A DNA stretch of 64,000 nucleotides from an uncultured bacterium (lineage in GTDB: Bacteria > Elusimicrobiota > Elusimicrobia > Elusimicrobiales > Elusimicrobiaceae). The notes under the pieces were generated by a model. It ran no database searches, had not been told where the DNA came from, and saw nothing but the letters and a program-made list of their open reading frames with translations. Made by a program: the position numbers and the translations under genes. The stretch is from positions 62,001 to 126,000 of the forward strand of contig CASFTM010000002.1 in assembly GCA_949297775.1 (NCBI GenBank), read 5' to 3'. Positions 1 to 64,000 of the stretch are shown one piece after another (position 1 is the first letter of the stretch; each line of letters begins with the position of its first letter).

Positions 1-1251
1 AACGGGCCCGAAGGAAGCGATGCCAAAATTACCGCGCCGGCAAAAATTAAAATATTGGATTTAAAAGACCCTTTTACCCACGCGCTGGTGCTGTCGCCGG
101 GTGTAAAATTGCGCAAAATTCCCACCCCGCGGGAAAACCTATACCCCTTCTACCGCGCCTATGGCGATGTGCTGATAAACGGACGGATGAACGGACAGTA
201 CCGCATTGCCCTAAACGAAACGGAATCCGCCTGGCTGGAAGAAGAAAAACTAAAGCCCGTTTTGTTCGCCAATTACGAACCCAACCGGATTTATTCGCTG
301 GAATCTTCCGCCTCGGCGGAAAAAACCCGCCTTGTTTTTTCCGGCAGGAAACCGGTGCCCATCAGCATACACGAATTTAACGACCGCTTGGAACTGACGC
401 TGTACTACGCCGAAGGATTTGATGAAAATTATAATTTGGATCCCAATAACTCTATCATAGAAAACATCGTCTGGTCCCAGCCGGCACGGGACACGTTGCT
501 GTTCAAAATTTACTTTAAAAAAGGAAGCTCTTTGTGGGGGCACGCCTACGACTTTGACGGGCAAAACCTGGTTGTAGATCTAATGCACCGCCCGGTTATC
601 CCCCCCACCGCCAAAGAACCGCTGAAAGGGGCGCGTATTTTGCTGGACGCCGGGCACAGCCCCCGGCGTTCCGTACCGTACGACGGGGCCGTCGGCCCAA
701 CCGGATATTTAGAATACGAAGCCAACCTGGCGCTGGCCGAAGAACTAAAGCCTTTGCTGGAAAAAGCCGGGGCAACCGTCCTGATGACCCGCCACGGCAA
801 CAATCACCGCAGCCTGCAAAGCCGTTACCAAATGGCCTTGGAAGAAAAAGCGCATATCTTCGTCAGCCTGCATTACAACGCCCTGCCCGAAACTATTAAT
901 CCGCTTTCCCGCGCGCGCGGGTATTCGGTGTACTACAACTATCCGCACAGCTTTCCGCTGGCGCAGGCTGTCTACGATTCATTCACCCGCAATGTCCCCT
1001 TGCCGGACAACGGGCTTATCGCCAACGATGTGCTGTTTATCCCGCGCATTCCGCAGTTGCCCAGTATTCTGGTGGAAAACGCTTATCTGATTTTGCCTGA
1101 ACAGGAAGAAATGGCCAAAACCAAAGCCGGGCGCGCCCCTTTGGTGCAAGCTCTATACGAAGGAATTTTGAACTTCTACGGCGTCAAAACAAAGCCGAAA
1201 AAAAAGTCCGGCAAACGCCGTGCGTTTCAAAAGCCGGGCCGAAAGAAATAA
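1..1251 (+). CDS. N-acetylmuramoyl-L-alanine amidase (Amidase_3), 5' end outside window
   Basis: Zinc-dependent amidase that cleaves the lactyl-L-Ala bond of peptidoglycan, expected in the periplasm. The frame is open from base 1 (NGPEGSDAKITAPA...), so the TTG at 55 is not the start and the protein begins upstream of the window. The first ~200 visible residues form a less conserved N-terminal part. The Amidase_3 domain follows: LDAGHS (643-660, first Zn His), the Glu of YLEYEANL, SLHYNA (864-881, second His) and LVENAYL (catalytic Glu codon 1075-1077). The C-terminus is a basic tail rich in Lys/Arg. The family assignment is firm; the exact role (AmiC-like cell separation or recycling) is inference. 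Confidence 0.9.
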   Translation, partial: NGPEGSDAKITAPAKIKILDLKDPFTHALVLSPGVKLRKIPTPRENLYPFYRAYGDVLINGRMNGQYRIALNETESAWLEEEKLKPVLFANYEPNRIYSLESSASAEKTRLVFSGRKPVPISIHEFNDRLELTLYYAEGFDENYNLDPNNSIIENIVWSQPARDTLLFKIYFKKGSSLWGHAYDFDGQNLVVDLMHRPVIPPTAKEPLKGARILLDAGHSPRRSVPYDGAVGPTGYLEYEANLALAEELKPLLEKAGATVLMTRHGNNHRSLQSRYQMALEEKAHIFVSLHYNALPETINPLSRARGYSVYYNYPHSFPLAQAVYDSFTRNVPLPDNGLIANDVLFIPRIPQLPSILVENAYLILPEQEEMAKTKAGRAPLVQALYEGILNFYGVKTKPKKKSGKRRAFQKPGRKK

Positions 1252-1253
1252 AC

Positions 1254-1862
1254 TTAAAATTTAAAACCTGTTTGAAACTGGGCTCCTGCCGTCCAGCGGT
1301 GTGGCACGGAAAAAAATTGGTTTAACTGCGGCGCGGTATCGTACAAACCGTACGCTTCCAACCCAATCACCCACCGGTCCGACAGTACCGCTTCAATCCC
1401 CCAGCCAATCTTTGCATATGGAGCAGAGTCCTCATCCGTATTCCAATAGGCAGACGTCAGCCGCCGCTGGATAACCCCCACACCGGTTATAATATACGCC
1501 CGGGGGTTGGTGTCTTTCGTTACCGTAAATTTTCCCGCCACCCCCGCACGCCAAACGCGGTATTCGTCTACCGCCGGAGGGGCGGATTCGGCACGAGGGA
1601 ACCCCCCTTCTACGCCCAAGGAAGCCCACCGGTTAAGGGAATATAACAAGCGGAAAGAAAACCCCAGCTCGTTTTTGAAAACGCTCCGACGGGAAGCCGT
1701 ATACAATTCGCCCGTCGTGGCAAAAACTCCCACGGAAAGTTCCCAAGGGTTATCTGCCCGGGAAGCAACCACGGGCGCAGCATTCTCTTGCACGCGGTAA
1801 ATTTGGGAAAAAGAGGGCAAACTGACTAAGCAAAATAGGCAAGCAAACCAAAAACGCCTCAT
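1254..1862 (-). CDS. Small outer-membrane beta-barrel protein
   Basis: A 202-aa protein with a clear signal peptide (MRRFWFACLFCLVSLPSFSQ) followed by alternating, aromatic-rich strands and a C-terminal phenylalanine (TGFKF), as expected for BAM-inserted 8-stranded barrels of the OmpA/OmpW-like porin group. It lies tail to tail with the amidase (2-nt gap). No Shine-Dalgarno is visible; a TAAAAT box ends 6 nt before the ATG, suggesting a leaderless transcript. The specific function is not recognisable. Confidence 0.7.
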   Translation of the reverse strand: MRRFWFACLFCLVSLPSFSQIYRVQENAAPVVASRADNPWELSVGVFATTGELYTASRRSVFKNELGFSFRLLYSLNRWASLGVEGGFPRAESAPPAVDEYRVWRAGVAGKFTVTKDTNPRAYIITGVGVIQRRLTSAYWNTDEDSAPYAKIGWGIEAVLSDRWVIGLEAYGLYDTAPQLNQFFSVPHRWTAGAQFQTGFKF

Positions 1863-1900
1863 ATAGATATTTTAACAAGATAGCCCAATAGGTTAAAATA
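1863..1900 (-). promoter_or_regulatory. Probable leaderless promoter of the barrel gene
   Basis: On the minus strand TAAAAT (1869-1874) is followed by six bases and then the ATG at 1862, so transcription would begin at or next to the start codon. There is no ribosome-binding site in between. The -35 region is AT-rich but weak. Confidence 0.5.
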
Positions 1901-1922
1901 ATCCAATACTATTAGGTTCCCG

Positions 1923-1950
1923 CTCTTTCGGTTATACCGGAAAGAGTTTT
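1923..1950 (+). terminator. Hairpin with T run, possible terminator/insulator
   Basis: CTCTTTC (1923-1929) pairs with GAAAGAG (1940-1946), with a short inner GG/CC pairing, followed by TTTT. It sits between the divergent genes at 1862 and 2032, directly before the conserved element at 1951. It could equally be part of that regulatory region. Confidence 0.4.
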
Positions 1951-2007
1951 CCAGGCCCAGACTAAAAGGCCCATTCCTCCTTAGGCCTAAGGACCCTGGG
2001 TTTTCAA
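1951..2007 (+). promoter_or_regulatory. Conserved two-block palindromic upstream element, copy A
   Basis: Contains AAAGGCCCAT (1965-1974), six variable bases, then TTAGGCCTAAGGACCCTGG (1981-1999) and TTTTCAA. The same blocks with the same internal spacing occur at 50207-50248. Outer arms CCAGG (1951-1955) and CCTGG (1995-1999) form a dyad around an inner AGGCC/GGCCT pair. CCTGG ends exactly 20 nt before the -10 box in both copies, so this looks like an activator or regulator site overlapping a poor -35. A 5'-UTR RNA is possible if the real start site lies upstream. Confidence 0.6.
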
Positions 2008-2019
2008 CAAACAGACTTC

Positions 2020-2031
2020 TATAATATAGAT
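2020..2031 (+). promoter_or_regulatory. Consensus -10 six bases before ATG (leaderless promoter)
   Basis: TATAAT at 2020-2025, then six bases, then the ATG at 2032. There is no Shine-Dalgarno. The -35 position (about 1997-2002, TGGGTT) is far from consensus and is overlapped by the conserved upstream element, which suggests activator dependence. Confidence 0.6.
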
Positions 2032-3036
2032 ATGAAGAAACTACTCTTAGGCTTTTTAGCAGTCTGTTTCTGTGGCACCGGCGCGTTTGCCAATGCGGTA
2101 AATGTATTGATTTTAAAAGGCGCGCCGCAGACGGAGCTGACGTTTTTAAAAAATTATGCCGTCGTGATTGGGGACCACTATTACGGGCCCTTTTCCCCGG
2201 AGGACAAACTGCAGCTGCAGGCGGCCGGGTCGGGCATACGGCTGACGGTACGCACGGAGGCCGGTTCTTCCAAAAACCATTCTTTGGGCGTTGCCAAAGA
2301 GCCGGTGCAGTTGGTTTCTTCGTTGGGAAAGGAAGTAAATTTTACCCACGCCCCTTCTCCTGTGTCCTTTAAAAGGAAAAATCTCCCTTCTTCGGCACGC
2401 CACGCCTCTTTTATTCAAAAAGGCGATTTTGTTACCCTGCGCCAACGCGCCTATGGCGGAAATATCACCTACAGCGGCCCTTTGACGGTTTACGCCCAAA
2501 AAGGACTGAACATCGTAGAAAGCGTAGCGCTGGAAGAATACGTTACCCAAGTGGTAAATTGCGAATTGGGCGGAGAAAAATCACTCAACGCCTTAAAAGC
2601 GCAAAGCGTAATGGTGCGCACCTTCGCGCTGTATATGGTGAAATATCGGTTAGAGGAATTGGCAAACGGAAAATCCAAATGGGAATATTTCCAGTTATTC
2701 TCCACCCCCGTTGACCAAGCTTACAACTGCCGCAAACGGGCGGATGATAAAGAACCGCCAAGCCAGCTGGTAAAGCAAGCGGTAAAAGAAACCGCCGGAG
2801 AAGTATTGATGAAGAAAAATGAATTAGCCAAAGTTCAATACAACACCTGTGCTTCCAAAACCTTGCCCAAAGGCGTTATCTGCCAAGAAAAAATGGTCCG
2901 TATGGCCCGCAAAGGCCAATCCTACCGGACGGTGCTTACGCATTTTATTTCGGGAAGCTCCGTCAAAAAATACAACTGGAACCACTTCTATACGAATACG
3001 GTTAAATCTATGTTGCAGGCCGCATTTAACCACTGA
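2032..3036 (+). CDS. SpoIID/LytB-domain protein (peptidoglycan lytic transglycosylase family)
   Basis: A 334-aa secreted protein with signal peptide MKKLLLGFLAVCFCGTGAFA. The SpoIID domain occupies roughly residues 160-330: YVTQVVNCELGG carries the Glu equivalent to the SpoIID catalytic residue, followed by LNALKAQSVMVRTFAL, the family hallmark (EALKAQAVAARTYA in relatives). In sporeformers SpoIID cuts glycan strands during engulfment. In non-sporing Gram-negatives the domain marks LytB-type wall-remodelling enzymes, which is the likely role here. It follows a wall amidase, a natural partner, because amidase removes the stem peptides that SpoIID-type enzymes prefer absent. Preceded by the conserved element and a leaderless promoter. 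Confidence 0.8.
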   Translation: MKKLLLGFLAVCFCGTGAFANAVNVLILKGAPQTELTFLKNYAVVIGDHYYGPFSPEDKLQLQAAGSGIRLTVRTEAGSSKNHSLGVAKEPVQLVSSLGKEVNFTHAPSPVSFKRKNLPSSARHASFIQKGDFVTLRQRAYGGNITYSGPLTVYAQKGLNIVESVALEEYVTQVVNCELGGEKSLNALKAQSVMVRTFALYMVKYRLEELANGKSKWEYFQLFSTPVDQAYNCRKRADDKEPPSQLVKQAVKETAGEVLMKKNELAKVQYNTCASKTLPKGVICQEKMVRMARKGQSYRTVLTHFISGSSVKKYNWNHFYTNTVKSMLQAAFNH

Positions 3037-3101
3037 GTTCCGGCGGCTTTCAGCCCGCCTCTTATAATTCCGGCAACCGGTTTGCCCGCTGTTCCCATAA
3101 A

Positions 3102-3127
3102 AAAGCCCCGCTTCACAGCGGGGCTTT
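3102..3127 (-). terminator. Bidirectional terminator
   Basis: AAAGCCCCGC (3102-3111), six-base loop, GCGGGGCTTT (3118-3127). The A run at 3098-3104 gives a U tail on the minus strand, so it mainly ends the DUF2339 gene; it may also stop the convergent SpoIID transcript. Confidence 0.85.
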
Positions 3128-3130
3128 GGA

Positions 3131-6052
3131 TTAAGACTTTTTATAAAGCATTTGGAACAGGAACGATATCCCGATCAGCACCAAGGCTATTCCCGCCAAT
3201 CCCAACACACGGTACAACCCGCCCAGTGCCCAAATATCGGAGAAAAACAATTTAAAAAGAGACAGGCAGATTAAACACAGCCCCGTTTTTGCGGTGTAGC
3301 TGTGAGGCTTGCCAAATCCCAAAAACAAACATATCCCTCCGAAAAACGTCCACCCCAACGTATAGATAATGGCGGACTGGAAAGACCCGAACATATCAAA
3401 TTGCAGGGGTCCCGGCTCCGTCGTAAAAAATACCGCTATTTCAATATTGAGCAACGCAAAAAACACCACTCCGCCCAAAGCTCTCAGCCAGCTGGGATAA
3501 GCCGTTTCTTCCGTCGGCACCCACCGCCAGGCCGCATACAGCAAACAGGCCCCTACCACTCCAAACACATACAAAAAGCGGTTGAAAACCGTCGGCTCTC
3601 CGTTCCACACAAGCGGAGTTGCCGCAAAGACCAGGAAAAAGGAAGTCAACAACAAACAAAAACCCGTTAATTTCGCTCCGCGATATTTCACCCACCGGTT
3701 CAGCCACACCAACGCCGCCCCTTCCAACGCCCAAGAAAGGCTGACCCATTGTTTATCAAAGTACATCGGAAAAAACGCCGTAACAAACAACAAGGTCACG
3801 CCGCCCAGCCACGCCATACGCGCCCGCTGGATACCTTCTTCCAGCGGCTGCCACCAATAAACTATATAGGTAAACGCGGCATAGAGCAAAGCAAAAATAG
3901 CCGCCGTCCAGCTATAATCTACTTCGTAATAACGGCGCAGGGTGAGCGCCAGGAACAAAAAGCTCCCCACTCCCGCCAAAGCCGCCGTGGCCCACGCGCT
4001 TGTATCTTCAAAAAAGCGCCGCTTGAATATCAGCGGAAACAGGGCAAACTGCGCTCCCAACAGCAACACCCAACCAATAAACGCGCCGGCAAAATTCTCT
4101 TTCATCAACACAAAACCGGCGGCTTGCAGCAGGAAACTCCCCGCGCACGCCGCAGGCAGCATTTTCCCGCTTTTATATAAATAAGCCAACCACAAACACA
4201 GCACATTCAGCACACCGGCAAACCCCAATAACATAGGCAAATGGGCTTGCTGTTGGTCCGCCAGCGTAAGCGCCAGCAAATACGGCATTAACGCCGAAAT
4301 AAATACCGCCCAACGCCCCCTTTCAAATTGCTCCGGGAACCCCCAGCGAAGCATAGCCACCAAACACAGCACCGGCACCAACCCCAGTGCAAAAAGCCCT
4401 ACTTCTAATATGGCGGAAAGAGATGTTTCCGGGCGCAAGCTGACGGCTGCCGCCAAAAATAACACCACCGCAAACAAGCCGGCCAAAGGCCGCCGCGCCG
4501 TCAACGACAACAAGAGCGACAAAATCAACAGCACCGCCAACAACAGTATAAAACAAGCCAACCCGCCGGATGAAATTTGCCCGCTTACCGGGAGCATTAA
4601 AAACACCGGGAACAAAATAGACCACCATCCGGGCTGACGGGCCTGCCTTTTGTATAAGAACAAGTCGGCCCCGCCGTTTGCCGCGGCAAAAGCCAAAAAT
4701 ACCCCCAACACAAACCACGGCTCTATCAGTATCTGGAAATGCCGGGTCCACCCCCACAACGCTAAAAATACCAAGGTTTTCCCTACCCGCCACGAAGCGG
4801 TATGCATTCCTTTATCCCGGCAGGTTAAATATACTAGCGCCAAATTAAGCCCCATCCCCAATGCCAATAACAGCAAAGAGTTCCTAAACGTTTGCCCGGG
4901 CATTAACACGCCCGCCAGCACAAACAGCATATTCCCCGCAATAAAACCGCCTAAAACATTCCGGGTATATCGTTCCAATTTTCCTTCAAATTTCCAAGCG
5001 CTGAAAGCCGCCGCCGCGGCGTATAAAAAGGAGAATAAGCAAAACGAAGCGGTGTCCGCCCTCAATCCGCCCGCCACACAAGCGGCAATCTGCCCCAAAA
5101 ACGTAAACACCGCCGCCCCGATTAGCAGGCCATCCCACCGGCGCGCCAGCGCCGCCGCGGCGGCAGCTACATTAATACACGCCATATACGCCAGGAAAAA
5201 GGACATATTCCACGTACCAAAAGACAGTAAAAACGGCGTAATAAAACTAATAACTTCCGCCAAAAAGCCCACATACTTGGCTTGCTTCCAAACCGCCACC
5301 GCAAATGACAATACCGCCACACCCGCCATCAGCGAAAACGCCGCCGCAAAACCCAGCATATGGTAAAACACGTGAGCCCCGTAAACCGATATATACAACA
5401 CCGTCAGTCCTACCCCGCATAAAGTATCCGAGGTGGTTTTCAAATGTTCTTTCCGGATAAACAATCCCGCCGCCAGCAATAACAAGCCCACCCCCGCGCT
5501 AACGGCAATCCGCACGGAAGGGCTAAGCAAATTATTTTCAAGCGCATACTTAATCCAAAATCCGGCCGCCAAAAAGAGGATAAATCCCCCTGCCCAGGAA
5601 AGAACTTTTACTAACGGGAATTCGGGCGCGTCGGGCTGCGGGGCCGGCTGGACGGGTTCCGCCGTGTCTTCTTCCACAGACAAGGCGGATGCTGGCGGGT
5701 ACGGGGCTTTCTCCTGCGCACAGGTATCCGCCCCCGGGCCCGGTTGCCCCGCGGAAGATACATCCGCAGAAACGGAAGCGCGGCATACCGCCGCAGCAGG
5801 CGGTTCAGCCACAACAGGAGCGGGAGCTGTTTCTTCTGGAGCGGAAAAAACGGGGGCCGGTTCTTGCGGAGCCGCGGCGGGAGCTGTTTCGGGTGCGGAC
5901 GAATTCTGCTCCTTTGTTTGGGGAGCGGACGACGGCAAGGCATTTTTTAGCTCAGCCAGCCGTTTTTTTACTACAAAAAGTTCGTTTTCCAGATTACCCA
6001 ACTTAAAAAACAACACCACGCATAAAATAATAGCAACCGCCCCTAAAAACAT
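3131..6052 (-). CDS. DUF2339 family multi-pass membrane protein
   Basis: A 973-aa protein. The N-terminus is one hydrophobic segment followed by a short heptad-like stretch (KKRLAELKNAL) and a ~110-residue linker rich in Ala, Pro and Glu. From about residue 150 it is almost entirely hydrophobic with more than twenty predicted helices. This is the architecture of DUF2339, a family of unknown function. A TAGGAG precedes the ATG. It is transcribed alone and ends in its own terminator. The long antisense frames over it are composition shadows. Family call from architecture; no function can be stated. Confidence 0.75.
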   Translation of the reverse strand: MFLGAVAIILCVVLFFKLGNLENELFVVKKRLAELKNALPSSAPQTKEQNSSAPETAPAAAPQEPAPVFSAPEETAPAPVVAEPPAAAVCRASVSADVSSAGQPGPGADTCAQEKAPYPPASALSVEEDTAEPVQPAPQPDAPEFPLVKVLSWAGGFILFLAAGFWIKYALENNLLSPSVRIAVSAGVGLLLLAAGLFIRKEHLKTTSDTLCGVGLTVLYISVYGAHVFYHMLGFAAAFSLMAGVAVLSFAVAVWKQAKYVGFLAEVISFITPFLLSFGTWNMSFFLAYMACINVAAAAAALARRWDGLLIGAAVFTFLGQIAACVAGGLRADTASFCLFSFLYAAAAAFSAWKFEGKLERYTRNVLGGFIAGNMLFVLAGVLMPGQTFRNSLLLLALGMGLNLALVYLTCRDKGMHTASWRVGKTLVFLALWGWTRHFQILIEPWFVLGVFLAFAAANGGADLFLYKRQARQPGWWSILFPVFLMLPVSGQISSGGLACFILLLAVLLILSLLLSLTARRPLAGLFAVVLFLAAAVSLRPETSLSAILEVGLFALGLVPVLCLVAMLRWGFPEQFERGRWAVFISALMPYLLALTLADQQQAHLPMLLGFAGVLNVLCLWLAYLYKSGKMLPAACAGSFLLQAAGFVLMKENFAGAFIGWVLLLGAQFALFPLIFKRRFFEDTSAWATAALAGVGSFLFLALTLRRYYEVDYSWTAAIFALLYAAFTYIVYWWQPLEEGIQRARMAWLGGVTLLFVTAFFPMYFDKQWVSLSWALEGAALVWLNRWVKYRGAKLTGFCLLLTSFFLVFAATPLVWNGEPTVFNRFLYVFGVVGACLLYAAWRWVPTEETAYPSWLRALGGVVFFALLNIEIAVFFTTEPGPLQFDMFGSFQSAIIYTLGWTFFGGICLFLGFGKPHSYTAKTGLCLICLSLFKLFFSDIWALGGLYRVLGLAGIALVLIGISFLFQMLYKKS

Positions 6053-6194
6053 ACGCTTCTCCTATTCCGTCTAATTTATCATATGTTGTTTGCGAAAAAT
6101 AGAATTTTACTCTTACAGCAGACAGTCTATCATATTGAAGCCCCCGAGGCAAAAGCTCGGGCCAGACAGCCGCAACAAGCATCGCTTGGCATAT
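6053..6194. other. Intergenic region
   Basis: No gene is seen. It holds the AT-rich upstream region of the DUF2339 gene (GATAAATT box near 6070-6080) and a short GC hairpin, CCCGAGG-CAAAA-GCTCGGG, around 6146-6164 without a T tail. Confidence 0.5.
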
Positions 6195-6224
6195 AAAAAA
6201 CCCTTTGACTTGCTTGTCAAAGGG
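6195..6224 (-). terminator. Terminator of the tRNA-Leu gene
   Basis: CCCTTTGAC (6201-6209) pairs with GTCAAAGGG (6216-6224) around a six-base loop. On the minus strand it is followed by six T (A run 6195-6200). It lies about 20 nt downstream of the tRNA 3' end. Confidence 0.85.
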
Positions 6225-6242
6225 TCTAATTTTTTAAAATCT

Positions 6243-6326
6243 TACCGGGGAAGGGACTTGAACCCTTAAGCCCGAAAGGGCAATGGTTTTTGAGACCATC
6301 CTGTATACCAATTCCAGCACCCCGGC
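6243..6326 (-). tRNA. tRNA-Leu (CAA)
   Basis: An 84-nt type II tRNA. Acceptor GCCGGGG pairs with CCCCGGT (one G-U pair), then discriminator A; CCA is not encoded. The anticodon stem ATGGT/ACCAT encloses loop CTCAAAA, anticodon CAA, reading UUG leucine codons. The long variable arm (TGCCCTTTCGGGCTTAAG) and the T arm GGG-TTCAAGT-CCC are intact. A Rho-independent terminator follows. Confidence 0.95.
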
Positions 6327-6431
6327 ATAAATTGTATATGTTTATTTTAGCAAATTTTTGAACAAAATAAAAATTTTTATTCAAATATATTTTTGTTTTC
6401 CGCACACGCACTGCGGCGCAAGGCGTGCTCA

Positions 6432-6466
6432 TTTCAAAACCGCCCGGGTTAGGGGTGGTTTTGAAA
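6432..6466 (-). terminator. Inverted repeat after the PfkB gene
   Basis: TTTCAAAACC (6432-6441) pairs with GGTTTTGAAA (6457-6466) around a GC-rich centre, 8 bp after the stop of the minus-strand kinase gene. The minus-strand tail is not a pure T run, so termination strength is uncertain. Confidence 0.55.
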
Positions 6467-6473
6467 AAGCTTT

Positions 6474-7382
6474 TTAAAAGCGCAGCATAGAAGTGTATTC
6501 TTTTAACCGCTTATTAATATCCCGGCGGGTTAAATGGGCCAAACGGTCTACGCTAAAAGACTCTATGGTAAACGAAGCCATCACATTGCCAATCATCATG
6601 GCGCGTTTAATGGCGTTTAAATTATGCCATTTGTCCAAACTCGCCAAATAACCGGTAAATCCGCCGCCAAATGTATCGCCGGCGCCAGTGGTATCGTGCA
6701 CGTGTTCCAAAATATAGGGCGGCAGCTGGGCTATTCCTTTTTTGCTGACCAACATCGCCCCGTTAGAACCTAGTTTAATAACTACATACTTAACGCCTTG
6801 TTCCAGCAACATACGTCCGGCTTTAATCAGGTTGTATTCACCCGTCAGCTGGCGGGCTTCGCTTTCGTTTAAAAAGAACACGTCAATGCGTTTGACTACT
6901 TCCATCAACGCGTCTTTTTTGGACGAAATCCAATAATTCATCGTATCGCACGCCACAATTTTAGGGTGCTTAACCTGATTTAATACCGAAAGCTGAACTT
7001 CCGGGTCTATATTTGCCAAAAAAACGGCTTTAGCTTTTTTTTGCTCTTCATTTAAGACAGGATCAAAATTCTGAAACACATTCAAATCAGTAAAATGCGT
7101 AACGGCCGTATTAAAATCCTTATCATAGCTGCCGCCCCAGTGGAAGGTTTTCCCTTCTTTTACCTGCAGCCCGGACAAATTTACTTTCCGGTGCAAAAAA
7201 GGAGCCCGGTCCTGCTGGGTGAAATCCGTCCCTACTACAGCCACCACCGACGGCTGTGCAAAATAACTGGCGCAAATGGACGCATAGCTAGCCGCACCGC
7301 CCAGCACACGCTGCACACTGCCGTTTGCGTTTTCAATCGTATCAAAAGCAACGGAACCTACTACCAACACTTCGTTCTTCAC
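6474..7382 (-). CDS. PfkB-family carbohydrate/nucleoside kinase
   Basis: A 302-aa ribokinase-fold kinase. The N-terminus (EVLVVGSVAFDTI) and the diagnostic C-terminal signature DTTGAGDTFGGGFTGYLA, with the catalytic Asp, are intact. Members phosphorylate sugars or nucleosides (ribokinase, adenosine kinase, fructokinase). The N-terminal GGAASYAS glycine motif recalls adenosine/ribokinase-like members, but the substrate cannot be set from sequence. It starts with GTG at 7382, only 3 nt after the upstream stop, with AGGA overlapping that stop, so translation is probably coupled. Last gene of the M23-bactofilin operon. Confidence 0.85.
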   Translation of the reverse strand: MKNEVLVVGSVAFDTIENANGSVQRVLGGAASYASICASYFAQPSVVAVVGTDFTQQDRAPFLHRKVNLSGLQVKEGKTFHWGGSYDKDFNTAVTHFTDLNVFQNFDPVLNEEQKKAKAVFLANIDPEVQLSVLNQVKHPKIVACDTMNYWISSKKDALMEVVKRIDVFFLNESEARQLTGEYNLIKAGRMLLEQGVKYVVIKLGSNGAMLVSKKGIAQLPPYILEHVHDTTGAGDTFGGGFTGYLASLDKWHNLNAIKRAMMIGNVMASFTIESFSVDRLAHLTRRDINKRLKEYTSMLRF

Positions 7383-7385
7383 GGC

Positions 7386-8069
7386 TTAATCCTGTAAAAA
7401 AGTTTTAATTTTCACTTCGTTGTTAAACTGGTCAAAGAATCCCATTTGGGCGGTTTCCATTTTGGTATCCATCAGTTGGGCGGCAAAGTCTTCTTTATTC
7501 TGGGCGAAGCCTTTCATATTGCCGTGCTGCATTTTATAGGCGTACTTAATTTCTTCCGGCGTTAATTTGTAGTAGGAATACAGCACCCCGCGGAAGCGGT
7601 CCGCCAATTTGCCTTTGCGCAGCTGTTTTTCAAACTCCGCCGGAGTCATTCCGAGCGAACGCTTGAGCGTATATTCATACGCGGTTTTGTTGAACTGTCC
7701 GTTTTGGGCAAACAAAGGAGAGGTTTGGATATCATAGGCCACTTCATAATCGGATACTTCCAACCCGGCCTGGTGCGCCGCTTGGTTAAGGACTTCCTCG
7801 CTGATCAGCGCCGCCAAAAACTGCTGGCGCAAGTACTTCATCATTTCTTCGTCTACATCCACGCCCTGGTTGCGCAGCACGCGGGCGCGGTCCTCGGTAA
7901 CGCGGTAAAGGTCGCGGTAGGTAATGTCAGCCGAACCGACCTGGGCGGCGGTATTGTTAAAATTACCGCGGCGGTAAGCATCCGCTCCCAAATATACAAT
8001 ACTGCCCAAGAAAAATACCAAGGTAACAATGAGAATAATTTTTTTGTATTTAATCAGGAATGAAATCAT
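7386..8069 (-). CDS. Membrane-anchored SurA_N/PpiD N-terminal-like chaperone, lacking a PPIase domain
   Basis: A 227-aa protein with a short cytoplasmic N-terminus, one transmembrane helix (KKIILIVTLVFFLGSIVYLG, residues ~9-28) and a helical SurA_N-type chaperone domain (residues ~40-200). PpiD-family proteins normally run to about 600 residues with parvulin domains; here the frame stops just after the N-terminal chaperone region. The stop is followed directly by the kinase GTG, so there is no room for a lost domain. Probably a periplasm-facing folding factor. Whether it is a natural short form or a truncation is open. Confidence 0.7.
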   Translation of the reverse strand: MISFLIKYKKIILIVTLVFFLGSIVYLGADAYRRGNFNNTAAQVGSADITYRDLYRVTEDRARVLRNQGVDVDEEMMKYLRQQFLAALISEEVLNQAAHQAGLEVSDYEVAYDIQTSPLFAQNGQFNKTAYEYTLKRSLGMTPAEFEKQLRKGKLADRFRGVLYSYYKLTPEEIKYAYKMQHGNMKGFAQNKEDFAAQLMDTKMETAQMGFFDQFNNEVKIKTFLQD

Positions 8070-8083
8070 AATGTAAAACTCCG

Positions 8084-8491
8084 TTATTTAGCGTTTTTTT
8101 CTTTTTCCCGCGGATTAGGGGAGGATTCTTCTTCGTCTTCTTCTCCGCCAATCACACATTGTCCGTCAATCCGGCCGCCTTCTTCCACAATCATTTTTTT
8201 GGCACGGATATCGCCTTTAATAGAAGCCACATTGAGCACTTCCAGCATATCCGCACAAACATTTCCTTCAATCGCACCGCCGCAGACTACAATCTGTGCT
8301 GACACATCGCCCACGATTTTCCCATCCGTTCCTACAATGACGTGGCGGGCGTTATCTACTGACCCTTCCAGCGTGCCGTCCACGCGCAAGGAACCTTGCA
8401 CACTCAGCGTACCCTGGAAGTAACATTCCGAACTGACGACGGAAAAATGTTCACCGGAAGAAAAATCCGAATCTTTTTTCAAAAATCCCAT
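8084..8491 (-). CDS. Bactofilin
   Basis: A 135-aa bactofilin (DUF583/PF04519). The central beta-helix is built from repeats with Gly and hydrophobic positions about every 17-18 residues (GTLSVQGSLRVDGTLEGSV, GTDGKIVGDVSAQIVV, ASIKGDIRAKKMIVEE). Short flexible N- and C-terminal tails flank it, the latter acidic then basic. Bactofilins polymerise without nucleotide into membrane-associated filaments that recruit wall enzymes. The gene lies directly downstream of an M23 peptidase gene, the classic pairing (bacA-lmdC, ccmA-csd) for local wall remodelling and shape. Confidence 0.93.
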   Translation of the reverse strand: MGFLKKDSDFSSGEHFSVVSSECYFQGTLSVQGSLRVDGTLEGSVDNARHVIVGTDGKIVGDVSAQIVVCGGAIEGNVCADMLEVLNVASIKGDIRAKKMIVEEGGRIDGQCVIGGEEDEEESSPNPREKEKNAK

Positions 8492-8509
8492 AAACTTCCT
8501 CCTAAAAAA

Positions 8510-9430
8510 TTATTTAAAATAGTCCCGTGGGTTAACAGCCTGCCCATCCTTCCATACTTCGTAATGCAGATGCGTCCCGGTGGAACGCCCGCTGGACCCC
8601 ATTGTAGCAATCCGCTCGCCGCGTTTTACCACATCGCCGGATTTTACCCGGATTTGGGTAGTATGCGCGTACAGCGTAGAATACCCCAGCCCGTGGTCCA
8701 CCAAAATAGCCTGCCCGTAGCTGGGCACCCAACCCGCGTGGCGTACAACGCCGTCCGCAGTTACGACAATCGGGCTGTCCGGCTTGCCGGCAAAATCAAT
8801 CCCGTTATGGCGTTTGGTGGTACGGTGTCCAAACGGATCCAACCGGTACCCGAAACCGGAACTGATGCGCGCCGTAGACGGGCGGATAGACGGAATAGAG
8901 TTTGACCCCTCGCGGCGGTTGGCAAAGTACCAGGCAATTTCCTGGAAACTAGCCAGCCGGGTTTTGGCGTCGTCTTCTATAGAGTCAATATACTTTTCAA
9001 ATTCTTCGGTATCCAGCTCTTTTAAATCTTTGCCCATTTCTTCGCTAAAATGCGCATCCTCTTTGGCTTTGGCTTCTTCCCAGCCTTTGGGCAAGTTGAT
9101 AAATTTACCGCCGGGCATACCCAACATTTGGCGCATTTGGGTATCGGTGGTGCGGGTTAGATCCAAATACTTGCGTCCGCGCTCCAGTTCATCGGCGATC
9201 AGCTTCATTTTAACGCGCATTAAATTATTGTCGGCCTTGGTAATGTTGTAGTCATACGCGCGGATAAAAAACAAAAAACCGCACAGCGTAACCAACAGCC
9301 ATAAGACAAATACCAGTACCAGCGTCAATACACGCACTTTAAATTTTTTGGAAGCGCCCATACGCGGCATAATCAAAATATCCACGCGTTCTTCCAGTAT
9401 CCGTACCAGTGAATTGATTAATTTACCCAT
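8510..9430 (-). CDS. M23 peptidoglycan endopeptidase, membrane-anchored
   Basis: A 306-aa protein with a cytoplasmic N-terminus of about 28 residues, one transmembrane segment (VLTLVLVFVLWLLVTLCGFLFF), a charged helical region, and a C-terminal LytM/M23 domain. The zinc motif RHNGIDFAG (His and Asp, ~residues 208-215) and HLHYEVW (~290) are intact, so it should be active, cleaving peptide cross-links. It is first in an operon with bactofilin, which likely positions it. The -10 box TAGAAT (9438-9443), extended by TGA, ends 7 nt before the ATG and no Shine-Dalgarno is present, so the mRNA may be leaderless. Confidence 0.92.
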   Translation of the reverse strand: MGKLINSLVRILEERVDILIMPRMGASKKFKVRVLTLVLVFVLWLLVTLCGFLFFIRAYDYNITKADNNLMRVKMKLIADELERGRKYLDLTRTTDTQMRQMLGMPGGKFINLPKGWEEAKAKEDAHFSEEMGKDLKELDTEEFEKYIDSIEDDAKTRLASFQEIAWYFANRREGSNSIPSIRPSTARISSGFGYRLDPFGHRTTKRHNGIDFAGKPDSPIVVTADGVVRHAGWVPSYGQAILVDHGLGYSTLYAHTTQIRVKSGDVVKRGERIATMGSSGRSTGTHLHYEVWKDGQAVNPRDYFK

Positions 9431-9446
9431 CTTTTGTATTCTATCA
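9431..9446 (-). promoter_or_regulatory. Extended -10, leaderless promoter of the M23 operon
   Basis: On the minus strand TGATAGAAT (9438-9446) is followed by seven bases and ATG. The spacing places the transcription start at the start codon. Confidence 0.5.
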
Positions 9447-9492
9447 TATACGGAGCCCTCCTGGGGGGGTTTTCCTCTGCAAGGAGAAATAA

Positions 9493-9978
9493 ATGAAAAA
9501 ATTGCTTATTTTAGCAGCCGCCGTACTGTTGGCGGGATGTTTAAAACTGCCCGAAGTGCCCACGCTGGGCGTAGTGGAAATGCCGGTAGCCGCCGAGGCC
9601 GAAGAAGAAATCGTCTGGTCCTCCGCCGATTACGAGGGCAAACCGGTGCTGATTATGTTTATGGGTTCGTGGTGCCCGTATTGCAAAATGTCCATGCCGG
9701 CGTTAAATGAAGTAGCCAAGAAATACGACGGCAAAGCCGAAGTGGTCGGCGCGTTTATGGATAACGACAAAGCCACAGTGCTGGCGGTAGCCAAAGAGCA
9801 CGGCCTGACAACCAAAATACTGTACGACGCCGGACCGGCTTCGCAGGTAATGGAAGTAACCGGCCTGCCGCACGCGGTGCTGTTTGACAAAAAACACCGC
9901 GCCGTAAAAGTGTGGGAAGGCTTCAGCCCCACGCTGCAGGAAGAATTTACCGAACAGCTGGACCGCCTGACCGATTAA
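9493..9978 (+). CDS. TlpA/ResA-like thioredoxin-fold lipoprotein
   Basis: A 161-aa lipoprotein: signal MKKLLILAAAVLLAGC with the lipobox LAGC, then a thioredoxin fold with active site GSWCPYC (9667-9687) and cis-Pro segment TGLPHAVLF. It resembles periplasmic TlpA/ResA thiol-disulfide proteins that reduce or shuffle cysteines of exported proteins. The start has a good AAGGAG 6 nt upstream. It is a monocistronic gene divergent from the M23 operon and followed by a strong terminator. The redox partner is unknown; the many Cys-rich pilins and envelope proteins nearby are candidate substrates (inference). Confidence 0.85.
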   Translation: MKKLLILAAAVLLAGCLKLPEVPTLGVVEMPVAAEAEEEIVWSSADYEGKPVLIMFMGSWCPYCKMSMPALNEVAKKYDGKAEVVGAFMDNDKATVLAVAKEHGLTTKILYDAGPASQVMEVTGLPHAVLFDKKHRAVKVWEGFSPTLQEEFTEQLDRLTD

Positions 9979-10001
9979 GCTGGCACAACCCGCTCATTTA
10001 A

Positions 10002-10030
10002 AAGGCCCCGCGTTTAAGCGGGGCCTTTTT
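10002..10030. terminator. Bidirectional terminator
   Basis: AAGGCCCCGC (10002-10011), loop, GCGGGGCCTT (10018-10027) and a T run, between convergent genes. It serves the thioredoxin lipoprotein and the addB-to-SPL operon. Confidence 0.9.
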
Positions 10031-11328
10031 TAGTTAAATACGGCTGCAAGTTGCGGGTCTTCCATACACAAATACACGTGTGCGCGCGGGAACGACCGGC
10101 GCAAGAGCGGCAGCAGAAATTGGTACACTTCCCGGCGCTGGGCATCGCCGTAGCGCATTTTTCCGTCAAAATCCAACAAAAATTCACCGTCTAAAATGGT
10201 ATTGTCCGGAAATCGGTTTTCAATCATTTTCTTCAGCTCCCGGCTAAAGCGCAGCGTGCCGACGCTGATCCAGGCGATTTTATCCTGCGGGAGCGTGTCC
10301 GCCATTTCCTGCACGGTGCGGGCATAGTCTTCCCGCCAGCCGTCGTAAACAATTACCGGGTCAAAATGGAACCCCAGGCGGTACCCCGCGCGGGCCGCTT
10401 CGCACGCGGCGCGCAGGCGTTCGGTCAGCGGGGGCGTAAAATGCTCGGCCTCATGGGTGATTTTGGAACTGTTCACCGACCAGGACACTACCACATTTTC
10501 GCATCCGCCTGCTTCCAGCAATCCGCCGATGTTGACGCTTTTGGTCTTAAATTCAAACTGCAGCTGCGGACGCGCGCGGAAGAACGGCACAATTTTTTGC
10601 GAGTAGCGGGTCAAATCGTCAAACACCAGCGAATCGGTAAATTCGCCGCTTCCGATGCGGGGGCGGTCAAACGGCCCTTTGCGAAAGGCTGCCCCGTCTA
10701 TTTTGGCCAAAAATTCATCCAAGTTGGCGGGCAGCAATACCGCATGCAGGTTTTGATATTGCTGCAGGAAACAATATTCGCACTCAAACCGGCACCCAAA
10801 GCCCAGATTGATTAAATTATACCCGCACCCGGCGGAGCCGCAGCTGCAGGGGCAGGGTTTTAAAAAGTCGTACTTTTCGCGGTGGATAAGGAGCGTATCC
10901 AGCCGGTGCGAAAAATTCGGACTGCCGACTTGGGTTTTTCCGTCGGTTTCTTTAAAATCGGCTTTTGGGAAGGCTTCGCGCACGCGGGCGGCGAGTTCGC
11001 TGTCTTGCACGGACGTTTCTATATAGACGGTTTTCGGGTAAAACGCGCGCGGCGTCAAATCGGCGCGCAAGGCCGGGTTAATTTCTAGTTTGGGCAGGTA
11101 AAAACGGTCCTTAGCGGCGGTTTTAAAATTGACGGGATAGCGCTTGGCAAGCAGCTGTTTTTTAGCGGACTCAAAATTTAAATTTTTTTGCGCCGGCAAA
11201 ATATCCTGCGCCGGCAAACCGTCCCTCTTGGCAATCTCATACACCAAACGCACCAACTCGCGCCGTTTGTTTACGCCCAGCGCCGGCAATAACTGCGCCA
11301 CATAGTTTTCCGCCGTTTCCACCGTCAT
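10030..11328 (-). CDS. Spore photoproduct lyase (SPL)-family radical SAM protein
   Basis: A 432-aa radical SAM protein. The cluster motif is CRFECEYC (Cys-x3-Cys-x2-Cys, ~residues 176-183), preceded by a second Cys-rich stretch CPCSCGSAGCGYN. The segments GSGEFTDSLVFD and SWSVNSSKI match the SPL family. Bacillus SPL repairs 5-thyminyl-5,6-dihydrothymine in spore DNA. Homologues in non-sporing bacteria are common and their substrate is undefined. No sporulation genes are seen here, so DNA-lesion repair is only a possibility. It overlaps the upstream reductase by 4 nt. It lies in the operon that begins with addB-addA, a DNA-repair context. Confidence 0.82.
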   Translation of the reverse strand: MTVETAENYVAQLLPALGVNKRRELVRLVYEIAKRDGLPAQDILPAQKNLNFESAKKQLLAKRYPVNFKTAAKDRFYLPKLEINPALRADLTPRAFYPKTVYIETSVQDSELAARVREAFPKADFKETDGKTQVGSPNFSHRLDTLLIHREKYDFLKPCPCSCGSAGCGYNLINLGFGCRFECEYCFLQQYQNLHAVLLPANLDEFLAKIDGAAFRKGPFDRPRIGSGEFTDSLVFDDLTRYSQKIVPFFRARPQLQFEFKTKSVNIGGLLEAGGCENVVVSWSVNSSKITHEAEHFTPPLTERLRAACEAARAGYRLGFHFDPVIVYDGWREDYARTVQEMADTLPQDKIAWISVGTLRFSRELKKMIENRFPDNTILDGEFLLDFDGKMRYGDAQRREVYQFLLPLLRRSFPRAHVYLCMEDPQLAAVFN

Positions 11329-12248
11329 TTTTCATTCTCCACAAAGTGTATTTCCGCCGCGTCTAGCGTCGCTTGCGCCGCTTGCGCATTTTGCCGCACC
11401 TGCTCCGGGGTGCGCGCCCCTGTCAGCACGCCCGTTACCCCCGCTTGGCTTAGCGCCCACGCTCCCGCCACAGCCGAAGCGCAGGTGTGTTTTCTTTCCG
11501 CTAAGGTCTTCACACGCGCCGCAGTTTGGTTCGCGCGTAAAAACGCTTCGCCGCGGTAGCATTTATAAAAATAATTGCGCGCATCCGCCCGGCGCAAATT
11601 GGGTTCTTTGCGGTATTTGCCGCTTAAAATGCCGCCGCACAGCGTGCCGTAGCCCATAAACCCGATGCCCAGTTCCCGGCAGGCGGGCAGCACGGACAAT
11701 CCTTTTTGTGGGTGCAGGAGCGAAAACTCGTTTTGCACCGACGCTATCTGGCACACCGCCGCCGCTTGGCGCAGTTCTTTTTCCCCCACATTGCATACCC
11801 CGATATAACGGATTTTGCCTTGCTTTTGCAAACGCGCCAATGTTTCCAAAGCTACTTCCAACGGAATGTTGGGGTCCGGGTAGTGGATTTGGTACAAATC
11901 CAAGTAATCGGTTCGCAACCGGGTAAGGGATTCTTCCAGCTGGCGGATAATGGTTTGGGGGCGCAAATCGTGGTCGGTCCAGGAGCCGTTTTTAACAAGC
12001 CCGCACTTGCCGGCCAACACCGCTTGTTGGCGGCGGCCTTGCAAGGCGCGCCCGATAAAAACTTCACTCTGTCCGTAAATAGGGGCCGTGTCTATCAGCG
12101 TAATACCCGCGTCCAGCGCGGCGGCAACGGTTTCCCGGGCGGATTGTTCTTCACAGGGGCCCCAGTCAGTTCCGCCGCCCAAGGCCCATCCGCCCAACCC
12201 CACGGCGGAAATTTGCAAATCCGTTTGGCCCAGGCGGCGGTACTGCAT
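11325..12248 (-). CDS. Aldo/keto reductase
   Basis: A 307-aa (beta/alpha)8 reductase, NADPH-dependent by family. The catalytic tetrad is readable: Asp in LIDTAPIYGQSE, Tyr of the same segment, Lys in VLAGKCGL, His in LYQIHYPDP. The C-terminal GVLTGARTPEQVRQN is the cofactor-binding end. The substrate is unknown. Overlaps the SPL gene (ATGA) and lies 1 nt from the CoA-binding gene upstream, so it is part of one transcript. Confidence 0.9.
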   Translation of the reverse strand: MQYRRLGQTDLQISAVGLGGWALGGGTDWGPCEEQSARETVAAALDAGITLIDTAPIYGQSEVFIGRALQGRRQQAVLAGKCGLVKNGSWTDHDLRPQTIIRQLEESLTRLRTDYLDLYQIHYPDPNIPLEVALETLARLQKQGKIRYIGVCNVGEKELRQAAAVCQIASVQNEFSLLHPQKGLSVLPACRELGIGFMGYGTLCGGILSGKYRKEPNLRRADARNYFYKCYRGEAFLRANQTAARVKTLAERKHTCASAVAGAWALSQAGVTGVLTGARTPEQVRQNAQAAQATLDAAEIHFVENEK

Positions 12249-12249
12249 T

Positions 12250-12615
12250 TTACCAAAGGCCGTTATCGGCCATAAAACAGGACTCCACCGCTTCTATCCC
12301 GGCGGCGGAAGCCAGCTCGTACGCCCGGGGCGACTGCGCCCCCGGCTGGAACCAAATTTCCTTTACGCCGCCCGCTATGCATTGCTGCACGGCGTCTTCC
12401 AGCGCGGCGGGCGGAATGACCATAATCGCCACCTCCGCTTTAGCGGGAACGGACGCCAAATCAGGCCATAAGTTTGCACCCGCGGCCGTTCCGCCCTTGG
12501 GATTTATGCCAAATACGTCAAACCCCTTAGCACGGAGCGTTTTGAAAATTTTATTCCCGTATTTGGACGGGTCCTGCGACACGCCAAACACGACAAGCGT
12601 TTTATTTTCGTACAT
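12250..12615 (-). CDS. CoA-binding domain protein (YccU-like)
   Basis: A 121-aa single-domain Rossmann protein of the CoA_binding_2 type: LVVFGVSQDPSKYGNKIFKTL at the N-terminus, FGINPKGGT, and MVIPPAALEDAV. Family members are small cytosolic proteins that bind CoA; their role is unknown. Translationally close to both neighbours in the addB-SPL operon. Confidence 0.85.
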   Translation of the reverse strand: MYENKTLVVFGVSQDPSKYGNKIFKTLRAKGFDVFGINPKGGTAAGANLWPDLASVPAKAEVAIMVIPPAALEDAVQQCIAGGVKEIWFQPGAQSPRAYELASAAGIEAVESCFMADNGLW

Positions 12616-12618
12616 AAC

Positions 12619-12912
12619 CTATGCCTGCGGCATGGCAAAATTGCCCATCGCCTGCGCCGCCATGCCCTGGCTGTCGCGCACGGCTTTGTTGATGACGGCT
12701 TTTAAATCTTCGGCAATTTCGGCTTCGGTAAAGTTTTTTACCATCGCGTCCACGCGCACTTCTTTTACTTCCTGGGAGCCGGAAATGGTTACTTCAAAAA
12801 AGTGGCGCGGGCTGTCTACTTTAATAACCATATTATCCAGCCGCTTTTTGATTTCTTCCATCTGGCTTTTAAGTTTCCACAAATCTTTTAATTGTCCAAG
12901 TTTATCAAACAT
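12619..12912 (-). CDS. YbaB/EbfC nucleoid-associated protein
   Basis: A 97-aa protein with the YbaB/EbfC layout: N-terminal helix with LKDLWKLKSQMEEIKKRL, central beta-sheet (VEVTISG-type: FFEVTISGSQEVKEVRVD), then a long helix and a Met/Gln-rich tail. The family forms dimers that bind DNA and is usually encoded beside dnaX-recR. Here it follows the addAB genes, also a recombination-repair setting. GAGG lies 7 nt before ATG. Confidence 0.85.
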   Translation of the reverse strand: MFDKLGQLKDLWKLKSQMEEIKKRLDNMVIKVDSPRHFFEVTISGSQEVKEVRVDAMVKNFTEAEIAEDLKAVINKAVRDSQGMAAQAMGNFAMPQA

Positions 12913-12949
12913 ACATACCTCTTTTTAGCAATTTTTTATATTTTATCTT

Positions 12950-15900
12950 TTATAAGTCCACCGCCGCAAACGTCCGCACAAACACAGCCGAGCACCGCAC
13001 TTTCCGGTCTGGAAACAGTTTCTGCGCCGCCCGTCCGTACACCGTTAACTGCGGACGGTATTTTTCTTCCAACACCGCCGCCTCGGCGCCGGGCGGTATA
13101 TTGTCGGTTTTATAATCCGCCACCCAAATACTGCCGTCCGGGCACTCCAGCACCGCATCCATCACGCCCGATTCCACCTGCCCCGACTCCGTTAAAAACG
13201 AAAAAGGCATTTCGCGCGCCAGCACCTTGCACAAAGACATCTCGGCAAACAACGGACTGCGTACAAAATCCTCCAGCAATTTTCCGGCTTCTTCCGTCCG
13301 CAAAAGTGCGCCCGCCGATGCAGCCGCCCGCCGCACGGCTTGTTTTACATCAGGGTCCTTTTCCCCCAATAACTGTTCCAGCGCGCGGTGGCAAACCGTG
13401 CCCAGTTCGGCGCCGGCCCGCTGGGCCTCGGTTAAGGTGTCCGCCGCTTGAACTAATTCGCTGGGCGCGCGCTTTTGATTTTCCGCCAGCAGATTTTCAT
13501 AGCGGGCTTTGCGTTTATCGTAGGCTTTGCGCCAGGCGGCCACTTCGCGTACGGTTTCGGATGCGCCCCCCGGGGAAATATGCTGGTAACGGAAAGTATC
13601 GGGCTTTTGGTACGCGGCATAACAAACGGGCACGGCAAGGGCCCCGTCTTTAAGCGCGGAAGGTTTTTCTTCTCCGTCCGGGAACAGCCCCGCCGCCGCA
13701 AACGCTGCGGCCGCTTTCTGCGCGCCGGGGCGGGAATCCGCCACCAAAAGCATTTTTTCTTTGGCACGCGTCAGCGCTACATAGAGAACGCGGACTTCTT
13801 CGCATTTATCGTGCTTCTTTTGTTCTTCTTCCAAAAACGCTAAATTTACGTCGCACACGCCGCCTACACGCAAGCCGTGCATATTGTACTGCCAGGAAAA
13901 AATATGGGAAACCGGATTAGAGGAAGAAGCCGTATCCCTCCGGGATAAATCCGCCAAAATAACGACGGGAAATTCCAACCCTTTGGACTTATGTATCGTC
14001 ATCACGGAAACGGCATCCAGAGCGTCGTCCGGGGCGGGAGCGGTAAAGCGGTCGGGATGTTCCTCCAGCAAGATTTGTATTTCGCTTAAGAACTGGCAGA
14101 GGCTGGCGCCGCCTTCTTCCGCATATCCTTGCGCCATAGAAGCCAGCCGGCGCAGGTTAGCCAGGGTTTGTTCTGCTTCGTAAGCGGCGGCGCAAGCTTC
14201 GGGCAGGAAGGTATTTTCAAGTGTTTCTTCCAATAAATCTTTCAGCGTCCGGCGCCCGGCCCGCGCGCTGAAATCTTTTAACAGCGCATAACAGCGGGCG
14301 GCTTTTTCATCGGCGGTTTTGGCGAATAAATTTAATTCCCCTCGCCGGACCAATTGATAAATTTCTTCATCGGTAAGCCCGCCTAACGGGCTTCTTAAAA
14401 CGCCGGCCAAGGCGGTGCGGTCCTGCGGGTCGGACGCGGCGCGCAGGAAATTTAAGAAATCATTTACTTCCTGCTTACGGTAGAAATTTTTATCCGTTTC
14501 CACGTTAAACGCAATGCCGCGGCGGCGCAAAGCGTCCGTAAACGGGCCGGCTGTCGTGGCGGCGCGTGTAAGCAGGGCAATATCCTGGTACGCCAGTTTG
14601 CGTCCGTCCGAAAGAGTGAGCTTGCCTACATTTTGCTCAATCCAATCGGCAATGCGTTCGGCCTGGTTGTCGCGGAAATCATCGGCGGAGGCTTTCTCCC
14701 CTTCCCGGGCGGTAATAAACAACCACGAACTGGCGCCGCCGCAAACAGTTTTGTCCGTAAAAATCGGCACATAAGCGGGCTGAAACGCGCTTTGCTGAAT
14801 CATCGCGCGGGAACAAACGGCATTGGCGGTTTCAATAATTTCGGGCGCACTGCGGAAATTTTGCTGCAGGAAATGCTTTACGCCGCCCTGCTTTAAAATC
14901 AAATCGGTAAACAGCTCGTACGCCGTGATATCCGCCCCGCGGAAGCGGTAAATGGATTGCTTTGGGTCGCCCACCACAAACAGCTTGCCCGGTTCCAACC
15001 GCACATCCTGCCAGCGGGCGGCTGAAGAGGCTTTTTCCTCCGCCAAGAACAACAGCAGTTCCCCCTGTACCGGGTCCGTATCCTGAAATTCGTCAATAAA
15101 CAGCACATCAAATTTTTCTTTCAGCAGACGCCGCACATACAGGTTGCCCTGCAGCAGGTTGCGGGTTTTGACGATTAAATCATCAAAGCTTAAAATGCCT
15201 TCGCGCGCATATTCGGTGCGGACAGCGTCCGTCACGTCTTTGACCAAGCGGTAAGCGTCCAAAAAAAGCTGTTGTTTTTCGGGAGTGGTTTTGGCCGCAA
15301 ACGCCGCCAGGCTGCGTGCTTCGTCAAACAGCGGTTCTTCCCAATCTTTATAGCACTTATCCGGGAAAGCCGGCATCGGCTCAAGCGGCGCCGGCGGCAC
15401 GGAAGCCCCCTTTAAAAAAACCGCCGTGCGGCGCAGGGACGATGCCGCCCACTGCAAGGTTTGCTCGGCGTTGCGAGCTTTTTTGCCCGGCTGGATGTAC
15501 GGCGCGGAAATTTCTTCGGCCCGGCGGGCGCGTTCCAGGCAAATGTTAGCCAGCATATCGCGGTGGGTGTAATAATCGTACGCTTCAATTTTGCCGCTGC
15601 ACAGCTCTTGCGCGAAAGCTTTTAAATCCGGCAAGGAGATTTCTTTCAGCACCCGTTTCCATTCCGCCGCGCGCGGCGCCGCCGGGCCCAGCTGTTCATC
15701 TAAAAATGAGTTCCACCGCGCGTCAAACAACCGCGCGGCGCGCTGGCCGGAGTCAATTTGCGCGTTTGGCGCCAGACCGGCTTCCAGCGGGTACGCTTTT
15801 AAAATTTCGGCACAAAAGCCGTGTATGGTGCCTACGGAAGCGCGGTCCATCCGCGCCAGGGCGGCTTCGGCGCGCGAGAGGAGGACCTCGTCCTTTAGGC

Positions 15901-16180
15901 CAAAGGTATCGCGCAGGCGTTTTAACGATTTATCTTCCCGGTTTTCTTTTACGGCGCGCACGAGCGATTGGAGTTTAAAAATAAAGCGGGTTTTAATTTC
16001 GGCGGCGGCTTTTTCGGTAAACGTCAGCGCCACCAGTTTTTCCACCGGCGTTCCCTGCGCCAGCACCGCCAGGCACAGCCGGTCAATCAGCAGGGTAGTT
16101 TTGCCCGTGCCGGCCCCAGCCTCTACCACGATATTTATCCCCAGCAGGGTTTGTAATTGTTCACGGTTTTCCAATATCAT
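12950..16180 (-). CDS. addA: AddA/RecB-like UvrD-family helicase-nuclease
   Basis: A 1076-aa superfamily 1A helicase with C-terminal nuclease. Walker A is EAGAGTGKTTLL (~residues 17-28), motif II FIDEFQDTD (~355), the VVGDPKQSIYRFRGAD motif follows, and MTIHKSKGLEFPVV (~730) is the RecB/AddA motif V region. The C-terminal PD-(D/E)XK domain has the Asp of VMDAVLECPD and the VADYKTDN core (~1010-1025). With AddB it processes double-strand breaks for RecA loading. It overlaps addB by 4 nt (ATGA). The length is slightly short of Firmicute AddA (~1230). Confidence 0.9.
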   Translation of the reverse strand: MILENREQLQTLLGINIVVEAGAGTGKTTLLIDRLCLAVLAQGTPVEKLVALTFTEKAAAEIKTRFIFKLQSLVRAVKENREDKSLKRLRDTFGLKDEVLLSRAEAALARMDRASVGTIHGFCAEILKAYPLEAGLAPNAQIDSGQRAARLFDARWNSFLDEQLGPAAPRAAEWKRVLKEISLPDLKAFAQELCSGKIEAYDYYTHRDMLANICLERARRAEEISAPYIQPGKKARNAEQTLQWAASSLRRTAVFLKGASVPPAPLEPMPAFPDKCYKDWEEPLFDEARSLAAFAAKTTPEKQQLFLDAYRLVKDVTDAVRTEYAREGILSFDDLIVKTRNLLQGNLYVRRLLKEKFDVLFIDEFQDTDPVQGELLLFLAEEKASSAARWQDVRLEPGKLFVVGDPKQSIYRFRGADITAYELFTDLILKQGGVKHFLQQNFRSAPEIIETANAVCSRAMIQQSAFQPAYVPIFTDKTVCGGASSWLFITAREGEKASADDFRDNQAERIADWIEQNVGKLTLSDGRKLAYQDIALLTRAATTAGPFTDALRRRGIAFNVETDKNFYRKQEVNDFLNFLRAASDPQDRTALAGVLRSPLGGLTDEEIYQLVRRGELNLFAKTADEKAARCYALLKDFSARAGRRTLKDLLEETLENTFLPEACAAAYEAEQTLANLRRLASMAQGYAEEGGASLCQFLSEIQILLEEHPDRFTAPAPDDALDAVSVMTIHKSKGLEFPVVILADLSRRDTASSSNPVSHIFSWQYNMHGLRVGGVCDVNLAFLEEEQKKHDKCEEVRVLYVALTRAKEKMLLVADSRPGAQKAAAAFAAAGLFPDGEEKPSALKDGALAVPVCYAAYQKPDTFRYQHISPGGASETVREVAAWRKAYDKRKARYENLLAENQKRAPSELVQAADTLTEAQRAGAELGTVCHRALEQLLGEKDPDVKQAVRRAAASAGALLRTEEAGKLLEDFVRSPLFAEMSLCKVLAREMPFSFLTESGQVESGVMDAVLECPDGSIWVADYKTDNIPPGAEAAVLEEKYRPQLTVYGRAAQKLFPDRKVRCSAVFVRTFAAVDL

Positions 16181-19100
16181 TGGCGGGCTTCCTCCAACAT
16201 CTGGCCGGCGGCGCTTTTGCGCGCCCGCAGCAGGGATTTAAAACTGTCCCGCCGGCAAATGGCGGCGTACGGGCAGTATTTGCACCCATCGGACGGGCAT
16301 AAAAAGAAATCGCCGCGTTGAATAAAATCCGTCAGCATTTTTAAAAAATCCGCCGCCCGCGGGCGCATTTCTTCAAACGCGCTTTGCGGCAAATCCCGCC
16401 GCACATACCCTTTGTTGATAGACAGCAAACACGACCCTGCCGAAGTGTAGCCTTTCCATTGCGGCAACTGCAGGGCCATCCAAACATAGATAAACGGCTG
16501 GAAGATGAGCTGTTTAAAGAAATCCGCCGCCAGGTTTTTGGTGCCTTTGCGGGAGGATTTATAATCCGCCACGCGGAAGGTTTTGGCGGTTTCGTCCACA
16601 TCCACGCGGTCTATAATGCCGCGCAGGCGGAAAGGCATTTCGTCCGTCGGTCCGGCGGATACTTCCTGCTCAAAGCAGGCGGGCATAAACGGCCCCAGCT
16701 GATGTAAATCTTCCAGCACAAAGGCGGAAAGTTTGGAGCGGATGTCCTCGGTAATCAATGCCCAGACTACGGCATAAATGCCGTACGTGCGGTACCCGTC
16801 CGGCGGGAGATAGCGGTCCATTACCCGGGCCAGGTAGTCCAAAGCGGCAGAGTCAAACAATTCGTGCGTCAGCTTTTTTTGGTACAGCTCTTCGTAAAAA
16901 TCTTTCAAAATTTTATGATAGACGTCTCCCCGCCGGTCCGGTGAGAGTTCCCGGCGGCTGAGGGGTTCGTCCGGGTCTCCCAGGCGGAGCCCTTTGTCAA
17001 AAAAATATTTCATTGGGCATTGGGCCAGCTCCTGGAGCGAAGATGGAGAAAAACCTTTTTCGTTACCCGCGGCAAAAATTTCCGCCCCGCTGGATATTTG
17101 TCCGTCGTAATCATTCAGCGCGCCGCTTTGGCGCAATTGGGCAGCCGCCCCCAAAGAAACGCTCACCTGCGGGGACAGCAATCCGGCGGCGGTATAGTTG
17201 GCAAGAGCCGTTTCCGGGTGCAGCACAAACGCCAAGGAAATTTCCTTGGGCGTTAAAAAAACAGGGTCCACGCCAGTTAACCGCTCCGACAGCCGCCCGC
17301 TTATGCGGGGCGCGTCCCCGGCCTGCAAATCCAGTTCCCCCGCGCGCGCCAGTTCCGTCAAAAACACCGAAGGCACCGCCGCTTTTCCATCCGCACCCGT
17401 ACGGGCATACAGCGCGTACAATTTTTCCTGCGCCGCAGTAGCCGCCGCAAAAAACAGCAATCGCTCTTCCGAACTGCGGTCCAAGCTTTGGTTAATCCAA
17501 TAGCCCAACACATCGCGCAGAACATAACGGTAATAATCACGCAAGACGGGATCTTCCGGCGTGATAAGCGGGAAAGATTTGTCATTAAGGCCCAACAAAA
17601 ACACCGCTTTAAACTGCAACCCGCGCGCGCGGGAAGCGTCCGTAAACGTAACACCGCCCTGCACGGCTTCGGCTTCGTTAAACGAAAGTGCGGCCAGTGC
17701 GTCGGTCAGTTCACGCACCCATTCGCCGGGTTCTACGCGCGCACGAACAGCCGCATAGGCGCTAAGGCTGTTTATCTTGTCGCAAACGGCGCGGTAAATT
17801 TCGCCGTCTTTTCCGGCGAAGGAGGCTTCGTCCGTATTCTGTTTCAAAAATTCCAGCGCCAACGCAGCACCGTCACTCCAGGTGCTCACACCGTCCAGCG
17901 CGCCCAACGCATTTTTGACCGTTTCCAGCCAGGACAGCAATTCCGGGTCGTAATTTTTGGTTTGCGGCAGCAAATCGCCCCATTGGGAAAAATCCCGGCT
18001 GACCAGGGACTGCGTTACCAACGTCCGCCAGGCATACTTGCGCGGATTTTTAAAATAAGGAGAGGATAATACCGCCAATACCGTTTCGCGGTCAAACCCG
18101 TTAAACGCCAATGAAAACAAATTCAAACAAAACGCCCCCAAAGCAAACTTGGAAAGCGGATACGTAAAAGACGCGTCCAGCGGAATGCAGTTGGCCTTAA
18201 ATGTGCGGCGCAATTCGTCCTGATACGGCGCGGCGCTGCGCGCAATCACGCCGATATCCGCAAACGAGTATCCCTCTTTTTCCACCAAGCGTAAAATTTC
18301 TTTGGCAACAAAGAACACTTCGCCGCGCGCGTCCGCCGCGCTGACCAGCTGCACCCCTTGCGGGGCCGGAGCGCTTTTTTCGGGCGAGAACAAACACGCG
18401 CCCGTTTGGCCTAACGCCCCCAAACGTCCGGTTTCGGCATTTTGCCCTTCGGCGGAGCCCAGCCAGTTGGTTTCAAAAAATTTCTTGGCAAATTGATACG
18501 CCGGATGCTTTTGGTAAGGCGCAAAAACCGCCGTTGCATACGCCCCGCGCGCCGTGCGGAACAACTCCAGCTGCCGCCCGGTCATATCGTAAAACCCGTA
18601 AAAAACAATTTGCTCAAAACTGCGCAGAAAGGGAGAGTTCTCCACTTGCTTTAAAGCGCGTTCAAACGCCTGTGCGTACGGGCGAAACCCCGGCACGGAC
18701 GCTTCCGCCGCCAAATACCGCCGGTACAACTGATTAAACCACGCCAAGCGTTCGCCGTCCAATTCCAGTGCGGCGTCGGGAGAGGTACGCAAATGTTCGT
18801 CTAATACATCAGGGTCGGCCAACGCGTCCGCCAAGTCCCGCAGAGAACTTTTAACCGCCTGCACAAACCCGCGGGAAACCGGATAGCGGTTTAAACCGGG
18901 TTCGGAAAGCAAATTTTTAATCAGGAAATCGCGTAAATTATCCTGCGGGAAAAGCGGTTTTACTTCGCCGGGAGCTTCTCGGTCCAATTCCCCCACCAAA
19001 CCGCCCGCCGTCATAAAATAGAAATTCGCCGCAGCCCCCAGTTCGTGCGCCAAACGGTCTTTTAGGCGCTGGGCCGTCAGTGCCGACGAACACACCACCA

Positions 19101-19191
19101 GCCACCGCGTCAACGCGGAAGGGCGTGTTTCGCGCGCGTAACGCACGAAAGCGTCTTCCAGGGAAGGATAATGGGCGTAAAAAAGTTTCAT
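16177..19191 (-). CDS. addB: AddB-like PD-(D/E)XK nuclease / inactivated helicase subunit
   Basis: A 1004-aa partner of AddA. The N-terminus lacks a canonical Walker A (CSSALTAQRLKDRL replaces it), as in alphaproteobacterial-type AddB. The C-terminal nuclease has GIIDRVDV and VADYKSSRKG (~860-880). The iron-sulfur staple cysteines are visible: one in AQCPMKYFFDKG (~727) and the rest in GCKYCPYAAICRR (~968-980). Known role: strand-specific nuclease and recombination-hotspot recognition in AddAB. First gene of the operon running to the SPL gene. No Shine-Dalgarno is visible; TATTCT ends 8 nt upstream of ATG. Confidence 0.87.
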   Translation of the reverse strand: MKLFYAHYPSLEDAFVRYARETRPSALTRWLVVCSSALTAQRLKDRLAHELGAAANFYFMTAGGLVGELDREAPGEVKPLFPQDNLRDFLIKNLLSEPGLNRYPVSRGFVQAVKSSLRDLADALADPDVLDEHLRTSPDAALELDGERLAWFNQLYRRYLAAEASVPGFRPYAQAFERALKQVENSPFLRSFEQIVFYGFYDMTGRQLELFRTARGAYATAVFAPYQKHPAYQFAKKFFETNWLGSAEGQNAETGRLGALGQTGACLFSPEKSAPAPQGVQLVSAADARGEVFFVAKEILRLVEKEGYSFADIGVIARSAAPYQDELRRTFKANCIPLDASFTYPLSKFALGAFCLNLFSLAFNGFDRETVLAVLSSPYFKNPRKYAWRTLVTQSLVSRDFSQWGDLLPQTKNYDPELLSWLETVKNALGALDGVSTWSDGAALALEFLKQNTDEASFAGKDGEIYRAVCDKINSLSAYAAVRARVEPGEWVRELTDALAALSFNEAEAVQGGVTFTDASRARGLQFKAVFLLGLNDKSFPLITPEDPVLRDYYRYVLRDVLGYWINQSLDRSSEERLLFFAAATAAQEKLYALYARTGADGKAAVPSVFLTELARAGELDLQAGDAPRISGRLSERLTGVDPVFLTPKEISLAFVLHPETALANYTAAGLLSPQVSVSLGAAAQLRQSGALNDYDGQISSGAEIFAAGNEKGFSPSSLQELAQCPMKYFFDKGLRLGDPDEPLSRRELSPDRRGDVYHKILKDFYEELYQKKLTHELFDSAALDYLARVMDRYLPPDGYRTYGIYAVVWALITEDIRSKLSAFVLEDLHQLGPFMPACFEQEVSAGPTDEMPFRLRGIIDRVDVDETAKTFRVADYKSSRKGTKNLAADFFKQLIFQPFIYVWMALQLPQWKGYTSAGSCLLSINKGYVRRDLPQSAFEEMRPRAADFLKMLTDFIQRGDFFLCPSDGCKYCPYAAICRRDSFKSLLRARKSAAGQMLEEARQ

Positions 19192-19251
19192 AAAATAGTA
19201 GAATAAAAGTACTTATTTTATTATTGCATTTTTACACACAGAAACCAAACG

Positions 19252-19707
19252 ATGAAAACGCTTATTTTAGTCCGCCACGCCAACGCGCTGCCCGCTTATG
19301 AAGCCGGGGTAACAACGGATGCCGCGCGTCCGCTGTCCGAAGAAGGCCGCCAAAAAGCCACCTTAACGGCCCGTGCACTGGCGGAACAAAACCTCCATCC
19401 GCAAGTCATTTACACCAGCCCGCTGCTGCGCGCGGTGCAAACGGCGGAAATACTGGCCCAAACGCTGGGGGCCCCTTTATCGCAAGAAACCGTTTTAAAT
19501 GGGATGTACGACGAATCTTCCGCGCGGGATTTTTTGGCGGAGCAACTGCAGGGACACGACACCATTTTGGCGGTGGGACATAACCCGAATATTTCTTATC
19601 TGACACATCTGCTGTGCGGAAAAGCATATCACTTTGCGCCGGGGTCGTTTGCCGTGGTAGATATGCAAGACAAAAACAATCCGCAAATCCTTTCTTTTGG
19701 AGAATAA
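19252..19707 (+). CDS. sixA: SixA-type phosphohistidine phosphatase
   Basis: A 151-aa histidine phosphatase: RHG-like LVRHANAL (catalytic His) near the N-terminus, the Arg of YTSPLLRAVQTAE, and GHNPN with the second His. SixA dephosphorylates phosphohistidine on HPt domains or on the nitrogen PTS protein NPr. No two-component partner is adjacent; the next gene is uppP, 3 nt downstream. The start has no clear ribosome-binding site. Confidence 0.85.
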   Translation: MKTLILVRHANALPAYEAGVTTDAARPLSEEGRQKATLTARALAEQNLHPQVIYTSPLLRAVQTAEILAQTLGAPLSQETVLNGMYDESSARDFLAEQLQGHDTILAVGHNPNISYLTHLLCGKAYHFAPGSFAVVDMQDKNNPQILSFGE

Positions 19708-19710
19708 CCG

Positions 19711-20490
19711 ATGACGATTTTTGACGCTGTTTTACTGGGACTTTTGCAAGCCTTAGGCGAATTTTTGCCAATTTCCAGCTCCGCCCATTTGGTACTTTTG
19801 CCGTACTTCCGCGGAATGGAATACCAGGGGCTCGCCTTTGACGTAATGCTCCACGCCGCTACGCTGTTGGCAGTATTATTGTACTTTGCCAAAGATTGGT
19901 ACTACCTGATTAAAAACGGCCTTACAAGACCAACTTCCAAAGAAGGGCGCACACTGTGGTATTTGGCGGCGGCCACCGTGCCGGCCGGGGTGGCAGGGCT
20001 GCTGCTAAACGACTGGGCGGAACACACTTTCCGCAATCCGCTGATGATTGCCGTATGCTTAATGGTATTTGCGGGCTTATTATGGTGGGCGGACCGAAAA
20101 GGCGGCAAAAACGAATGCCAGGATATTACCTTTAAAACGCTGATGATTATCGGCTGTGCGCAGGCGCTGGCGATTATGCCCGGCGTCTCCCGAAGCGGCA
20201 TTACCATCACGGCGGCGCTCCTTTTGGGGCTTTCGCGCAGTACGAGCGCGCGGTATTCGTTTTTATTGTCCACCCCCATTATCGCCGGAGCCGCCATATT
20301 GGAGATAGGGAATTTATCCCCGGCGGACTTTAATGCGCCTTTGTTGTGGGGGTTTGTCAGCGCGTTTTTGGGGGCGTTGGTGGTAATCGGCTGGTTGATG
20401 AAATACATCAAAACGCACAGTTTTGATATATTTGTGTACTACCGGCTGCTCTTAGGCCTGGCGATTATCACTTTCTACTTTTGGAAATAA
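19711..20490 (+). CDS. uppP: Undecaprenyl-diphosphatase UppP (BacA)
   Basis: A 259-aa integral membrane phosphatase that recycles undecaprenyl diphosphate, the lipid carrier for peptidoglycan and surface polysaccharides. Both signature motifs are present: QALGEFLPISSSAHL near the N-terminus (catalytic Glu) and IMPGVSRSGITI (Arg) near the middle. About seven hydrophobic helices are visible. Co-transcribed with sixA; followed by a strong inverted-repeat terminator. Confidence 0.95.
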   Translation: MTIFDAVLLGLLQALGEFLPISSSAHLVLLPYFRGMEYQGLAFDVMLHAATLLAVLLYFAKDWYYLIKNGLTRPTSKEGRTLWYLAAATVPAGVAGLLLNDWAEHTFRNPLMIAVCLMVFAGLLWWADRKGGKNECQDITFKTLMIIGCAQALAIMPGVSRSGITITAALLLGLSRSTSARYSFLLSTPIIAGAAILEIGNLSPADFNAPLLWGFVSAFLGALVVIGWLMKYIKTHSFDIFVYYRLLLGLAIITFYFWK

Positions 20491-20495
20491 CTAAA

Positions 20496-20525
20496 AAACG
20501 GAACAGAAAATTTTCTGTTCCGTTT
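20496..20525. terminator. Bidirectional terminator, perfect 15-bp inverted repeat
   Basis: AAACGGAACAGAAAA (20496-20510) is directly followed by its reverse complement (20511-20525) with T-rich flanks on both strands. It ends uppP and the convergent proC. Confidence 0.88.
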
Positions 20526-20546
20526 CTTCTTTTATTCAGCCAAAAT

Positions 20547-21338
20547 TTATTTCTTGGCAAATTCCTGCGCTTTCGCTACCGTGGCCCCGATGGTTTTATC
20601 CAGCGCCTCATCCAAGCCCATCGTTGTTAACACGTCCAAACCGGCCGCCGTGCAGCCGCCGGGGGTAGCCACTTTCTGAGCCAATTCCGCCGGAGAAATA
20701 CCTTCGTGCTCCACCATTTTAGCCGCACCCACTACCGTCTGAAGCGCAAGCGTAACGGCCTGTTTTTCCGTCAATCCTTGCGCTACGCCGGCTTTGGCTA
20801 AGGCGTCAATAAAGTAATACACAAACGCCGGGCCGGAACTGGAAACCGCCGTGCCCGCGTCAAACAAGCTTTCCGGTATCTCCACCGTTTTGCCAATCCG
20901 GGCAAAAATGCTTTCTGCCGCCTGGCGCTCTTGGGCGGAAACATTTTCGCCAAACGCAAACAGCGTAATGCCTTCGCCCAAGGCAAGCGGCGTGTTGGGC
21001 ATAATGCGCACCACGGGCCAGCCGGGCAAGGCCGCCTGCAATTTTTCCAGCGTCCAGCCTAAAGCCATACAAATAACGGGCTTTTTTTCCGCCGCTAAAA
21101 TGTCCGGCATAATTTGCGGAACAATGCCGGGTTTAACGGCAATCACCACGATATCCGCTTCCTGCGCCGTGCGGCGGTTATCCGTGCAGGCGTATACGCC
21201 GCATTGCTCCGTTACGCGCTGGGCAAATTCCTGCGAATGAACCGACGCCGCAATATCCTCTTTCGGCCAGCCGCTTTTCACAAGACCTCTGATAATCGCG
21301 CCGCCCATTTCTCCGGCGCCGATAAAACCTAGTTTCAT
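20547..21338 (-). CDS. proC: Pyrroline-5-carboxylate reductase
   Basis: A 263-aa NAD(P)H-dependent reductase, the last step of proline synthesis. The Rossmann motif GFIGAGEMGGAI is at the N-terminus and the P5CR signature around SSSGPAFVYYFIDAL with GVAQGLTEKQA follows. Last gene of proB-proA-proC; overlaps proA by 4 nt. The full glutamate-to-proline pathway is therefore encoded together. Confidence 0.96.
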   Translation of the reverse strand: MKLGFIGAGEMGGAIIRGLVKSGWPKEDIAASVHSQEFAQRVTEQCGVYACTDNRRTAQEADIVVIAVKPGIVPQIMPDILAAEKKPVICMALGWTLEKLQAALPGWPVVRIMPNTPLALGEGITLFAFGENVSAQERQAAESIFARIGKTVEIPESLFDAGTAVSSSGPAFVYYFIDALAKAGVAQGLTEKQAVTLALQTVVGAAKMVEHEGISPAELAQKVATPGGCTAAGLDVLTTMGLDEALDKTIGATVAKAQEFAKK

Positions 21339-22639
21339 TTTGCTGCTCCTATTTTTTTATGCGTAAACGGTTTGGCGTTTGCGCCGACGTAATCGGCCAC
21401 GATTTGGCCGTTTCCGTACAACTTATATTTATAAATGGTCAATCCTTCCAACCCCACCGGGCCGCGCGCGTGCGTTTTGCCGGTGCTGATGCCCACCTCG
21501 GCCCCGAAGCCGTAGCGGTAGCCGTCCGCAAAGCGGGTGGAAGCGTTGTGATACACGCCGGCGGAATCCACCAAGTCCATAAAAATTTGGGCTTCGTCGT
21601 GTTCCGCCGTCAAAATGCAATCTGTATGGTGCGAACCGTAGCGGTTGATGTGCGCAACCGCATCCAGCACGTTTTTGACTTGCTTGACGGAAAGCTTTTT
21701 CTCGCCGTATTCCGTATGCCAATCCGTTACCGGGCCAGACACCGGGGCCAGCGCCGCGATGTCCTCCCCGCCGAAAAGTTCCACCCCGTTTTGAATAAGC
21801 GCCGCCAGCAGCGCTTTTTTATTAGCTTCCGGCCAGCGTTCGTCCAACAGCAAGGTTTCCACCGTGTTGCAGGCCGACGGATACTGCGTTTTGGCGTCCA
21901 CACACAAGCGGCAGGCCATTTGCACATCCGCCGAAGGCGCCACATAAATATGGCACACACCGTCCGCGTGCCCCAGCACGGGAATTTTGGTGTTGGCCTT
22001 TACATAGGCAATCAGCGAATTGCCGCCGCGGGGGATGATTAAATCAAAATATTGGTCCAAGGCTAGCATCTCGGCGGATTCTTCGCGCGTATGGATTAAC
22101 TGCAAAGCGTCCGCCGGGTATCCGGGCACCGAGGCCAACGCCTGTTTGAGCGTTTGGGCCATAGCGTCATTGGTATGGAGGGCTTCGCGTCCGCCTTTTA
22201 ACATCACGGCGTTGCCGGATTTAACCGCCAGCGCGGCAATCTGCGGCACCACGTCGGGACGGGCTTCAAAAATAACGCCTATAAGCCCAATCGGGCAGGA
22301 AATTTTATACAGGGAAAGCCCTTCGTCCAACTCCGTTGCCGCCAGTACGCGCCCTACCGGGTCCGGCAATTCCACCAGTTCTTCCACGCCTTTAATCACG
22401 GTTTCCAGTTTTTCGCGCGTCAATTTTAAACGCTCGTACAAAGCGGGCTTCATTTTGCCGGCTTCCACGGCTTTTTTGGCTTCCTGCAAATCCAACTGGT
22501 TGGCGGCTAAAATTTCATCCGCGTGTACGCGCATCGCGCACGCCATGGCATTTAACGCGCGGTCCTTGGCTTCCGGCGCCAGGGCGGCTAACACATAAGA
22601 AGCTTCTTTGGCCCGGGCGGCCATTTCAGATACGTTCAT
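21335..22639 (-). CDS. proA: Gamma-glutamyl phosphate reductase
   Basis: A 434-aa aldehyde-dehydrogenase-fold enzyme making glutamate-5-semialdehyde. The catalytic Cys lies in YPSACNTVETLLLDE; FEARPDVVPQIAAL and GLEGLTIYKYKLYG are strong family segments. Positioned between proB (9-nt gap) and proC (4-nt overlap). Confidence 0.97.
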   Translation of the reverse strand: MNVSEMAARAKEASYVLAALAPEAKDRALNAMACAMRVHADEILAANQLDLQEAKKAVEAGKMKPALYERLKLTREKLETVIKGVEELVELPDPVGRVLAATELDEGLSLYKISCPIGLIGVIFEARPDVVPQIAALAVKSGNAVMLKGGREALHTNDAMAQTLKQALASVPGYPADALQLIHTREESAEMLALDQYFDLIIPRGGNSLIAYVKANTKIPVLGHADGVCHIYVAPSADVQMACRLCVDAKTQYPSACNTVETLLLDERWPEANKKALLAALIQNGVELFGGEDIAALAPVSGPVTDWHTEYGEKKLSVKQVKNVLDAVAHINRYGSHHTDCILTAEHDEAQIFMDLVDSAGVYHNASTRFADGYRYGFGAEVGISTGKTHARGPVGLEGLTIYKYKLYGNGQIVADYVGANAKPFTHKKIGAAK

Positions 22640-22648
22640 ATCAAATCC

Positions 22649-23791
22649 TCACAGTAAGACGATGTTGTCGCGGTGGACGGCTTCGTCATAATTTTTATAA
22701 CCGATTTTTTTGGCGATTTCTTCTGAGCGGCAGCCGGCGATTTTGCGGCATTCTTTATCGGAATAGTTGGCCAAACCGCGGGCGAATTCCACGCCTTTTT
22801 CGTCCAGGATGGAAATGGCGTCGCCCGCTTCAAACTCGCCCCCGACGGCTATAATGCCGGCCGGCAAGAGAGAGGAACCTTTTTCGCACACGGCTTTTTT
22901 GGCCCCGGCGTTAACCGTCACCCCACCCGATACGTTCGTAGCGTAGGCCAACCATAATTTTTTGCCGGGCAAATCTTCCACCGGCAGGAAAAGCGTTCCT
23001 TTAAAATCCGGCCCGAACACCGAAGCCACCGCCCCGGTCCGTTTGCCGTAGGAAATCACCATCGCCGCGCCGGAACGCGTAACCACTTTGGCGGCTTCCA
23101 GCTTGGTTTTCATACCGCCGCGCCCGCGGGAAGAAGCGCAAAAACCCAAGGATTCTATCTCCGGCGTTACTCCTTTGACGACTTCAATGAGTTTGGCGTT
23201 TTTATCTTTGCGCGGGTCCCCGTTATACAGGCCTTCCACGTCGCTCATAATGCACAGCAGGTCTGCGTCCATCCCGGCGGCCACCAGCGCGGAAAGTTTA
23301 TCGTTGTCGCCGAAACACACTTTTATGCCTTTTTCCTTATAGCCGCGCAGTTCGTTGGTGGATACGGTATCGTTCTGGTTGATAACCGGGATACAGCCCA
23401 GCTCCAGCAGGCGGTTTAGCGTGTCGCGCAGGCTTAAGTAGCGGCTGCGGTGGGCGAAGTCGTCCTCCGTCAGCAATACTTGCGCCGCCATAACGCCCAG
23501 CTGTTTAAAACCGTCTTCGTAAAATTTCATCAGGCTGATTTGCCCCACCGCCGCGCAGGCTTGTTTTAACGACACTACATCCGGTGCGCTGGTAAGGCCC
23601 AACCGTTTTTTGCCCATCCCCACCGCTCCGGACGTAACCAGCAGGATTTCCTTCCCCCGGGCGCGCAAGGCGGCGATGTCTTCCATAAACGAATACAGCC
23701 GCGACAGCGCCAAATCGCCGCTGTCGGTGCTGAGTGCATTCGTCCCAAATTTAATCACAATCCGTTTTGCTTTTTTGATTAAGTCTTTCAT
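22649..23791 (-). CDS. proB: Glutamate 5-kinase with PUA domain
   Basis: A 380-aa glutamate kinase when started at the ATG 23791, which has GAGG 5 nt upstream; the frame is open further upstream but without family similarity. The kinase domain shows VIKFGTNALS, VTSGAVGMGKKRLG and NQNDTVSTNELRG. The C-terminal ~95 residues form a PUA domain (LLPAGIIAVGGEFEAGDAI), as in E. coli ProB. Feedback by proline is expected from the family. A gene for an unrelated nuclease lies 28 nt upstream in the same direction. Confidence 0.95.
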   Translation of the reverse strand: MKDLIKKAKRIVIKFGTNALSTDSGDLALSRLYSFMEDIAALRARGKEILLVTSGAVGMGKKRLGLTSAPDVVSLKQACAAVGQISLMKFYEDGFKQLGVMAAQVLLTEDDFAHRSRYLSLRDTLNRLLELGCIPVINQNDTVSTNELRGYKEKGIKVCFGDNDKLSALVAAGMDADLLCIMSDVEGLYNGDPRKDKNAKLIEVVKGVTPEIESLGFCASSRGRGGMKTKLEAAKVVTRSGAAMVISYGKRTGAVASVFGPDFKGTLFLPVEDLPGKKLWLAYATNVSGGVTVNAGAKKAVCEKGSSLLPAGIIAVGGEFEAGDAISILDEKGVEFARGLANYSDKECRKIAGCRSEEIAKKIGYKNYDEAVHRDNIVLL

Positions 23792-23819
23792 AAAAACCTC
23801 AAGGATAGCTGATACCGGC

Positions 23820-24560
23820 TTATTGTTCCCCGCGGTCCTCCGTACGGACCGACGAAAATTCGCAACGCGTGTTAAACGGACACGCCGCACAATGTTCCCG
23901 GTTCGGCTCAAAATCATTTACTTCTATTTTTTTGCCGACTTCAATAAAAGTATCCAAAATTTTCTTTTCGTCAAACGCTTCAAACGGCGCGCTCATTTTT
24001 TGGTTAAACGCCACAAAATAAAAAGTGGCAACGCCCTTTTGCATATTCCACGCGCGCCGCGCGCCTACGGCGTAAATCCCCAGCTGCAGGGAATCCGTTA
24101 CCGGCAGAGACAAGTCCACATCCGTCCCCGTTTTATAGTCAATCACTTCCCAGGAGCCGTCGGGATGTTTGTCGATGCGGTCAATTTTGCCGCGCAGCGT
24201 CCACTGCCCTTCCTGGAAAATAAATTCGCGTTCCGTGCTGTCCACCGTGGTCTTGCGCTCGTACTCGGCCTGGGCGTAAGTTTCCAGCATTTTTTTGCCT
24301 TTCAAATACCATTCCATTTGCTCGCCGGCGTTGGCATACCCCGCCCCCAACCAGCAGTCGTCGTAATACGAAAGCAGTTCGGAGGGATCGTTGGAATTGC
24401 GGTGGTATTCTTCCAGGGCGCGGTGGATGGACACCCCCAGGGAAGAAGCCGGCACCAAGCCCTCCCGCTTGCCTTCTATGTACTTATATTTATAAAGGAC
24501 CGGACATTCCAAATAAGTTTTGATTTTGGAATAATTCAGTTCGTACACGTCGCTATACAT
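23820..24560 (-). CDS. Cas4/RecB-like PD-(D/E)XK nuclease with Fe-S cysteines
   Basis: A 246-aa stand-alone nuclease. The N-terminal LNYSKIKTYLECPVLYKYKY supplies the first staple cysteine; GVSIHRALEEYH, KIDRIDKHPD and VIDYKTGTD are the catalytic core; HCAACPFNTRCEF supplies three more cysteines. The layout matches PDDEXK_1 (Cas4/AddB C-terminal) enzymes, but no Cas genes or repeats are in the window. The start is ATG 24560, overlapping the rsmD stop by 8 nt. The longer in-frame extension would run antisense-like through rsmD and is rejected. Its role in DNA processing is inferred. Confidence 0.8.
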   Translation of the reverse strand: MYSDVYELNYSKIKTYLECPVLYKYKYIEGKREGLVPASSLGVSIHRALEEYHRNSNDPSELLSYYDDCWLGAGYANAGEQMEWYLKGKKMLETYAQAEYERKTTVDSTEREFIFQEGQWTLRGKIDRIDKHPDGSWEVIDYKTGTDVDLSLPVTDSLQLGIYAVGARRAWNMQKGVATFYFVAFNQKMSAPFEAFDEKKILDTFIEVGKKIEVNDFEPNREHCAACPFNTRCEFSSVRTEDRGEQ

Positions 24561-25155
24561 GGGCGTCCTCTTGCGGGGTTTGGGCGGCGCGCAGGAAATG
24601 CACCAGCGTATCGCCGTACTTTTCCACGCGGTAAATTTCCAATCCGGCGGGCACTTCAAATTCTTCCGTTTTGTGGGTTTGCAATACGATAATCCCGTTG
24701 GGCGCCAACAGCCGCGCGGCGGCTACATTATCCAAAGCCGGTTGGGAAAAAGCCAGCATTTTGTTGTTGATGTCGCGGTAAGGCGGGCCCATAAAAATAA
24801 TGTCATAGCCTTCGTTGTCGCTGTAAGCAAGCAGCCAATCCAGCGGTTTTAACACATCGCCGCGGAACACTTTGGCGCGGTCTGCAAAGCCCAGATGCGC
24901 CAAGTTGCGGTGAATGTTTTTAATGCAGGCGGGTTCTTTATCTACCATGACGGTTTTCTGCGCCCCGCGGGAAAGCGCTTCCAAAGACACATTGCCCGTC
25001 CCGGCAAATAAATCCAGCATTATGGCGCCCGTAATGCGTGGGCGCAAGATATCAAACAACGATTGTTTAATCCGGTCTGAAATCGGCTTTACGGGCAGAT
25101 TTTTAGAAACCGAAAATATTTTCCGCCCGCGGGCGGTTCCAGCAATAATACGCAT
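24553..25155 (-). CDS. rsmD: RsmD-like 16S rRNA (guanine966-N2)-methyltransferase
   Basis: A 200-aa class I methyltransferase. MRIIAGTARGRKI, RIKQSLFDIL and LDLFAGTGNVSLEALSRGA (SAM site) are typical RsmD segments. The catalytic motif IV, normally DPPY/DPPF, reads MGPPYRD here (codons near 24780-24795), so the Asp is replaced by Gly. Known role: N2 methylation of G966 in 16S rRNA. The D-to-G change could reduce activity, or be a sequencing error (GAC to GGC). SD AAGGA precedes ATG. Confidence 0.88.
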   Translation of the reverse strand: MRIIAGTARGRKIFSVSKNLPVKPISDRIKQSLFDILRPRITGAIMLDLFAGTGNVSLEALSRGAQKTVMVDKEPACIKNIHRNLAHLGFADRAKVFRGDVLKPLDWLLAYSDNEGYDIIFMGPPYRDINNKMLAFSQPALDNVAAARLLAPNGIIVLQTHKTEEFEVPAGLEIYRVEKYGDTLVHFLRAAQTPQEDAHV

Positions 25156-25163
25156 AAGTTCCT

Positions 25164-25817
25164 TTATAACTGGGCGATGCCTTCCTTTATGGCATAGCGA
25201 ACCAGCTCGGCTTGTTTGTGAATGCCGAGTTTTTTCATAATATTGTTGCGGTGCACGTGAATGGTGTTAAGCGACAAATTAAACGATTTGGCAATTTGCT
25301 TGCTGCTGTAGCCTTCGGCAATCAGCTGCAGGACTTCTTTTTCTTTAGGGGTCAGCCCGGTTACGTCGCGCTTGCGGGAAGACGTTTTGCCCAAAAACCC
25401 CTGCACGATATATTTGGATACTTTACTGCATAAATAGAACCGCCCGGCGGCGACTTCTTCAATCGCATCCACGATTTCGTCGGCGGTGGACACTTTAACA
25501 ATAAACCCTTTTGCCCCGGCTTTCAGGGATTTTTCCACCGATACGCGGTCGTCATACATACTAAGCATAACCACTTTGGCTTCCGGGTTGCGTTTGACAA
25601 TGCGTTCCACCGCTTCTATGCCGTTTAACACTGGCATGGAAATATCCACCACATACACGTCCACGTCCGCACCGTGCTTTTGGGCGTATTCCACCAAATC
25701 TTTTCCGTTGGAAATTTCGGCTACGATTTCCATATTCTTCCCAAGTTTTTCCAATACGGCCCGCACGCCGTTACGTACAATGGCGTGGTCGTCTGCTAAT
25801 ACAATTTTCTTATTCAT
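25164..25817 (-). CDS. NarL/FixJ-type response regulator
   Basis: A 217-aa regulator: receiver domain with the acidic pair in LADDHAIVRNG, phosphoacceptor Asp in VYVVDISMPVLNG, and Lys in AKGFIVKVS; then a LuxR-type helix-turn-helix (LTPKEKEVLQLIAEGYSSKQIAKSFNLSLNTIHVHRNNIMKKL region). The start is ATG 25817 with GGGGGAAAG upstream, overlapping the kinase stop by 8 nt, so the pair is co-translated. Targets are unknown. It may regulate genes other than its operon, which holds proline and rRNA-modification genes. Confidence 0.93.
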   Translation of the reverse strand: MNKKIVLADDHAIVRNGVRAVLEKLGKNMEIVAEISNGKDLVEYAQKHGADVDVYVVDISMPVLNGIEAVERIVKRNPEAKVVMLSMYDDRVSVEKSLKAGAKGFIVKVSTADEIVDAIEEVAAGRFYLCSKVSKYIVQGFLGKTSSRKRDVTGLTPKEKEVLQLIAEGYSSKQIAKSFNLSLNTIHVHRNNIMKKLGIHKQAELVRYAIKEGIAQL

Positions 25818-26961
25818 TCTTTCCCCCATATACGACGCACGGACATACGACCTCAATGCGGGTGCCTTTGCCCGGTTCGCTTTTAATAGATATATTTCCA
25901 CCCAACAGGTGCACGCTGTCTTTCATTGCGAGCAATCCTACTTTACGAATGGAACGTTGTTTTATTTGCTTAAAACCGATACCGTCATCCTGCACAACCA
26001 GCCGGATTTCCCCATCCTGCCGGCTGAGCAGCACATAAATATTTTTTGCGCGGGAATGCTTGACAATATTGTTCAGCGCTTCCTGCACAATCCGGTAAAG
26101 CAAAATTTTTACACTGTCGGAAATGCCAGCTTCGCCAACGGACGGCTGATAGTCAAAGGTATAGGGAATGTGCACATACCCGCTGATGTTTTCCAACAAC
26201 TCCCGGATAGAGCCCCCTAGGGCGCCGTCGTTTTCCAGGCTGGGCGGACGCAGGGACACGACGATATTTTTCACGCGTTCAATGCTGTCTTTAATTTGCG
26301 CGTCCAACTTGGCGATATCTTCCAGCGCCTGCTTGCGGTCGCCTTCCTTCACGCTGGCTTTAACCAAACTCAAAAGCGCCGTCAAAATCACCACGGCGGA
26401 ACCGATTTCATCGTGCAGCGCTTTGGAAATTTCTTTTTTTTCGGCTTCCCGCGCCGCCAACAAAATTTGGGAAAAAGTCCGCGGCGGGGTTCCTTCCCGC
26501 AGCATATCCCCGCCCTGGTAGGCACCGCCCCAATGGGTAATGTCCCGCGTGAGGGAAAGCACGCTTTCTACCTGGGCGTGCTCGCCGCGCAACGGGATAA
26601 GCGTTGTTTGGTAGAAATAATGTTTATCGGCTTTTTCCAGGCCCCACTCATAATGATGGATTTGCCCAGCTAAAGCCTGCCTGAAAGCCCGCTGGTGTAC
26701 GGAGCGGTCTTCCTGCAAATCTTCCGGAGTAATCCGGCCGGATATATTGCTGAAAATAACGGTTTGGCGCGTAACGGCATCAGTCACAGCCACTACATCG
26801 TAGCCGTCCACCCCGTTCTTTTTGATAGATTCCAAATCCTGCGCTTGTATATCCAACAAGGCAGAATCCCCTCTTCTTGGGGAAACGGTTTGTTTGCATT
26901 GAGGACAGGAGAAAACGCGACAACGTTCTTCCTTTTTCTCGGAAATTCGTTTTTTAATCAT
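25810..26961 (-). CDS. Cytosolic PAS sensor histidine kinase (HisKA_3)
   Basis: A 383-aa kinase without a transmembrane segment. The N-terminus has a Cys cluster (CRVFSCPQCK) that could bind metal or sense redox, followed by a PAS-like domain (~40-150). HisKA_3 dimerisation carries the phospho-His in KALHDEIGSAVV, and the HATPase domain shows the N box VQEALNNIVKHS and VVQDDGIGFK. It matches the NarX/DegS class and pairs with the adjacent NarL-type regulator. The signal is likely intracellular; its nature is unknown. First gene of the long operon down to proC (inferred from spacing). Confidence 0.9.
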   Translation of the reverse strand: MIKKRISEKKEERCRVFSCPQCKQTVSPRRGDSALLDIQAQDLESIKKNGVDGYDVVAVTDAVTRQTVIFSNISGRITPEDLQEDRSVHQRAFRQALAGQIHHYEWGLEKADKHYFYQTTLIPLRGEHAQVESVLSLTRDITHWGGAYQGGDMLREGTPPRTFSQILLAAREAEKKEISKALHDEIGSAVVILTALLSLVKASVKEGDRKQALEDIAKLDAQIKDSIERVKNIVVSLRPPSLENDGALGGSIRELLENISGYVHIPYTFDYQPSVGEAGISDSVKILLYRIVQEALNNIVKHSRAKNIYVLLSRQDGEIRLVVQDDGIGFKQIKQRSIRKVGLLAMKDSVHLLGGNISIKSEPGKGTRIEVVCPCVVYGGKNE

Positions 26962-27063
26962 AAGCGGCCTCTAATACACCTTAATTGTTATTTTACAATA
27001 GTTTTACCCTTTTTTACTACCTGCCGGAACCGTACGCGGGCGGTTAAAAAAAGGTATTTTTGA

Positions 27064-27076
27064 TATAATTTAGTGT
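27064..27076 (+). promoter_or_regulatory. Extended -10 next to ATG of the PBP1A gene
   Basis: TGATATAAT (TATAAT 27064-27069) ends 7 nt before ATG 27077. No Shine-Dalgarno lies in between, so a leaderless mRNA is likely. Confidence 0.55.
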
Positions 27077-29215
27077 ATGCGTAAACATTTGCAAAATTTT
27101 ATTAATTCCAAACCCCTCGTCTTTGCCATATTGGCGGGGCTGTTTTTGTTCATTATTATAAGCGCCGTGTTCATGCGCTATATATTTTCCGGCCTGCCGC
27201 CCGTGTACGAAATGGAAGAATACACCCCTTCCCTGACTACAAAAGTTTTTGACCGCAATAATAAACTCATCCACGAGTTTTCTATTGAAAAACGCAGCAT
27301 GGTGCCGCTGGAGGATATCCCCGTAGACCTGCAAAACGCCGTAGTGGCGATGGAAGACCGGGAATTTTTCTCCCACCCGGGTTTCTCGGTCAAGGGCATT
27401 TTGCGCGCACTCCTTTATGATATTATGACCGGCAAAGCCAAACAGGGCGCGTCCACGCTTACGCAGCAGCTTTCCCGCGGCGTGTTTTTAACGCAGGAAA
27501 AAAAGATTATCCGCAAAATCCGCGAAATTATTTTGGCTATTCAAATTGAACACCAGTTCAGCAAACGCGAAATTTTACAGCTGTATTTAAACGAGATTTA
27601 TCTGGGCAGCGGAGCCTACGGCGTAAAAGCCGCCGCCAAAAAATATTTTGATAAAGAACTTTCCGAGCTGACCACCGGCGAAGCCGCCCTGATTGTCGGG
27701 CTTATTCCCGCCCCGGGCCGCTATAATCCGTTTGCCAACCCGGACTTATCCCGCCAGCGGCGCAACTTGGTGCTAGACGTGATGTACGAACAAAACTACA
27801 TTACCAAGGAAGAGCTGGAAACCGCCAAGCAGGAACCTTTGCCCGAAAAACCGCCCGTGCCGGAAGCCGCCCCGGGGCAATACTTTATTGAACACATCCG
27901 CCGCATTTTGGAACCCAAATACGGGATGGATGTATTATGGAAAGCGGGTTTAAACATTTACACTACCATTGATATTGACCAACAGGCCGCCGCTGAAAAA
28001 ATCATGAACGAATACCTGCAGCAGTACGACGAACAGGTAGCCAAGGGCCTGGGTATTGAAATTGACCCCAACGATACCGAAGCCGACCCGGATGCCGACC
28101 AGCAGGAAGAAAAAGAGGAACAATCCGAAGAAGAAAAAGCGGATTACCCCCGCCTGCAAGGGGCGTTTATGGTGCGCGATGTAAAAACCGGCGCCGTGCG
28201 CGTACTGGTGGGCGGACGCGGATTTGACGAAAGTAAATTCAACCGCGCCACGCAAGCCAAACGCCAGCCGGGCTCTTCGTTTAAACCGTATGTGTGGATG
28301 GCGGCCCTGCAAAAAGGCTATACGCCGGCCACCCTGGTCAAAGACTTGCCGACCATGTTCTACTACGACGGTAAAAACTGGCATACGTTTGACGAAACGT
28401 CCGATTTGTATTCCCTGGATTTAGCCAAACAATCTTTTATCTCCAGTAAAGATTTCAGCGTTTGGGTGCCGCAAAACTACGGCGGCCGCAACGAAGGCTG
28501 GATCACACTTAGAAAAGCGTTGGAAAAATCCAAAAACTTGGTGGCGGTCAATTTGATTGATGCCATCGGCGTACCGTCTGTTGTGCGCGTGGCGCGCAAA
28601 GCGGGCATTACCGCCGCCTTGCCGCGCGTGCCGGCGTTGGCCCTGGGCGTAAGCGTGGTGGCCATGGATGAACACTTAGCCGCGCTGACCACTTTCGCCA
28701 ACGGCGGCATCCACACGGACAACTATTATATAGAACGTGTGGAAGACGCCAACGGCCGCGTGCTGGAACAACATATTCCGATGGAAGAAGCCGTATTCTC
28801 GCCACAAGATTCCTATTTGTTAATTAATATGATGAAAGGCGTCGTCCAGCGCGGGAGCGGCGCGTATGTGTCGCGCCTGGGCCGCAACATCGCGGGCAAA
28901 ACGGGCACCACCCAAAGCCACCGCGATATGTGGTTTGTGGGAATGACCCCCCGCACCGCAGCCGCCGCCTGGATGGGATACGACGATGATTCTTCGCACG
29001 AACAGGGCGCCCGCTTTACCGGCAGTACCACCGCCCGCTGGTGGACCGCCATTATGCAGGAAATTCTAAAAGACGAACCGAACGAAGATTTTGCCGTTCC
29101 GGAAGGCATCTCCTTTGCGTATATCAACCCGAATACGGGCAAATTGGCTATGCCGACGGAACGCAATAAATTTTTGGAAGCGTTTATCGCCGGCACGGAA
29201 CCGCAAAGCTTCTAG
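27077..29215 (+). CDS. Class A penicillin-binding protein (PBP1A-like)
   Basis: A 712-aa bifunctional wall synthase: short cytoplasmic tail, one transmembrane helix (residues ~13-36), GT51 glycosyltransferase domain (VVAMEDREFFSHPG with the catalytic Glu, then GASTLTQQLSRG), and a transpeptidase domain with SSFK (~residue 400, active Ser), SKNL (SxN) and KTGTT (~606). Between the domains is an acidic low-complexity insertion (EEKEEQSEEE, ~345-360). The length is a little shorter than E. coli PBP1A (850). It heads an operon with mfd, two periplasmic foldases and pdxA. Confidence 0.94.
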   Translation: MRKHLQNFINSKPLVFAILAGLFLFIIISAVFMRYIFSGLPPVYEMEEYTPSLTTKVFDRNNKLIHEFSIEKRSMVPLEDIPVDLQNAVVAMEDREFFSHPGFSVKGILRALLYDIMTGKAKQGASTLTQQLSRGVFLTQEKKIIRKIREIILAIQIEHQFSKREILQLYLNEIYLGSGAYGVKAAAKKYFDKELSELTTGEAALIVGLIPAPGRYNPFANPDLSRQRRNLVLDVMYEQNYITKEELETAKQEPLPEKPPVPEAAPGQYFIEHIRRILEPKYGMDVLWKAGLNIYTTIDIDQQAAAEKIMNEYLQQYDEQVAKGLGIEIDPNDTEADPDADQQEEKEEQSEEEKADYPRLQGAFMVRDVKTGAVRVLVGGRGFDESKFNRATQAKRQPGSSFKPYVWMAALQKGYTPATLVKDLPTMFYYDGKNWHTFDETSDLYSLDLAKQSFISSKDFSVWVPQNYGGRNEGWITLRKALEKSKNLVAVNLIDAIGVPSVVRVARKAGITAALPRVPALALGVSVVAMDEHLAALTTFANGGIHTDNYYIERVEDANGRVLEQHIPMEEAVFSPQDSYLLINMMKGVVQRGSGAYVSRLGRNIAGKTGTTQSHRDMWFVGMTPRTAAAAWMGYDDDSSHEQGARFTGSTTARWWTAIMQEILKDEPNEDFAVPEGISFAYINPNTGKLAMPTERNKFLEAFIAGTEPQSF

Positions 29216-29251
29216 CGTGTCCGCCCGAACAGCGGCAAACGTGTGTGACGT

Positions 29252-32395
<3,144 letters not shown>

Positions 32396-32409
32396 TATAG
32401 TATATGCAT
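32396..32409 (+). promoter_or_regulatory. -10 box overlapping the mfd stop, upstream of the foldase genes
   Basis: TATAGT at 32396-32401 starts right after the mfd TGA and ends 8 nt before ATG 32410. The -35 region is weak. It suggests that the two foldase genes can also be transcribed separately from mfd, possibly leaderless. Confidence 0.45.
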
Positions 32410-33228
32410 ATGAACAACCGGTTGCTTTTATCCGCCCTTTTGCTGGCGGCCTGCGGCTGCCAACAGCCAGCCGAACCTATCCCGCAAGACGCCGCCGTAC
32501 GCATTGGCGGCGAAACCATTACCGAACAGGATGTGTCTGCACGCCTGGCGCTTTTATCGGACGATGACCGTGAATTTGCCCAAACGCCTATCGGGCGTCA
32601 AAATTTACTGCAAATCATCACGCGTGAAAAATTGGTCGCCCGCGCCGCCAAGGACGAAATGCTGGACCAATCCGACGTTTACCTCTCCATTATGGAAGAC
32701 AAACGCAACCAGCTGGAAGAAGTTTACCGCGAATTTGCCGCCCAAACCTTGGAACAGCTGTGGTATGACGAGCTAAAAGAAAAAGGCGAAACCGCCGTCA
32801 CGGATGAAGAAATCAGCGCCTATTTTAAAAAGTATCCGTATGAGATGACCGTCAAACAAATCATCATAGACAACGCCCAAACGGCCGACCAGGTACTCCG
32901 CACGCTCAAGAGATCGCCGTCCCGCTGGAAAGATATGGAACGCCAATACAGCGTGGCGCCGGAATCGCTGCGCAAACTGTCTTTTATGCCGGGGGAATAC
33001 CTGCCGGATATTGAGGTTATTGCCGCCAACTCCCCCACCGGCAGCGTACAGGGCTTCTTTAAAACCGCCCAGGGATTTCATATAATAATGAAAACGAGTG
33101 AAAAACGCCTCTCGCGCAAAGACGCCGAGCCGCGCATCCGCCAAGTGCTGGAAAATAAAAAACTGGACAAAATTTTGGACTCTTTAAAAAACAAATACGA
33201 GGTTGTGATATATGAAAAAAGCGAATAA
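32410..33228 (+). CDS. SurA/PpiC-like peptidyl-prolyl isomerase lipoprotein
   Basis: A 272-aa lipoprotein starting at the second of two in-frame ATGs (32404 and 32410); MNNRLLLSALLLAACGC gives a proper signal peptide and lipobox. A SurA_N-type helical region (VRIGGETITEQDVSARLALL, ~25-130) is followed by a parvulin-like region (EMTVKQIIIDNAQTADQVL ... GSVQGFFKTAQGFHIIMKTSEKR, ~140-240). It resembles PrsA/SurA chaperones that help outer-membrane or secreted proteins fold. It overlaps the next foldase gene by 17 nt. Confidence 0.82.
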   Translation: MNNRLLLSALLLAACGCQQPAEPIPQDAAVRIGGETITEQDVSARLALLSDDDREFAQTPIGRQNLLQIITREKLVARAAKDEMLDQSDVYLSIMEDKRNQLEEVYREFAAQTLEQLWYDELKEKGETAVTDEEISAYFKKYPYEMTVKQIIIDNAQTADQVLRTLKRSPSRWKDMERQYSVAPESLRKLSFMPGEYLPDIEVIAANSPTGSVQGFFKTAQGFHIIMKTSEKRLSRKDAEPRIRQVLENKKLDKILDSLKNKYEVVIYEKSE

Positions 33229-34474
33229 ACTGTTTTTAGCCGTTCTATTGGCGGCTACAGGGGTGAACCTGCAGGCGAAAGTAATGGAATCTTCCGTCGC
33301 CACGGTAAACGGACAGCCGATATTGGCCTCCGAATATGACGCGTATTTAGACGGCGTGGTAGAACAATATCAACTGGCGGCCCCTCAATTTTTAGAACAG
33401 CCTTACGCCAAAGACATTTTGGGCCGCGAGGTGCTCAAAGAACTGATTTCCAAAGAACTGTTGTACCAAGCCGCGGAAGAAGAAAAAATCCAGGTAAAAG
33501 ACTCGGAAATTGACGCCGGCGTAAACGAAATCAAAGCGCGCTTTATCGTAGATGAAACCACCGGCAAACCGGATGAAAAAGGAGCCGACAAACGTTTTAA
33601 CGAAGCGCTTAAAAAACAAGGGATGAGCTTTAAAGCGTACAAAAACAAACTTTCCAAAGACATCGCCGTACGCAAACTGATGGAACAAAAACTGCAAACC
33701 ACCGTCAAACCCGTGGAAGAAGCAGACGCCAAAGCGCTCTACGCCAATGTGGAAGCCGTACTCAAAAACAACACCAAGAAAATTAAAGCGCTGGAAAAAG
33801 AAGACCCCGCCAAGCTCAAAGAAGCGCAGCTCATCGCCGCCAAGCTCAAACAACTTACCGGCGAACAAGTGCGCATCGGGCACATTTATTTGGCCGTTAC
33901 CAAAGATATGAAGCCCGAAGAAGTAAAGAAAAAAGAAGAACTGGCCCAAAAAATTAAAAAAGAAATTGACAGCGGAATGGATTTCTCCGAAGCGGTCAAA
34001 AAATATACCGAAGACAAAAACGCCCTCGCCAGCGGCGGCGATATGATTTTGATTAAAGGGGTTGCCCCGAAAGAAATTGACAGCAAAGCGTTCTCCTTAG
34101 CGGTCGGCAAAGTAAGCGCCCCGATTAAAAGCGATATAGGCTACCATATCATCAAAATCAAAGAAAAACGGGCGGAAAGATCCGTTTCCTACGATGACAT
34201 CGCCAAAGATTTGGCGCAGTACATCGCCCAACAGCGCGTGCAGCTGGCTATGGCGCAATATATTGAAGAGCTTTACAACAAAGCCGACGTAAAAGTAACG
34301 ATTGAATACGAATCGGACGCATTGTTGGAAGCCTCCCAAAAAGAAGCGCAGAAAACATCCTCCGCAAAAGACGCCAAGCCCGCGGCCAAAAAAGACGTAA
34401 AGGCCGACGCTAAAAAAGACGCGACGGCCGAAAAAAAAGCCGATAAAAAGGACGACAAAACCGCCCAAAAATAA
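33212..34474 (+). CDS. Periplasmic SurA/PpiC-like peptidyl-prolyl isomerase with Lys-rich tail
   Basis: A 420-aa exported protein (signal MKKANKLFLAVLLAATGVNLQA). The SurA_N chaperone domain spans ~25-180, and a parvulin domain (HIYLAVTKDM, ... FSEAVKKYTEDKNALASGGDM, ... GYHIIKIKEKRAE) spans ~220-320. The last ~50 residues are an Ala/Lys/Asp low-complexity tail with PAAKKDVKADAKKD-type repeats. Probably assists outer-membrane protein biogenesis together with the lipoprotein foldase whose gene it overlaps. The basic tail might interact with peptidoglycan or membrane (inference). Confidence 0.86.
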   Translation: MKKANKLFLAVLLAATGVNLQAKVMESSVATVNGQPILASEYDAYLDGVVEQYQLAAPQFLEQPYAKDILGREVLKELISKELLYQAAEEEKIQVKDSEIDAGVNEIKARFIVDETTGKPDEKGADKRFNEALKKQGMSFKAYKNKLSKDIAVRKLMEQKLQTTVKPVEEADAKALYANVEAVLKNNTKKIKALEKEDPAKLKEAQLIAAKLKQLTGEQVRIGHIYLAVTKDMKPEEVKKKEELAQKIKKEIDSGMDFSEAVKKYTEDKNALASGGDMILIKGVAPKEIDSKAFSLAVGKVSAPIKSDIGYHIIKIKEKRAERSVSYDDIAKDLAQYIAQQRVQLAMAQYIEELYNKADVKVTIEYESDALLEASQKEAQKTSSAKDAKPAAKKDVKADAKKDATAEKKADKKDDKTAQK

Positions 34475-34487
34475 CGGCTTGGGATTT

Positions 34488-34562
34488 TTGTCCAATTAGT
34501 TATACCTAAAAGGCAAAACGGTTCCTCACCTCCTTTTTGAGTTTAATTGTATTCGGACAATT
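34488..34562 (+). promoter_or_regulatory. Inverted repeats before pdxA
   Basis: AATTGT (34545-34550) and ACAATT (34557-34562) form a 6-6-6 dyad ending one base before the ATG 34564. TTGTCC at 34488 and GGACAA at 34555 make a larger inverted repeat. It could be an operator or a fold masking the start. No Shine-Dalgarno is visible before pdxA. Confidence 0.35.
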
Positions 34563-34563
34563 C

Positions 34564-35496
34564 ATGAAACCTGTTGTATTTATAACCGCCGGCGACCCGT
34601 TAGGGGTTGGCCCGGAAGTAACCGTTAAAGCATTACAAAGCCCTTTGGTGCAGCACGCCTGCTCCCCGATTGTCATCGGGGAGCCGTGCTCGCTTTTTCG
34701 CGCCGGATTCACCGACAATCTGGCGCGGTTAATCAGTATGGATTCCTGCGAATGTTTGCAGGACGCGCCGCACGGCCCTACGGAAGCCGGCGGGCTGGCT
34801 TCTTTTAAAGCCGTAGAACTCGGCTGCAAGCTGGCCGTACGCACCGGCTGCCCGCTTGTAACGGCGCCTATTTCCAAGCAAAGCTGGGCGCTGGGGCATA
34901 TTCCTTACGTCGGGCACACCGAACTATTGCGCGAACGCGCAGGGAAAGACGGGCTGATGATGTTTGTCAGCGGGCCGATACGCTGTGCGCTGGTAAGCGA
35001 ACATTTTGCCATTTCCGATTTACCCCGCATTCTCACCCGCACCCGGGTCGCGGCCGCGGCGCGGCACTTTGTGCAAGCGTTAAAACAGCTGGGCATTGAA
35101 CGCCCTCATATTGCCGTTTGCGCGTTGAACCCGCACGCCGGAGACAACGGTCAGTTTGGAACCGAAGAACACACCGTCATAGAACCCGTCATCCGCGCGC
35201 TGCAGCGCAAAGGCATTCAGGCAGAGGGGCCCTTGCCCACAGACAGCCTTTGGGCCTCCCACGCCAAAGGCAAATACGACGGCATTTTGTGTATGTACCA
35301 CGACCAGGCCTTGCTGGGATTAAAATTAGCCGCACGCGAACCGATTGTGCACATTACCGCCGGGTTGAAATTTTTACGCACTTCGCCCACACACGGCACC
35401 GCGTTTGACATCGCCGGCAAACATTGCGCCGATGCGCAGAGTATGACAGCTGCCATTTTGTTTGCCGCGGCCCGCGCCAAATGTCCGGAATTTTAA
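34564..35496 (+). CDS. pdxA: 4-hydroxythreonine-4-phosphate dehydrogenase
   Basis: A 310-aa NAD-dependent dehydrogenase of the DXP-dependent pyridoxal phosphate pathway. The start is ATG 34564 (MKPVVFITAGDPLGVGPEV), since PdxA proteins begin at this motif. Family segments: TAPISKQSWALG, HTELLRE (metal His), LNPHAGDNGQFGTEE, MYHDQALLGLK (metal His) and FLRTSPTHGTAFDIAGK. Last gene of the PBP1A operon, followed by a terminator. Confidence 0.95.
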   Translation: MKPVVFITAGDPLGVGPEVTVKALQSPLVQHACSPIVIGEPCSLFRAGFTDNLARLISMDSCECLQDAPHGPTEAGGLASFKAVELGCKLAVRTGCPLVTAPISKQSWALGHIPYVGHTELLRERAGKDGLMMFVSGPIRCALVSEHFAISDLPRILTRTRVAAAARHFVQALKQLGIERPHIAVCALNPHAGDNGQFGTEEHTVIEPVIRALQRKGIQAEGPLPTDSLWASHAKGKYDGILCMYHDQALLGLKLAAREPIVHITAGLKFLRTSPTHGTAFDIAGKHCADAQSMTAAILFAAARAKCPEF

Positions 35497-35520
35497 TACG
35501 GCACCCCGCTTTTATTCATT

Positions 35521-35549
35521 AAAAATCCCCGGTTATCCCGGGGATTTTT
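35521..35549. terminator. Bidirectional terminator
   Basis: AAAAATCCCC (35521-35530) pairs with GGGGATTTTT (35540-35549). Serves pdxA and the convergent pilin gene. Confidence 0.85.
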
Positions 35550-35601
35550 CTACACCAAACACTCCGCTTGCAAGAGTGGGGATTTTCACTCAATCCAATC
35601 A

Positions 35602-36132
35602 TTAAGGCATCCAGCAGCTGCTGGCGCCGCATACGCTCTTGCATACGCGTTTGCCGCGCTCCGTAACGCCCATGCAATTAAACTTTCCGGCATTGGCGTT
35701 GCCGGCATTTAAAAAAGCGTAAAGATAACGGAAATTATAATTAGTAGGAGAAGTGGTGCTGTCATCATTTGTCTTCCGCTCCGTACTGTCCCACCCTTGA
35801 AAATTGGCAGCATTCAAATCAATCCTGATTTTTTGGCATATTAAATCAAATATAGCAGCTGACGTTTCCCTGCAACCTTGAATATCAATATCCAAATCTT
35901 TCCAGTATCGGGGATAACTGCCGTTAGCCATATAATACATTTCCACCATTTTGCTTAATTGGGAACTAACGGTCTGCAATTCCGTAAAGCGCGCTTTATC
36001 CACCGCCAGTTGGTATTGCGGCAACGCCACCGCCGCCAAGATACCAATGATTAAAACGACCACTAACAGCTCTATTAGCGTAAATCCGGCGTTTTTCCAC
36101 GCCGGGAAGGTTTTTTGATAAATTTTGCTCAT
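35602..36132 (-). CDS. Orphan type IV pilin-like protein (copy 1)
   Basis: A 176-aa prepilin. The 16-residue leader MSKIYQKTFPAWKNAG is cut before [18 protein letters not shown], with the conserved Glu5. The hydrophobic N-helix continues into ALPQYQLAVDKARFTEL. The C-terminal part is variable and ends with four cysteines (CMGVTERGKRVCKSVCGASSC). The start is ATG 36132; a TTG 6 nt upstream is in frame but lies within the promoter palindrome. There is no Shine-Dalgarno. No pilus assembly genes are near, so it depends on machinery elsewhere. The N-terminal coding and upstream DNA is nearly identical to copy 2. Confidence 0.9.
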   Translation of the reverse strand: MSKIYQKTFPAWKNAGFTLIELLVVVLIIGILAAVALPQYQLAVDKARFTELQTVSSQLSKMVEMYYMANGSYPRYWKDLDIDIQGCRETSAAIFDLICQKIRIDLNAANFQGWDSTERKTNDDSTTSPTNYNFRYLYAFLNAGNANAGKFNCMGVTERGKRVCKSVCGASSCWMP

Positions 36133-36182
36133 AGCCAAAATTTATCAAAAAAAAAAAATCAAATCAAGGGGCGATCCGCCCC
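36117..36182 (-). promoter_or_regulatory. Pilin promoter cassette 1: GC dyad, TTGATT, T12, -10, palindrome over ATG
   Basis: Read on the minus strand: GC dyad GGGGCG/CGCCCC (36168-36182), TTGATT (36162-36167), a 17-nt spacer containing exactly 12 T (36147-36158), TAAATT (36139-36144), six bases, then ATG 36132. A 30-bp palindrome (36117-36146, arms 11/12 matching) spans the -10 and the start codon. The dyad plus T run could also act as a terminator that insulates the gene. Confidence 0.6.
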
Positions 36183-36772
36183 TCCCCTTCCTGTGCCCGC
36201 TAGCACGATTGGTTGGGCCACCCTGTTTCCGCACTTCGCACTGTTCAAAAAGAAAGCCGTTTCCGCTTGTGTTGTGTCGTGTCGTGACTGTTGTTGTTGT
36301 CGTTTATCCGCCCCTTTAGAGCCGTCTACAAAAAGCCTTTCAAACGGATTAGAAATTTGATTGTTTGAGCGCGGAGCAAAGCCCGCGCGAGTTATAAAAT
36401 TTCCCGTTTGAAAGTGATTTTTGTGGCTCCCGGGGCGCAATCTTTTTGGTACTTTTTCTGCTGCCAGAAAAAGTACATACAAAAACAAGTGATTTTTGTG
36501 GCTCCCTGGCTCCCTTGCCGGGGCAGGCGTTCTGCCTCAGACAGGGCTCCGCTAAATACGTAACTAATGCAAAAGGGAACAACTTGTTGGGAATGTCTCC
36601 GAGCCAAAGCTTGGCCTCCCAACTCGTTGCCCGTTAACACGATTAGTTTAGGCTACACTATTCCTGCAATGTCGCGCTCTTGCGTAACGGTTCAAACCAG
36701 GCCGCTTTATTTGGGTACTTTTCCCCACCAGGAAAAGTCCTCTCCCCCTTCTTTATTTGTTACAATGGGAGT
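36147..36772. repeat. Gene-free repeat-rich region upstream of pilin copy 1
   Basis: No credible gene in about 600 bp. It holds a degenerate pilin-upstream repeat (36166-36243), an imperfect inverted repeat (CTTTCAAACGG 36337-36347 with CCGTTTGAAAG 36404-36414), a 20-bp direct repeat (36412-36431 and 36487-36506), a perfect 12-bp-arm palindrome GTACTTTTTCTG-N4 (36449-36476), a block resembling those at 49935 and 60920 (36514-36560), and a second pilin-upstream repeat core (36630-36690). Short frames here are translation artefacts of repeats. Confidence 0.65.
36761..36772 (+). promoter_or_regulatory. -10 box of the birA-oad operon, six bases before ATG
   Basis: TACAAT (36761-36766) is followed by GGGAGT and ATG 36773. 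It may be leaderless, although GGGAG could also serve as a very close ribosome-binding site from a more upstream start. An inverted repeat ACTTTTCC/GGAAAAGT lies at 36717-36738. Confidence 0.5.
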
Positions 36773-37477
36773 ATGGGCTCCATTATACATTTAGAAGAAA
36801 TAGATTCCACCAATAATTACCTCAAAGAACACTGTTCTTCTTTGCCGCACGGCACGATTGTAACGGCGGGCCGCCAAACCGCCGGACGCGGGAGGTTCAA
36901 CCGCAAGTGGGAGTCCCAGGAAGGCGGGCTGTATTTTTCCGTTTTAATTAAGCCCCGGCAAACTGATTTTTGGCCCAACTTTACCCAACTGATGGGCCTT
37001 TCGCTGTGCCGCGCCATTGAAAGATTATATCCCCATACCTATCTTAAATGGCCCAACGATGTTTTAGCCGACGGGAAAAAGCTTTGCGGCATTTTAAGCG
37101 AAGGCGTCCTCTCCGGCGGCAAGCTGGAAGGGATGATTATCGGCACCGGCGTAAATGTCGGGCAAAAAACGCTGCCGGACGTAGGCCAACCCGCCGCCTC
37201 GCTCTATATGCTGGGCGTGCAGGCGGATAAAAACCTTTTGCTCCAAGACATTATGCAGTATTTTTGGCAGGATTATCCTGCCGTAGAAGCGCAAGGCTTT
37301 GCCGTCATTTGCGAACCGTACAAAAAGCGGTTTCCTTTTATCGGCAAAGAAATCGCCGTTAAAAACGGCGAAAAACCCCTTTTCGGCACCGTGCGGGATG
37401 TATCGGGGCGGGGCACACTCCTGCTTGCTACCGCCGGCGGCCTGGAAGAAATATATATAGGAGACCTGATGGTATGA
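36773..37477 (+). CDS. birA: Biotin--[acetyl-CoA-carboxylase] ligase
   Basis: A 234-aa monofunctional biotin protein ligase without the N-terminal DNA-binding domain. The start is ATG 36773 (MGSIIHLEEIDSTNNYLKEH), where BPL homology begins. Catalytic segment GRQTAGRGRFNRKW, then GGLYFSVLI, LKWPNDVL with the conserved Lys, and GTGVNVGQ. The C-terminal SH3-like domain (VRDVSGRGTLLL) is present. It attaches biotin to the EAMKMET lysine of OadA, encoded two genes downstream; overlaps oadG by 4 nt. Not a biotin repressor, because the HTH is absent. Confidence 0.94.
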   Translation: MGSIIHLEEIDSTNNYLKEHCSSLPHGTIVTAGRQTAGRGRFNRKWESQEGGLYFSVLIKPRQTDFWPNFTQLMGLSLCRAIERLYPHTYLKWPNDVLADGKKLCGILSEGVLSGGKLEGMIIGTGVNVGQKTLPDVGQPAASLYMLGVQADKNLLLQDIMQYFWQDYPAVEAQGFAVICEPYKKRFPFIGKEIAVKNGEKPLFGTVRDVSGRGTLLLATAGGLEEIYIGDLMV

Positions 37478-37692
37478 GTGCAGATAATCTGATAATGCAA
37501 TCCGTCAACATTACCATAATCGGGATGTTGGTCGTGTTCGTATTTCTAATCATTATGGTTGGAATTATGAAAGTACTGGGCAAGCTGGTACAAGCGATGG
37601 AAAAATTTTTTCCGCAAACCGTACCCGCTGCAGCGGATAACGCACTGATTGCTGTGGCTATTGCCGCTGCAAAAAGATTTCAGGGAAAATAA
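37474..37692 (+). CDS. oadG: Oxaloacetate decarboxylase gamma subunit-like
   Basis: A 72-aa protein with one N-terminal transmembrane helix (ITIIGMLVVFVFLIIMVGIM) and a short polar tail. Size, topology and position before oadA and oadB match OadG, which holds the alpha and beta subunits together. Sequence conservation in this family is low, so context weighs heavily. Confidence 0.85.
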   Translation: MSADNLIMQSVNITIIGMLVVFVFLIIMVGIMKVLGKLVQAMEKFFPQTVPAAADNALIAVAIAAAKRFQGK

Positions 37693-37707
37693 AACGGGGG
37701 AGCCAAT

Positions 37708-39504
37708 ATGAAAAAAATTAACTTTATGCTCACCGCGTTCCGCGACGGGTTTCAATCCGTCTACGGCGCGCGCGTACTAACCAAAGACTTTATGCCCGCG
37801 GTAGAAGCCGCCCGCCATGCCGGCATCAGCCATATGGAATTTGGCGGCGGAGCGCGCTTTCAGGCGTTGTTCTTTTACTGCAACGAAAACGCCTTTGACA
37901 TGATGGACACCTTCCGCAAAACCGCCGGGCCGGACGCTAACCTGCAAACCTTGGCGCGCGGCGTGAACGTGGTAGGGCTGGACAGCCAGCCGTCCGACGT
38001 CATCAAAGCCCACGCCCAACTGTTTAAAAAACACGGCACCACCACCATCCGCAACTTTGACGCGTTAAACGATGTAAACAACCTAATCTATTCCGGGCAG
38101 TGCATTCACGACGCCGGCCTGAAGCACGAAGTGTGCGTGAGTATGATGTCTTTGGCGCCAGGCTGGGATTCTACCGGCACCATCCATACCGAAGTATTCT
38201 ACGAAAAAATCCTGCGCCAGATTTTGGATTCGGGAGTTCCGTTTGATTCCGTCTGCTTTAAAGACGCCTCCGGCACCTCCACCCCGGCTACCGTCGGCAA
38301 AACCATCGCTATGGCGCGCCGCTTGCTGCCCGAAGGTACCAAAATCGTGTTCCACACGCACGAAACGGCGGGCAACTCCATCGCCTGCTGTTTGGAAGCC
38401 ATCCACGCCGGGGCCGACCAGCTGGACCTTTCCATGCAGCCCGTTTCCGGCGGCACCTGCCAGCCCGATATTTTAACGATGTGGCACGCTCTGCGCGGCA
38501 CGGAATATACGCTGGATATTGACACCAAAAAAATCCAGGAAGCCGAAAACGTATTCCAGGAATGTATGAGCAAATACTTCCTGCCGCCCGAGGCTACCGC
38601 CGTCAACCCGATTATTCCGTTCTCTCCGCTGCCCGGCGGTGCGCTGACCGCCAATACGCAGATGATGCGCGACAACGGTACCTTTGACAAATTTCCCGAA
38701 GTCGTCAAAGCGATGGGCGAATGCGTCAAGCTCGGCGGCTTCGGCACGTCCGTCACGCCGGTTTCCCAATTCTACTTCCAGCAGGCTTACAGCAACGTGA
38801 TGAACGGCCCCTGGAAAAAAATTACCCCCGGCTACGGCAAAATGGTTCTGGGCTACTTTGGCAAAACCCCGGTGGAACCGGACCCGGCCGTCGTCAAAGA
38901 AGCCAGCGAACAGCTGGGCTTGCCGCCTACTACCAAAACGCCGCTTGAAATCAACGACGCCGACCCGAAGAAAGGCCTTAAAGTAGCCGAAGCCAAGCTG
39001 AAAGAAGCGGGCCTGCCGGTAACGGAAGAAAACGTATTCATCGTAGCCACCTGCGCCGACAAAGGCCTGTTGTATTTGAAAGGCGAAGCCAAAGTAAACG
39101 GTATCCGCTGGGCGGCCGACGCGAAAAAAGCCGCGGCCAAAACCTCCGACGCCGTGAAAGTAACCGTCAATGGGCAAGCGTACGAAGTGGTGTTTGACGG
39201 CGACAGCGCCGTCGTAAACGGCAAACGCTACAATGTGTCCACCGCCGCTTCGGACGCCAAGGCAGAAGCCAAACCCGCCGCTGGAGCGGCTGCGGGCGGA
39301 GCGGTCAAATCCCCCCTGCCGGGCGCCGTCTTGCGCTTAAGCGTAAAGGAAGGGGAACACGTCAGCGAAGGACAGGAAATTATGGTCCTGGAAGCGATGA
39401 AAATGGAAACCGCCGTTTCCGCCACCGCCTCCGGCGCCATTCACTTTGCCGTCAAACAAGGCGACCAAGTGCAAACGGGCGACACGTTGGCTGAAATTAA
39501 ATAA
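37708..39504 (+). CDS. oadA: Oxaloacetate/pyruvate carboxyltransferase alpha subunit with biotin domain
   Basis: A 598-aa subunit: carboxyltransferase TIM barrel (residues ~1-290) with FRDGFQSV (metal Asp), VCFKDASG (carbamylated Lys) and [10 protein letters not shown] (metal His pair); the conserved PYC/OADA domain; an Ala-rich linker; and a biotinyl domain with EAMKMET near the C-terminus. It moves CO2 from oxaloacetate (or a similar acid) to biotin. Starts like FRDGFQS, where most relatives have LRDAHQS, are family variants. Operon partner of oadB and birA. Confidence 0.92.
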
Positions 39505-39515
39505 GAGAGGCGTCT

Positions 39516-40673
39516 ATGGATATTTTAACTTCTCTAACTAAAATTGCACACGCCACTTCGCTCTATGCGCTTACCTGGCAGCAGCTGGTGATGATTGCGG
39601 TTTGCTGTTTCCTCCTATGGCTGGGGATTAAAAAACAGTTTGAACCGCTGCTTCTTATTCCGATTGCTTTCGGCGGGCTTCTGTCCAACATTCCGCTGGC
39701 GGGCATTGCCGAAGCGGGCGGTTTCCTGCGCATCGTGTACGACGCCGGTATCCAGACGGGGCTGTTCCCGCTGTTTATCTTTATGTCCGTCGGCGCGATG
39801 ACGGACTTCGGCCCGCTGATCGCCAACCCGAAAATGGCCCTGTTGGGTGGGGCGGCGCAGTTCGGCATTTTCGCCACGCTGATTGGCGCCATTGGGCTGT
39901 CATATGTACACTTTGGCGATGTGCAGCCTTTTGCGTTCGGCCTTAAAGAAGCGGCTTCCATCGGCATTATCGGCGGGGCGGACGGCCCGACGGCTATCTT
40001 TTTAACCTCCCGCCTGGCGCCCCAGCTTTTGGGCGCGATTGCCGTGGCGGCCTATTCGTATATGGCGCTGGTGCCGATTATCCAGCCGCCCATTATGAAG
40101 CTCCTGACCACCGAAGCGGAACGTAAAATCAAAATGACGCAGCTGCGCCCCGTTTCCAAACGCGAGAAAATTCTGTTCCCGCTGGTGCTGCTGCTTTTGT
40201 GCGCATTTCTGTTGCCGGACGCCGCCCCGTTAATCGGCGCGCTGACGTTTGGCAATCTGATTAAAGAATCGGGCGTGGCGGAACGCTTGTCCAAAACCCT
40301 GCAAAATGATTTCTGCAACATTACCACCATTTTGCTGGGGTTGTCGGTCGGTTCCAAGCTGCAGGCCAGCCAGTTCTTAAAAACCGAAACGCTGGGTATT
40401 TTGGTGTTGGGTATTATCGCCTTCTCCATTGCCACGGCGTCGGGTGTACTGCTTGCCAAGCTGATGAACTGCTTCAGCAAGACCAAAATCAACCCGCTTA
40501 TCGGTTCTGCCGGCGTATCGGCCGTGCCGATGGCGGCGCGCGTTTCCAACAAAGTGGGCTTGGAATACGATAAGCACAACTACCTCCTGATGCACGCGAT
40601 GGGCCCCAATGTGGCGGGCGTAATCGGCAGTGCGGTGGCGGCGGGGGTGTTGTTATCGCTATTGGGCAAATAA
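39516..40673 (+). CDS. oadB: Na+-pumping decarboxylase beta subunit
   Basis: A 385-aa integral membrane subunit that decarboxylates carboxybiotin and exports Na+. The signature [16 protein letters not shown] carries the Na+-binding Asp; [21 protein letters not shown] is the second conserved region near the C-terminus. About nine to eleven hydrophobic helices. It completes a sodium pump that turns decarboxylation into a membrane gradient, typical for fermenting gut bacteria. Which acid is used (oxaloacetate, methylmalonyl-CoA, glutaconyl-CoA) is set by the alpha subunit; oxaloacetate is most likely. Confidence 0.95.
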
Positions 40674-40687
40674 TTTACGCAGCCTAT

Positions 40688-40720
40688 TAAAAACGCCCCG
40701 CATATGCGGGGCGTTTTTTT
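40688..40720 (+). terminator. Terminator of the birA-oad operon
   Basis: AAAACGCCCCGC pairs with GCGGGGCGTTTT around ATAT, followed by TTT; directly after oadB. Confidence 0.9.
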
Positions 40721-40771
40721 GTAAGGAAAAATCCCGGCTGAACCGGAGAAATAGGAAGATACAAAACCGTT

Positions 40772-41419
40772 TCAACCGGCAATTTTTACGCCGTTTCGGG
40801 GGCATAGTCCCGCCAATGTGCAGTTGGTGCACGCGGGTTTGCGGGCGTTACACACTTGTCTGCCGTGCAAAATAAGCGCAATGCCAAACCAACCCCAGTA
40901 TTTGTAGGGAATAATTTTCATCAAATCCTGCTCCACTTTCACAGGGTCCGTCTGCTTGGTAAGCCCCAGCCGGAAAGAAAGGCGTTTGATATGCGTATCT
41001 ACCACAATGCCTTCCGGCTTTTTAAAATAGTCCCCCAGCATCACGTTGGCCGTTTTGCGCGCTACGCCGCGCAGGGTAAGCAAATCCTTCATATTTTGCG
41101 GCACTTCGCCGCGGTATACTTCGCTGATGCGTCTAGAGCTTTCAATTAAAGACAAGGCTTTGCTGTGGTAGAACCCCGCAGAGTGAATAAGCTTCTCCAC
41201 GTCTTTGATATCGGCTTTTGCCATCTCCTGCGGGGTGGAATAAGCGGCAAACAGTGCAGGTGTAATTTGGTTGACGCGTTCGTCTGTGCACTGGGCCGAC
41301 AAAATGACCGCACACAATAGTTCCCACGCATTTTTGTGGTGTAAGGGAATAATATGCTTAGGATACAATTTTTTTAATTTTTGCAGCAGGGCCGGCACAT
41401 CGGTTTTTTTAGCGGGCAT
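40772..41419 (-). CDS. nth: Endonuclease III
   Basis: A 215-aa HhH-GPD DNA glycosylase/AP lyase for oxidised pyrimidines. The catalytic Lys in LRGVARKTANVML and Asp in VVDTHIKRL are present. The 4Fe-4S cysteines CNARKPACTNCTLAGLC follow the expected Cys-x6-Cys-x2-Cys-x5-Cys spacing. It overlaps the end of the zinc permease gene by 11 nt, so it is probably co-transcribed with znuACB. Confidence 0.96.
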   Translation of the reverse strand: MPAKKTDVPALLQKLKKLYPKHIIPLHHKNAWELLCAVILSAQCTDERVNQITPALFAAYSTPQEMAKADIKDVEKLIHSAGFYHSKALSLIESSRRISEVYRGEVPQNMKDLLTLRGVARKTANVMLGDYFKKPEGIVVDTHIKRLSFRLGLTKQTDPVKVEQDLMKIIPYKYWGWFGIALILHGRQVCNARKPACTNCTLAGLCPRNGVKIAG

Positions 41420-42230
41420 TTTTCAGTCCCCCCACTTTGCTCCAGCCGTAGGATAACGCCAATACACACAGGTTGACCAAAATAATCGTAGCGCCGGACG
41501 GAATATTAAACACAAAAGACAAATACACGCCCACCCACACGCTCGCTACGCCAAAACACGCCGCCAGCCACAACACCTGCTTGAATGTGCGCGAAATCAG
41601 CAGCGCAGACACGGGCGGAATAATCAGCAAGGCGGAAATGAGGAAAATTCCCACCACTTTAAACGCCAGCACCACCGCCACAGACGTGATAACTACCAAT
41701 ACGGTATTGACGGCTTGTACGGCAATGCCGCGGGTGCGGGCGAAAGGCTCGTCAAAGCAGGTAGCCGTCAAATCGCGGTAGAAGAAAAACAACCCGGCCA
41801 GCACCGCCGCCAGCAAAAGCCCGCACAAGAACGCTTCGTCCTTGGAAACGGTCAAAATACTGCCAAACAAGTAGCCCAGCAAATCGGTATTAAACCCGCC
41901 CGCCAGCGCGGTAATGAGCAACCCTACCGACAGCCCCGCCGCGCTGACAATGCCGATGGCGGCATCTCCGTAAATTTTAAATTTTTGGGTAATTTTCATA
42001 ATTCCCAAAGACGCCGCCGCCACCACCGGCACCGACACATACACCGGATTAGCCGACAACAAAAGCGCCGCCGCCACGCCCGTCAAACATACGTGGCTCA
42101 TTCCGTCGCCAATAAGGGAAAGCCGCTTGAGCACCAAAAACACGCCGAGCAGCGCGCACGCGGCCGCCACCAAAGACCCTGCCGCCAGCCCGCGCTGTAC
42201 AAACCCATAGCTTAAAAATTCCGCTATCAT
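41409..42230 (-). CDS. znuB: Zinc/manganese ABC transporter permease
   Basis: A 273-aa ABC-3 family permease with about eight membrane helices. GVFLVLKRLSLIGDGMSHVCLTG is the family N-terminal signature. The start is ATG 42230 (MIAEFL), overlapping the ATPase stop by 4 nt. With ZnuA and ZnuC it forms a high-affinity metal importer; zinc is likely but manganese is not excluded. Confidence 0.92.
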   Translation of the reverse strand: MIAEFLSYGFVQRGLAAGSLVAAACALLGVFLVLKRLSLIGDGMSHVCLTGVAAALLLSANPVYVSVPVVAAASLGIMKITQKFKIYGDAAIGIVSAAGLSVGLLITALAGGFNTDLLGYLFGSILTVSKDEAFLCGLLLAAVLAGLFFFYRDLTATCFDEPFARTRGIAVQAVNTVLVVITSVAVVLAFKVVGIFLISALLIIPPVSALLISRTFKQVLWLAACFGVASVWVGVYLSFVFNIPSGATIILVNLCVLALSYGWSKVGGLKNAR

Positions 42231-43015
42231 TTGCGTTCCTCCCCGCACGAACACCCCAGCGGGCAGTGCCCGTGGTTGTGCAAGTGGTCAATGGTATGCT
42301 GGGCAAAAGAACCCAGCTTTTCAGCCACGGCGGCGGAATGGCAAAATTCTTCTTTGGTGCCGTAAAAGACAAGCGTTTTATCAATGTACATAAATTTGGA
42401 AATATACTTGCCCACTTCGCCCGTGTCGTGCGTGATGAGCAAAATCGTCACGCCGTGTTTGGCGTTTAATTCACCCAGCAAATTAAAAAACATCCCGCGC
42501 GATTCGGGGTCCAGCGCGGTGGACGGCTCGTCCAAAATCAACAGTTCCGGCCGGCTTACCAACGCCCGCGCCAGCAAAACGCGCTGTTGCTGCCCGATGG
42601 ATAAATCGTGGAAAATCCGCCCCGCATATTCACGCGTGCGGGTTTGCTGCATGGCTTCATGCACTTGTTTAAGTTCGCTAACCGATACGCCGCTGCCGTG
42701 CCGGGCGGACAGCCCCATCAGCACCACCTCCTCGGCCGATACCGGGAACCGGCTTTGCGACACCGGGCTCTTTTGCGCCAAATAACCGATTTTGCGCCAA
42801 TTTTTAAAATCAGTTAACGGTTGCCCGAAGAGCTTAATTTGCCCCTTGCCGCTTTCCAACCCCAACAGCAGTTTTAAAAGCGTCGTTTTTCCCCCGCCGT
42901 TGGGACCAATAATACCCACATAATCGCCCGCCTGGACGGAAAAAGAAATATTTTCCAGCACCGGTACGCGGACATAAGCGAAATTCAGGTTCTGGGCTTC
43001 TATTACGCTTGGCAT
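42227..43015 (-). CDS. znuC: Zinc/manganese ABC transporter ATPase
   Basis: A 262-aa ATPase: Walker A GPNGGGKTTLL, Q loop LAQKSP, signature LSIGQQQRVLLARAL, Walker B LLILDEPSTALD and switch His ILLITHDTGE. The C-terminal ~35 residues contain His and Cys (HTIDHLHNHGHCPLGCSC), a probable metal-binding tail. It overlaps znuA by 13 nt. Confidence 0.94.
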   Translation of the reverse strand: MPSVIEAQNLNFAYVRVPVLENISFSVQAGDYVGIIGPNGGGKTTLLKLLLGLESGKGQIKLFGQPLTDFKNWRKIGYLAQKSPVSQSRFPVSAEEVVLMGLSARHGSGVSVSELKQVHEAMQQTRTREYAGRIFHDLSIGQQQRVLLARALVSRPELLILDEPSTALDPESRGMFFNLLGELNAKHGVTILLITHDTGEVGKYISKFMYIDKTLVFYGTKEEFCHSAAVAEKLGSFAQHTIDHLHNHGHCPLGCSCGEERK

Positions 43016-43902
43016 TCAAGGCCTCTTTGCAAGCTTTCCAAATTGCGGCGCATCAATTCGCCGTAAGTAACGTTCTTGTCAAAATCCCGCTTGCTCACGT
43101 GCTCTACCGTGTAGAGCGGCAACACCTGTGCGCCGGTTTCTTCCGCCACGGCGGCGCTTAGGCGCGGGGAAAGGGTTTCTTCGGTAAAAATGGCGCAGAT
43201 GTGGTTTTGGCGGATAAATTTAATCAGTTCCGCCAACTGGCGGACGGAATTTTCCCCGTCGTGGGAAGAGCCCGCCAACGCGGACAAAGACAAATTATAG
43301 TTACGGGTTAAATTTCCAAACGCCAAATGCCCAATATGCACCACCTCGCGGCTTTTGCAAGAGGCCAAACCCTTCCGGTATGCATCATCCAACTCTTTCA
43401 GCTCTTTCTCCAACGCTTGTAAATTGGCGCCGTATTCTTTTTTATGGGAAGGGTCTTTTTGCACCAGCGCCATCGCAATCGCGCGGGCGATTTTTTGGGT
43501 GTTGTTGAAATCCATCCAAATATGCGGGTCGTCCGATTCGGGCGTATAGCGGGCGGCCTGCACCACATGCGTTTGCGGGCCGGCGGCGGAAAGAACATCT
43601 TTAGCCCACGGTTCAATTTGGTCGGACACGTAAACAAAAATATCGGCATTTTTCACCGTTACTAGTGCGCCGGGCGTCGGTTCAAAAGCGTGCGGTTCGG
43701 CGTTGGCGGGCAGCAACATAGATACATCCGCATATTCCCCCGCCAACTGTTTGGCCAGCGTATACGGCACATAGCCGGAAGTAACCACCTGCGGTTTTTG
43801 GCCTTCGGCCACCGGCGCCAAGTGCTGGCGCGGCGCCAGGGAAAGCCACCACAACAGGGCGGCGATAACAAAAAATAAAACGGCTGGTAAATGTTTTTTC
43901 AT
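43003..43902 (-). CDS. znuA: Zinc/manganese-binding periplasmic protein
   Basis: A 299-aa cluster A-I solute-binding protein with an N-terminal membrane anchor/signal (AVLFFVIAALLWWLSLAP). Metal ligands: PHAFEPTP, DDPHIWMDF, HIGHLAFG and the acidic FTEETLSPR. The His-rich loop typical of many ZnuA proteins is missing (only TPESDD before the PHIWMD His). A -10 TATAAT (43921-43926) and AAAGGAAACC precede the ATG. No clear Zur box was identified. Confidence 0.92.
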   Translation of the reverse strand: MKKHLPAVLFFVIAALLWWLSLAPRQHLAPVAEGQKPQVVTSGYVPYTLAKQLAGEYADVSMLLPANAEPHAFEPTPGALVTVKNADIFVYVSDQIEPWAKDVLSAAGPQTHVVQAARYTPESDDPHIWMDFNNTQKIARAIAMALVQKDPSHKKEYGANLQALEKELKELDDAYRKGLASCKSREVVHIGHLAFGNLTRNYNLSLSALAGSSHDGENSVRQLAELIKFIRQNHICAIFTEETLSPRLSAAVAEETGAQVLPLYTVEHVSKRDFDKNVTYGELMRRNLESLQRGLECQA

Positions 43903-43920
43903 ATTGGTTTCCTTTTCTAT

Positions 43921-43982
43921 ATTATACGATTTCCCGCCGCCGGGCGGAAATACGGAATGAAGGAATTTATTATAATATAAAA
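43921..43982. promoter_or_regulatory. Divergent promoters of znuA and the EamA gene
   Basis: TATAAT on the minus strand (43921-43926) serves znuA; TATAATATAA on the plus strand (43972-43981) serves the EamA gene, which has AAAGGAG before its ATG. The region is only about 90 bp and AT-rich. Confidence 0.5.
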
Positions 43983-43994
43983 AAGGAGAAAATT

Positions 43995-44897
43995 ATGAGC
44001 TACTTACTAGCATTTTGTTTGGCCCTTTGTTGGGGCACCGCATTCCTTGCGTCTAAAAATATTGTGGAAAGTTTGCCGCCGTACTGGGGTACTTTTTACC
44101 GTGTACTGGCAGGCCTGTGCTTCTTTATTGTGCTGTATGCCATACAGCGGAAAAATTTAAAATGTCCCGTCAAACAGTTGTGGCGCCCGTGGACGATTGG
44201 CTTTTTGCTTATTTTACTGCCGTTTGCCGCGATTTCGTGGGGGCAGCGTTTCGTAGCGCCAACGATTGGCGGTATTTTTAACGGAACGGTACCGATATGG
44301 TCGTTTATCGCCGGGGCTATCTTGTTAAAAGGAGAGGACCGCTTTACCTGGCGCCGCGCCGCCGGGGTAACCGTAGGAATGATCGGCCTGCTGATTATTA
44401 TGCACCCGATGATTACCGCCGCCAAGCTGGACGCCAGCCCGATGGCTTTATACGGCTGTTTTGCCTTCCTGATTATGGCGTGGTCGTACAGCTTGGGCAA
44501 TGTGTTTACCAAAAAAATTATGGTGGACAGCAATGCCATGTCCCACGAAGCCAACACCTTTCACCAATACCTTTTTTCCGCCGTTGTGTTGCTGGTTGTT
44601 TCCCTGATTGCCGAACCGGTGCCGCCGGCTTCGGCCTTTACTACCAAAGTAGTGCTTTCCATTATCAGCGCGGGGGTATTTTCGTCCGCGGTGGCGTTCT
44701 TGCTTATGGTGGCGTTAATTAAACGCTGGGGCGCTACGCGTATGGCGTCGGTTACGTACTTTACGCCGGTCGTCGCCATGGCGAGCGATATGATTGCCTT
44801 CGGGCGCATTCCCACCGGGGCGGAAATCGGCGGGCTTTTGCTGATTTTTGCCAGCTTGGTAATGATTCAAAAGAAAGTAGAACCCGAAACTAAATAA
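43995..44897 (+). CDS. EamA/DMT-family transporter
   Basis: A 300-aa protein with about ten hydrophobic helices in two EamA repeats. The N-terminal LAFCLALCWGTAFLASKNIVE and the second-half FFTPVVAMASD-type segment (TYFTPVVAMASDMI) are typical of drug/metabolite exporters. It is 3 nt upstream of thrC, so amino-acid export (threonine/homoserine, as RhtA) is a reasonable but unproven guess. Confidence 0.87.
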   Translation: MSYLLAFCLALCWGTAFLASKNIVESLPPYWGTFYRVLAGLCFFIVLYAIQRKNLKCPVKQLWRPWTIGFLLILLPFAAISWGQRFVAPTIGGIFNGTVPIWSFIAGAILLKGEDRFTWRRAAGVTVGMIGLLIIMHPMITAAKLDASPMALYGCFAFLIMAWSYSLGNVFTKKIMVDSNAMSHEANTFHQYLFSAVVLLVVSLIAEPVPPASAFTTKVVLSIISAGVFSSAVAFLLMVALIKRWGATRMASVTYFTPVVAMASDMIAFGRIPTGAEIGGLLLIFASLVMIQKKVEPETK

Positions 44898-44900
44898 CAT

Positions 44901-46142
44901 ATGAAAAAAATCCTTAACCTGCAGTGCATTAACTGCGGAAAAGAACACAAAACCAGCGAGGCAAATTTCGTTTGTTCGGCCTGCGGTGGGAATTTGGAAG
45001 TCAACTACGACTATAAACTGATTTCCAAACGTTTCAGCATCGGCAAACTGAAAGACAACCGCGAATTTGATATGTGGCGCTATATGGATTTGCTTCCTAT
45101 CAACGACCACGACAAAGTGCCGCACGTGCACGTGGGCTGGACGCCGCTTTACCCTTGCAAAGAATTAGCCAAAGAACTGCATATTTCCAACCTGCTTATT
45201 AAAGACGAAGGGCGCAACCCCACCGGCTCTATTAAAGACCGCGGCAGCGCCGTAGCGGTGGCCCGTGCGCTGGAGCTGGAACAGGAAGTCATCGCGGACG
45301 CGTCCACCGGCAACGCCAGCGACTCGCTGGCCTGCTTAACCGCCAGTATGCCGATGAAAACCGTCATCTTTGCGCCCAAATCCGTACCGGACCCGAAACT
45401 GGTGCAGCTGCTGGTGTACGGGGCGGAAGTCATCGGGGTAGACGGCTCGTACGACGAAGCGTTTGAACTGTGCAAGCAATCCGTGCAAAAATACGGCTGG
45501 TATTCCCGCGCCGCGGGGTTCAACCCGTTCACGCGCGAAGGCAAAAAAACCTGCGCGTTTGAAATTTGCGAGCAAATGGATTGGGAAGCGCCGGATAAAG
45601 TCATCGTCGCCGCCGGAGACGGCACTATTTTGGCCGGTTTGTGGAAAGGCTTTACCGATTTTAACAAGCTGGGAATCATTGAGCGGATGCCGCAGATGAT
45701 TGCCGTCCAGGCCGAGGGCAGTGCCGCTATTGCGCAGGCGTTCAACAGCCACACGGAAGTAAAATCCGTCCCGGCGCATACGGTGGCGGACAGCATTGTG
45801 GTCAACTATCCGCGCGACGCCGCATTAGCCATGCAGGCCCTGCAAGAATCCAACGGTATGGCCCTGACGGTAACGGACGAAGAAATCCTGCAGGCTATCC
45901 CGGAATTGGCGCGCAAAGCCAATATCTTTGCCGAACCCGCCGGCGCGGCTACTTACGCCGCACTCAAAAAACTGGTGGCACAGGGCAAAATTGAGCGGGA
46001 TGAATCGGTCGTGCTGATTGTGGGCGGAAACGGACTAAAAGACATAGACTCCGCCATGCACGTACTGCCCAAAGTGTGCGTCATTCCCCCCACTATGGCC
46101 GCTGTGGAAGAAGAACTAAAAGCCAAAGGCTTTATTAAATAG
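44901..46142 (+). CDS. thrC: Threonine synthase
   Basis: A 413-aa PLP-dependent enzyme converting phosphohomoserine to threonine. The N-terminal zinc ribbon has CINC and CSAC pairs (residues ~8-29), as in the archaeal/actinobacterial class. The PLP Lys is in PTGSIKDRGSAVA (~residue 113); STGNASDSLACL and the C-terminal VLIVGGNGLKD complete the cofactor site. Co-transcribed with an EamA exporter; ends at a terminator. Confidence 0.93.
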   Translation: MKKILNLQCINCGKEHKTSEANFVCSACGGNLEVNYDYKLISKRFSIGKLKDNREFDMWRYMDLLPINDHDKVPHVHVGWTPLYPCKELAKELHISNLLIKDEGRNPTGSIKDRGSAVAVARALELEQEVIADASTGNASDSLACLTASMPMKTVIFAPKSVPDPKLVQLLVYGAEVIGVDGSYDEAFELCKQSVQKYGWYSRAAGFNPFTREGKKTCAFEICEQMDWEAPDKVIVAAGDGTILAGLWKGFTDFNKLGIIERMPQMIAVQAEGSAAIAQAFNSHTEVKSVPAHTVADSIVVNYPRDAALAMQALQESNGMALTVTDEEILQAIPELARKANIFAEPAGAATYAALKKLVAQGKIERDESVVLIVGGNGLKDIDSAMHVLPKVCVIPPTMAAVEEELKAKGFIK

Positions 46143-46148
46143 CGCTTT

Positions 46149-46179
46149 TAAAACCCCGCTTTTGCCAAGCGGGGTTTTT
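46149..46179 (+). terminator. Terminator after thrC
   Basis: AAAACCCCGCTT pairs with AAGCGGGGTTTT around TTGCC and ends in a T run; also symmetric enough for the convergent small gene. Confidence 0.88.
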
Positions 46180-46213
46180 AGCGTAAAATGCACCATTCAA
46201 AACATACGGCAAA

Positions 46214-46504
46214 CTAAGGGTTCATCTGTTCAAAAGTGTCCAGGCTGGCGCTTCGCACTTCAGTCGGCACGCAAATATTGCCCACCATCCGCCCGTTGCA
46301 TGTGGAGGCCGCCGGCGCTTGTCCCTTTTGGGCTGTTCCGCCCAGGGCCTTTTTCGCCGGAGTCTGTGGGGCCGTTACTCCGGGCAGATGAAGCGCTTGG
46401 CGCGTTTGCGCCGTATATTGTTTCAAAACCATCATCAACAATACCGCCACAATCACCACCGCAAGCAACATTCCCAACAACCCCATTCCTCTTTTATTAA
46501 TCAT
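46214..46504 (-). CDS. Small pseudopilin-like membrane protein
   Basis: A 96-aa protein started at ATG 46504 (AAGAGG upstream). The N-terminus MINKRG-MGLLGMLLAVVIVAVLLMMVL looks like a class III prepilin signal with cleavage after Gly, but the usual Glu5 is absent, as in minor pseudopilins of the GspK type. The rest is short and polar, with two cysteines (STCNGRMVGNICVP). A promoter with TTGGAA, an 18-nt spacer and TGCTACAAT lies upstream. It may be a minor pilin or a plain single-pass protein. Confidence 0.65.
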   Translation of the reverse strand: MINKRGMGLLGMLLAVVIVAVLLMMVLKQYTAQTRQALHLPGVTAPQTPAKKALGGTAQKGQAPAASTCNGRMVGNICVPTEVRSASLDTFEQMNP

Positions 46505-46670
46505 AAAACACCTCTTGCGTCCATTGTAGCAAAACACGCCGGGGCGTTCCAATAAAAGAAACTCCAGCGGGTACAACTCCCCTTTTTCAAGTGTAAAATG
46601 CTACAATAAAATGGGGGGAAAAAATCTCTAATTTAAAATTAATTATTAAACAGGGTGAGGTAAAAATTAT

Positions 46671-47546
46671 ATGACGCAAAATTTATCTTCGTCCGCCTTG
46701 GTTAAACCCTTGGCCAAAGATATACACGCCGAAGCGGACATCCCGTCCGGTTACGGCAAAACGGAAAGCTACCTGCTGCCCAAAGACCCGGCTTGGCTGT
46801 TTTTATTTTGGGAAATCACCCAAAGCACCTTGGATTACATCAAAAGCCAATACAGTGAAGACGTGCTGAAAAACGCCCGCACCGTCATCCGCCTGCACGA
46901 CGTAACGGATGTAGAATTTTTTGACGGAAACAACTCGGTATGCCACTATGATATGCCCGTTATTTTTGAAGCCCGCAGCTGGTACATCAATGCGCCGCAG
47001 TCCGGCCGCGCCTACCTGGCGGATTTAGGCTATTTAACGGCCGACGGTCAATTTATTTTGGTGTCCCGCAGCAACTCCACGCTGCTGCCGCCCGGCAAAG
47101 TGTCCGATATTGTGGACGACAAATGGATGGTGGTGGAAGGAGACTTCCAAAAACTCTTAAAACTGGCCGGTGCCGACTATATCGGCCTGGGCGCCAGCGA
47201 ACTGATGCACGTGTTGGGCCAACGCTGGAAAATGACGGAACTCACTTCCTCCGGCGCGCCGACTTCGTGGTCGTCTTTTACGCTGCAGCTGGAAAAAGTA
47301 CAGCCGCAGGAAGATGAAGACATTTGGCTGCAGGCAGACTGCGAAATCATCATCTACGGCTCTGCCTCCAAAAACGCCATCGTGTCCATTAATGGCCAGG
47401 AAATTGAACTCAAAGAAGGCAAATTTTCTATCCGCCAACACCTGCCCGCCGGCAGCGTGGTGGATTTGCCCATCAAAGCGCGCAACGCCAAAGGCGATAA
47501 GACGCGCCAGGTAAACATTAAGGCTCTGCGCGAGCAAGGAAAATAA
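46671..47546 (+). CDS. DUF4912 domain protein
   Basis: A 291-aa protein. The DUF4912 domain spans about residues 20-150 (YLLPKDPAWLFLFWEIT, RLHDVTDVEFFDG, YDMPVIFEARSWYINAP, GRAYLADLGYL). The C-terminal half has a beta-rich segment (ASKNAIVSINGQEIELKEGKFSIRQHL region) similar to immunoglobulin-like folds. The function of DUF4912 is unknown. It sits 1 nt before a GH57 glucan-branching enzyme, an association that suggests a role with glycogen or a related glucan. Confidence 0.82.
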   Translation: MTQNLSSSALVKPLAKDIHAEADIPSGYGKTESYLLPKDPAWLFLFWEITQSTLDYIKSQYSEDVLKNARTVIRLHDVTDVEFFDGNNSVCHYDMPVIFEARSWYINAPQSGRAYLADLGYLTADGQFILVSRSNSTLLPPGKVSDIVDDKWMVVEGDFQKLLKLAGADYIGLGASELMHVLGQRWKMTELTSSGAPTSWSSFTLQLEKVQPQEDEDIWLQADCEIIIYGSASKNAIVSINGQEIELKEGKFSIRQHLPAGSVVDLPIKARNAKGDKTRQVNIKALREQGK

Positions 47547-47547
47547 T

Positions 47548-49170
47548 ATGGGTGAAGAAAAAGGTTATTTAGCACTTGTATTACACGCACATTTACCGTT
47601 TATCAAACACCCGGAATACCCGGATTTCCTGGAAGAAGACTGGTTCTACGAAGCCATGGTGGAAACATACATTCCCCTGCTTAACGTATTTGAAAACCTG
47701 ACCGAAGAAGGAACCGATTTCCGGCTGACGATGTCCCTCACGCCGCCGTTGTGCAATATGATGTCGGACCCGCTTTTAATTGACCGCTTCCGCCATTATT
47801 TAAACCAGCGGGTGGAACTGTCGGAAAAAGAACTCAACCGTACACAGGGGACCGAATTTGAAGGCGTCGCGCGGATGTATTTCAACAAATTCCGCCGTTA
47901 CAAAGATTTGTTTGAGAACCGCTACCACTGCCGCGTGTTGGAAGGGTTCAAAAAATTCCAGGATATGGGCAAGCTGGAAATCATCACCTGCTGCGCCACG
48001 CACGGCTATCTGCCGCTGATGGTGCATAAAGAAAGCGTCAACGCCCAAATCAAAATCGCCGCCAACGATTACCGCAGCCGCTTTGGCCGCAGCCCGCGCG
48101 GCATTTGGCTGGCGGAATGCGCCTACAACCCCGGTGATGATAAATTCCTGCGCGACGAAGGCATCCGCTTCTTCTTTACCGAATCGCACGGCATTCTGCA
48201 CGGCACGCCCCGCCCGAAATACGGCATTTATGCGCCCGTGTATTGCCCGCAAACCGGCGTGGCCGCCTTTGCGCGCGATATGGAATCGGCCCAGCAGGTT
48301 TGGAGCGCTGAATCCGGCTACCCCGGCGATCCGCGCTACCGCGAATTCTACCGCGATTTGGGGTATGACTTGAATTACGATTACATCAAGCCCTACCTCC
48401 ATTCCGACGGCGTCCGCCGCAATATCGGTATGAAATACCATAAAATTACCGGCAAAGTATCCCTGAACCAAAAGCAAGCCTACAACCCGTATGAAGCGCG
48501 CGAAGTAGCCGCTATGCACGCCGGCAACTTTATGTTCAACCGCCAAAAACAGATTGAATATTTAAGCACGCTGTTGGACCGCAAACCGTTGGTCGTTTCT
48601 ATGTACGACGCGGAGCTCTACGGGCACTGGTGGTATGAAGGGATTGATTTCTTGGAATATCTGTTCAAGAAAATCTATTATGACCAGAAAGACATCAAAC
48701 TCGTCACCCCGAGCGAATACCTGGAAATGTACCCCGAAAACCAAATGGTGCAGCCATCTATGTCCTCCTGGGGAGACAAAGGCTACCACGATGTGTGGCT
48801 TAACAGCGGCAACGACTGGATTTACCGCCACCTCATCAAAGCGGCTGAACGGATGATGGAACTAGCCAACAAGTTCCCCAATGCAGACGGCCTCTTGCGC
48901 CGCGCGCTCAACCAATTAGCGCGCGAATTGGTGCTGATGCAGTCTTCCGACTGGGCGTTTTTGATGACGACCGGAACCGCTAAGGAATACTCCACCAAAC
49001 GCACCAAGGACCACGTCAAGCGCTTTAACGAGCTCTACGAACAAATCCAGGGCAACCGCATTGACGAGGGCTTCGTGTACGACTTGGAACAGAAAGACTC
49101 TATCTTCCAGCAAATGGATTATAACGTCTATTCCAGTGCCGCCAAGGAAGCCGTCCTGAAAAAGTATTAA
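47548..49170 (+). CDS. GH57 1,4-alpha-glucan branching enzyme (DUF1957)
   Basis: A 540-aa GH57 enzyme: motif 1 VLHAHLPFI near the N-terminus, CCATHGYLPL, the nucleophile region GIWLAECAYNPG (Glu ~residue 187), acid/base region DAELYGHWWYEG (~354), and a C-terminal helical DUF1957 domain with LNQLARELVLMQSSDW. This is the TK1436/Thermus-type branching enzyme that introduces alpha-1,6 links in glycogen. Implies glycogen storage. Operon with the DUF4912 gene. Confidence 0.92.
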   Translation: MGEEKGYLALVLHAHLPFIKHPEYPDFLEEDWFYEAMVETYIPLLNVFENLTEEGTDFRLTMSLTPPLCNMMSDPLLIDRFRHYLNQRVELSEKELNRTQGTEFEGVARMYFNKFRRYKDLFENRYHCRVLEGFKKFQDMGKLEIITCCATHGYLPLMVHKESVNAQIKIAANDYRSRFGRSPRGIWLAECAYNPGDDKFLRDEGIRFFFTESHGILHGTPRPKYGIYAPVYCPQTGVAAFARDMESAQQVWSAESGYPGDPRYREFYRDLGYDLNYDYIKPYLHSDGVRRNIGMKYHKITGKVSLNQKQAYNPYEAREVAAMHAGNFMFNRQKQIEYLSTLLDRKPLVVSMYDAELYGHWWYEGIDFLEYLFKKIYYDQKDIKLVTPSEYLEMYPENQMVQPSMSSWGDKGYHDVWLNSGNDWIYRHLIKAAERMMELANKFPNADGLLRRALNQLARELVLMQSSDWAFLMTTGTAKEYSTKRTKDHVKRFNELYEQIQGNRIDEGFVYDLEQKDSIFQQMDYNVYSSAAKEAVLKKY

Positions 49171-49182
49171 TGCTGTACACGC

Positions 49183-49214
49183 AAAACCCCGGGAGCCAAA
49201 CTCCCGGGGTTTTT
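49183..49214. terminator. Bidirectional terminator
   Basis: AAAACCCCGGGAG pairs with CTCCCGGGGTTTT around a five-base loop, followed by T; between GH57 and the convergent pilin copy 2. Confidence 0.9.
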
Positions 49215-49238
49215 AAATGGTTTTTTATTGCATTTCCT

Positions 49239-49811
49239 TTATTTCAGCCTATATGCATTTACATTGCCGCCTTCAAACCAATGAAAAGCAAAACTCCGGT
49301 TGAGGGTGCCATTCAGTGATTTGCAGACCTGGTTGCCTACCGCACTGTCCGCCGCCGCCCAACATTCTTCTTCCCCCGGTGCAAAAGTGGAATTCTCCAA
49401 GAACATCACATAACCCGTTATGTTGCCTTCTCTGGAAGGCTTTGTTACGCCTAAAACGGCAGAGGTGGCACCGCCTGTGCCGACCCTTAAATCAATCATA
49501 GCCTGGGCGCATTTAATAGAACCGTTATCATAGTAAGGAGAACATCCTTCCGGCAGATCAAACCCATCCAAAGCCGTATCATCATCGGGCGGATAGGTTC
49601 CATTGGCAATATAATACACTTCCGCTTGGTCTTTAATGGAACGTACGGCGGCCATCACGCTGGATAAACGGCTTTTTTCCACCGCTACTTGGTATTTGGG
49701 CAACGCCACCGCCGCCAAAATACCAATAATTAAAACGACTACTAACAACTCTATTAACGTAAATCCGGCGTTTTTTCCCGCCGGGAGGGTTTTTTGATAA
49801 ATTTTGCTCAT
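49239..49811 (-). CDS. Orphan type IV pilin-like protein (copy 2)
   Basis: A 190-aa prepilin. The leader MSKIYQKTLPAGKNAG is cut before [18 protein letters not shown]; the helix continues ALPKYQVAVEKSRLSSV. The globular part is unlike copy 1, with cysteines in EGCSPYYDNGSIKCAQ, EEECWAA and NQVCKSLNG; the tail lacks the double-Cys end. The start is ATG 49811 within a perfect 12-bp-arm palindrome; no Shine-Dalgarno. The leader and helix coding region and upstream DNA are almost the same as in copy 1, while the C-terminal part differs, pointing to cassette-like divergence. Confidence 0.9.
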   Translation of the reverse strand: MSKIYQKTLPAGKNAGFTLIELLVVVLIIGILAAVALPKYQVAVEKSRLSSVMAAVRSIKDQAEVYYIANGTYPPDDDTALDGFDLPEGCSPYYDNGSIKCAQAMIDLRVGTGGATSAVLGVTKPSREGNITGYVMFLENSTFAPGEEECWAAADSAVGNQVCKSLNGTLNRSFAFHWFEGGNVNAYRLK

Positions 49812-49860
49812 ACGCAAAATTTATCAAAAAAAAAAAACAAATCAAGGGGCGAGCCGCCCC
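49796..49860 (-). promoter_or_regulatory. Pilin promoter cassette 2: GC dyad, TTGATT, T12, -10, palindrome over ATG
   Basis: On the minus strand: GGGGCG/CGCCCC dyad (49846-49860), TTGATT (49840-49845), a 16-nt spacer with 12 T (49826-49837), TAAATT (49818-49823), six bases and ATG 49811. A perfect palindrome of two 12-bp arms (49796-49807 and 49814-49825) with a 6-bp centre covers the -10 and start codon, so a dimeric regulator bound there would block both. Confidence 0.6.
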
Positions 49861-50199
49861 TCCCCTTCCTTTACCCGTTAACGCGATTAGTGGAGCCACA
49901 TTATTTCCACAATGTTGCACCCTTGCACAACGACACCTTGCCGGGGGCAGGGCCTTCCAGGCCGCGGGGCTCTGCCTCGGAGAGGGGTTTGCAAAACACG
50001 GTGCTTACGTAAAGAGGAAACAACAAGTTGGGAATATCTTTGCAAAAAGTGAGTCGCCCCTCCCTTTCCTTGACCCGTCAGCACGACTAGCTGGGCCGCA
50101 CTGTTCCCGTGCTGTCGCGCCCTTGTGCCACGGCACCGGGCCGGTGCTGTTGACCGCATACCAGCATATAAATTTATTGGCCTTAATACGCCCCATTTT
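49861..50199. repeat. Two degenerate pilin-upstream repeats, no gene
   Basis: About 460 bp lie between pilin copy 2 and the gene at 50274 without a credible coding region. Two repeat copies are visible (49845-49938 and 50053-50144), each with a CCGTTAACRCGA-like core and GTTGCACCC or equivalent. Between them is a GC-rich block GCCGGGGGCAGGG with a GAGGCAG/CTGCC-type hairpin (49939-49990). Related copies lie at 36166, 36630 and 60826. Confidence 0.6.
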
Positions 50200-50248
50200 C
50201 AGGTCCAAAGGCCCATATCGTTTTAGGCCCAAGGACCCTGGTTTTCAA
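50200..50248 (+). promoter_or_regulatory. Conserved two-block palindromic upstream element, copy B
   Basis: CAGGTCC (50200-50206), AAAGGCCCAT (50207-50216), six variable bases, TTAGGCCCAAGGACCCTGG (50223-50241), TTTTCAA. Matches copy A (1951-2007) in both blocks with the same internal gap and the same 20-nt distance from CCTGG to the -10. Outer arms CAGGTCC and GGACCCTG pair with one bulge. Confidence 0.62.
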
Positions 50249-50261
50249 TCTTATTTCTTTT

Positions 50262-50273
50262 TATAGTATAAGT
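50262..50273 (+). promoter_or_regulatory. -10 six bases before ATG (leaderless promoter)
   Basis: TATAGT (50262-50267), six bases, ATG 50274; no Shine-Dalgarno; identical spacing to the promoter at 2020. Confidence 0.55.
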
Positions 50274-51557
50274 ATGAAAAACAATACAACGAAAAACATC
50301 TTGCTTTGCCTGTGCTGTATGTTGCTTGCCACAGCCTCTTTTGCCCAAAAAGGCAAAATTGTCAAACAAGCGGTTTCTGCCGCTACAGAAAATATTTCGG
50401 CAGTTTCTGCCACGGCTGCAACCCATGCAGCGGCAGCTGCCGCCAAAGCCTCCCGGCAAGCGGCCCTTGCATCTGGTGCAGCCGAAATTTCTTCGCCCAT
50501 TCGCCCCATGTTAAAAGGCACCCACCCCACGGCCGAGGCGCTTAATCAAAACGAAATGATACGCCGTTTCAGCACGGCGATGGCCCTTTCAAAAAACAAA
50601 GAAGTTCTCAACTATGCCGCCGCCCTGGAACGGGAACGCACTCAAGCCCGCCGTTTAGCGGCTACATTAAAAGATTTTCAAACCTTAAATTTGAATACGC
50701 TCAAAGAAGAAGAGTTAAAGGATAAAATAAGCGAAACAATTATTAACCGCAGTTTACAACGTTTCTTAATGGGATCTATCGCCGCCAAAAACTATACCCA
50801 ATTTATGCGCGATTTATCCAATTATTATAGTCTTTCGGTGGAATTTATGGCCTCTTACGAACTGCGTTTCATTGCGCCGCAAGACGTGCGCGAAATTTTT
50901 GCCCAAACCGCCTTAGAATACATGAAAGCGCATCCGCACAAAGTGAACTTAAAATTACGTGAAATTCTCAAATCCCCCTTTGTGTCTGATACTCTCAAAG
51001 CTTCCTTGCGCAGTTTCGTAGCTTTGTCTCAAATTCAGCCCCAACACGAAAGTGCTTTTTTGACCGTGTTGCGTGAAGCCCACAAGCAATACACCGCCGG
51101 GTTGGCCCATGTCCGTTCGCAGGAAGATATTACGGAAACAATCGCCGTATATCAAGAAGCCGCCGCCGAGCTGGAAGCGTTTACCAACCGTTATCACCGC
51201 TCTCCACGCTGGAATGCGCCGCTGCCAGAAAGACGCTTATACAATAAATTGCTGATTTTAATCATGCACAACCAAGCGAACCAATTTAGACAAGTTACCA
51301 ACTACGTAACTAAAATGCAGCGCCTGCTGACCCAATACCCGCGCATTAACAAAACCGCCGATGAAACCTTGGAACTGTTACAGGATTTCATTCAGGAAAA
51401 GGGCTTCTTCCCGCGGGCAGTAAGCTCCGCACCTTCGGATGTGCAAATCCCGGAAGACGAATTAGACCTTTACGAAAGCGTCCTGTTCTGGGAAACAACG
51501 GATAATAATTTTCAACAAACAGTGATAGCTTTACAAAAGAAATTTGGCCTTTACTAA
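50274..51557 (+). CDS. Unknown secreted alpha-helical protein
   Basis: A 427-aa protein not recognised. It has a signal peptide (NILLCLCCMLLATASFAQ), an Ala-rich segment (ISAVSATAATHAAAAAAKASR, ~40-60) and a long, mostly helical, charge-rich body without cysteines or clear domains. Segments such as EDITETIAVYQEAAAELEAF look like coiled or TPR-like helices. Preceded by the conserved element shared with the SpoIID gene, so the two may be co-regulated envelope genes. Probably periplasmic; function cannot be assigned. Confidence 0.75.
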   Translation: MKNNTTKNILLCLCCMLLATASFAQKGKIVKQAVSAATENISAVSATAATHAAAAAAKASRQAALASGAAEISSPIRPMLKGTHPTAEALNQNEMIRRFSTAMALSKNKEVLNYAAALERERTQARRLAATLKDFQTLNLNTLKEEELKDKISETIINRSLQRFLMGSIAAKNYTQFMRDLSNYYSLSVEFMASYELRFIAPQDVREIFAQTALEYMKAHPHKVNLKLREILKSPFVSDTLKASLRSFVALSQIQPQHESAFLTVLREAHKQYTAGLAHVRSQEDITETIAVYQEAAAELEAFTNRYHRSPRWNAPLPERRLYNKLLILIMHNQANQFRQVTNYVTKMQRLLTQYPRINKTADETLELLQDFIQEKGFFPRAVSSAPSDVQIPEDELDLYESVLFWETTDNNFQQTVIALQKKFGLY

Positions 51558-51582
51558 GAGGTTTTCTCCTCCTCTAAACAAA

Positions 51583-51613
51583 AAACCGGACCGCTTAAAG
51601 CGGTCCGGTTTTG
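51583..51613. terminator. Bidirectional terminator
   Basis: AAAACCGGACCGC pairs with GCGGTCCGGTTTT around TTAAA, between convergent genes. Confidence 0.9.
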
Positions 51614-51627
51614 GTATTCTATACCGA

Positions 51628-52101
51628 TTATTTGTATTCCAATTTAACCAATTTGTATTTTTTAGGCCCTCTCGGCAAAATAGCTTCAAACATTTCGCCT
51701 TCTTTTTTGCCCAACACCCCATTGGCTAACGGCGATTTAACGGACAGAAGCCCTTTCTCCGGGTTGGATTCCATTGATCCTACCAGCGTATAAGTAAACT
51801 CAATGCCGGCGTCCACATCTTGGATAGTTACCGTCGCGCCGATACGCGCTTCGCTTTTATCCACCGTCAAATCATCGGTAATTTGGGCGTTTCTCAAGCG
51901 GAGCTCCAGTTCCTGGATGCGGATAAGCGTTTCCGTTTGTTTTTCTTTCGCGGCGTGATATTCGGCGTTTTCTTTTAAATCGCCTTGGGCGGCTGCCTCG
52001 CCGATTTCGTTAGACAGCTGGGCTTTTAATTCTTTCAAATCTTTCAGCTCGTTTACCAAAGCTTCATATTTTTTGCGGCTTACGTAAAATGGTTCTCCCA
52101 T
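51628..52101 (-). CDS. greA: Transcription elongation factor GreA
   Basis: A 157-aa GreA: N-terminal coiled-coil (EALVNELKDLKELKAQLSNEI with the tip acidic DLKENAEYHAAKEKQ) and a C-terminal FKBP-like domain ending GKKEGEMFEAILPRGPKKYKLVKLEYK region. Rescues backtracked RNA polymerase by stimulating transcript cleavage. SD AAGGAG precedes ATG; single-gene unit. Confidence 0.96.
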   Translation of the reverse strand: MGEPFYVSRKKYEALVNELKDLKELKAQLSNEIGEAAAQGDLKENAEYHAAKEKQTETLIRIQELELRLRNAQITDDLTVDKSEARIGATVTIQDVDAGIEFTYTLVGSMESNPEKGLLSVKSPLANGVLGKKEGEMFEAILPRGPKKYKLVKLEYK

Positions 52102-52175
52102 AATGCAACTCCTTAAATACCTACAACAGTAAGTGTACTATTTATCCGCCCGCATTTCAACGGCCCTTTTATTGC

Positions 52176-52188
52176 TATAATCAAATAT
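52176..52188 (+). promoter_or_regulatory. Extended -10 seven bases before ATG
   Basis: TGCTATAAT (TATAAT 52176-52181), seven bases, ATG 52189; TTTCAA about 15 nt upstream. No ribosome-binding site, so probably leaderless. Confidence 0.55.
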
Positions 52189-52992
52189 ATGCGATTTTTC
52201 CCGTTATTTCTGTTCTTCCTATTCTGGGCCACGGCGGACTGTTTGGCCCAAAACAATCACGTATGGATTGCCGAACAAAACGCCCCTGCCGTAGTGGCGG
52301 TGAATGTAGCCAAAACGGACGGTTCCACCTTTACAGGAACAGGATTTGTGCTTACGCCGGACGGGCTCATCGCTACCAGCCGGCACGTATCGGAAAATGC
52401 CCTATACATTAACATTACCTTTAATAACGGCGCCGTTTCCGGCGAAGCCGCCCAGGTAGCCGCCGCCGGAAATGTAGATTTGTCCCTCTTAAAGATACAG
52501 GCGCGCAACTTGCCGCACGTAACGTTAGGCGATTCGGACACCGTCCTGCCAGGCCAAACCATTACCGTAATAGGCAACCCGCGCCGCCTGCAAAACACCA
52601 TATCTTCCGGATTAATCAGCCAAGTGCGCAAAAAAGCGGACGGCGTTTTATGGCACCAAATCAGCGCGCCCATTTCCCCCAGCTCCAGCGGGAGCCCGGT
52701 ATTTAATGCGGACGGACAAGTCGTTTCCATCGCATTCGCCAGCTACAAAGGGGAAGGCAACCAAAACCTGAATTTTGCCGTCCCTTCCAATTACTTAAAA
52801 GAATTGGTGTCCGCCGCAGGCTACTCCCTGCCAGCTCCGCAGCAGGCGGTCCCCTCCACGCAGGAGCTCTCCTCCAATCCGCTTTGGGCACATATTCAAA
52901 AATCGTGGCGCATTTTGCAAGACTTGCTGCATAGCTGGTTCCCGGCAAAATCCGCCCAAAACACCCTTGAAAAATCCACTCCAAACGGGTAG
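52189..52992 (+). CDS. Periplasmic trypsin-like serine protease (DegP/HtrA catalytic domain only)
   Basis: A 267-aa exported protease (signal MRFFPLFLFFLFWATADCLAQ). Catalytic triad: His in IATSRHVSENA, Asp in AGNVDLSLLKI, Ser in SPSSSGSPVFN. The oxyanion segment has SSSGSP, as in S1C/S46-like variants, instead of GNSGGP. No PDZ domain follows; the last ~50 residues are a Pro/Ser/Trp-rich tail. A role in periplasmic protein quality control or processing is inferred. Confidence 0.85.
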   Translation: MRFFPLFLFFLFWATADCLAQNNHVWIAEQNAPAVVAVNVAKTDGSTFTGTGFVLTPDGLIATSRHVSENALYINITFNNGAVSGEAAQVAAAGNVDLSLLKIQARNLPHVTLGDSDTVLPGQTITVIGNPRRLQNTISSGLISQVRKKADGVLWHQISAPISPSSSGSPVFNADGQVVSIAFASYKGEGNQNLNFAVPSNYLKELVSAAGYSLPAPQQAVPSTQELSSNPLWAHIQKSWRILQDLLHSWFPAKSAQNTLEKSTPNG

Positions 52993-53065
52993 ACTATCTA
53001 TACAGCCGGCTTAAGGCGCACCAACTGCGGCCCGCACCGGGAGTTTTTTGTTCGTCGGAGTGTTT

Positions 53066-55000
53066 ATGAAAAAAACTGCTGGAAAAATTATTCTGTTTAT
53101 CGTCTGTTTGGCGCTGGTTATATTTTTACTTCTTCCCTTTTTACAGCCTTCCGACAGGCAGCCCGCTGCCAACAGCGCTGTCAAAACGGCGGAGCCCCAA
53201 ATCTTTACCTCTAACCCGCTGACGGAATTAGTCAACCGCATTGCGCGCTTTTTCTCACGCAAAAAAAGTTCTTCTTCCAAAACGCTGACTTCCCAGCAAG
53301 AAAAAGAACATTTCGGCTCCCCCATCCCGGAGGAAGAACTTTATGCCGATGCACGCGCCGCTTCCCTTAATTCCATTTCCACGGAAGCCGCTCCAGCCGC
53401 CGGCTCCGGCCCGCGGACGGGCTTTGGGGATGCCTCTTTACAAACCGATGAGGGAGAATGGGTGCTGATCCGCCAAACCATACCCGAAGACGGAATAAGG
53501 GGAATGCACGAAGTCAGCACCAAAGATAATCCTTATGACCGCTACGTCCGCCAGGAACGTGCCGCCCGGTTCACGCCGACCGCCGCGCCAGCCTCGCCCG
53601 AAGTGCCGGACTCTAAATGGGCCCGCCTGTTTACTCCCATTAAACGGCTGTTTGGTTTTTCGGCCCCGCAGGCGGCAGCTTCCAGAACGGCGGGTGGAAA
53701 CCGCGCAGCAAGCGGCAGCCGGCTGGCCTCTTCAGAGGGGATAGGTTCTTCCGGCAGCAAAAGTGCGTCTTCTTTTGGCGGAGGGGAATGGGATATGCCA
53801 CAGCCGGGTGCACTCAACCCGCAGGACGGGCAGGCTCCCGCCGGGCAAACCTCTTTGCTGGCATATTTGGACCCTAATGCTGTATTGGATGAAGTAGCGG
53901 ATTCGTTAGCCGATGCACAGTACCCCAATCCGCAAAGCGCACGAGATAAAAAAGCCAAAGAAGAGTACCGCCAACAGCGCCGGGAAGAAGCCCAGCAGTA
54001 CTTTCTTTCCCGCGCACAGGAACGTTTAAACCGTTTAGCCGCCGGACAAGAGGCTGAAGACGAACTGAAAAACATGCTCTCTTTCTCTTGTACCAATGAA
54101 GCCCCCCGCCCGGTAAAAAGCTCCGTTTGCTCCGTGGGCGAAAATCCAAACGCCCGCCCGGCCAGCAAGCAAGCCTTGGAAGCGGCCAAACAAAAAAACG
54201 CCCAGTTGTTTTATAAAAAAACCCATTTGACCATGCCCCCGGCGCCAATTACACCCATTATTGGGCGGGCTACCGATATCCCCCAGGACGCGGTAGACCC
54301 GGAGGTGGACTCGGAAGAATACACCAAAACCATGGAAATTTACCAGTTTATGCTCCAGCAGGAGGATTGCTCTTCCAAGCCGTGTTATTGGGTAGCCAAT
54401 TCCCGCCAGCTGAATACGGAGTTGTCCGACTCGGTAGAAGCGGCTGGAGCCGTGTTTAAAGGGGATCCCTTGGATAAATACAGCCAAGTAGCCAAACAAT
54501 TTGCTCAATACAAAATGGACCAACTGCCGGCAGACGCTTCGGAAGAGGACAAGAAAGCCGCACAAGCGCAGGCCGACCAATTTGCCCCATCTTACATCTT
54601 ATACACAGCCGATAATTTAAAATCCCTCCAGGAACAAAACCGTGAGGCTATGCTGGAACGCAATATGCAAGGCGGCGCCGCATTATATGCACTGACTGCT
54701 CCTATCGGCAAACAACTCAGCGAAGACTTGGATTCCACCGTGTTTTTCTACGGACGGGATAATTCCTTCATTGACGCAGACCAAAACCCAACCTTTGCAG
54801 AGCGTTCAGCCGTGCTGGCGGATACGCTGGCAGACCAGATCCAATTTTTCCAGCAAGTGGGGCAAGAACTGCGCCAAAAAACCTCGCGCGAAATCGTCCA
54901 AAAACAAACTCGGGCAGAGGTGGAAGAACTCCAAAAAAAATCTAAAAAAGAACGATCCCCTTTTGATAAAAAGCGCGCCGCGGCCGGTACGCGCCGCTAA
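53066..55000 (+). CDS. Unknown membrane-anchored, low-complexity protein
   Basis: A 644-aa protein not recognised. The start ATG 53066 has GGAG 5 nt upstream; a TTG at 53048 is in frame. One N-terminal transmembrane helix (GKIILFIVCLALVIFLLLPFL) is followed by ~280 residues rich in Ser, Ala, Pro and Gly, then a charged helical region. Four cysteines in two groups (FSCTNE...SSVC and EDCSSKPC) suggest disulfides outside the cytoplasm. The C-terminus is highly charged (RAEVEELQKKSKKE). No homologous family can be named; possibly an envelope-spanning linker protein. Confidence 0.72.
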   Translation: MKKTAGKIILFIVCLALVIFLLLPFLQPSDRQPAANSAVKTAEPQIFTSNPLTELVNRIARFFSRKKSSSSKTLTSQQEKEHFGSPIPEEELYADARAASLNSISTEAAPAAGSGPRTGFGDASLQTDEGEWVLIRQTIPEDGIRGMHEVSTKDNPYDRYVRQERAARFTPTAAPASPEVPDSKWARLFTPIKRLFGFSAPQAAASRTAGGNRAASGSRLASSEGIGSSGSKSASSFGGGEWDMPQPGALNPQDGQAPAGQTSLLAYLDPNAVLDEVADSLADAQYPNPQSARDKKAKEEYRQQRREEAQQYFLSRAQERLNRLAAGQEAEDELKNMLSFSCTNEAPRPVKSSVCSVGENPNARPASKQALEAAKQKNAQLFYKKTHLTMPPAPITPIIGRATDIPQDAVDPEVDSEEYTKTMEIYQFMLQQEDCSSKPCYWVANSRQLNTELSDSVEAAGAVFKGDPLDKYSQVAKQFAQYKMDQLPADASEEDKKAAQAQADQFAPSYILYTADNLKSLQEQNREAMLERNMQGGAALYALTAPIGKQLSEDLDSTVFFYGRDNSFIDADQNPTFAERSAVLADTLADQIQFFQQVGQELRQKTSREIVQKQTRAEVEELQKKSKKERSPFDKKRAAAGTRR

Positions 55001-55011
55001 TCAAAAGCAAG

Positions 55012-55048
55012 TTTAAAAATGCCCCGGGAATCTCCGGGGCATTTTTAA
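55012..55048 (+). terminator. Terminator
   Basis: TTTAAAAATGCCCCGG pairs with CCGGGGCATTTTTAAA, after the 53066 gene. Confidence 0.88.
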
Positions 55049-55157
55049 ACTGTTTTTCGGGTTTCTTTTCTATCCAAAAACGGGTATAATTTCTATATCT
55101 GCTCCGCGCGCGCCCGTGCGTACGGAGCGACCCCAACACAACAAGGAGCCCGGGTTT

Positions 55158-55715
55158 ATGAAAAAACTGCTCAGCCTTTTATTTGTTTCTTCCCTATTGG
55201 CGGCGGCGGGATGCCAGTCCCAACCTAAAGAATCGCCATACAACCGCACCGATGCCAAACAAGATTATGAACGTCTGCTGCGCACCCATATTTTTGCCGC
55301 GTGTGAAAACATCGGCAAACCGTACGCCACCTATTCGCTGGCTACGCTTAATAAAGGGCCGGACGAAAACACCCCCTACTATAAAGTTACTTTCTTTAAC
55401 GGGCCGTGCAAAGGCAAAGTATTGTGGACCAAAGACGTACTGTTAAAAACGGCCCCCGTTGGAGCAGAGCCTTTGCCTAAGGGGACAATACTACTTCGCA
55501 ATTTTTGGAATCCCAAAGATCCTTATGACCAAGAAAAAACAGACCGTTGGAATATCGGCGTCGTCAGCAGTTCCGAACGGCTGGACAAAGGCATCGTGGA
55601 CTTGGAATTTCCCCGCGACCGCAACGATTTTATGCCCGCACGGGAAGGGGCATATTTGCATAATGTACGTTATATTGTTAAACCGGAAGTAAAAGACATC
55701 CGCACTTTTCTGTAA
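55158..55715 (+). CDS. Unknown lipoprotein
   Basis: A 185-aa lipoprotein with MKKLLSLLFVSSLLAAAGC and lipobox AAGC; the start ATG 55158 follows AAGGAG. The mature part has two more cysteines (FAACENIG, NGPCKGK) and a beta-rich pattern (GTILLRNFWNP, KGIVDLEFPRDRNDF). No family recognised. First gene of the run lipoprotein, YjbH-like barrel, HAMP, TolC, patatin, TPR. Confidence 0.75.
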   Translation: MKKLLSLLFVSSLLAAAGCQSQPKESPYNRTDAKQDYERLLRTHIFAACENIGKPYATYSLATLNKGPDENTPYYKVTFFNGPCKGKVLWTKDVLLKTAPVGAEPLPKGTILLRNFWNPKDPYDQEKTDRWNIGVVSSSERLDKGIVDLEFPRDRNDFMPAREGAYLHNVRYIVKPEVKDIRTFL

Positions 55716-55738
55716 TTAGAGAAAAAGGGAGACCGACT

Positions 55739-56470
55739 ATGAATATAAAACACTGGATTGCTGGTTTTGTTTGCATACTCTGTCCGTTTACGCTGCAGGC
55801 CGGGCAAGGGGATCCTATCAGCCTGGAAACAATGATTTTGGACGTTCCCACCGCCGAAGTACTGGACCGTTACCAAGCCTCTTTTTTAACCCGTGCCTAT
55901 GACCACGGAGCCATGATGGAAAGCATTGATTTTGGCGTTTTTCCGCGCATTAATATCGGCATAAGCGTAGCGGCGCATGCGTTACTGGGGTCTTCGGACG
56001 ATGTGCGGGTATTAAATCCGGATTTTCAATTAAAGTTTAAAGTATACGACGGAAGCCTCTACCTGCCGGCTATTGCCATCGGATACGATGGGCGCCGATA
56101 TGGTTACGGATATAACAAAGACCATGTGTATGCAGATACCAAGGACTACTTAGATGACCGCAAAGGCGGGTATATCTCCTTTTCGCGGGAAGTTATTGTG
56201 CCCGGGCTCAATGCCACGGCCGGGCTGAACTTGTCGGACTTTGACTGGAGCGAAATCTTTTGGTTCATGGGAATGTACTATAACTGGGCGGACAAAATCG
56301 GCCTGATGGCGGAATGGGACAATATCCGCAACACGCGCGATTCCCGTTTAAACCTGGGGATGCGCTTTTACTTACACCCCTCTTTGGCCTTGGATGCCGC
56401 CGTGCGCCGCATTGGGCGCGGGGATGAAAGCGAACGCATTTTGCAAATCCGCTACGTAACCAATTTTTAA
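55739..56470 (+). CDS. YjbH-like outer-membrane beta-barrel protein
   Basis: A 243-aa exported protein (signal MNIKHWIAGFVCILCPFTLQA). Strand-rich and aromatic, with IDFGVFPRINIGISVAAH and IGLMAEWDNIRNTRDSRLNLGMRFYLHP, typical of YjbH/exopolysaccharide-type barrels, and a terminal Phe (YVTNF). YjbH proteins accompany polysaccharide or envelope systems. 23 nt after the lipoprotein gene. Confidence 0.75.
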   Translation: MNIKHWIAGFVCILCPFTLQAGQGDPISLETMILDVPTAEVLDRYQASFLTRAYDHGAMMESIDFGVFPRINIGISVAAHALLGSSDDVRVLNPDFQLKFKVYDGSLYLPAIAIGYDGRRYGYGYNKDHVYADTKDYLDDRKGGYISFSREVIVPGLNATAGLNLSDFDWSEIFWFMGMYYNWADKIGLMAEWDNIRNTRDSRLNLGMRFYLHPSLALDAAVRRIGRGDESERILQIRYVTNF

Positions 56471-56479
56471 GAGGATGTT

Positions 56480-56941
56480 ATGAAACAAGAAACCGACTCG
56501 CAAGCCCAGCCGCAGTTTAACAGAAGGACGATTTTTATCAAAAAAAATCTCCAAATCCGTTATATGCTGCTTATGATTATGAGTGTACTGTGCGGGCTGG
56601 CCATTATGACGTTTGAATTAACCGCCACCTTAAATGATTTGTTTGATAAATACCCTGTCTTGGTACAGCCGATATATGATCAGTTCCTTCCGGTGGCGGC
56701 GTCGTTCTTTTATAAAATTGCCATCTACCTGCTGTTTGTAGTGATTATTTCGGCCATTTTATCACACAAAATGGCCGGCCCAGTATATCGCTTTGAACAA
56801 ACTTGCAAAGCTATCGCCAAAGGAGATTTTTCCAAACGGATTCATCTGCGCAAAGGCGACCAGCTGATGGAATTGCAAGACGAATTTAATAAAATGATGG
56901 ACCGCATAGAAAAGGAAATCAATAAAAACAAACCATCATAA
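56480..56941 (+). CDS. Two-helix membrane protein with a HAMP domain and no output domain
   Basis: A 153-aa protein: transmembrane helix ~28-48 (YMLLMIMSVLCGLAIMTF), short periplasmic loop, second helix ~78-98 (IAIYLLFVVIISAILSHKM), then a HAMP domain (AGPVYRFEQTCKAIAKGDFSKRIHL region to DEFNKMMDRIEKEI). Kinase, cyclase or methyl-accepting output is absent and the protein ends after HAMP. Such orphan HAMP proteins may act as adaptors that signal to a separate partner. 9 nt after the barrel gene. Confidence 0.82.
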   Translation: MKQETDSQAQPQFNRRTIFIKKNLQIRYMLLMIMSVLCGLAIMTFELTATLNDLFDKYPVLVQPIYDQFLPVAASFFYKIAIYLLFVVIISAILSHKMAGPVYRFEQTCKAIAKGDFSKRIHLRKGDQLMELQDEFNKMMDRIEKEINKNKPS

Positions 56942-56951
56942 CGGGGGGTGT

Positions 56952-58256
56952 ATGAAAAGAATCACAACGCTTCTGTTGGCGTTTTGGCTGTGCACGCCAG
57001 TTGCGTTTGCACAAAAAGAATACGGACTAAAATTCTCCAGTTTAATCAATGACAATCTAACGCTTGAAAATGCTATCCGGCTGGGGTTGGAAAATAGTTC
57101 CGATTTTTTAACGGCTAAACAAGACATTATTATCGCCGAGCAAAAAGTAAGCGAAGCGAAATTCCGCTATTTGCCGCAATTTTCGTTGCAAGGAACTGCA
57201 ACTTTGTATGATTTGGATTACCCCATGGTCCTGCCGGATTCGGTAGCCAACCGGTTTCTGCCTGGGAACGGTTTATATGGGGAAAAAGACCAATTCTATG
57301 GGGTTGGAATTACGGCCACGCAATATCTTTATACGGGCGGACGCATCAGCAGCACGCTTAAAATGGCCCGTGCAAATCTGAAACAAGTGCAAAGCCGTTA
57401 TGAAATTGTCAAAAACCAAGTGGTGCTCAACATAAAAAAGGCCTTTACCGAATTACTTTACGCCCAGCACAATGCCAAACTAACGCAGGAAGTACTCAGC
57501 CTGGCGGAAAAATGGTATGCTAATCCCACCGGAGATGTATGGACAAAAATCCGCATCCGCGCCCTAATGGCGGATTTGCGCAGCTCCCGCAACCAAGCCG
57601 AAAGCGAACTAAAAAAAGCGCAGCTGGCTATGCTGGTCAATTTAAACAAAGAGCTTAATGCCCGCATTACGATTAAAGGCGATTTTTCGCCTGTCAAAAC
57701 GGAATGGGACCTGCCGCATATGAGCCTGTGGGCTATGGAATTCCGCCCGGAATTAAAATCCGCCATCTACGCGTTGGAAGCGGACAATATCGCCATAGAC
57801 CTGGCCCTTTCCAAACGCTACCCGGATATCATCTTAAACGCTTCGTACGAAAAGCTGGGCGAAGACAGCCTGGATGACGTAAACAAACAAGTTTCACTGG
57901 CGGTGCGCTTACCTATTCCGTACAATTTATCTGAACAAGTAACCGAGAAAAAAGCCGGGCAGCAAAAAAGCGCCTTGCGCCGCGCCGCGATTGAAGACAA
58001 AATCCGCGTGCAAGTGGCGGAAAGTTTTGAGAATATGCTCTTTTGGCAAAAAGAAGTGTTGGACCGTCAAGCCGCATACGACGATTTAAATCAGCTTCTT
58101 TCCCAAGCCTCTAAAAACCAACCCAAAACGGGCACTGCCCCTTTGGAAGCACTCCAGGATTACCTAAAATCCGCCCAAGGATATTTCCAGGCCGTACGCA
58201 ACAACCATACGGCTAAGGCCGAATTGGAATGGGCCATCGGCCAGGATTTAGAATGA
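56952..58256 (+). CDS. TolC-family outer-membrane channel
   Basis: A 434-aa OEP protein with a signal peptide (ITTLLLAFWLCTPVAFAQ). Two OEP repeats of long helices: LTLENAIRLGLENSSDFLTAKQDI and the second half EFRPELKSAIYALEADNIAIDLALSKRYPD, with strands such as YYGVGITATQYLYTGG between. Usually part of efflux or type I secretion; no membrane-fusion or ABC/RND partner is in the operon. It overlaps the patatin gene by 4 nt (ATGA). Confidence 0.9.
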   Translation: MKRITTLLLAFWLCTPVAFAQKEYGLKFSSLINDNLTLENAIRLGLENSSDFLTAKQDIIIAEQKVSEAKFRYLPQFSLQGTATLYDLDYPMVLPDSVANRFLPGNGLYGEKDQFYGVGITATQYLYTGGRISSTLKMARANLKQVQSRYEIVKNQVVLNIKKAFTELLYAQHNAKLTQEVLSLAEKWYANPTGDVWTKIRIRALMADLRSSRNQAESELKKAQLAMLVNLNKELNARITIKGDFSPVKTEWDLPHMSLWAMEFRPELKSAIYALEADNIAIDLALSKRYPDIILNASYEKLGEDSLDDVNKQVSLAVRLPIPYNLSEQVTEKKAGQQKSALRRAAIEDKIRVQVAESFENMLFWQKEVLDRQAAYDDLNQLLSQASKNQPKTGTAPLEALQDYLKSAQGYFQAVRNNHTAKAELEWAIGQDLE

Positions 58257-59221
58257 CCGCCCGTGGATGCCGCACCGTTTGCGGCTGGCTGGCGGTTTTG
58301 CTTATAGGGCTTTCCCCCTATGCGGGAGCAATTCCCGTCCAAACAGACGACCAAATCCTGCGCGATTTTATGTGGGGACGCTTTACTTCCATTCCCAAAG
58401 AAGACCGCCCGCAGATTGGCCTGGCATTATCCGCCGGAGGCGTACGCGGGTTTGCCCACGTAGGCGTGTTAGAAGTGCTGGATAACGCCGGCGTGCCAAT
58501 TGACCAAGTGGCCGGAACGTCCATGGGTTCCGTGGTGGGATCGCTATATGCAGCGGGGCTGCCTACCGAAAAGCTTTGGGAAATCAGCAGACATATGACG
58601 ATGGATCAAATCACTCCGGATTTTAACGTGATGGGCTTGTTTCGGTTTTTGTTCGCCCAAAAATTGCCTTCTTCCGCAAACTTGGTTAATTTCTTTCACG
58701 AACAAATCGGCGATATGCGGTTTGAAGATTTAAAAATCCCGTTTACCTGCTCGGCGATGGATGTAAAAACGGGCGAGAGGGTGGTTTTTAATTCCGGTCC
58801 GCTGGCGATTGCCGTACGGGCCAGTATGAACATCCCCGGAGTATTTGAGCCCGTGCAATACCGCCACCGTGCGCTGGTGGACGGCGCAGTGGTAGATTAC
58901 CTGCCGGTGGAAACCGTCCGACTAATGGGGGCGGATTATGTAATCGCTTCGGTTACGCCGCCGGATTTTGCCTCCACTACGCCGCAGTCCGTTGCAGCCT
59001 ATCTGCTGCGCGTAGGGGACGTACGCGGCGCGGCTATGATTGAAGAAGCCGCCCAAAAAGCAAATTTCGTCATCACTAACCGCGTGTTAGATACCGGCAC
59101 CTTGGAACTGGATAAACTGCACAAAGCCGGCGAAGTGGGTATTAGAGAAGCAAACCGCCATTTAGGAGAATTGCAGGAAGACATCCTGCTTTTTACATTG
59201 CCTTATGTATTTAAACCGTAA
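58253..59221 (+). CDS. Exported patatin-like phospholipase (RssA/PlpD type)
   Basis: A 322-aa patatin. The start is ATG 58253, overlapping the tolC stop; the N-terminus CGWLAVLLIGLSPYAGA is a signal peptide. Catalytic dyad: GLALSAGGVRGFAHVGVLEV (oxyanion GGxRG), nucleophile GTSMGSVVGS, and Asp in LVDGAVVDYLP. Members hydrolyse membrane lipids. An exported patatin directly behind TolC suggests envelope lipid remodelling or secretion (inference). Confidence 0.9.
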   Translation: MTARGCRTVCGWLAVLLIGLSPYAGAIPVQTDDQILRDFMWGRFTSIPKEDRPQIGLALSAGGVRGFAHVGVLEVLDNAGVPIDQVAGTSMGSVVGSLYAAGLPTEKLWEISRHMTMDQITPDFNVMGLFRFLFAQKLPSSANLVNFFHEQIGDMRFEDLKIPFTCSAMDVKTGERVVFNSGPLAIAVRASMNIPGVFEPVQYRHRALVDGAVVDYLPVETVRLMGADYVIASVTPPDFASTTPQSVAAYLLRVGDVRGAAMIEEAAQKANFVITNRVLDTGTLELDKLHKAGEVGIREANRHLGELQEDILLFTLPYVFKP

Positions 59222-60185
59222 ATTTTTGATAGGTATGCTGGGTATGCTGTTTTTGGGTGGATGTACCGCCACTCAAACAGGCATTTTAGGGCTGGCCCCT
59301 ATGGGCGACCGAAAGGAATACGTCCAAGCACGCGATTTATATTCCGCCGGCGATTATACCCAGGCTATAGAACAGCTGTCGGACTACATTTATAAAACTA
59401 AAAACGTCAAACGCCGCGAAGCCCGTGCTTATCGTTTGTTGGGAATGAGCTACGAACAGCTGGGACAATTAAGCAAAGCATTGGAAGTATATTTGGAAGC
59501 GTTAGAGTTTCACCCCAAAGATATTCCGTTGCTGCTGGCGGCGGCGGATTTATACCAACGAACGGACCTGGTAGACCGCTCTATTGAGCTCTACGAACAA
59601 GTGTTAGCCCAAGAACCCAATAATTTGGAAGCGCTCTCCGGCCAAGGCACTAACTACAGCAAAATGGGGTTTTATTCCCAAGCCCGGTTTTTTTATGACA
59701 AGTTTTTTGAATTAAACCCCGCAGCCGAGCCGCTTTACCGCGCCCGCTATGCGGAAACTTTTCTGCGCCAGCGCAATTATAAAGATGCCTTCATCAATAT
59801 CACGATGGCCCTAGCCGGGGATAGTTCATCGCCGGATTTTTGGCTCCTTAGCGCCAAAGCATCCCGCGGGCTGGGCCGCCCGCAAGACGCCTTGGCTGAT
59901 TTGGAAGCTGCCCTCCTGCTGGCCCCGGGCCGCCGGGATTTGCTGGCCAACAAAGCGCTTTGGCTCTACGAAGCCGGGCGATATAAAGACTCCATCCGCA
60001 CCGCCCAAAAAATTCTGGAGCAAGACCCCAAAAACCAACTGGCTTTGCTGATAATGGCTATGGATGAATATTATTTAGGCCGCAAAAAAGACAGCCGCCG
60101 CCATATGCAAGCTGTCTTAAAAGGGGACCCGGATTCTTTTACCGAACGGGTAGCGGAAAAACTGGCAAAACAATTGCATTGGTAA
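59205..60185 (+). CDS. TPR-repeat lipoprotein
   Basis: A 326-aa lipoprotein (IGMLGMLFLGGCTAT, lipobox LGGC). About seven tetratricopeptide repeats from residue ~40 to the end, e.g. AYRLLGMSYEQLGQLSKALEV, LLLAAADLYQRTDLVDRSIE and LALLIMAMDEYYLGRKKDSRR. TPR lipoproteins serve as scaffolds in envelope complexes. Overlaps the patatin gene by 17 nt; last gene of this operon. Confidence 0.88.
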   Translation: MYLNRKFLIGMLGMLFLGGCTATQTGILGLAPMGDRKEYVQARDLYSAGDYTQAIEQLSDYIYKTKNVKRREARAYRLLGMSYEQLGQLSKALEVYLEALEFHPKDIPLLLAAADLYQRTDLVDRSIELYEQVLAQEPNNLEALSGQGTNYSKMGFYSQARFFYDKFFELNPAAEPLYRARYAETFLRQRNYKDAFINITMALAGDSSSPDFWLLSAKASRGLGRPQDALADLEAALLLAPGRRDLLANKALWLYEAGRYKDSIRTAQKILEQDPKNQLALLIMAMDEYYLGRKKDSRRHMQAVLKGDPDSFTERVAEKLAKQLHW

Positions 60186-60186
60186 C

Positions 60187-60225
60187 GCAAACCGCCCCGC
60201 CGGCATCAGCAGGCGGGGCGGTTTG
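60187..60225. terminator. Bidirectional terminator
   Basis: GCAAACCGCCCCGCC pairs with GGCGGGGCGGTTTGC around a 9-10-base loop, between the TPR gene and convergent pilin copy 3. No T run, so it acts by stem strength. Confidence 0.8.
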
Positions 60226-60236
60226 CAACAGTACTT

Positions 60237-60725
60237 TTAAGATATTAAACAGCCGCCGTCGGTAAAATTGCCTTTGCAAAGCGATTTACAAAAAGCTTCA
60301 TCTGCGGGCTTGCTCCCGACCATACAGTACATTCCTGCCGGCATGGTTGTATTTTCATCTACTTCCAAATCGTCCACAAACAAAACAATACTGTAGGAGT
60401 AGGTATCCGATTCCCGGGTAGCCATCGGGCCAAACCAACTGAGGCCAAATTCAAAATTTTTAGTCCGATAGTCGCCTGCCGAATCCGGTTTCAAGACATC
60501 TTCCCAAATAAGCGCTACATCATCCGGATTCCCAACATTAAAAGTTCCCTTTCCACCCAAGCTGTACACCGTAATATTTTGCCCCGCCTTACGCAGGAGA
60601 GCATATACTTCAGTCAAACGGCTTTTTTCCACGGCCAGCTGATATTTGGGCAACGCCACCGCCGCCAAAATACCGATAATCAGCACGACGACCAATAATT
60701 CTATCAAAGTAAAACCCTTTTTCAT
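60237..60725 (-). CDS. Orphan type IV pilin-like protein (copy 3)
   Basis: A 162-aa prepilin with a very short leader MKKG before [18 protein letters not shown], then [17 protein letters not shown]. The globular part differs from copies 1 and 2 but ends with a similar Cys-rich tail (YCMVGS ... [16 protein letters not shown]). Unlike the others it has a normal ribosome-binding site (AAGGAG 8 nt before ATG) and a transcribed leader of about 70 nt. Confidence 0.92.
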
Positions 60726-60802
60726 AAAACACTCCTTAGCAAGTTGATTTAAAGGCTTAACTACAGTCTAATAATTAACAGCCAAAAATCAATGCTAGGG
60801 CC

Positions 60803-60845
60803 AGTGTATCAAAAAAAAAAAACAAATCAAGGGCCAGCGGCTGGC
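60803..60845 (-). promoter_or_regulatory. Pilin promoter cassette 3: GC dyad, TTGATT, T12, -10
   Basis: On the minus strand: dyad GCCAG/CTGGC (60833-60845), TTGATT (60825-60830), 16-nt spacer with 12 T (60811-60822), TACACT (60803-60808). The dyad sequence differs from copies 1 and 2 but its base pairing is retained. No palindrome over the start codon; a start site near 60796 leaves a ~70-nt leader. Confidence 0.55.
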
Positions 60846-60986
60846 TTCCCTTCTCTATGCCCGTTAGCACGATTAGTTTAGACCACACTGTTCCCGTAAT
60901 GTTGCACCCTAACGGAAAAGCTCTTGCCGGGGGCAGGCGTTCTGCCTCGGACAGGGTTCCGCCAAGTATGGTACTTACGCATAATA
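60846..60986. repeat. Degenerate pilin-upstream repeat, no gene
   Basis: The copy spans 60826-60980, with the core CCCGTTAGCACGATTAGTTT (60859-60880) and the GCCGGGGGCAGG hairpin block (60924-60960). Related to the repeats at 36166, 36514, 36630, 49845 and 50053. No open frame with coding character. Confidence 0.6.
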
Positions 60987-61019
60987 AAACCGCCCCGGGC
61001 AAATTACCCGGGGCGGTTT
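60987..61019 (-). terminator. Terminator of the TldE/TldD-like pair
   Basis: AAACCGCCCCGGG pairs with CCCGGGGCGGTTT around a seven-base loop, with an A-rich left flank (AATAAAA) giving T on the minus strand. Confidence 0.88.
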
Positions 61020-61037
61020 AGTTCAAAATAATCCGGT

Positions 61038-62687
61038 TTACGGTTTCGGTACAAACGGTTTACGGTCCGCTTTCTCATCGCTGGGCAAGATTTCAATTTC
61101 GTCCACCAACAAAGAGGGCGCCACCACCGAATAAGTACGGGATTCGGGGTCCTGCAAGAAGGAAACTTCCCCGTCCTCCCCGGCCGCCAAAATATCGCGC
61201 AGCGAGCGGGTACTCAATTCGCTGATTTTTAGCCCGAACACGGGTTCGCGCCGTCCGTCCTGCGTATAGATGCGTTCCGCCAAATTTACCACATTTTCCG
61301 CGCCCGTTTGTCCGGAAGGAAATTCCTTTAAAATATAGCAATAGTCCAACTCCAATTCCCGGCAGCGGGCCAGCAGTCTTGCTTCCATTTCCTGGGCCGT
61401 CAGCGGCGTTTTGGCTTGTACAAACACATTCGTCAACGCTTCGCGCGGCTGTGTAAAGTGGTTCATCCGGGCATGCCCGTTGCTAGAGCTGCCTTGGCTG
61501 GCGGGGCGGCGCGAAAGCGGCAGCTGGTGCAGTTTCCCACCGGATACCACCGTCAAATCCTGCGCTTGCACGCCTTCATCATCTACCGGTTTAAAACCGG
61601 CTAACGGGATGCCTTTATACTCACGCAACAGCGGTTTATCATACACCTCCACGGCATTGCTCATCACGCGCATACCCGTTTTATCGCGGAAAGAGCCCGC
61701 CGTTGGGTCGTTTTCCCGTTTGGAAGACAACAAAGGTTTCACATTGCGCACATTTTTTACAAGCAGCCGGTTAATAAACTCCGCCGAGGCCGCCGGACTA
61801 AGCAGTACGGGCCCCAAATACGGCTCGGGTTTTTGGGCTTCATACAGCCGCTGTGCATCCTGCAGCAGCCGGGCCGCCTGCTCTTGCACATACTGTTTTT
61901 GGTTCTGCCAATCTTGGGGTAAATAAATTTCCCGCCACAGTTCATCCCGATACCCCGCTTGGTTGCGCATCTGGGCGGACAAGATGGCATACACGGACGG
62001 CAAGGAATACTGATAAAAACCGCCGTCGCTGTTTAGGTAGTAGTAATCTTTCTGCATTACACACAAAGCGGCGCTGGAATCTTCCAAATAAGGGACGTCC
62101 TTCCCCAGGGCTGAAAGCGCTTGCACCCACTCTTGCATTTGCTTCCGCGGCAAAGCGGGAAAGGGAGGAATTTCTTCCACAAAAGAGGCTTGTGGCGCCC
62201 GTGTGAAATCGGGCAAATTGTCCGTGATATTTTTTTGGCGTTTATACGCTTGCTTCTTTTCATACATTTCGGCAGCGTCCAAATAGCTGTTGTCGGTCAT
62301 CGTCCACAACGCGCGGCGAATACCCCAATAGCTTTTGGCAATGGCATATTGGCTGGAAGGGGTGTAGCGGGTGGCTTCTTCGGTAAAGCCCATACTGTCA
62401 TTTTTCGGCGTTCCGGCGGATAACACGGCATACCCCAGCAAATGATGATACGGCGTTGAAGGGCCGGCCTCTAATTGCCCAAAGGAAGCCCGCTCACACA
62501 ACACATTTACATCTTCCAGCTGGTAGGCCAAATAATAGGGCTTGGGGCCATTTTGCACGCGCAATTTCTTTAAAGAACGGTCCATTTCATCCTTCATCGC
62601 GCGGAAATACACATTATCCGGCAGTTGGGCGGCGCCCAACGCCAAATGACTGCAGACTAATAGACAAAACAGGAAAATTTTTTTCAT
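61038..62687 (-). CDS. Exported TldE/PmbA-like protein without metal motif
   Basis: A 549-aa protein with an N-terminal signal peptide (MKKIFLFCLLVCSHLALGAA). The C-terminal part follows the TldD/PmbA fold (GMRVMSNAVEVYDKPLLREYKGIPLAGFKPVDDEG, then SNGHARMNHFTQP), but the HExxxH metal site of TldD is absent, as in the inactive TldE/PmbA partner. TldD/TldE form a cytosolic protease in E. coli; here the signal peptide points to export. The start overlaps the upstream TldD-like gene by 4 nt (ATGA), so the two are made together. Confidence 0.82.
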   Translation of the reverse strand: MKKIFLFCLLVCSHLALGAAQLPDNVYFRAMKDEMDRSLKKLRVQNGPKPYYLAYQLEDVNVLCERASFGQLEAGPSTPYHHLLGYAVLSAGTPKNDSMGFTEEATRYTPSSQYAIAKSYWGIRRALWTMTDNSYLDAAEMYEKKQAYKRQKNITDNLPDFTRAPQASFVEEIPPFPALPRKQMQEWVQALSALGKDVPYLEDSSAALCVMQKDYYYLNSDGGFYQYSLPSVYAILSAQMRNQAGYRDELWREIYLPQDWQNQKQYVQEQAARLLQDAQRLYEAQKPEPYLGPVLLSPAASAEFINRLLVKNVRNVKPLLSSKRENDPTAGSFRDKTGMRVMSNAVEVYDKPLLREYKGIPLAGFKPVDDEGVQAQDLTVVSGGKLHQLPLSRRPASQGSSSNGHARMNHFTQPREALTNVFVQAKTPLTAQEMEARLLARCRELELDYCYILKEFPSGQTGAENVVNLAERIYTQDGRREPVFGLKISELSTRSLRDILAAGEDGEVSFLQDPESRTYSVVAPSLLVDEIEILPSDEKADRKPFVPKP

Positions 62688-64000
62688 TTCTTTCCTCCCT
62701 TTTTATCAGCCGAAGGCGGTGGCAGCACCGGGGGTTTATAACTGCTTTTGTATGTTTTTTCAATTTCCAGCGCTTCCAGCAACACACTGGGGGCAATAGC
62801 GGATACCGGCACCCAGCCGGATTCGGCGCCGCACGACCCGTTGAATACGGCATAATCATCCGCGGCGGCGAGCACTTTGTTAAAGCTGACCAGCGGCGTC
62901 CCCACCATATCGGCACCGCGTACGGCCTCTTTGCGTCCGTCCGGATAGATGCGGTATACCAGCGTCGGCTCCAGTTTAAACGCCTGCGGCGCATAGGTGC
63001 TGGTTTGGGTAAATCCGCCGGATAAATCTTCAATAATAAAGCCATACGGCTTTCCCTGGCGTTTAATTTCAGCCAACAGCATTTCTTCCAGTTCGGCATA
63101 GGGAACCGTTTCGGACGCAATCACCCGCGTATTTCCCATACGCGCCACCGCCCGGCTGCCTTGTTCGGCCCGTCCGTGCCCGTTGGACTGGGGGAACCCC
63201 TTAATCGGGCTGCTGCTCATCAAAAAGTTTTTAAGCACTCCGTTTTCCACCAATGTAACGGGGCGGGCTTTTACGCCTTCGTCATCGTATTCGTAAAACC
63301 CGCGCAGAGGTATGCCGTCAAAATAGGCCAAGGTGGCGTCGTCCACAATAGTCAAAATGGGCGATACGACAGGCTGGCCTACTTTATCGGTAAACGTTTT
63401 ACCAAAAGCGTCGTCTTTCTGGCGGTGCCCTTCCACCCGGTGGCCTAAAACTTCGTGCACAAATACAGCCATCGCGCGGTTTTTCAAAATGGCGGGAGCG
63501 GTCATCGGTTCGGCTTCGGGCGCTTGGGAAAGGGTCTCCAGCTCCGCAAGCGATTTTTGCACCGCCGCCAACAAAGCCTCTTCCGTGGGGAGCTCGCTGT
63601 CTTTGAGGACATCAAACTCTTCGCTGCGGACCAGCTGGAGCCCGTCCGCCGTTTGCCCCGCCAACATATAGCTTAGCCTAGCGTAAGCAAAAGGGGTTTT
63701 TAAGCGGGTGCCCACCGAGTCCACAAAATAGCGGGAGCCCTGCGAAATTGTGAACGAAAAAGAACTGTCCAGCACAAACGCCTTCCCTTGGACCAGCTGG
63801 GAAGCTTTCAGCAACAGGGCCTTAATACGGTCTTGATTAAAGGCCAGAGGCGCTTCTTCGCGGCAATAAGAAGATTTAGGAGGAAACACAAAATCGTTGG
63901 AATCATCGGAACGTTTGGCGGCGTTTACGGCGTCCACCTGTACGCGGCTGAAAGCCGCCTGGGCATGTTCGGCCGCATTTTGGGTGGCGCGCCACACCGC
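62684..64000 (-). CDS. TldD-like metalloprotease, 5' end outside window
   Basis: 437 codons from an internal GTG; the frame stays open to base 64000, so the N-terminus lies outside. The active site VHEVLGHRVEGH (HExxxH, ~63420-63460) is intact; GIPLRGFYEYDDEGVKARPVTLVENGVLKNFLMSS and GFPQSNGHGRAEQGS are strong TldD segments. TldD is the catalytic half of TldD/TldE, which digests unfolded peptides. Whether this copy is exported like its partner depends on the missing N-terminus. Confidence 0.88.
   Translation of the reverse strand, partial: AVWRATQNAAEHAQAAFSRVQVDAVNAAKRSDDSNDFVFPPKSSYCREEAPLAFNQDRIKALLLKASQLVQGKAFVLDSSFSFTISQGSRYFVDSVGTRLKTPFAYARLSYMLAGQTADGLQLVRSEEFDVLKDSELPTEEALLAAVQKSLAELETLSQAPEAEPMTAPAILKNRAMAVFVHEVLGHRVEGHRQKDDAFGKTFTDKVGQPVVSPILTIVDDATLAYFDGIPLRGFYEYDDEGVKARPVTLVENGVLKNFLMSSSPIKGFPQSNGHGRAEQGSRAVARMGNTRVIASETVPYAELEEMLLAEIKRQGKPYGFIIEDLSGGFTQTSTYAPQAFKLEPTLVYRIYPDGRKEAVRGADMVGTPLVSFNKVLAAADDYAVFNGSCGAESGWVPVSAIAPSVLLEALEIEKTYKSSYKPPVLPPPSADKKGGKK

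What the first reader, a model, noticed from the sequence alone, without database searches (positions are those of the whole stretch)
55158..60185. Envelope operon combining YjbH-like barrel, orphan HAMP protein, TolC, exported patatin and TPR lipoprotein
Six genes follow with overlaps or short gaps (23, 9 and 10 nt, then 4- and 17-nt overlaps). TolC has no fusion protein or pump beside it; the patatin has a signal peptide; the HAMP protein has no output domain; two genes encode lipoproteins. I know of no named system with this set. Inference: a lipid-remodelling or secretion complex across the envelope with the HAMP protein transmitting a signal.
Basis: inference. Interest (0 to 1): 0.55.

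Follow-up and report, generated by a model that had tools for sequence, protein, structure and literature searches.

The report
TolC–periplasmic patatin–TPR gene trio
The six neighbouring envelope genes are real, but only three of them, an outer-membrane channel, an exported lipid-cutting enzyme and a repeat-protein scaffold, form an old unit kept across most of a bacterial phylum, probably to tend the outer-membrane lipids.

Summary
All six genes are present with the stated spacings, with an inverted repeat at each end. They are the remains of two older phylum-wide neighbourhoods: HEAT–barrel–accA–aldolase–PFK, and argG–argH–TolC–patatin–TPR–lysA–dapF–dapA. These merged in part of class Elusimicrobia with the HAMP gene at the junction; PFK was later lost. 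The first lipoprotein joined only in Elusimicrobiaceae. The real unit is the trio TolC–patatin–TPR: seen in 20 of 23 sampled families of the phylum, at none of 73 loci from other phyla, and deleted as a block in two sister genomes. The patatin is a stand-alone relative of the PlpD patatin domain, without its Omp85 barrel. PlpD's domain is reported to be periplasmic and linked to outer-membrane lipid homeostasis. MlaE is common in this phylum, MlaA and PldA are rare. Best reading: a periplasmic phospholipase for outer-membrane lipid upkeep, held or served by a pump-less TolC and a TPR adaptor (complex not shown). 'YjbH-like' is weak: the barrel is modelled with 12 strands and is a phylum-core protein. 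The lipoprotein is modelled with a tandem-Tudor-like fold.

The parts
55010..55051 (+). Terminator-like inverted repeat upstream of the operon
   Evidence: 19-pair stem with T tail on +, also scored on -; a pattern match only
55158..55715 (+). A: lipoprotein, 185 aa, modelled with a tandem SH3/Tudor-like fold; restricted to part of Elusimicrobiaceae
   Evidence: Cys19 invariant in 19 of 19; no Pfam family; AlphaFold2 pLDDT 86; best matches are tandem Tudor/Agenet domains, Z up to 9.5, rmsd 3.1-3.6 over 114-117 residues, only modestly above the tool's usual background; 50 of 198 phylum genomes, 4 of 65 genera, all f1
55739..56470 (+). B: 12-stranded outer-membrane barrel (model), phylum-core protein
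   Evidence: model pLDDT 82, 12 strands; nearest folds FapF Z 17.8, KdgM 16.9, NanC 15.1; 183 of 198 phylum genomes, nearly always one copy
56480..56941 (+). C: membrane protein (two hydrophobic stretches by eye) with a C-terminal HAMP domain and no output domain
   Evidence: HAMP 27 bits, cut-off 25; 151 of 198 phylum genomes, several copies in many; invariant R15, K21, Q25 in the N-terminal segment of 22 rows
56952..58256 (+). D: TolC-family outer-membrane channel without adjacent fusion protein or pump
   Evidence: OEP 115.9 bits; profile matches TolC structures at E 1e-10
58253..59221 (+). E: exported patatin, stand-alone homologue of the PlpD patatin domain
   Evidence: Patatin 109.7 bits; PlpD E 6.7e-37 single sequence, 2.4e-61 profile; GTSMG serine motif and DGA; signal peptide by eye, no lipobox by pattern
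59205..60185 (+). F: exported TPR protein, lipoprotein in this species
   Evidence: TPR_2, five stretches, E 1.4e-25; lipobox MYLNRKFLIGMLGMLFLGGC by eye
60190..60225 (+). GC-rich inverted repeat downstream of the operon
   Evidence: read by eye; not reported by the scan

Best explanation
The functional unit is the trio D-E-F. Shown: it is a phylum-wide, co-inherited gene trio of a TolC-family channel without neighbouring pump, an exported patatin related to PlpD and an exported TPR protein. Inferred: E works in the periplasm as a phospholipase A that cleaves or clears glycerophospholipids at the outer membrane; F is a TPR adaptor that holds E near the membrane; D is the outer-membrane docking site or the outlet for the products. 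Together they would do in three separate proteins what PL-Omp85 proteins (PlpD) do in one chain. B is an independent core outer-membrane barrel and C an orphan HAMP membrane protein; both became neighbours of the trio when two housekeeping clusters merged. A is a later, family-level addition.
For: Trio: 85 of 98 E matches over 180 bits have D directly upstream and F directly downstream (at least six genomes are represented twice). Of the 13 others, 10 are other patatins (two short, eight longer than 600 aa, two of these one gene), one is cut by a contig end and two are ORF-calling artefacts. Trio seen in 20 of the 23 sampled families; f4 and f17 lack it and f20 has an E match whose neighbours I did not fetch. 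164 of 198 phylum genomes match the E profile at 1e-20, a few of them only by another patatin or a pseudogene. Co-loss: in two sister genomes (genus g8) C is followed after 0 and 3 nt by dapF, D-E-F being gone. In one reduced genome E is a pseudogene with ten stops and no D or F is recognised in the 1819 bp between argH and lysA. Of 20 genomes without an intact trio-type E, none has a D match over 100 bits (highest 85; one has a 78-bit fragment), against 5 of 5 with E (106 to 331 bits). Function: PlpD is the closest solved relative of E. PlpD's patatin domain is reported to be exclusively periplasmic, with altered membrane lipids in the mutant (PMC11116518: abstract and passages). DG[GA] in 85 of 85 trio E proteins, G[TVI]S[MVIL]G in 80 of 85, the other five reading GTSAG or ATSMG with the serine kept. 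MlaE 180 of 198, MlaA 2 of 198, PldA 8 of 198; LpxC in the own genome.
Against: No activity, localisation or interaction was measured. The rarity of MlaA and PldA may be one event shared by descent. Seven of the eight PldA-bearing genomes also keep E; the eighth (G197) is one of the two that lost the trio, but its sister G068 has neither. The trio's neighbours are arginine and lysine/DAP synthesis genes, not lipid genes. MlaE is present, so lipid transport is not wholly missing. The D threshold is narrow: one true trio TolC (G061) scores only 106 and 99 bits in two pieces. Complex prediction was not possible with the tools.
Confidence: 0.47

Rival explanations
1. Secretion: the patatin is an exoenzyme or effector that enters the periplasm by Sec and leaves through the dedicated TolC channel, with the TPR protein as chaperone.
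For: E has a signal peptide by eye and sits next to an outer-membrane channel without a pump. [quoted passage not shown]
Against: The trio is kept among housekeeping genes in most families of the phylum, from groundwater, fen and animal-gut record titles alike, unlike a typical effector. PlpD's domain is now reported to stay in the periplasm. TolC export normally needs an energised partner (recalled), and none is nearby.
Confidence: 0.15
2. No joint function: the six genes are only residents of conserved housekeeping clusters, transcribed together but acting separately; D may serve pumps encoded elsewhere.
For: B and D-E-F come from different clusters, and neighbours such as PFK and dapF come and go.
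Against: D-E-F is lost as a block, and no full-strength D was found in 20 genomes lacking E. The other four TolC loci of the own genome have their own partners. Likely true for B, C and A, unlikely for D-E-F.
Confidence: 0.22
3. HAMP-controlled envelope response: C senses membrane state and controls the patatin/TolC unit, perhaps with the receiver-only regulator encoded upstream of B in relatives.
For: C is directly upstream of D in loci of families f1, f2, f7 and f8, and a receiver-domain gene (Response_reg) precedes B in many of f2, f7 and f8.
Against: C is not upstream of D in 14 of 14 loci from other families. C homologues sit in other contexts, some near genes that look like panB/panC by eye. 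No receiver gene was seen there in the f1 loci. C has no kinase domain.
Confidence: 0.1

Closest known systems
PlpD and other PL-Omp85 (type Vd) proteins
   Same: Patatin domain of related sequence with a signal peptide; periplasmic and outer-membrane-associated in PlpD (PMC11116518)
   Different: E has no POTRA or Omp85 barrel and a shorter lid region; a separate TolC channel and TPR protein are encoded beside it
TolC tripartite efflux and type I secretion systems
   Same: D is a TolC-family outer-membrane factor
   Different: No membrane fusion protein or inner-membrane pump adjacent, unlike the four other TolC loci of the same genome
Negativicutes mlaEFD-tolC-tamB operon
   Same: A TolC gene placed with lipid-homeostasis genes (PMC10665443, passages)
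   Different: Mla genes are elsewhere here (own genome contig C8); the partner is a patatin
PldA (OMPLA) and MlaY
   Same: Phospholipases credited with outer-membrane lipid upkeep (PMC10665443 passage)
   Different: PldA is itself a barrel; MlaY is known to me only from citations and recall, its paper was not held
Archaeal Af1503
   Same: Membrane protein ending in HAMP without input or output domain (PMC3585426 passage)
   Different: No sequence comparison was made; C carries its own conserved N-terminal segment
Barrels FapF, KdgM, NanC
   Same: Overall barrel fold of the model of B
   Different: 9-11% identity; a shared barrel shows no function

Membership tests
PL-Omp85 / type Vd (PlpD) | Patatin domain with Ser-Asp dyad motifs | tested here: met
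PL-Omp85 / type Vd (PlpD) | POTRA and 16-stranded Omp85 barrel in the same chain | tested here: not met
   E is 322 aa; Pfam finds the patatin domain only
PL-Omp85 / type Vd (PlpD) | Long lid region between serine motif and next core motif | tested here: not met
   68-69 residues in 73 of 74 measured E proteins (one 61; 7 of 81 not measurable) against 82-97 in 39 of 42 measured long proteins (simple pattern); that the missing part is the lid is inferred
TolC tripartite efflux / type I secretion | Outer-membrane factor | tested here: met
   OEP 115.9 bits
TolC tripartite efflux / type I secretion | Adjacent fusion protein and inner-membrane pump | tested here: not met
   None in the operon and none recognised by eye in the clusters listed; a distant partner cannot be excluded
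YjbH (PF06082) | Score above Pfam cut-off | tested here: not met
   13.9 bits against 24 for the window protein; 5 of 20 relatives match weakly
Outer-membrane beta-barrel proteins | Closed barrel, signal peptide, C-terminal aromatic residue | tested here: met
   12 strands in the model; C-terminal Phe in 18 of 20 rows; signal peptide by eye
HAMP proteins | HAMP domain above cut-off | tested here: met
   27 bits against 25
Tandem Tudor/Agenet fold (protein A) | Two SH3-like barrels | tested here: inconclusive
   Z up to 9.5 on a predicted model; no sequence family
Mla pathway | MlaA outer-membrane component in the phylum | tested here: not met
   2 of 198 genomes; MlaE 180 of 198

The most novel reading that the evidence does not exclude
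Elusimicrobiota use a trans-envelope lipid-homeostasis machine not described in the papers I could search: a pump-less TolC trimer docks a periplasmic PlpD-related patatin through a TPR adaptor and lets fatty acids or lysophospholipids out, standing in for MlaA and PldA across most of a phylum and giving TolC a role without any pump.
Probability: 0.2. Interest if true: 0.75.

Novelty: new variant of a known kind. Interest (0 to 1): 0.5.

Why it matters
A TolC gene tied to a phospholipase rather than a pump across most of a phylum would widen what TolC channels are thought to do. It also gives a testable candidate for how a large diderm lineage with hardly any MlaA or PldA keeps its outer membrane in order. 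The history also shows how a seemingly new operon can arise when metabolic genes drop out between envelope genes.

Tried and rejected
Rejected: one dedicated six-protein system (two ancestral clusters); YjbH membership; F as a conserved lipoprotein; a phylum lacking Mla altogether (MlaE in 180 of 198); the short lid of E as a special sign (short patatins of other phyla share it). This is a sample, not proof of absence. tblastn of E against plasmids gave patatins below 60% identity in 133 records; their neighbourhoods were not inspected. A viral-contig scan gave three patatin relatives and no trio, one of them at a contig end. PldA-versus-E replacement within the phylum: no clear pattern. Literature: 'Elusimicrobia' + 'patatin' gave one paper, unrelated by its title; 'Elusimicrobi' + TolC + outer membrane + phospholip gave none; a wider patatin/TolC search listed 19 papers, none of which looks like the trio from title and start of abstract. 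Only openly licensed papers are searchable. In the 50 rows shown for the B fold no entry is named YjbH; that absence says nothing.

Full report
Observation. The six ORFs, their strand, spacing and overlaps are as described, between an upstream terminator-like repeat and a downstream GC-rich inverted repeat seen by eye. Pfam supports HAMP, TolC, patatin and TPR; the first protein has no family and the second only a sub-threshold YjbH match.

The organism. The window is contig C2 62001-126000 of a 1.69 Mb assembly. Named contigs carrying the same trio are labelled Elusimicrobia or Elusimicrobiaceae. One relative has a single 1,643,562-base contig, a size I recall for Elusimicrobium minutum; the tools did not name it.

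Conservation in the genus. The HAMP gene is in 41 of 41 genus genomes searched. In all 20 genus loci fetched with wide flanks the order is A-B-C-D-E-F.

Beyond the genus. I fetched 60 loci around best or further HAMP matches, 20 of them from the genus. In families f2, f7 and f8 the order is dnaE–receiver–B–(aldolase)–PFK–C–D–E–F–dapF–dapA, with one or another gene missing or unrecognised in some loci (PFK confirmed by Pfam, receiver). Within f1, one locus each of genera g4, g5 and g6 still has PFK between B and C, while the loci of g1, g2 and g3 do not. A is present in g1-g4; the g2, g3 and g4 loci carry genes that look like malic enzyme and fumarase upstream (by eye). One g2 genome has also lost B (L063). 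Fourteen of the 60 loci hold HAMP paralogues in other settings (L064, L069, L070, L076, L077, L079-L086, L089).

Two older clusters. B was searched across the phylum: 183 of 198 genomes, nearly always one copy. At 26 loci outside the merged group (L110-L135), B is directly followed by accA in 25, in many with a HEAT-repeat gene before and an aldolase and/or PFK after (accA, HEAT and aldolase confirmed by Pfam on examples). The E profile matches 164 of 198 genomes at 1e-20, a few of them only by another patatin or a pseudogene. At 14 loci from other families (L136-L149), D-E-F directly follows argH in 12 and argG in 2, and is often followed by lysA, dapF, dapA and dapB (argH and lysA confirmed by Pfam on examples, the rest by eye and similarity). 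Of 14 further loci (L254-L267), 12 have argH and one argG before D, one (f5) neither; seven are from genomes of 0.9-1.3 Mb. So the window's operon is what is left after two neighbourhoods merged with C between them.

The trio as a unit. Of 98 E matches over 180 bits, 85 have D upstream and F downstream (at least six genomes twice). Ten clear exceptions are other patatins, eight of them longer than 600 aa; the other three are a contig end and two ORF-calling artefacts. Two sister genomes keep B, PFK and C and continue with dapF after 0 and 3 nt, D-E-F being gone; TPR-profile hits elsewhere in those two stretches are in other ORFs, two of them of 839 and 1141 aa and one cut by the end of the stretch. 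In one reduced genome the patatin is a pseudogene and D and F are not recognised. A profile of D found no match over 100 bits in 20 genomes lacking an intact trio-type E (best 85 bits) and found one in 5 of 5 with E, the weakest at 106 bits. At 73 patatin loci from other phyla no D or F neighbour was recognised beside the patatin; some of these loci end near the patatin.

What E is. Its nearest solved relative is the patatin domain of PlpD. Hanson et al. 2024 (PMC11116518; abstract and passages seen) report that this domain is exclusively periplasmic, that the protein is a dimer, that a lid at residues 89-126 touches the barrel, and that membrane lipids change in the mutant. E keeps the catalytic motifs but has no barrel. 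Its spacing between the serine motif and the next core motif is 68-69 residues in 73 of 74 measured (one 61; 7 of 81 not measurable), against 82-97 in 39 of 42 measured long relatives (three outliers, 10 of 52 not measurable). Short patatins of other phyla have 59-63 (14 of 20 measured), so E simply resembles stand-alone patatins here.

Genome context. The own genome has LpxC. Across the phylum MlaE is common (180 of 198), MlaA rare (2 of 198), PldA rare (8 of 198). In Negativicutes a TolC gene follows mlaEFD (PMC10665443, passages), and that paper's discussion suggests that phyla with LPS but without Mla may rely on phospholipases. Here MlaE is present, so this is an analogy, and seven of eight PldA-bearing genomes also have E. 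The four other TolC loci of the own genome have fusion proteins and/or RND pumps next to them.

Other members. B is modelled as a 12-stranded barrel (pLDDT 82), nearest to FapF and KdgM/NanC, folds that would fit a small channel without showing it. A is modelled with pLDDT 86; its best matches are tandem Tudor and Agenet domains, its lipobox cysteine is invariant in 19 of 19, and it is confined to four genera of one family. C has an invariant N-terminal Arg/Lys/Gln set; relatives outside family f1 and the g5 genome have an extra C-terminal tail.

Verdict. Observation confirmed; interpretation partly supported. The trio is the part worth attention. Mechanism is inferred; confidence a little under one half.

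Noticed in passing
window 61038-63997, minus strand: Two adjacent genes with the PmbA/TldD C-terminal domain; the first begins with a signal-peptide-like sequence, unusual for a normally cytoplasmic protease pair (recalled). Both are kept beside the operon in 17 of 20 genus loci.
   Followed up: partly
window 55158-55715: A bacterial lipoprotein modelled with a tandem Tudor/Agenet-like fold, a fold known mainly from eukaryotic histone readers (recalled).
   Followed up: partly
L110-L135 (B loci): A single-copy barrel gene beside accA, often with aldolase and PFK, across the phylum, retained in some genomes of about 0.6 Mb.
   Followed up: partly
L079, L082, L085, L089: Orphan HAMP paralogues beside genes that look like panB/panC in other families, identified from sequence by eye.
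   Followed up: no
window 53048-55000: Large 650-aa ORF upstream with no Pfam family, with a relative in 20 of 20 genus loci.
   Followed up: no
window 60237-60725, minus strand: Pilin-like protein with the N-terminal methylation motif.
   Followed up: no
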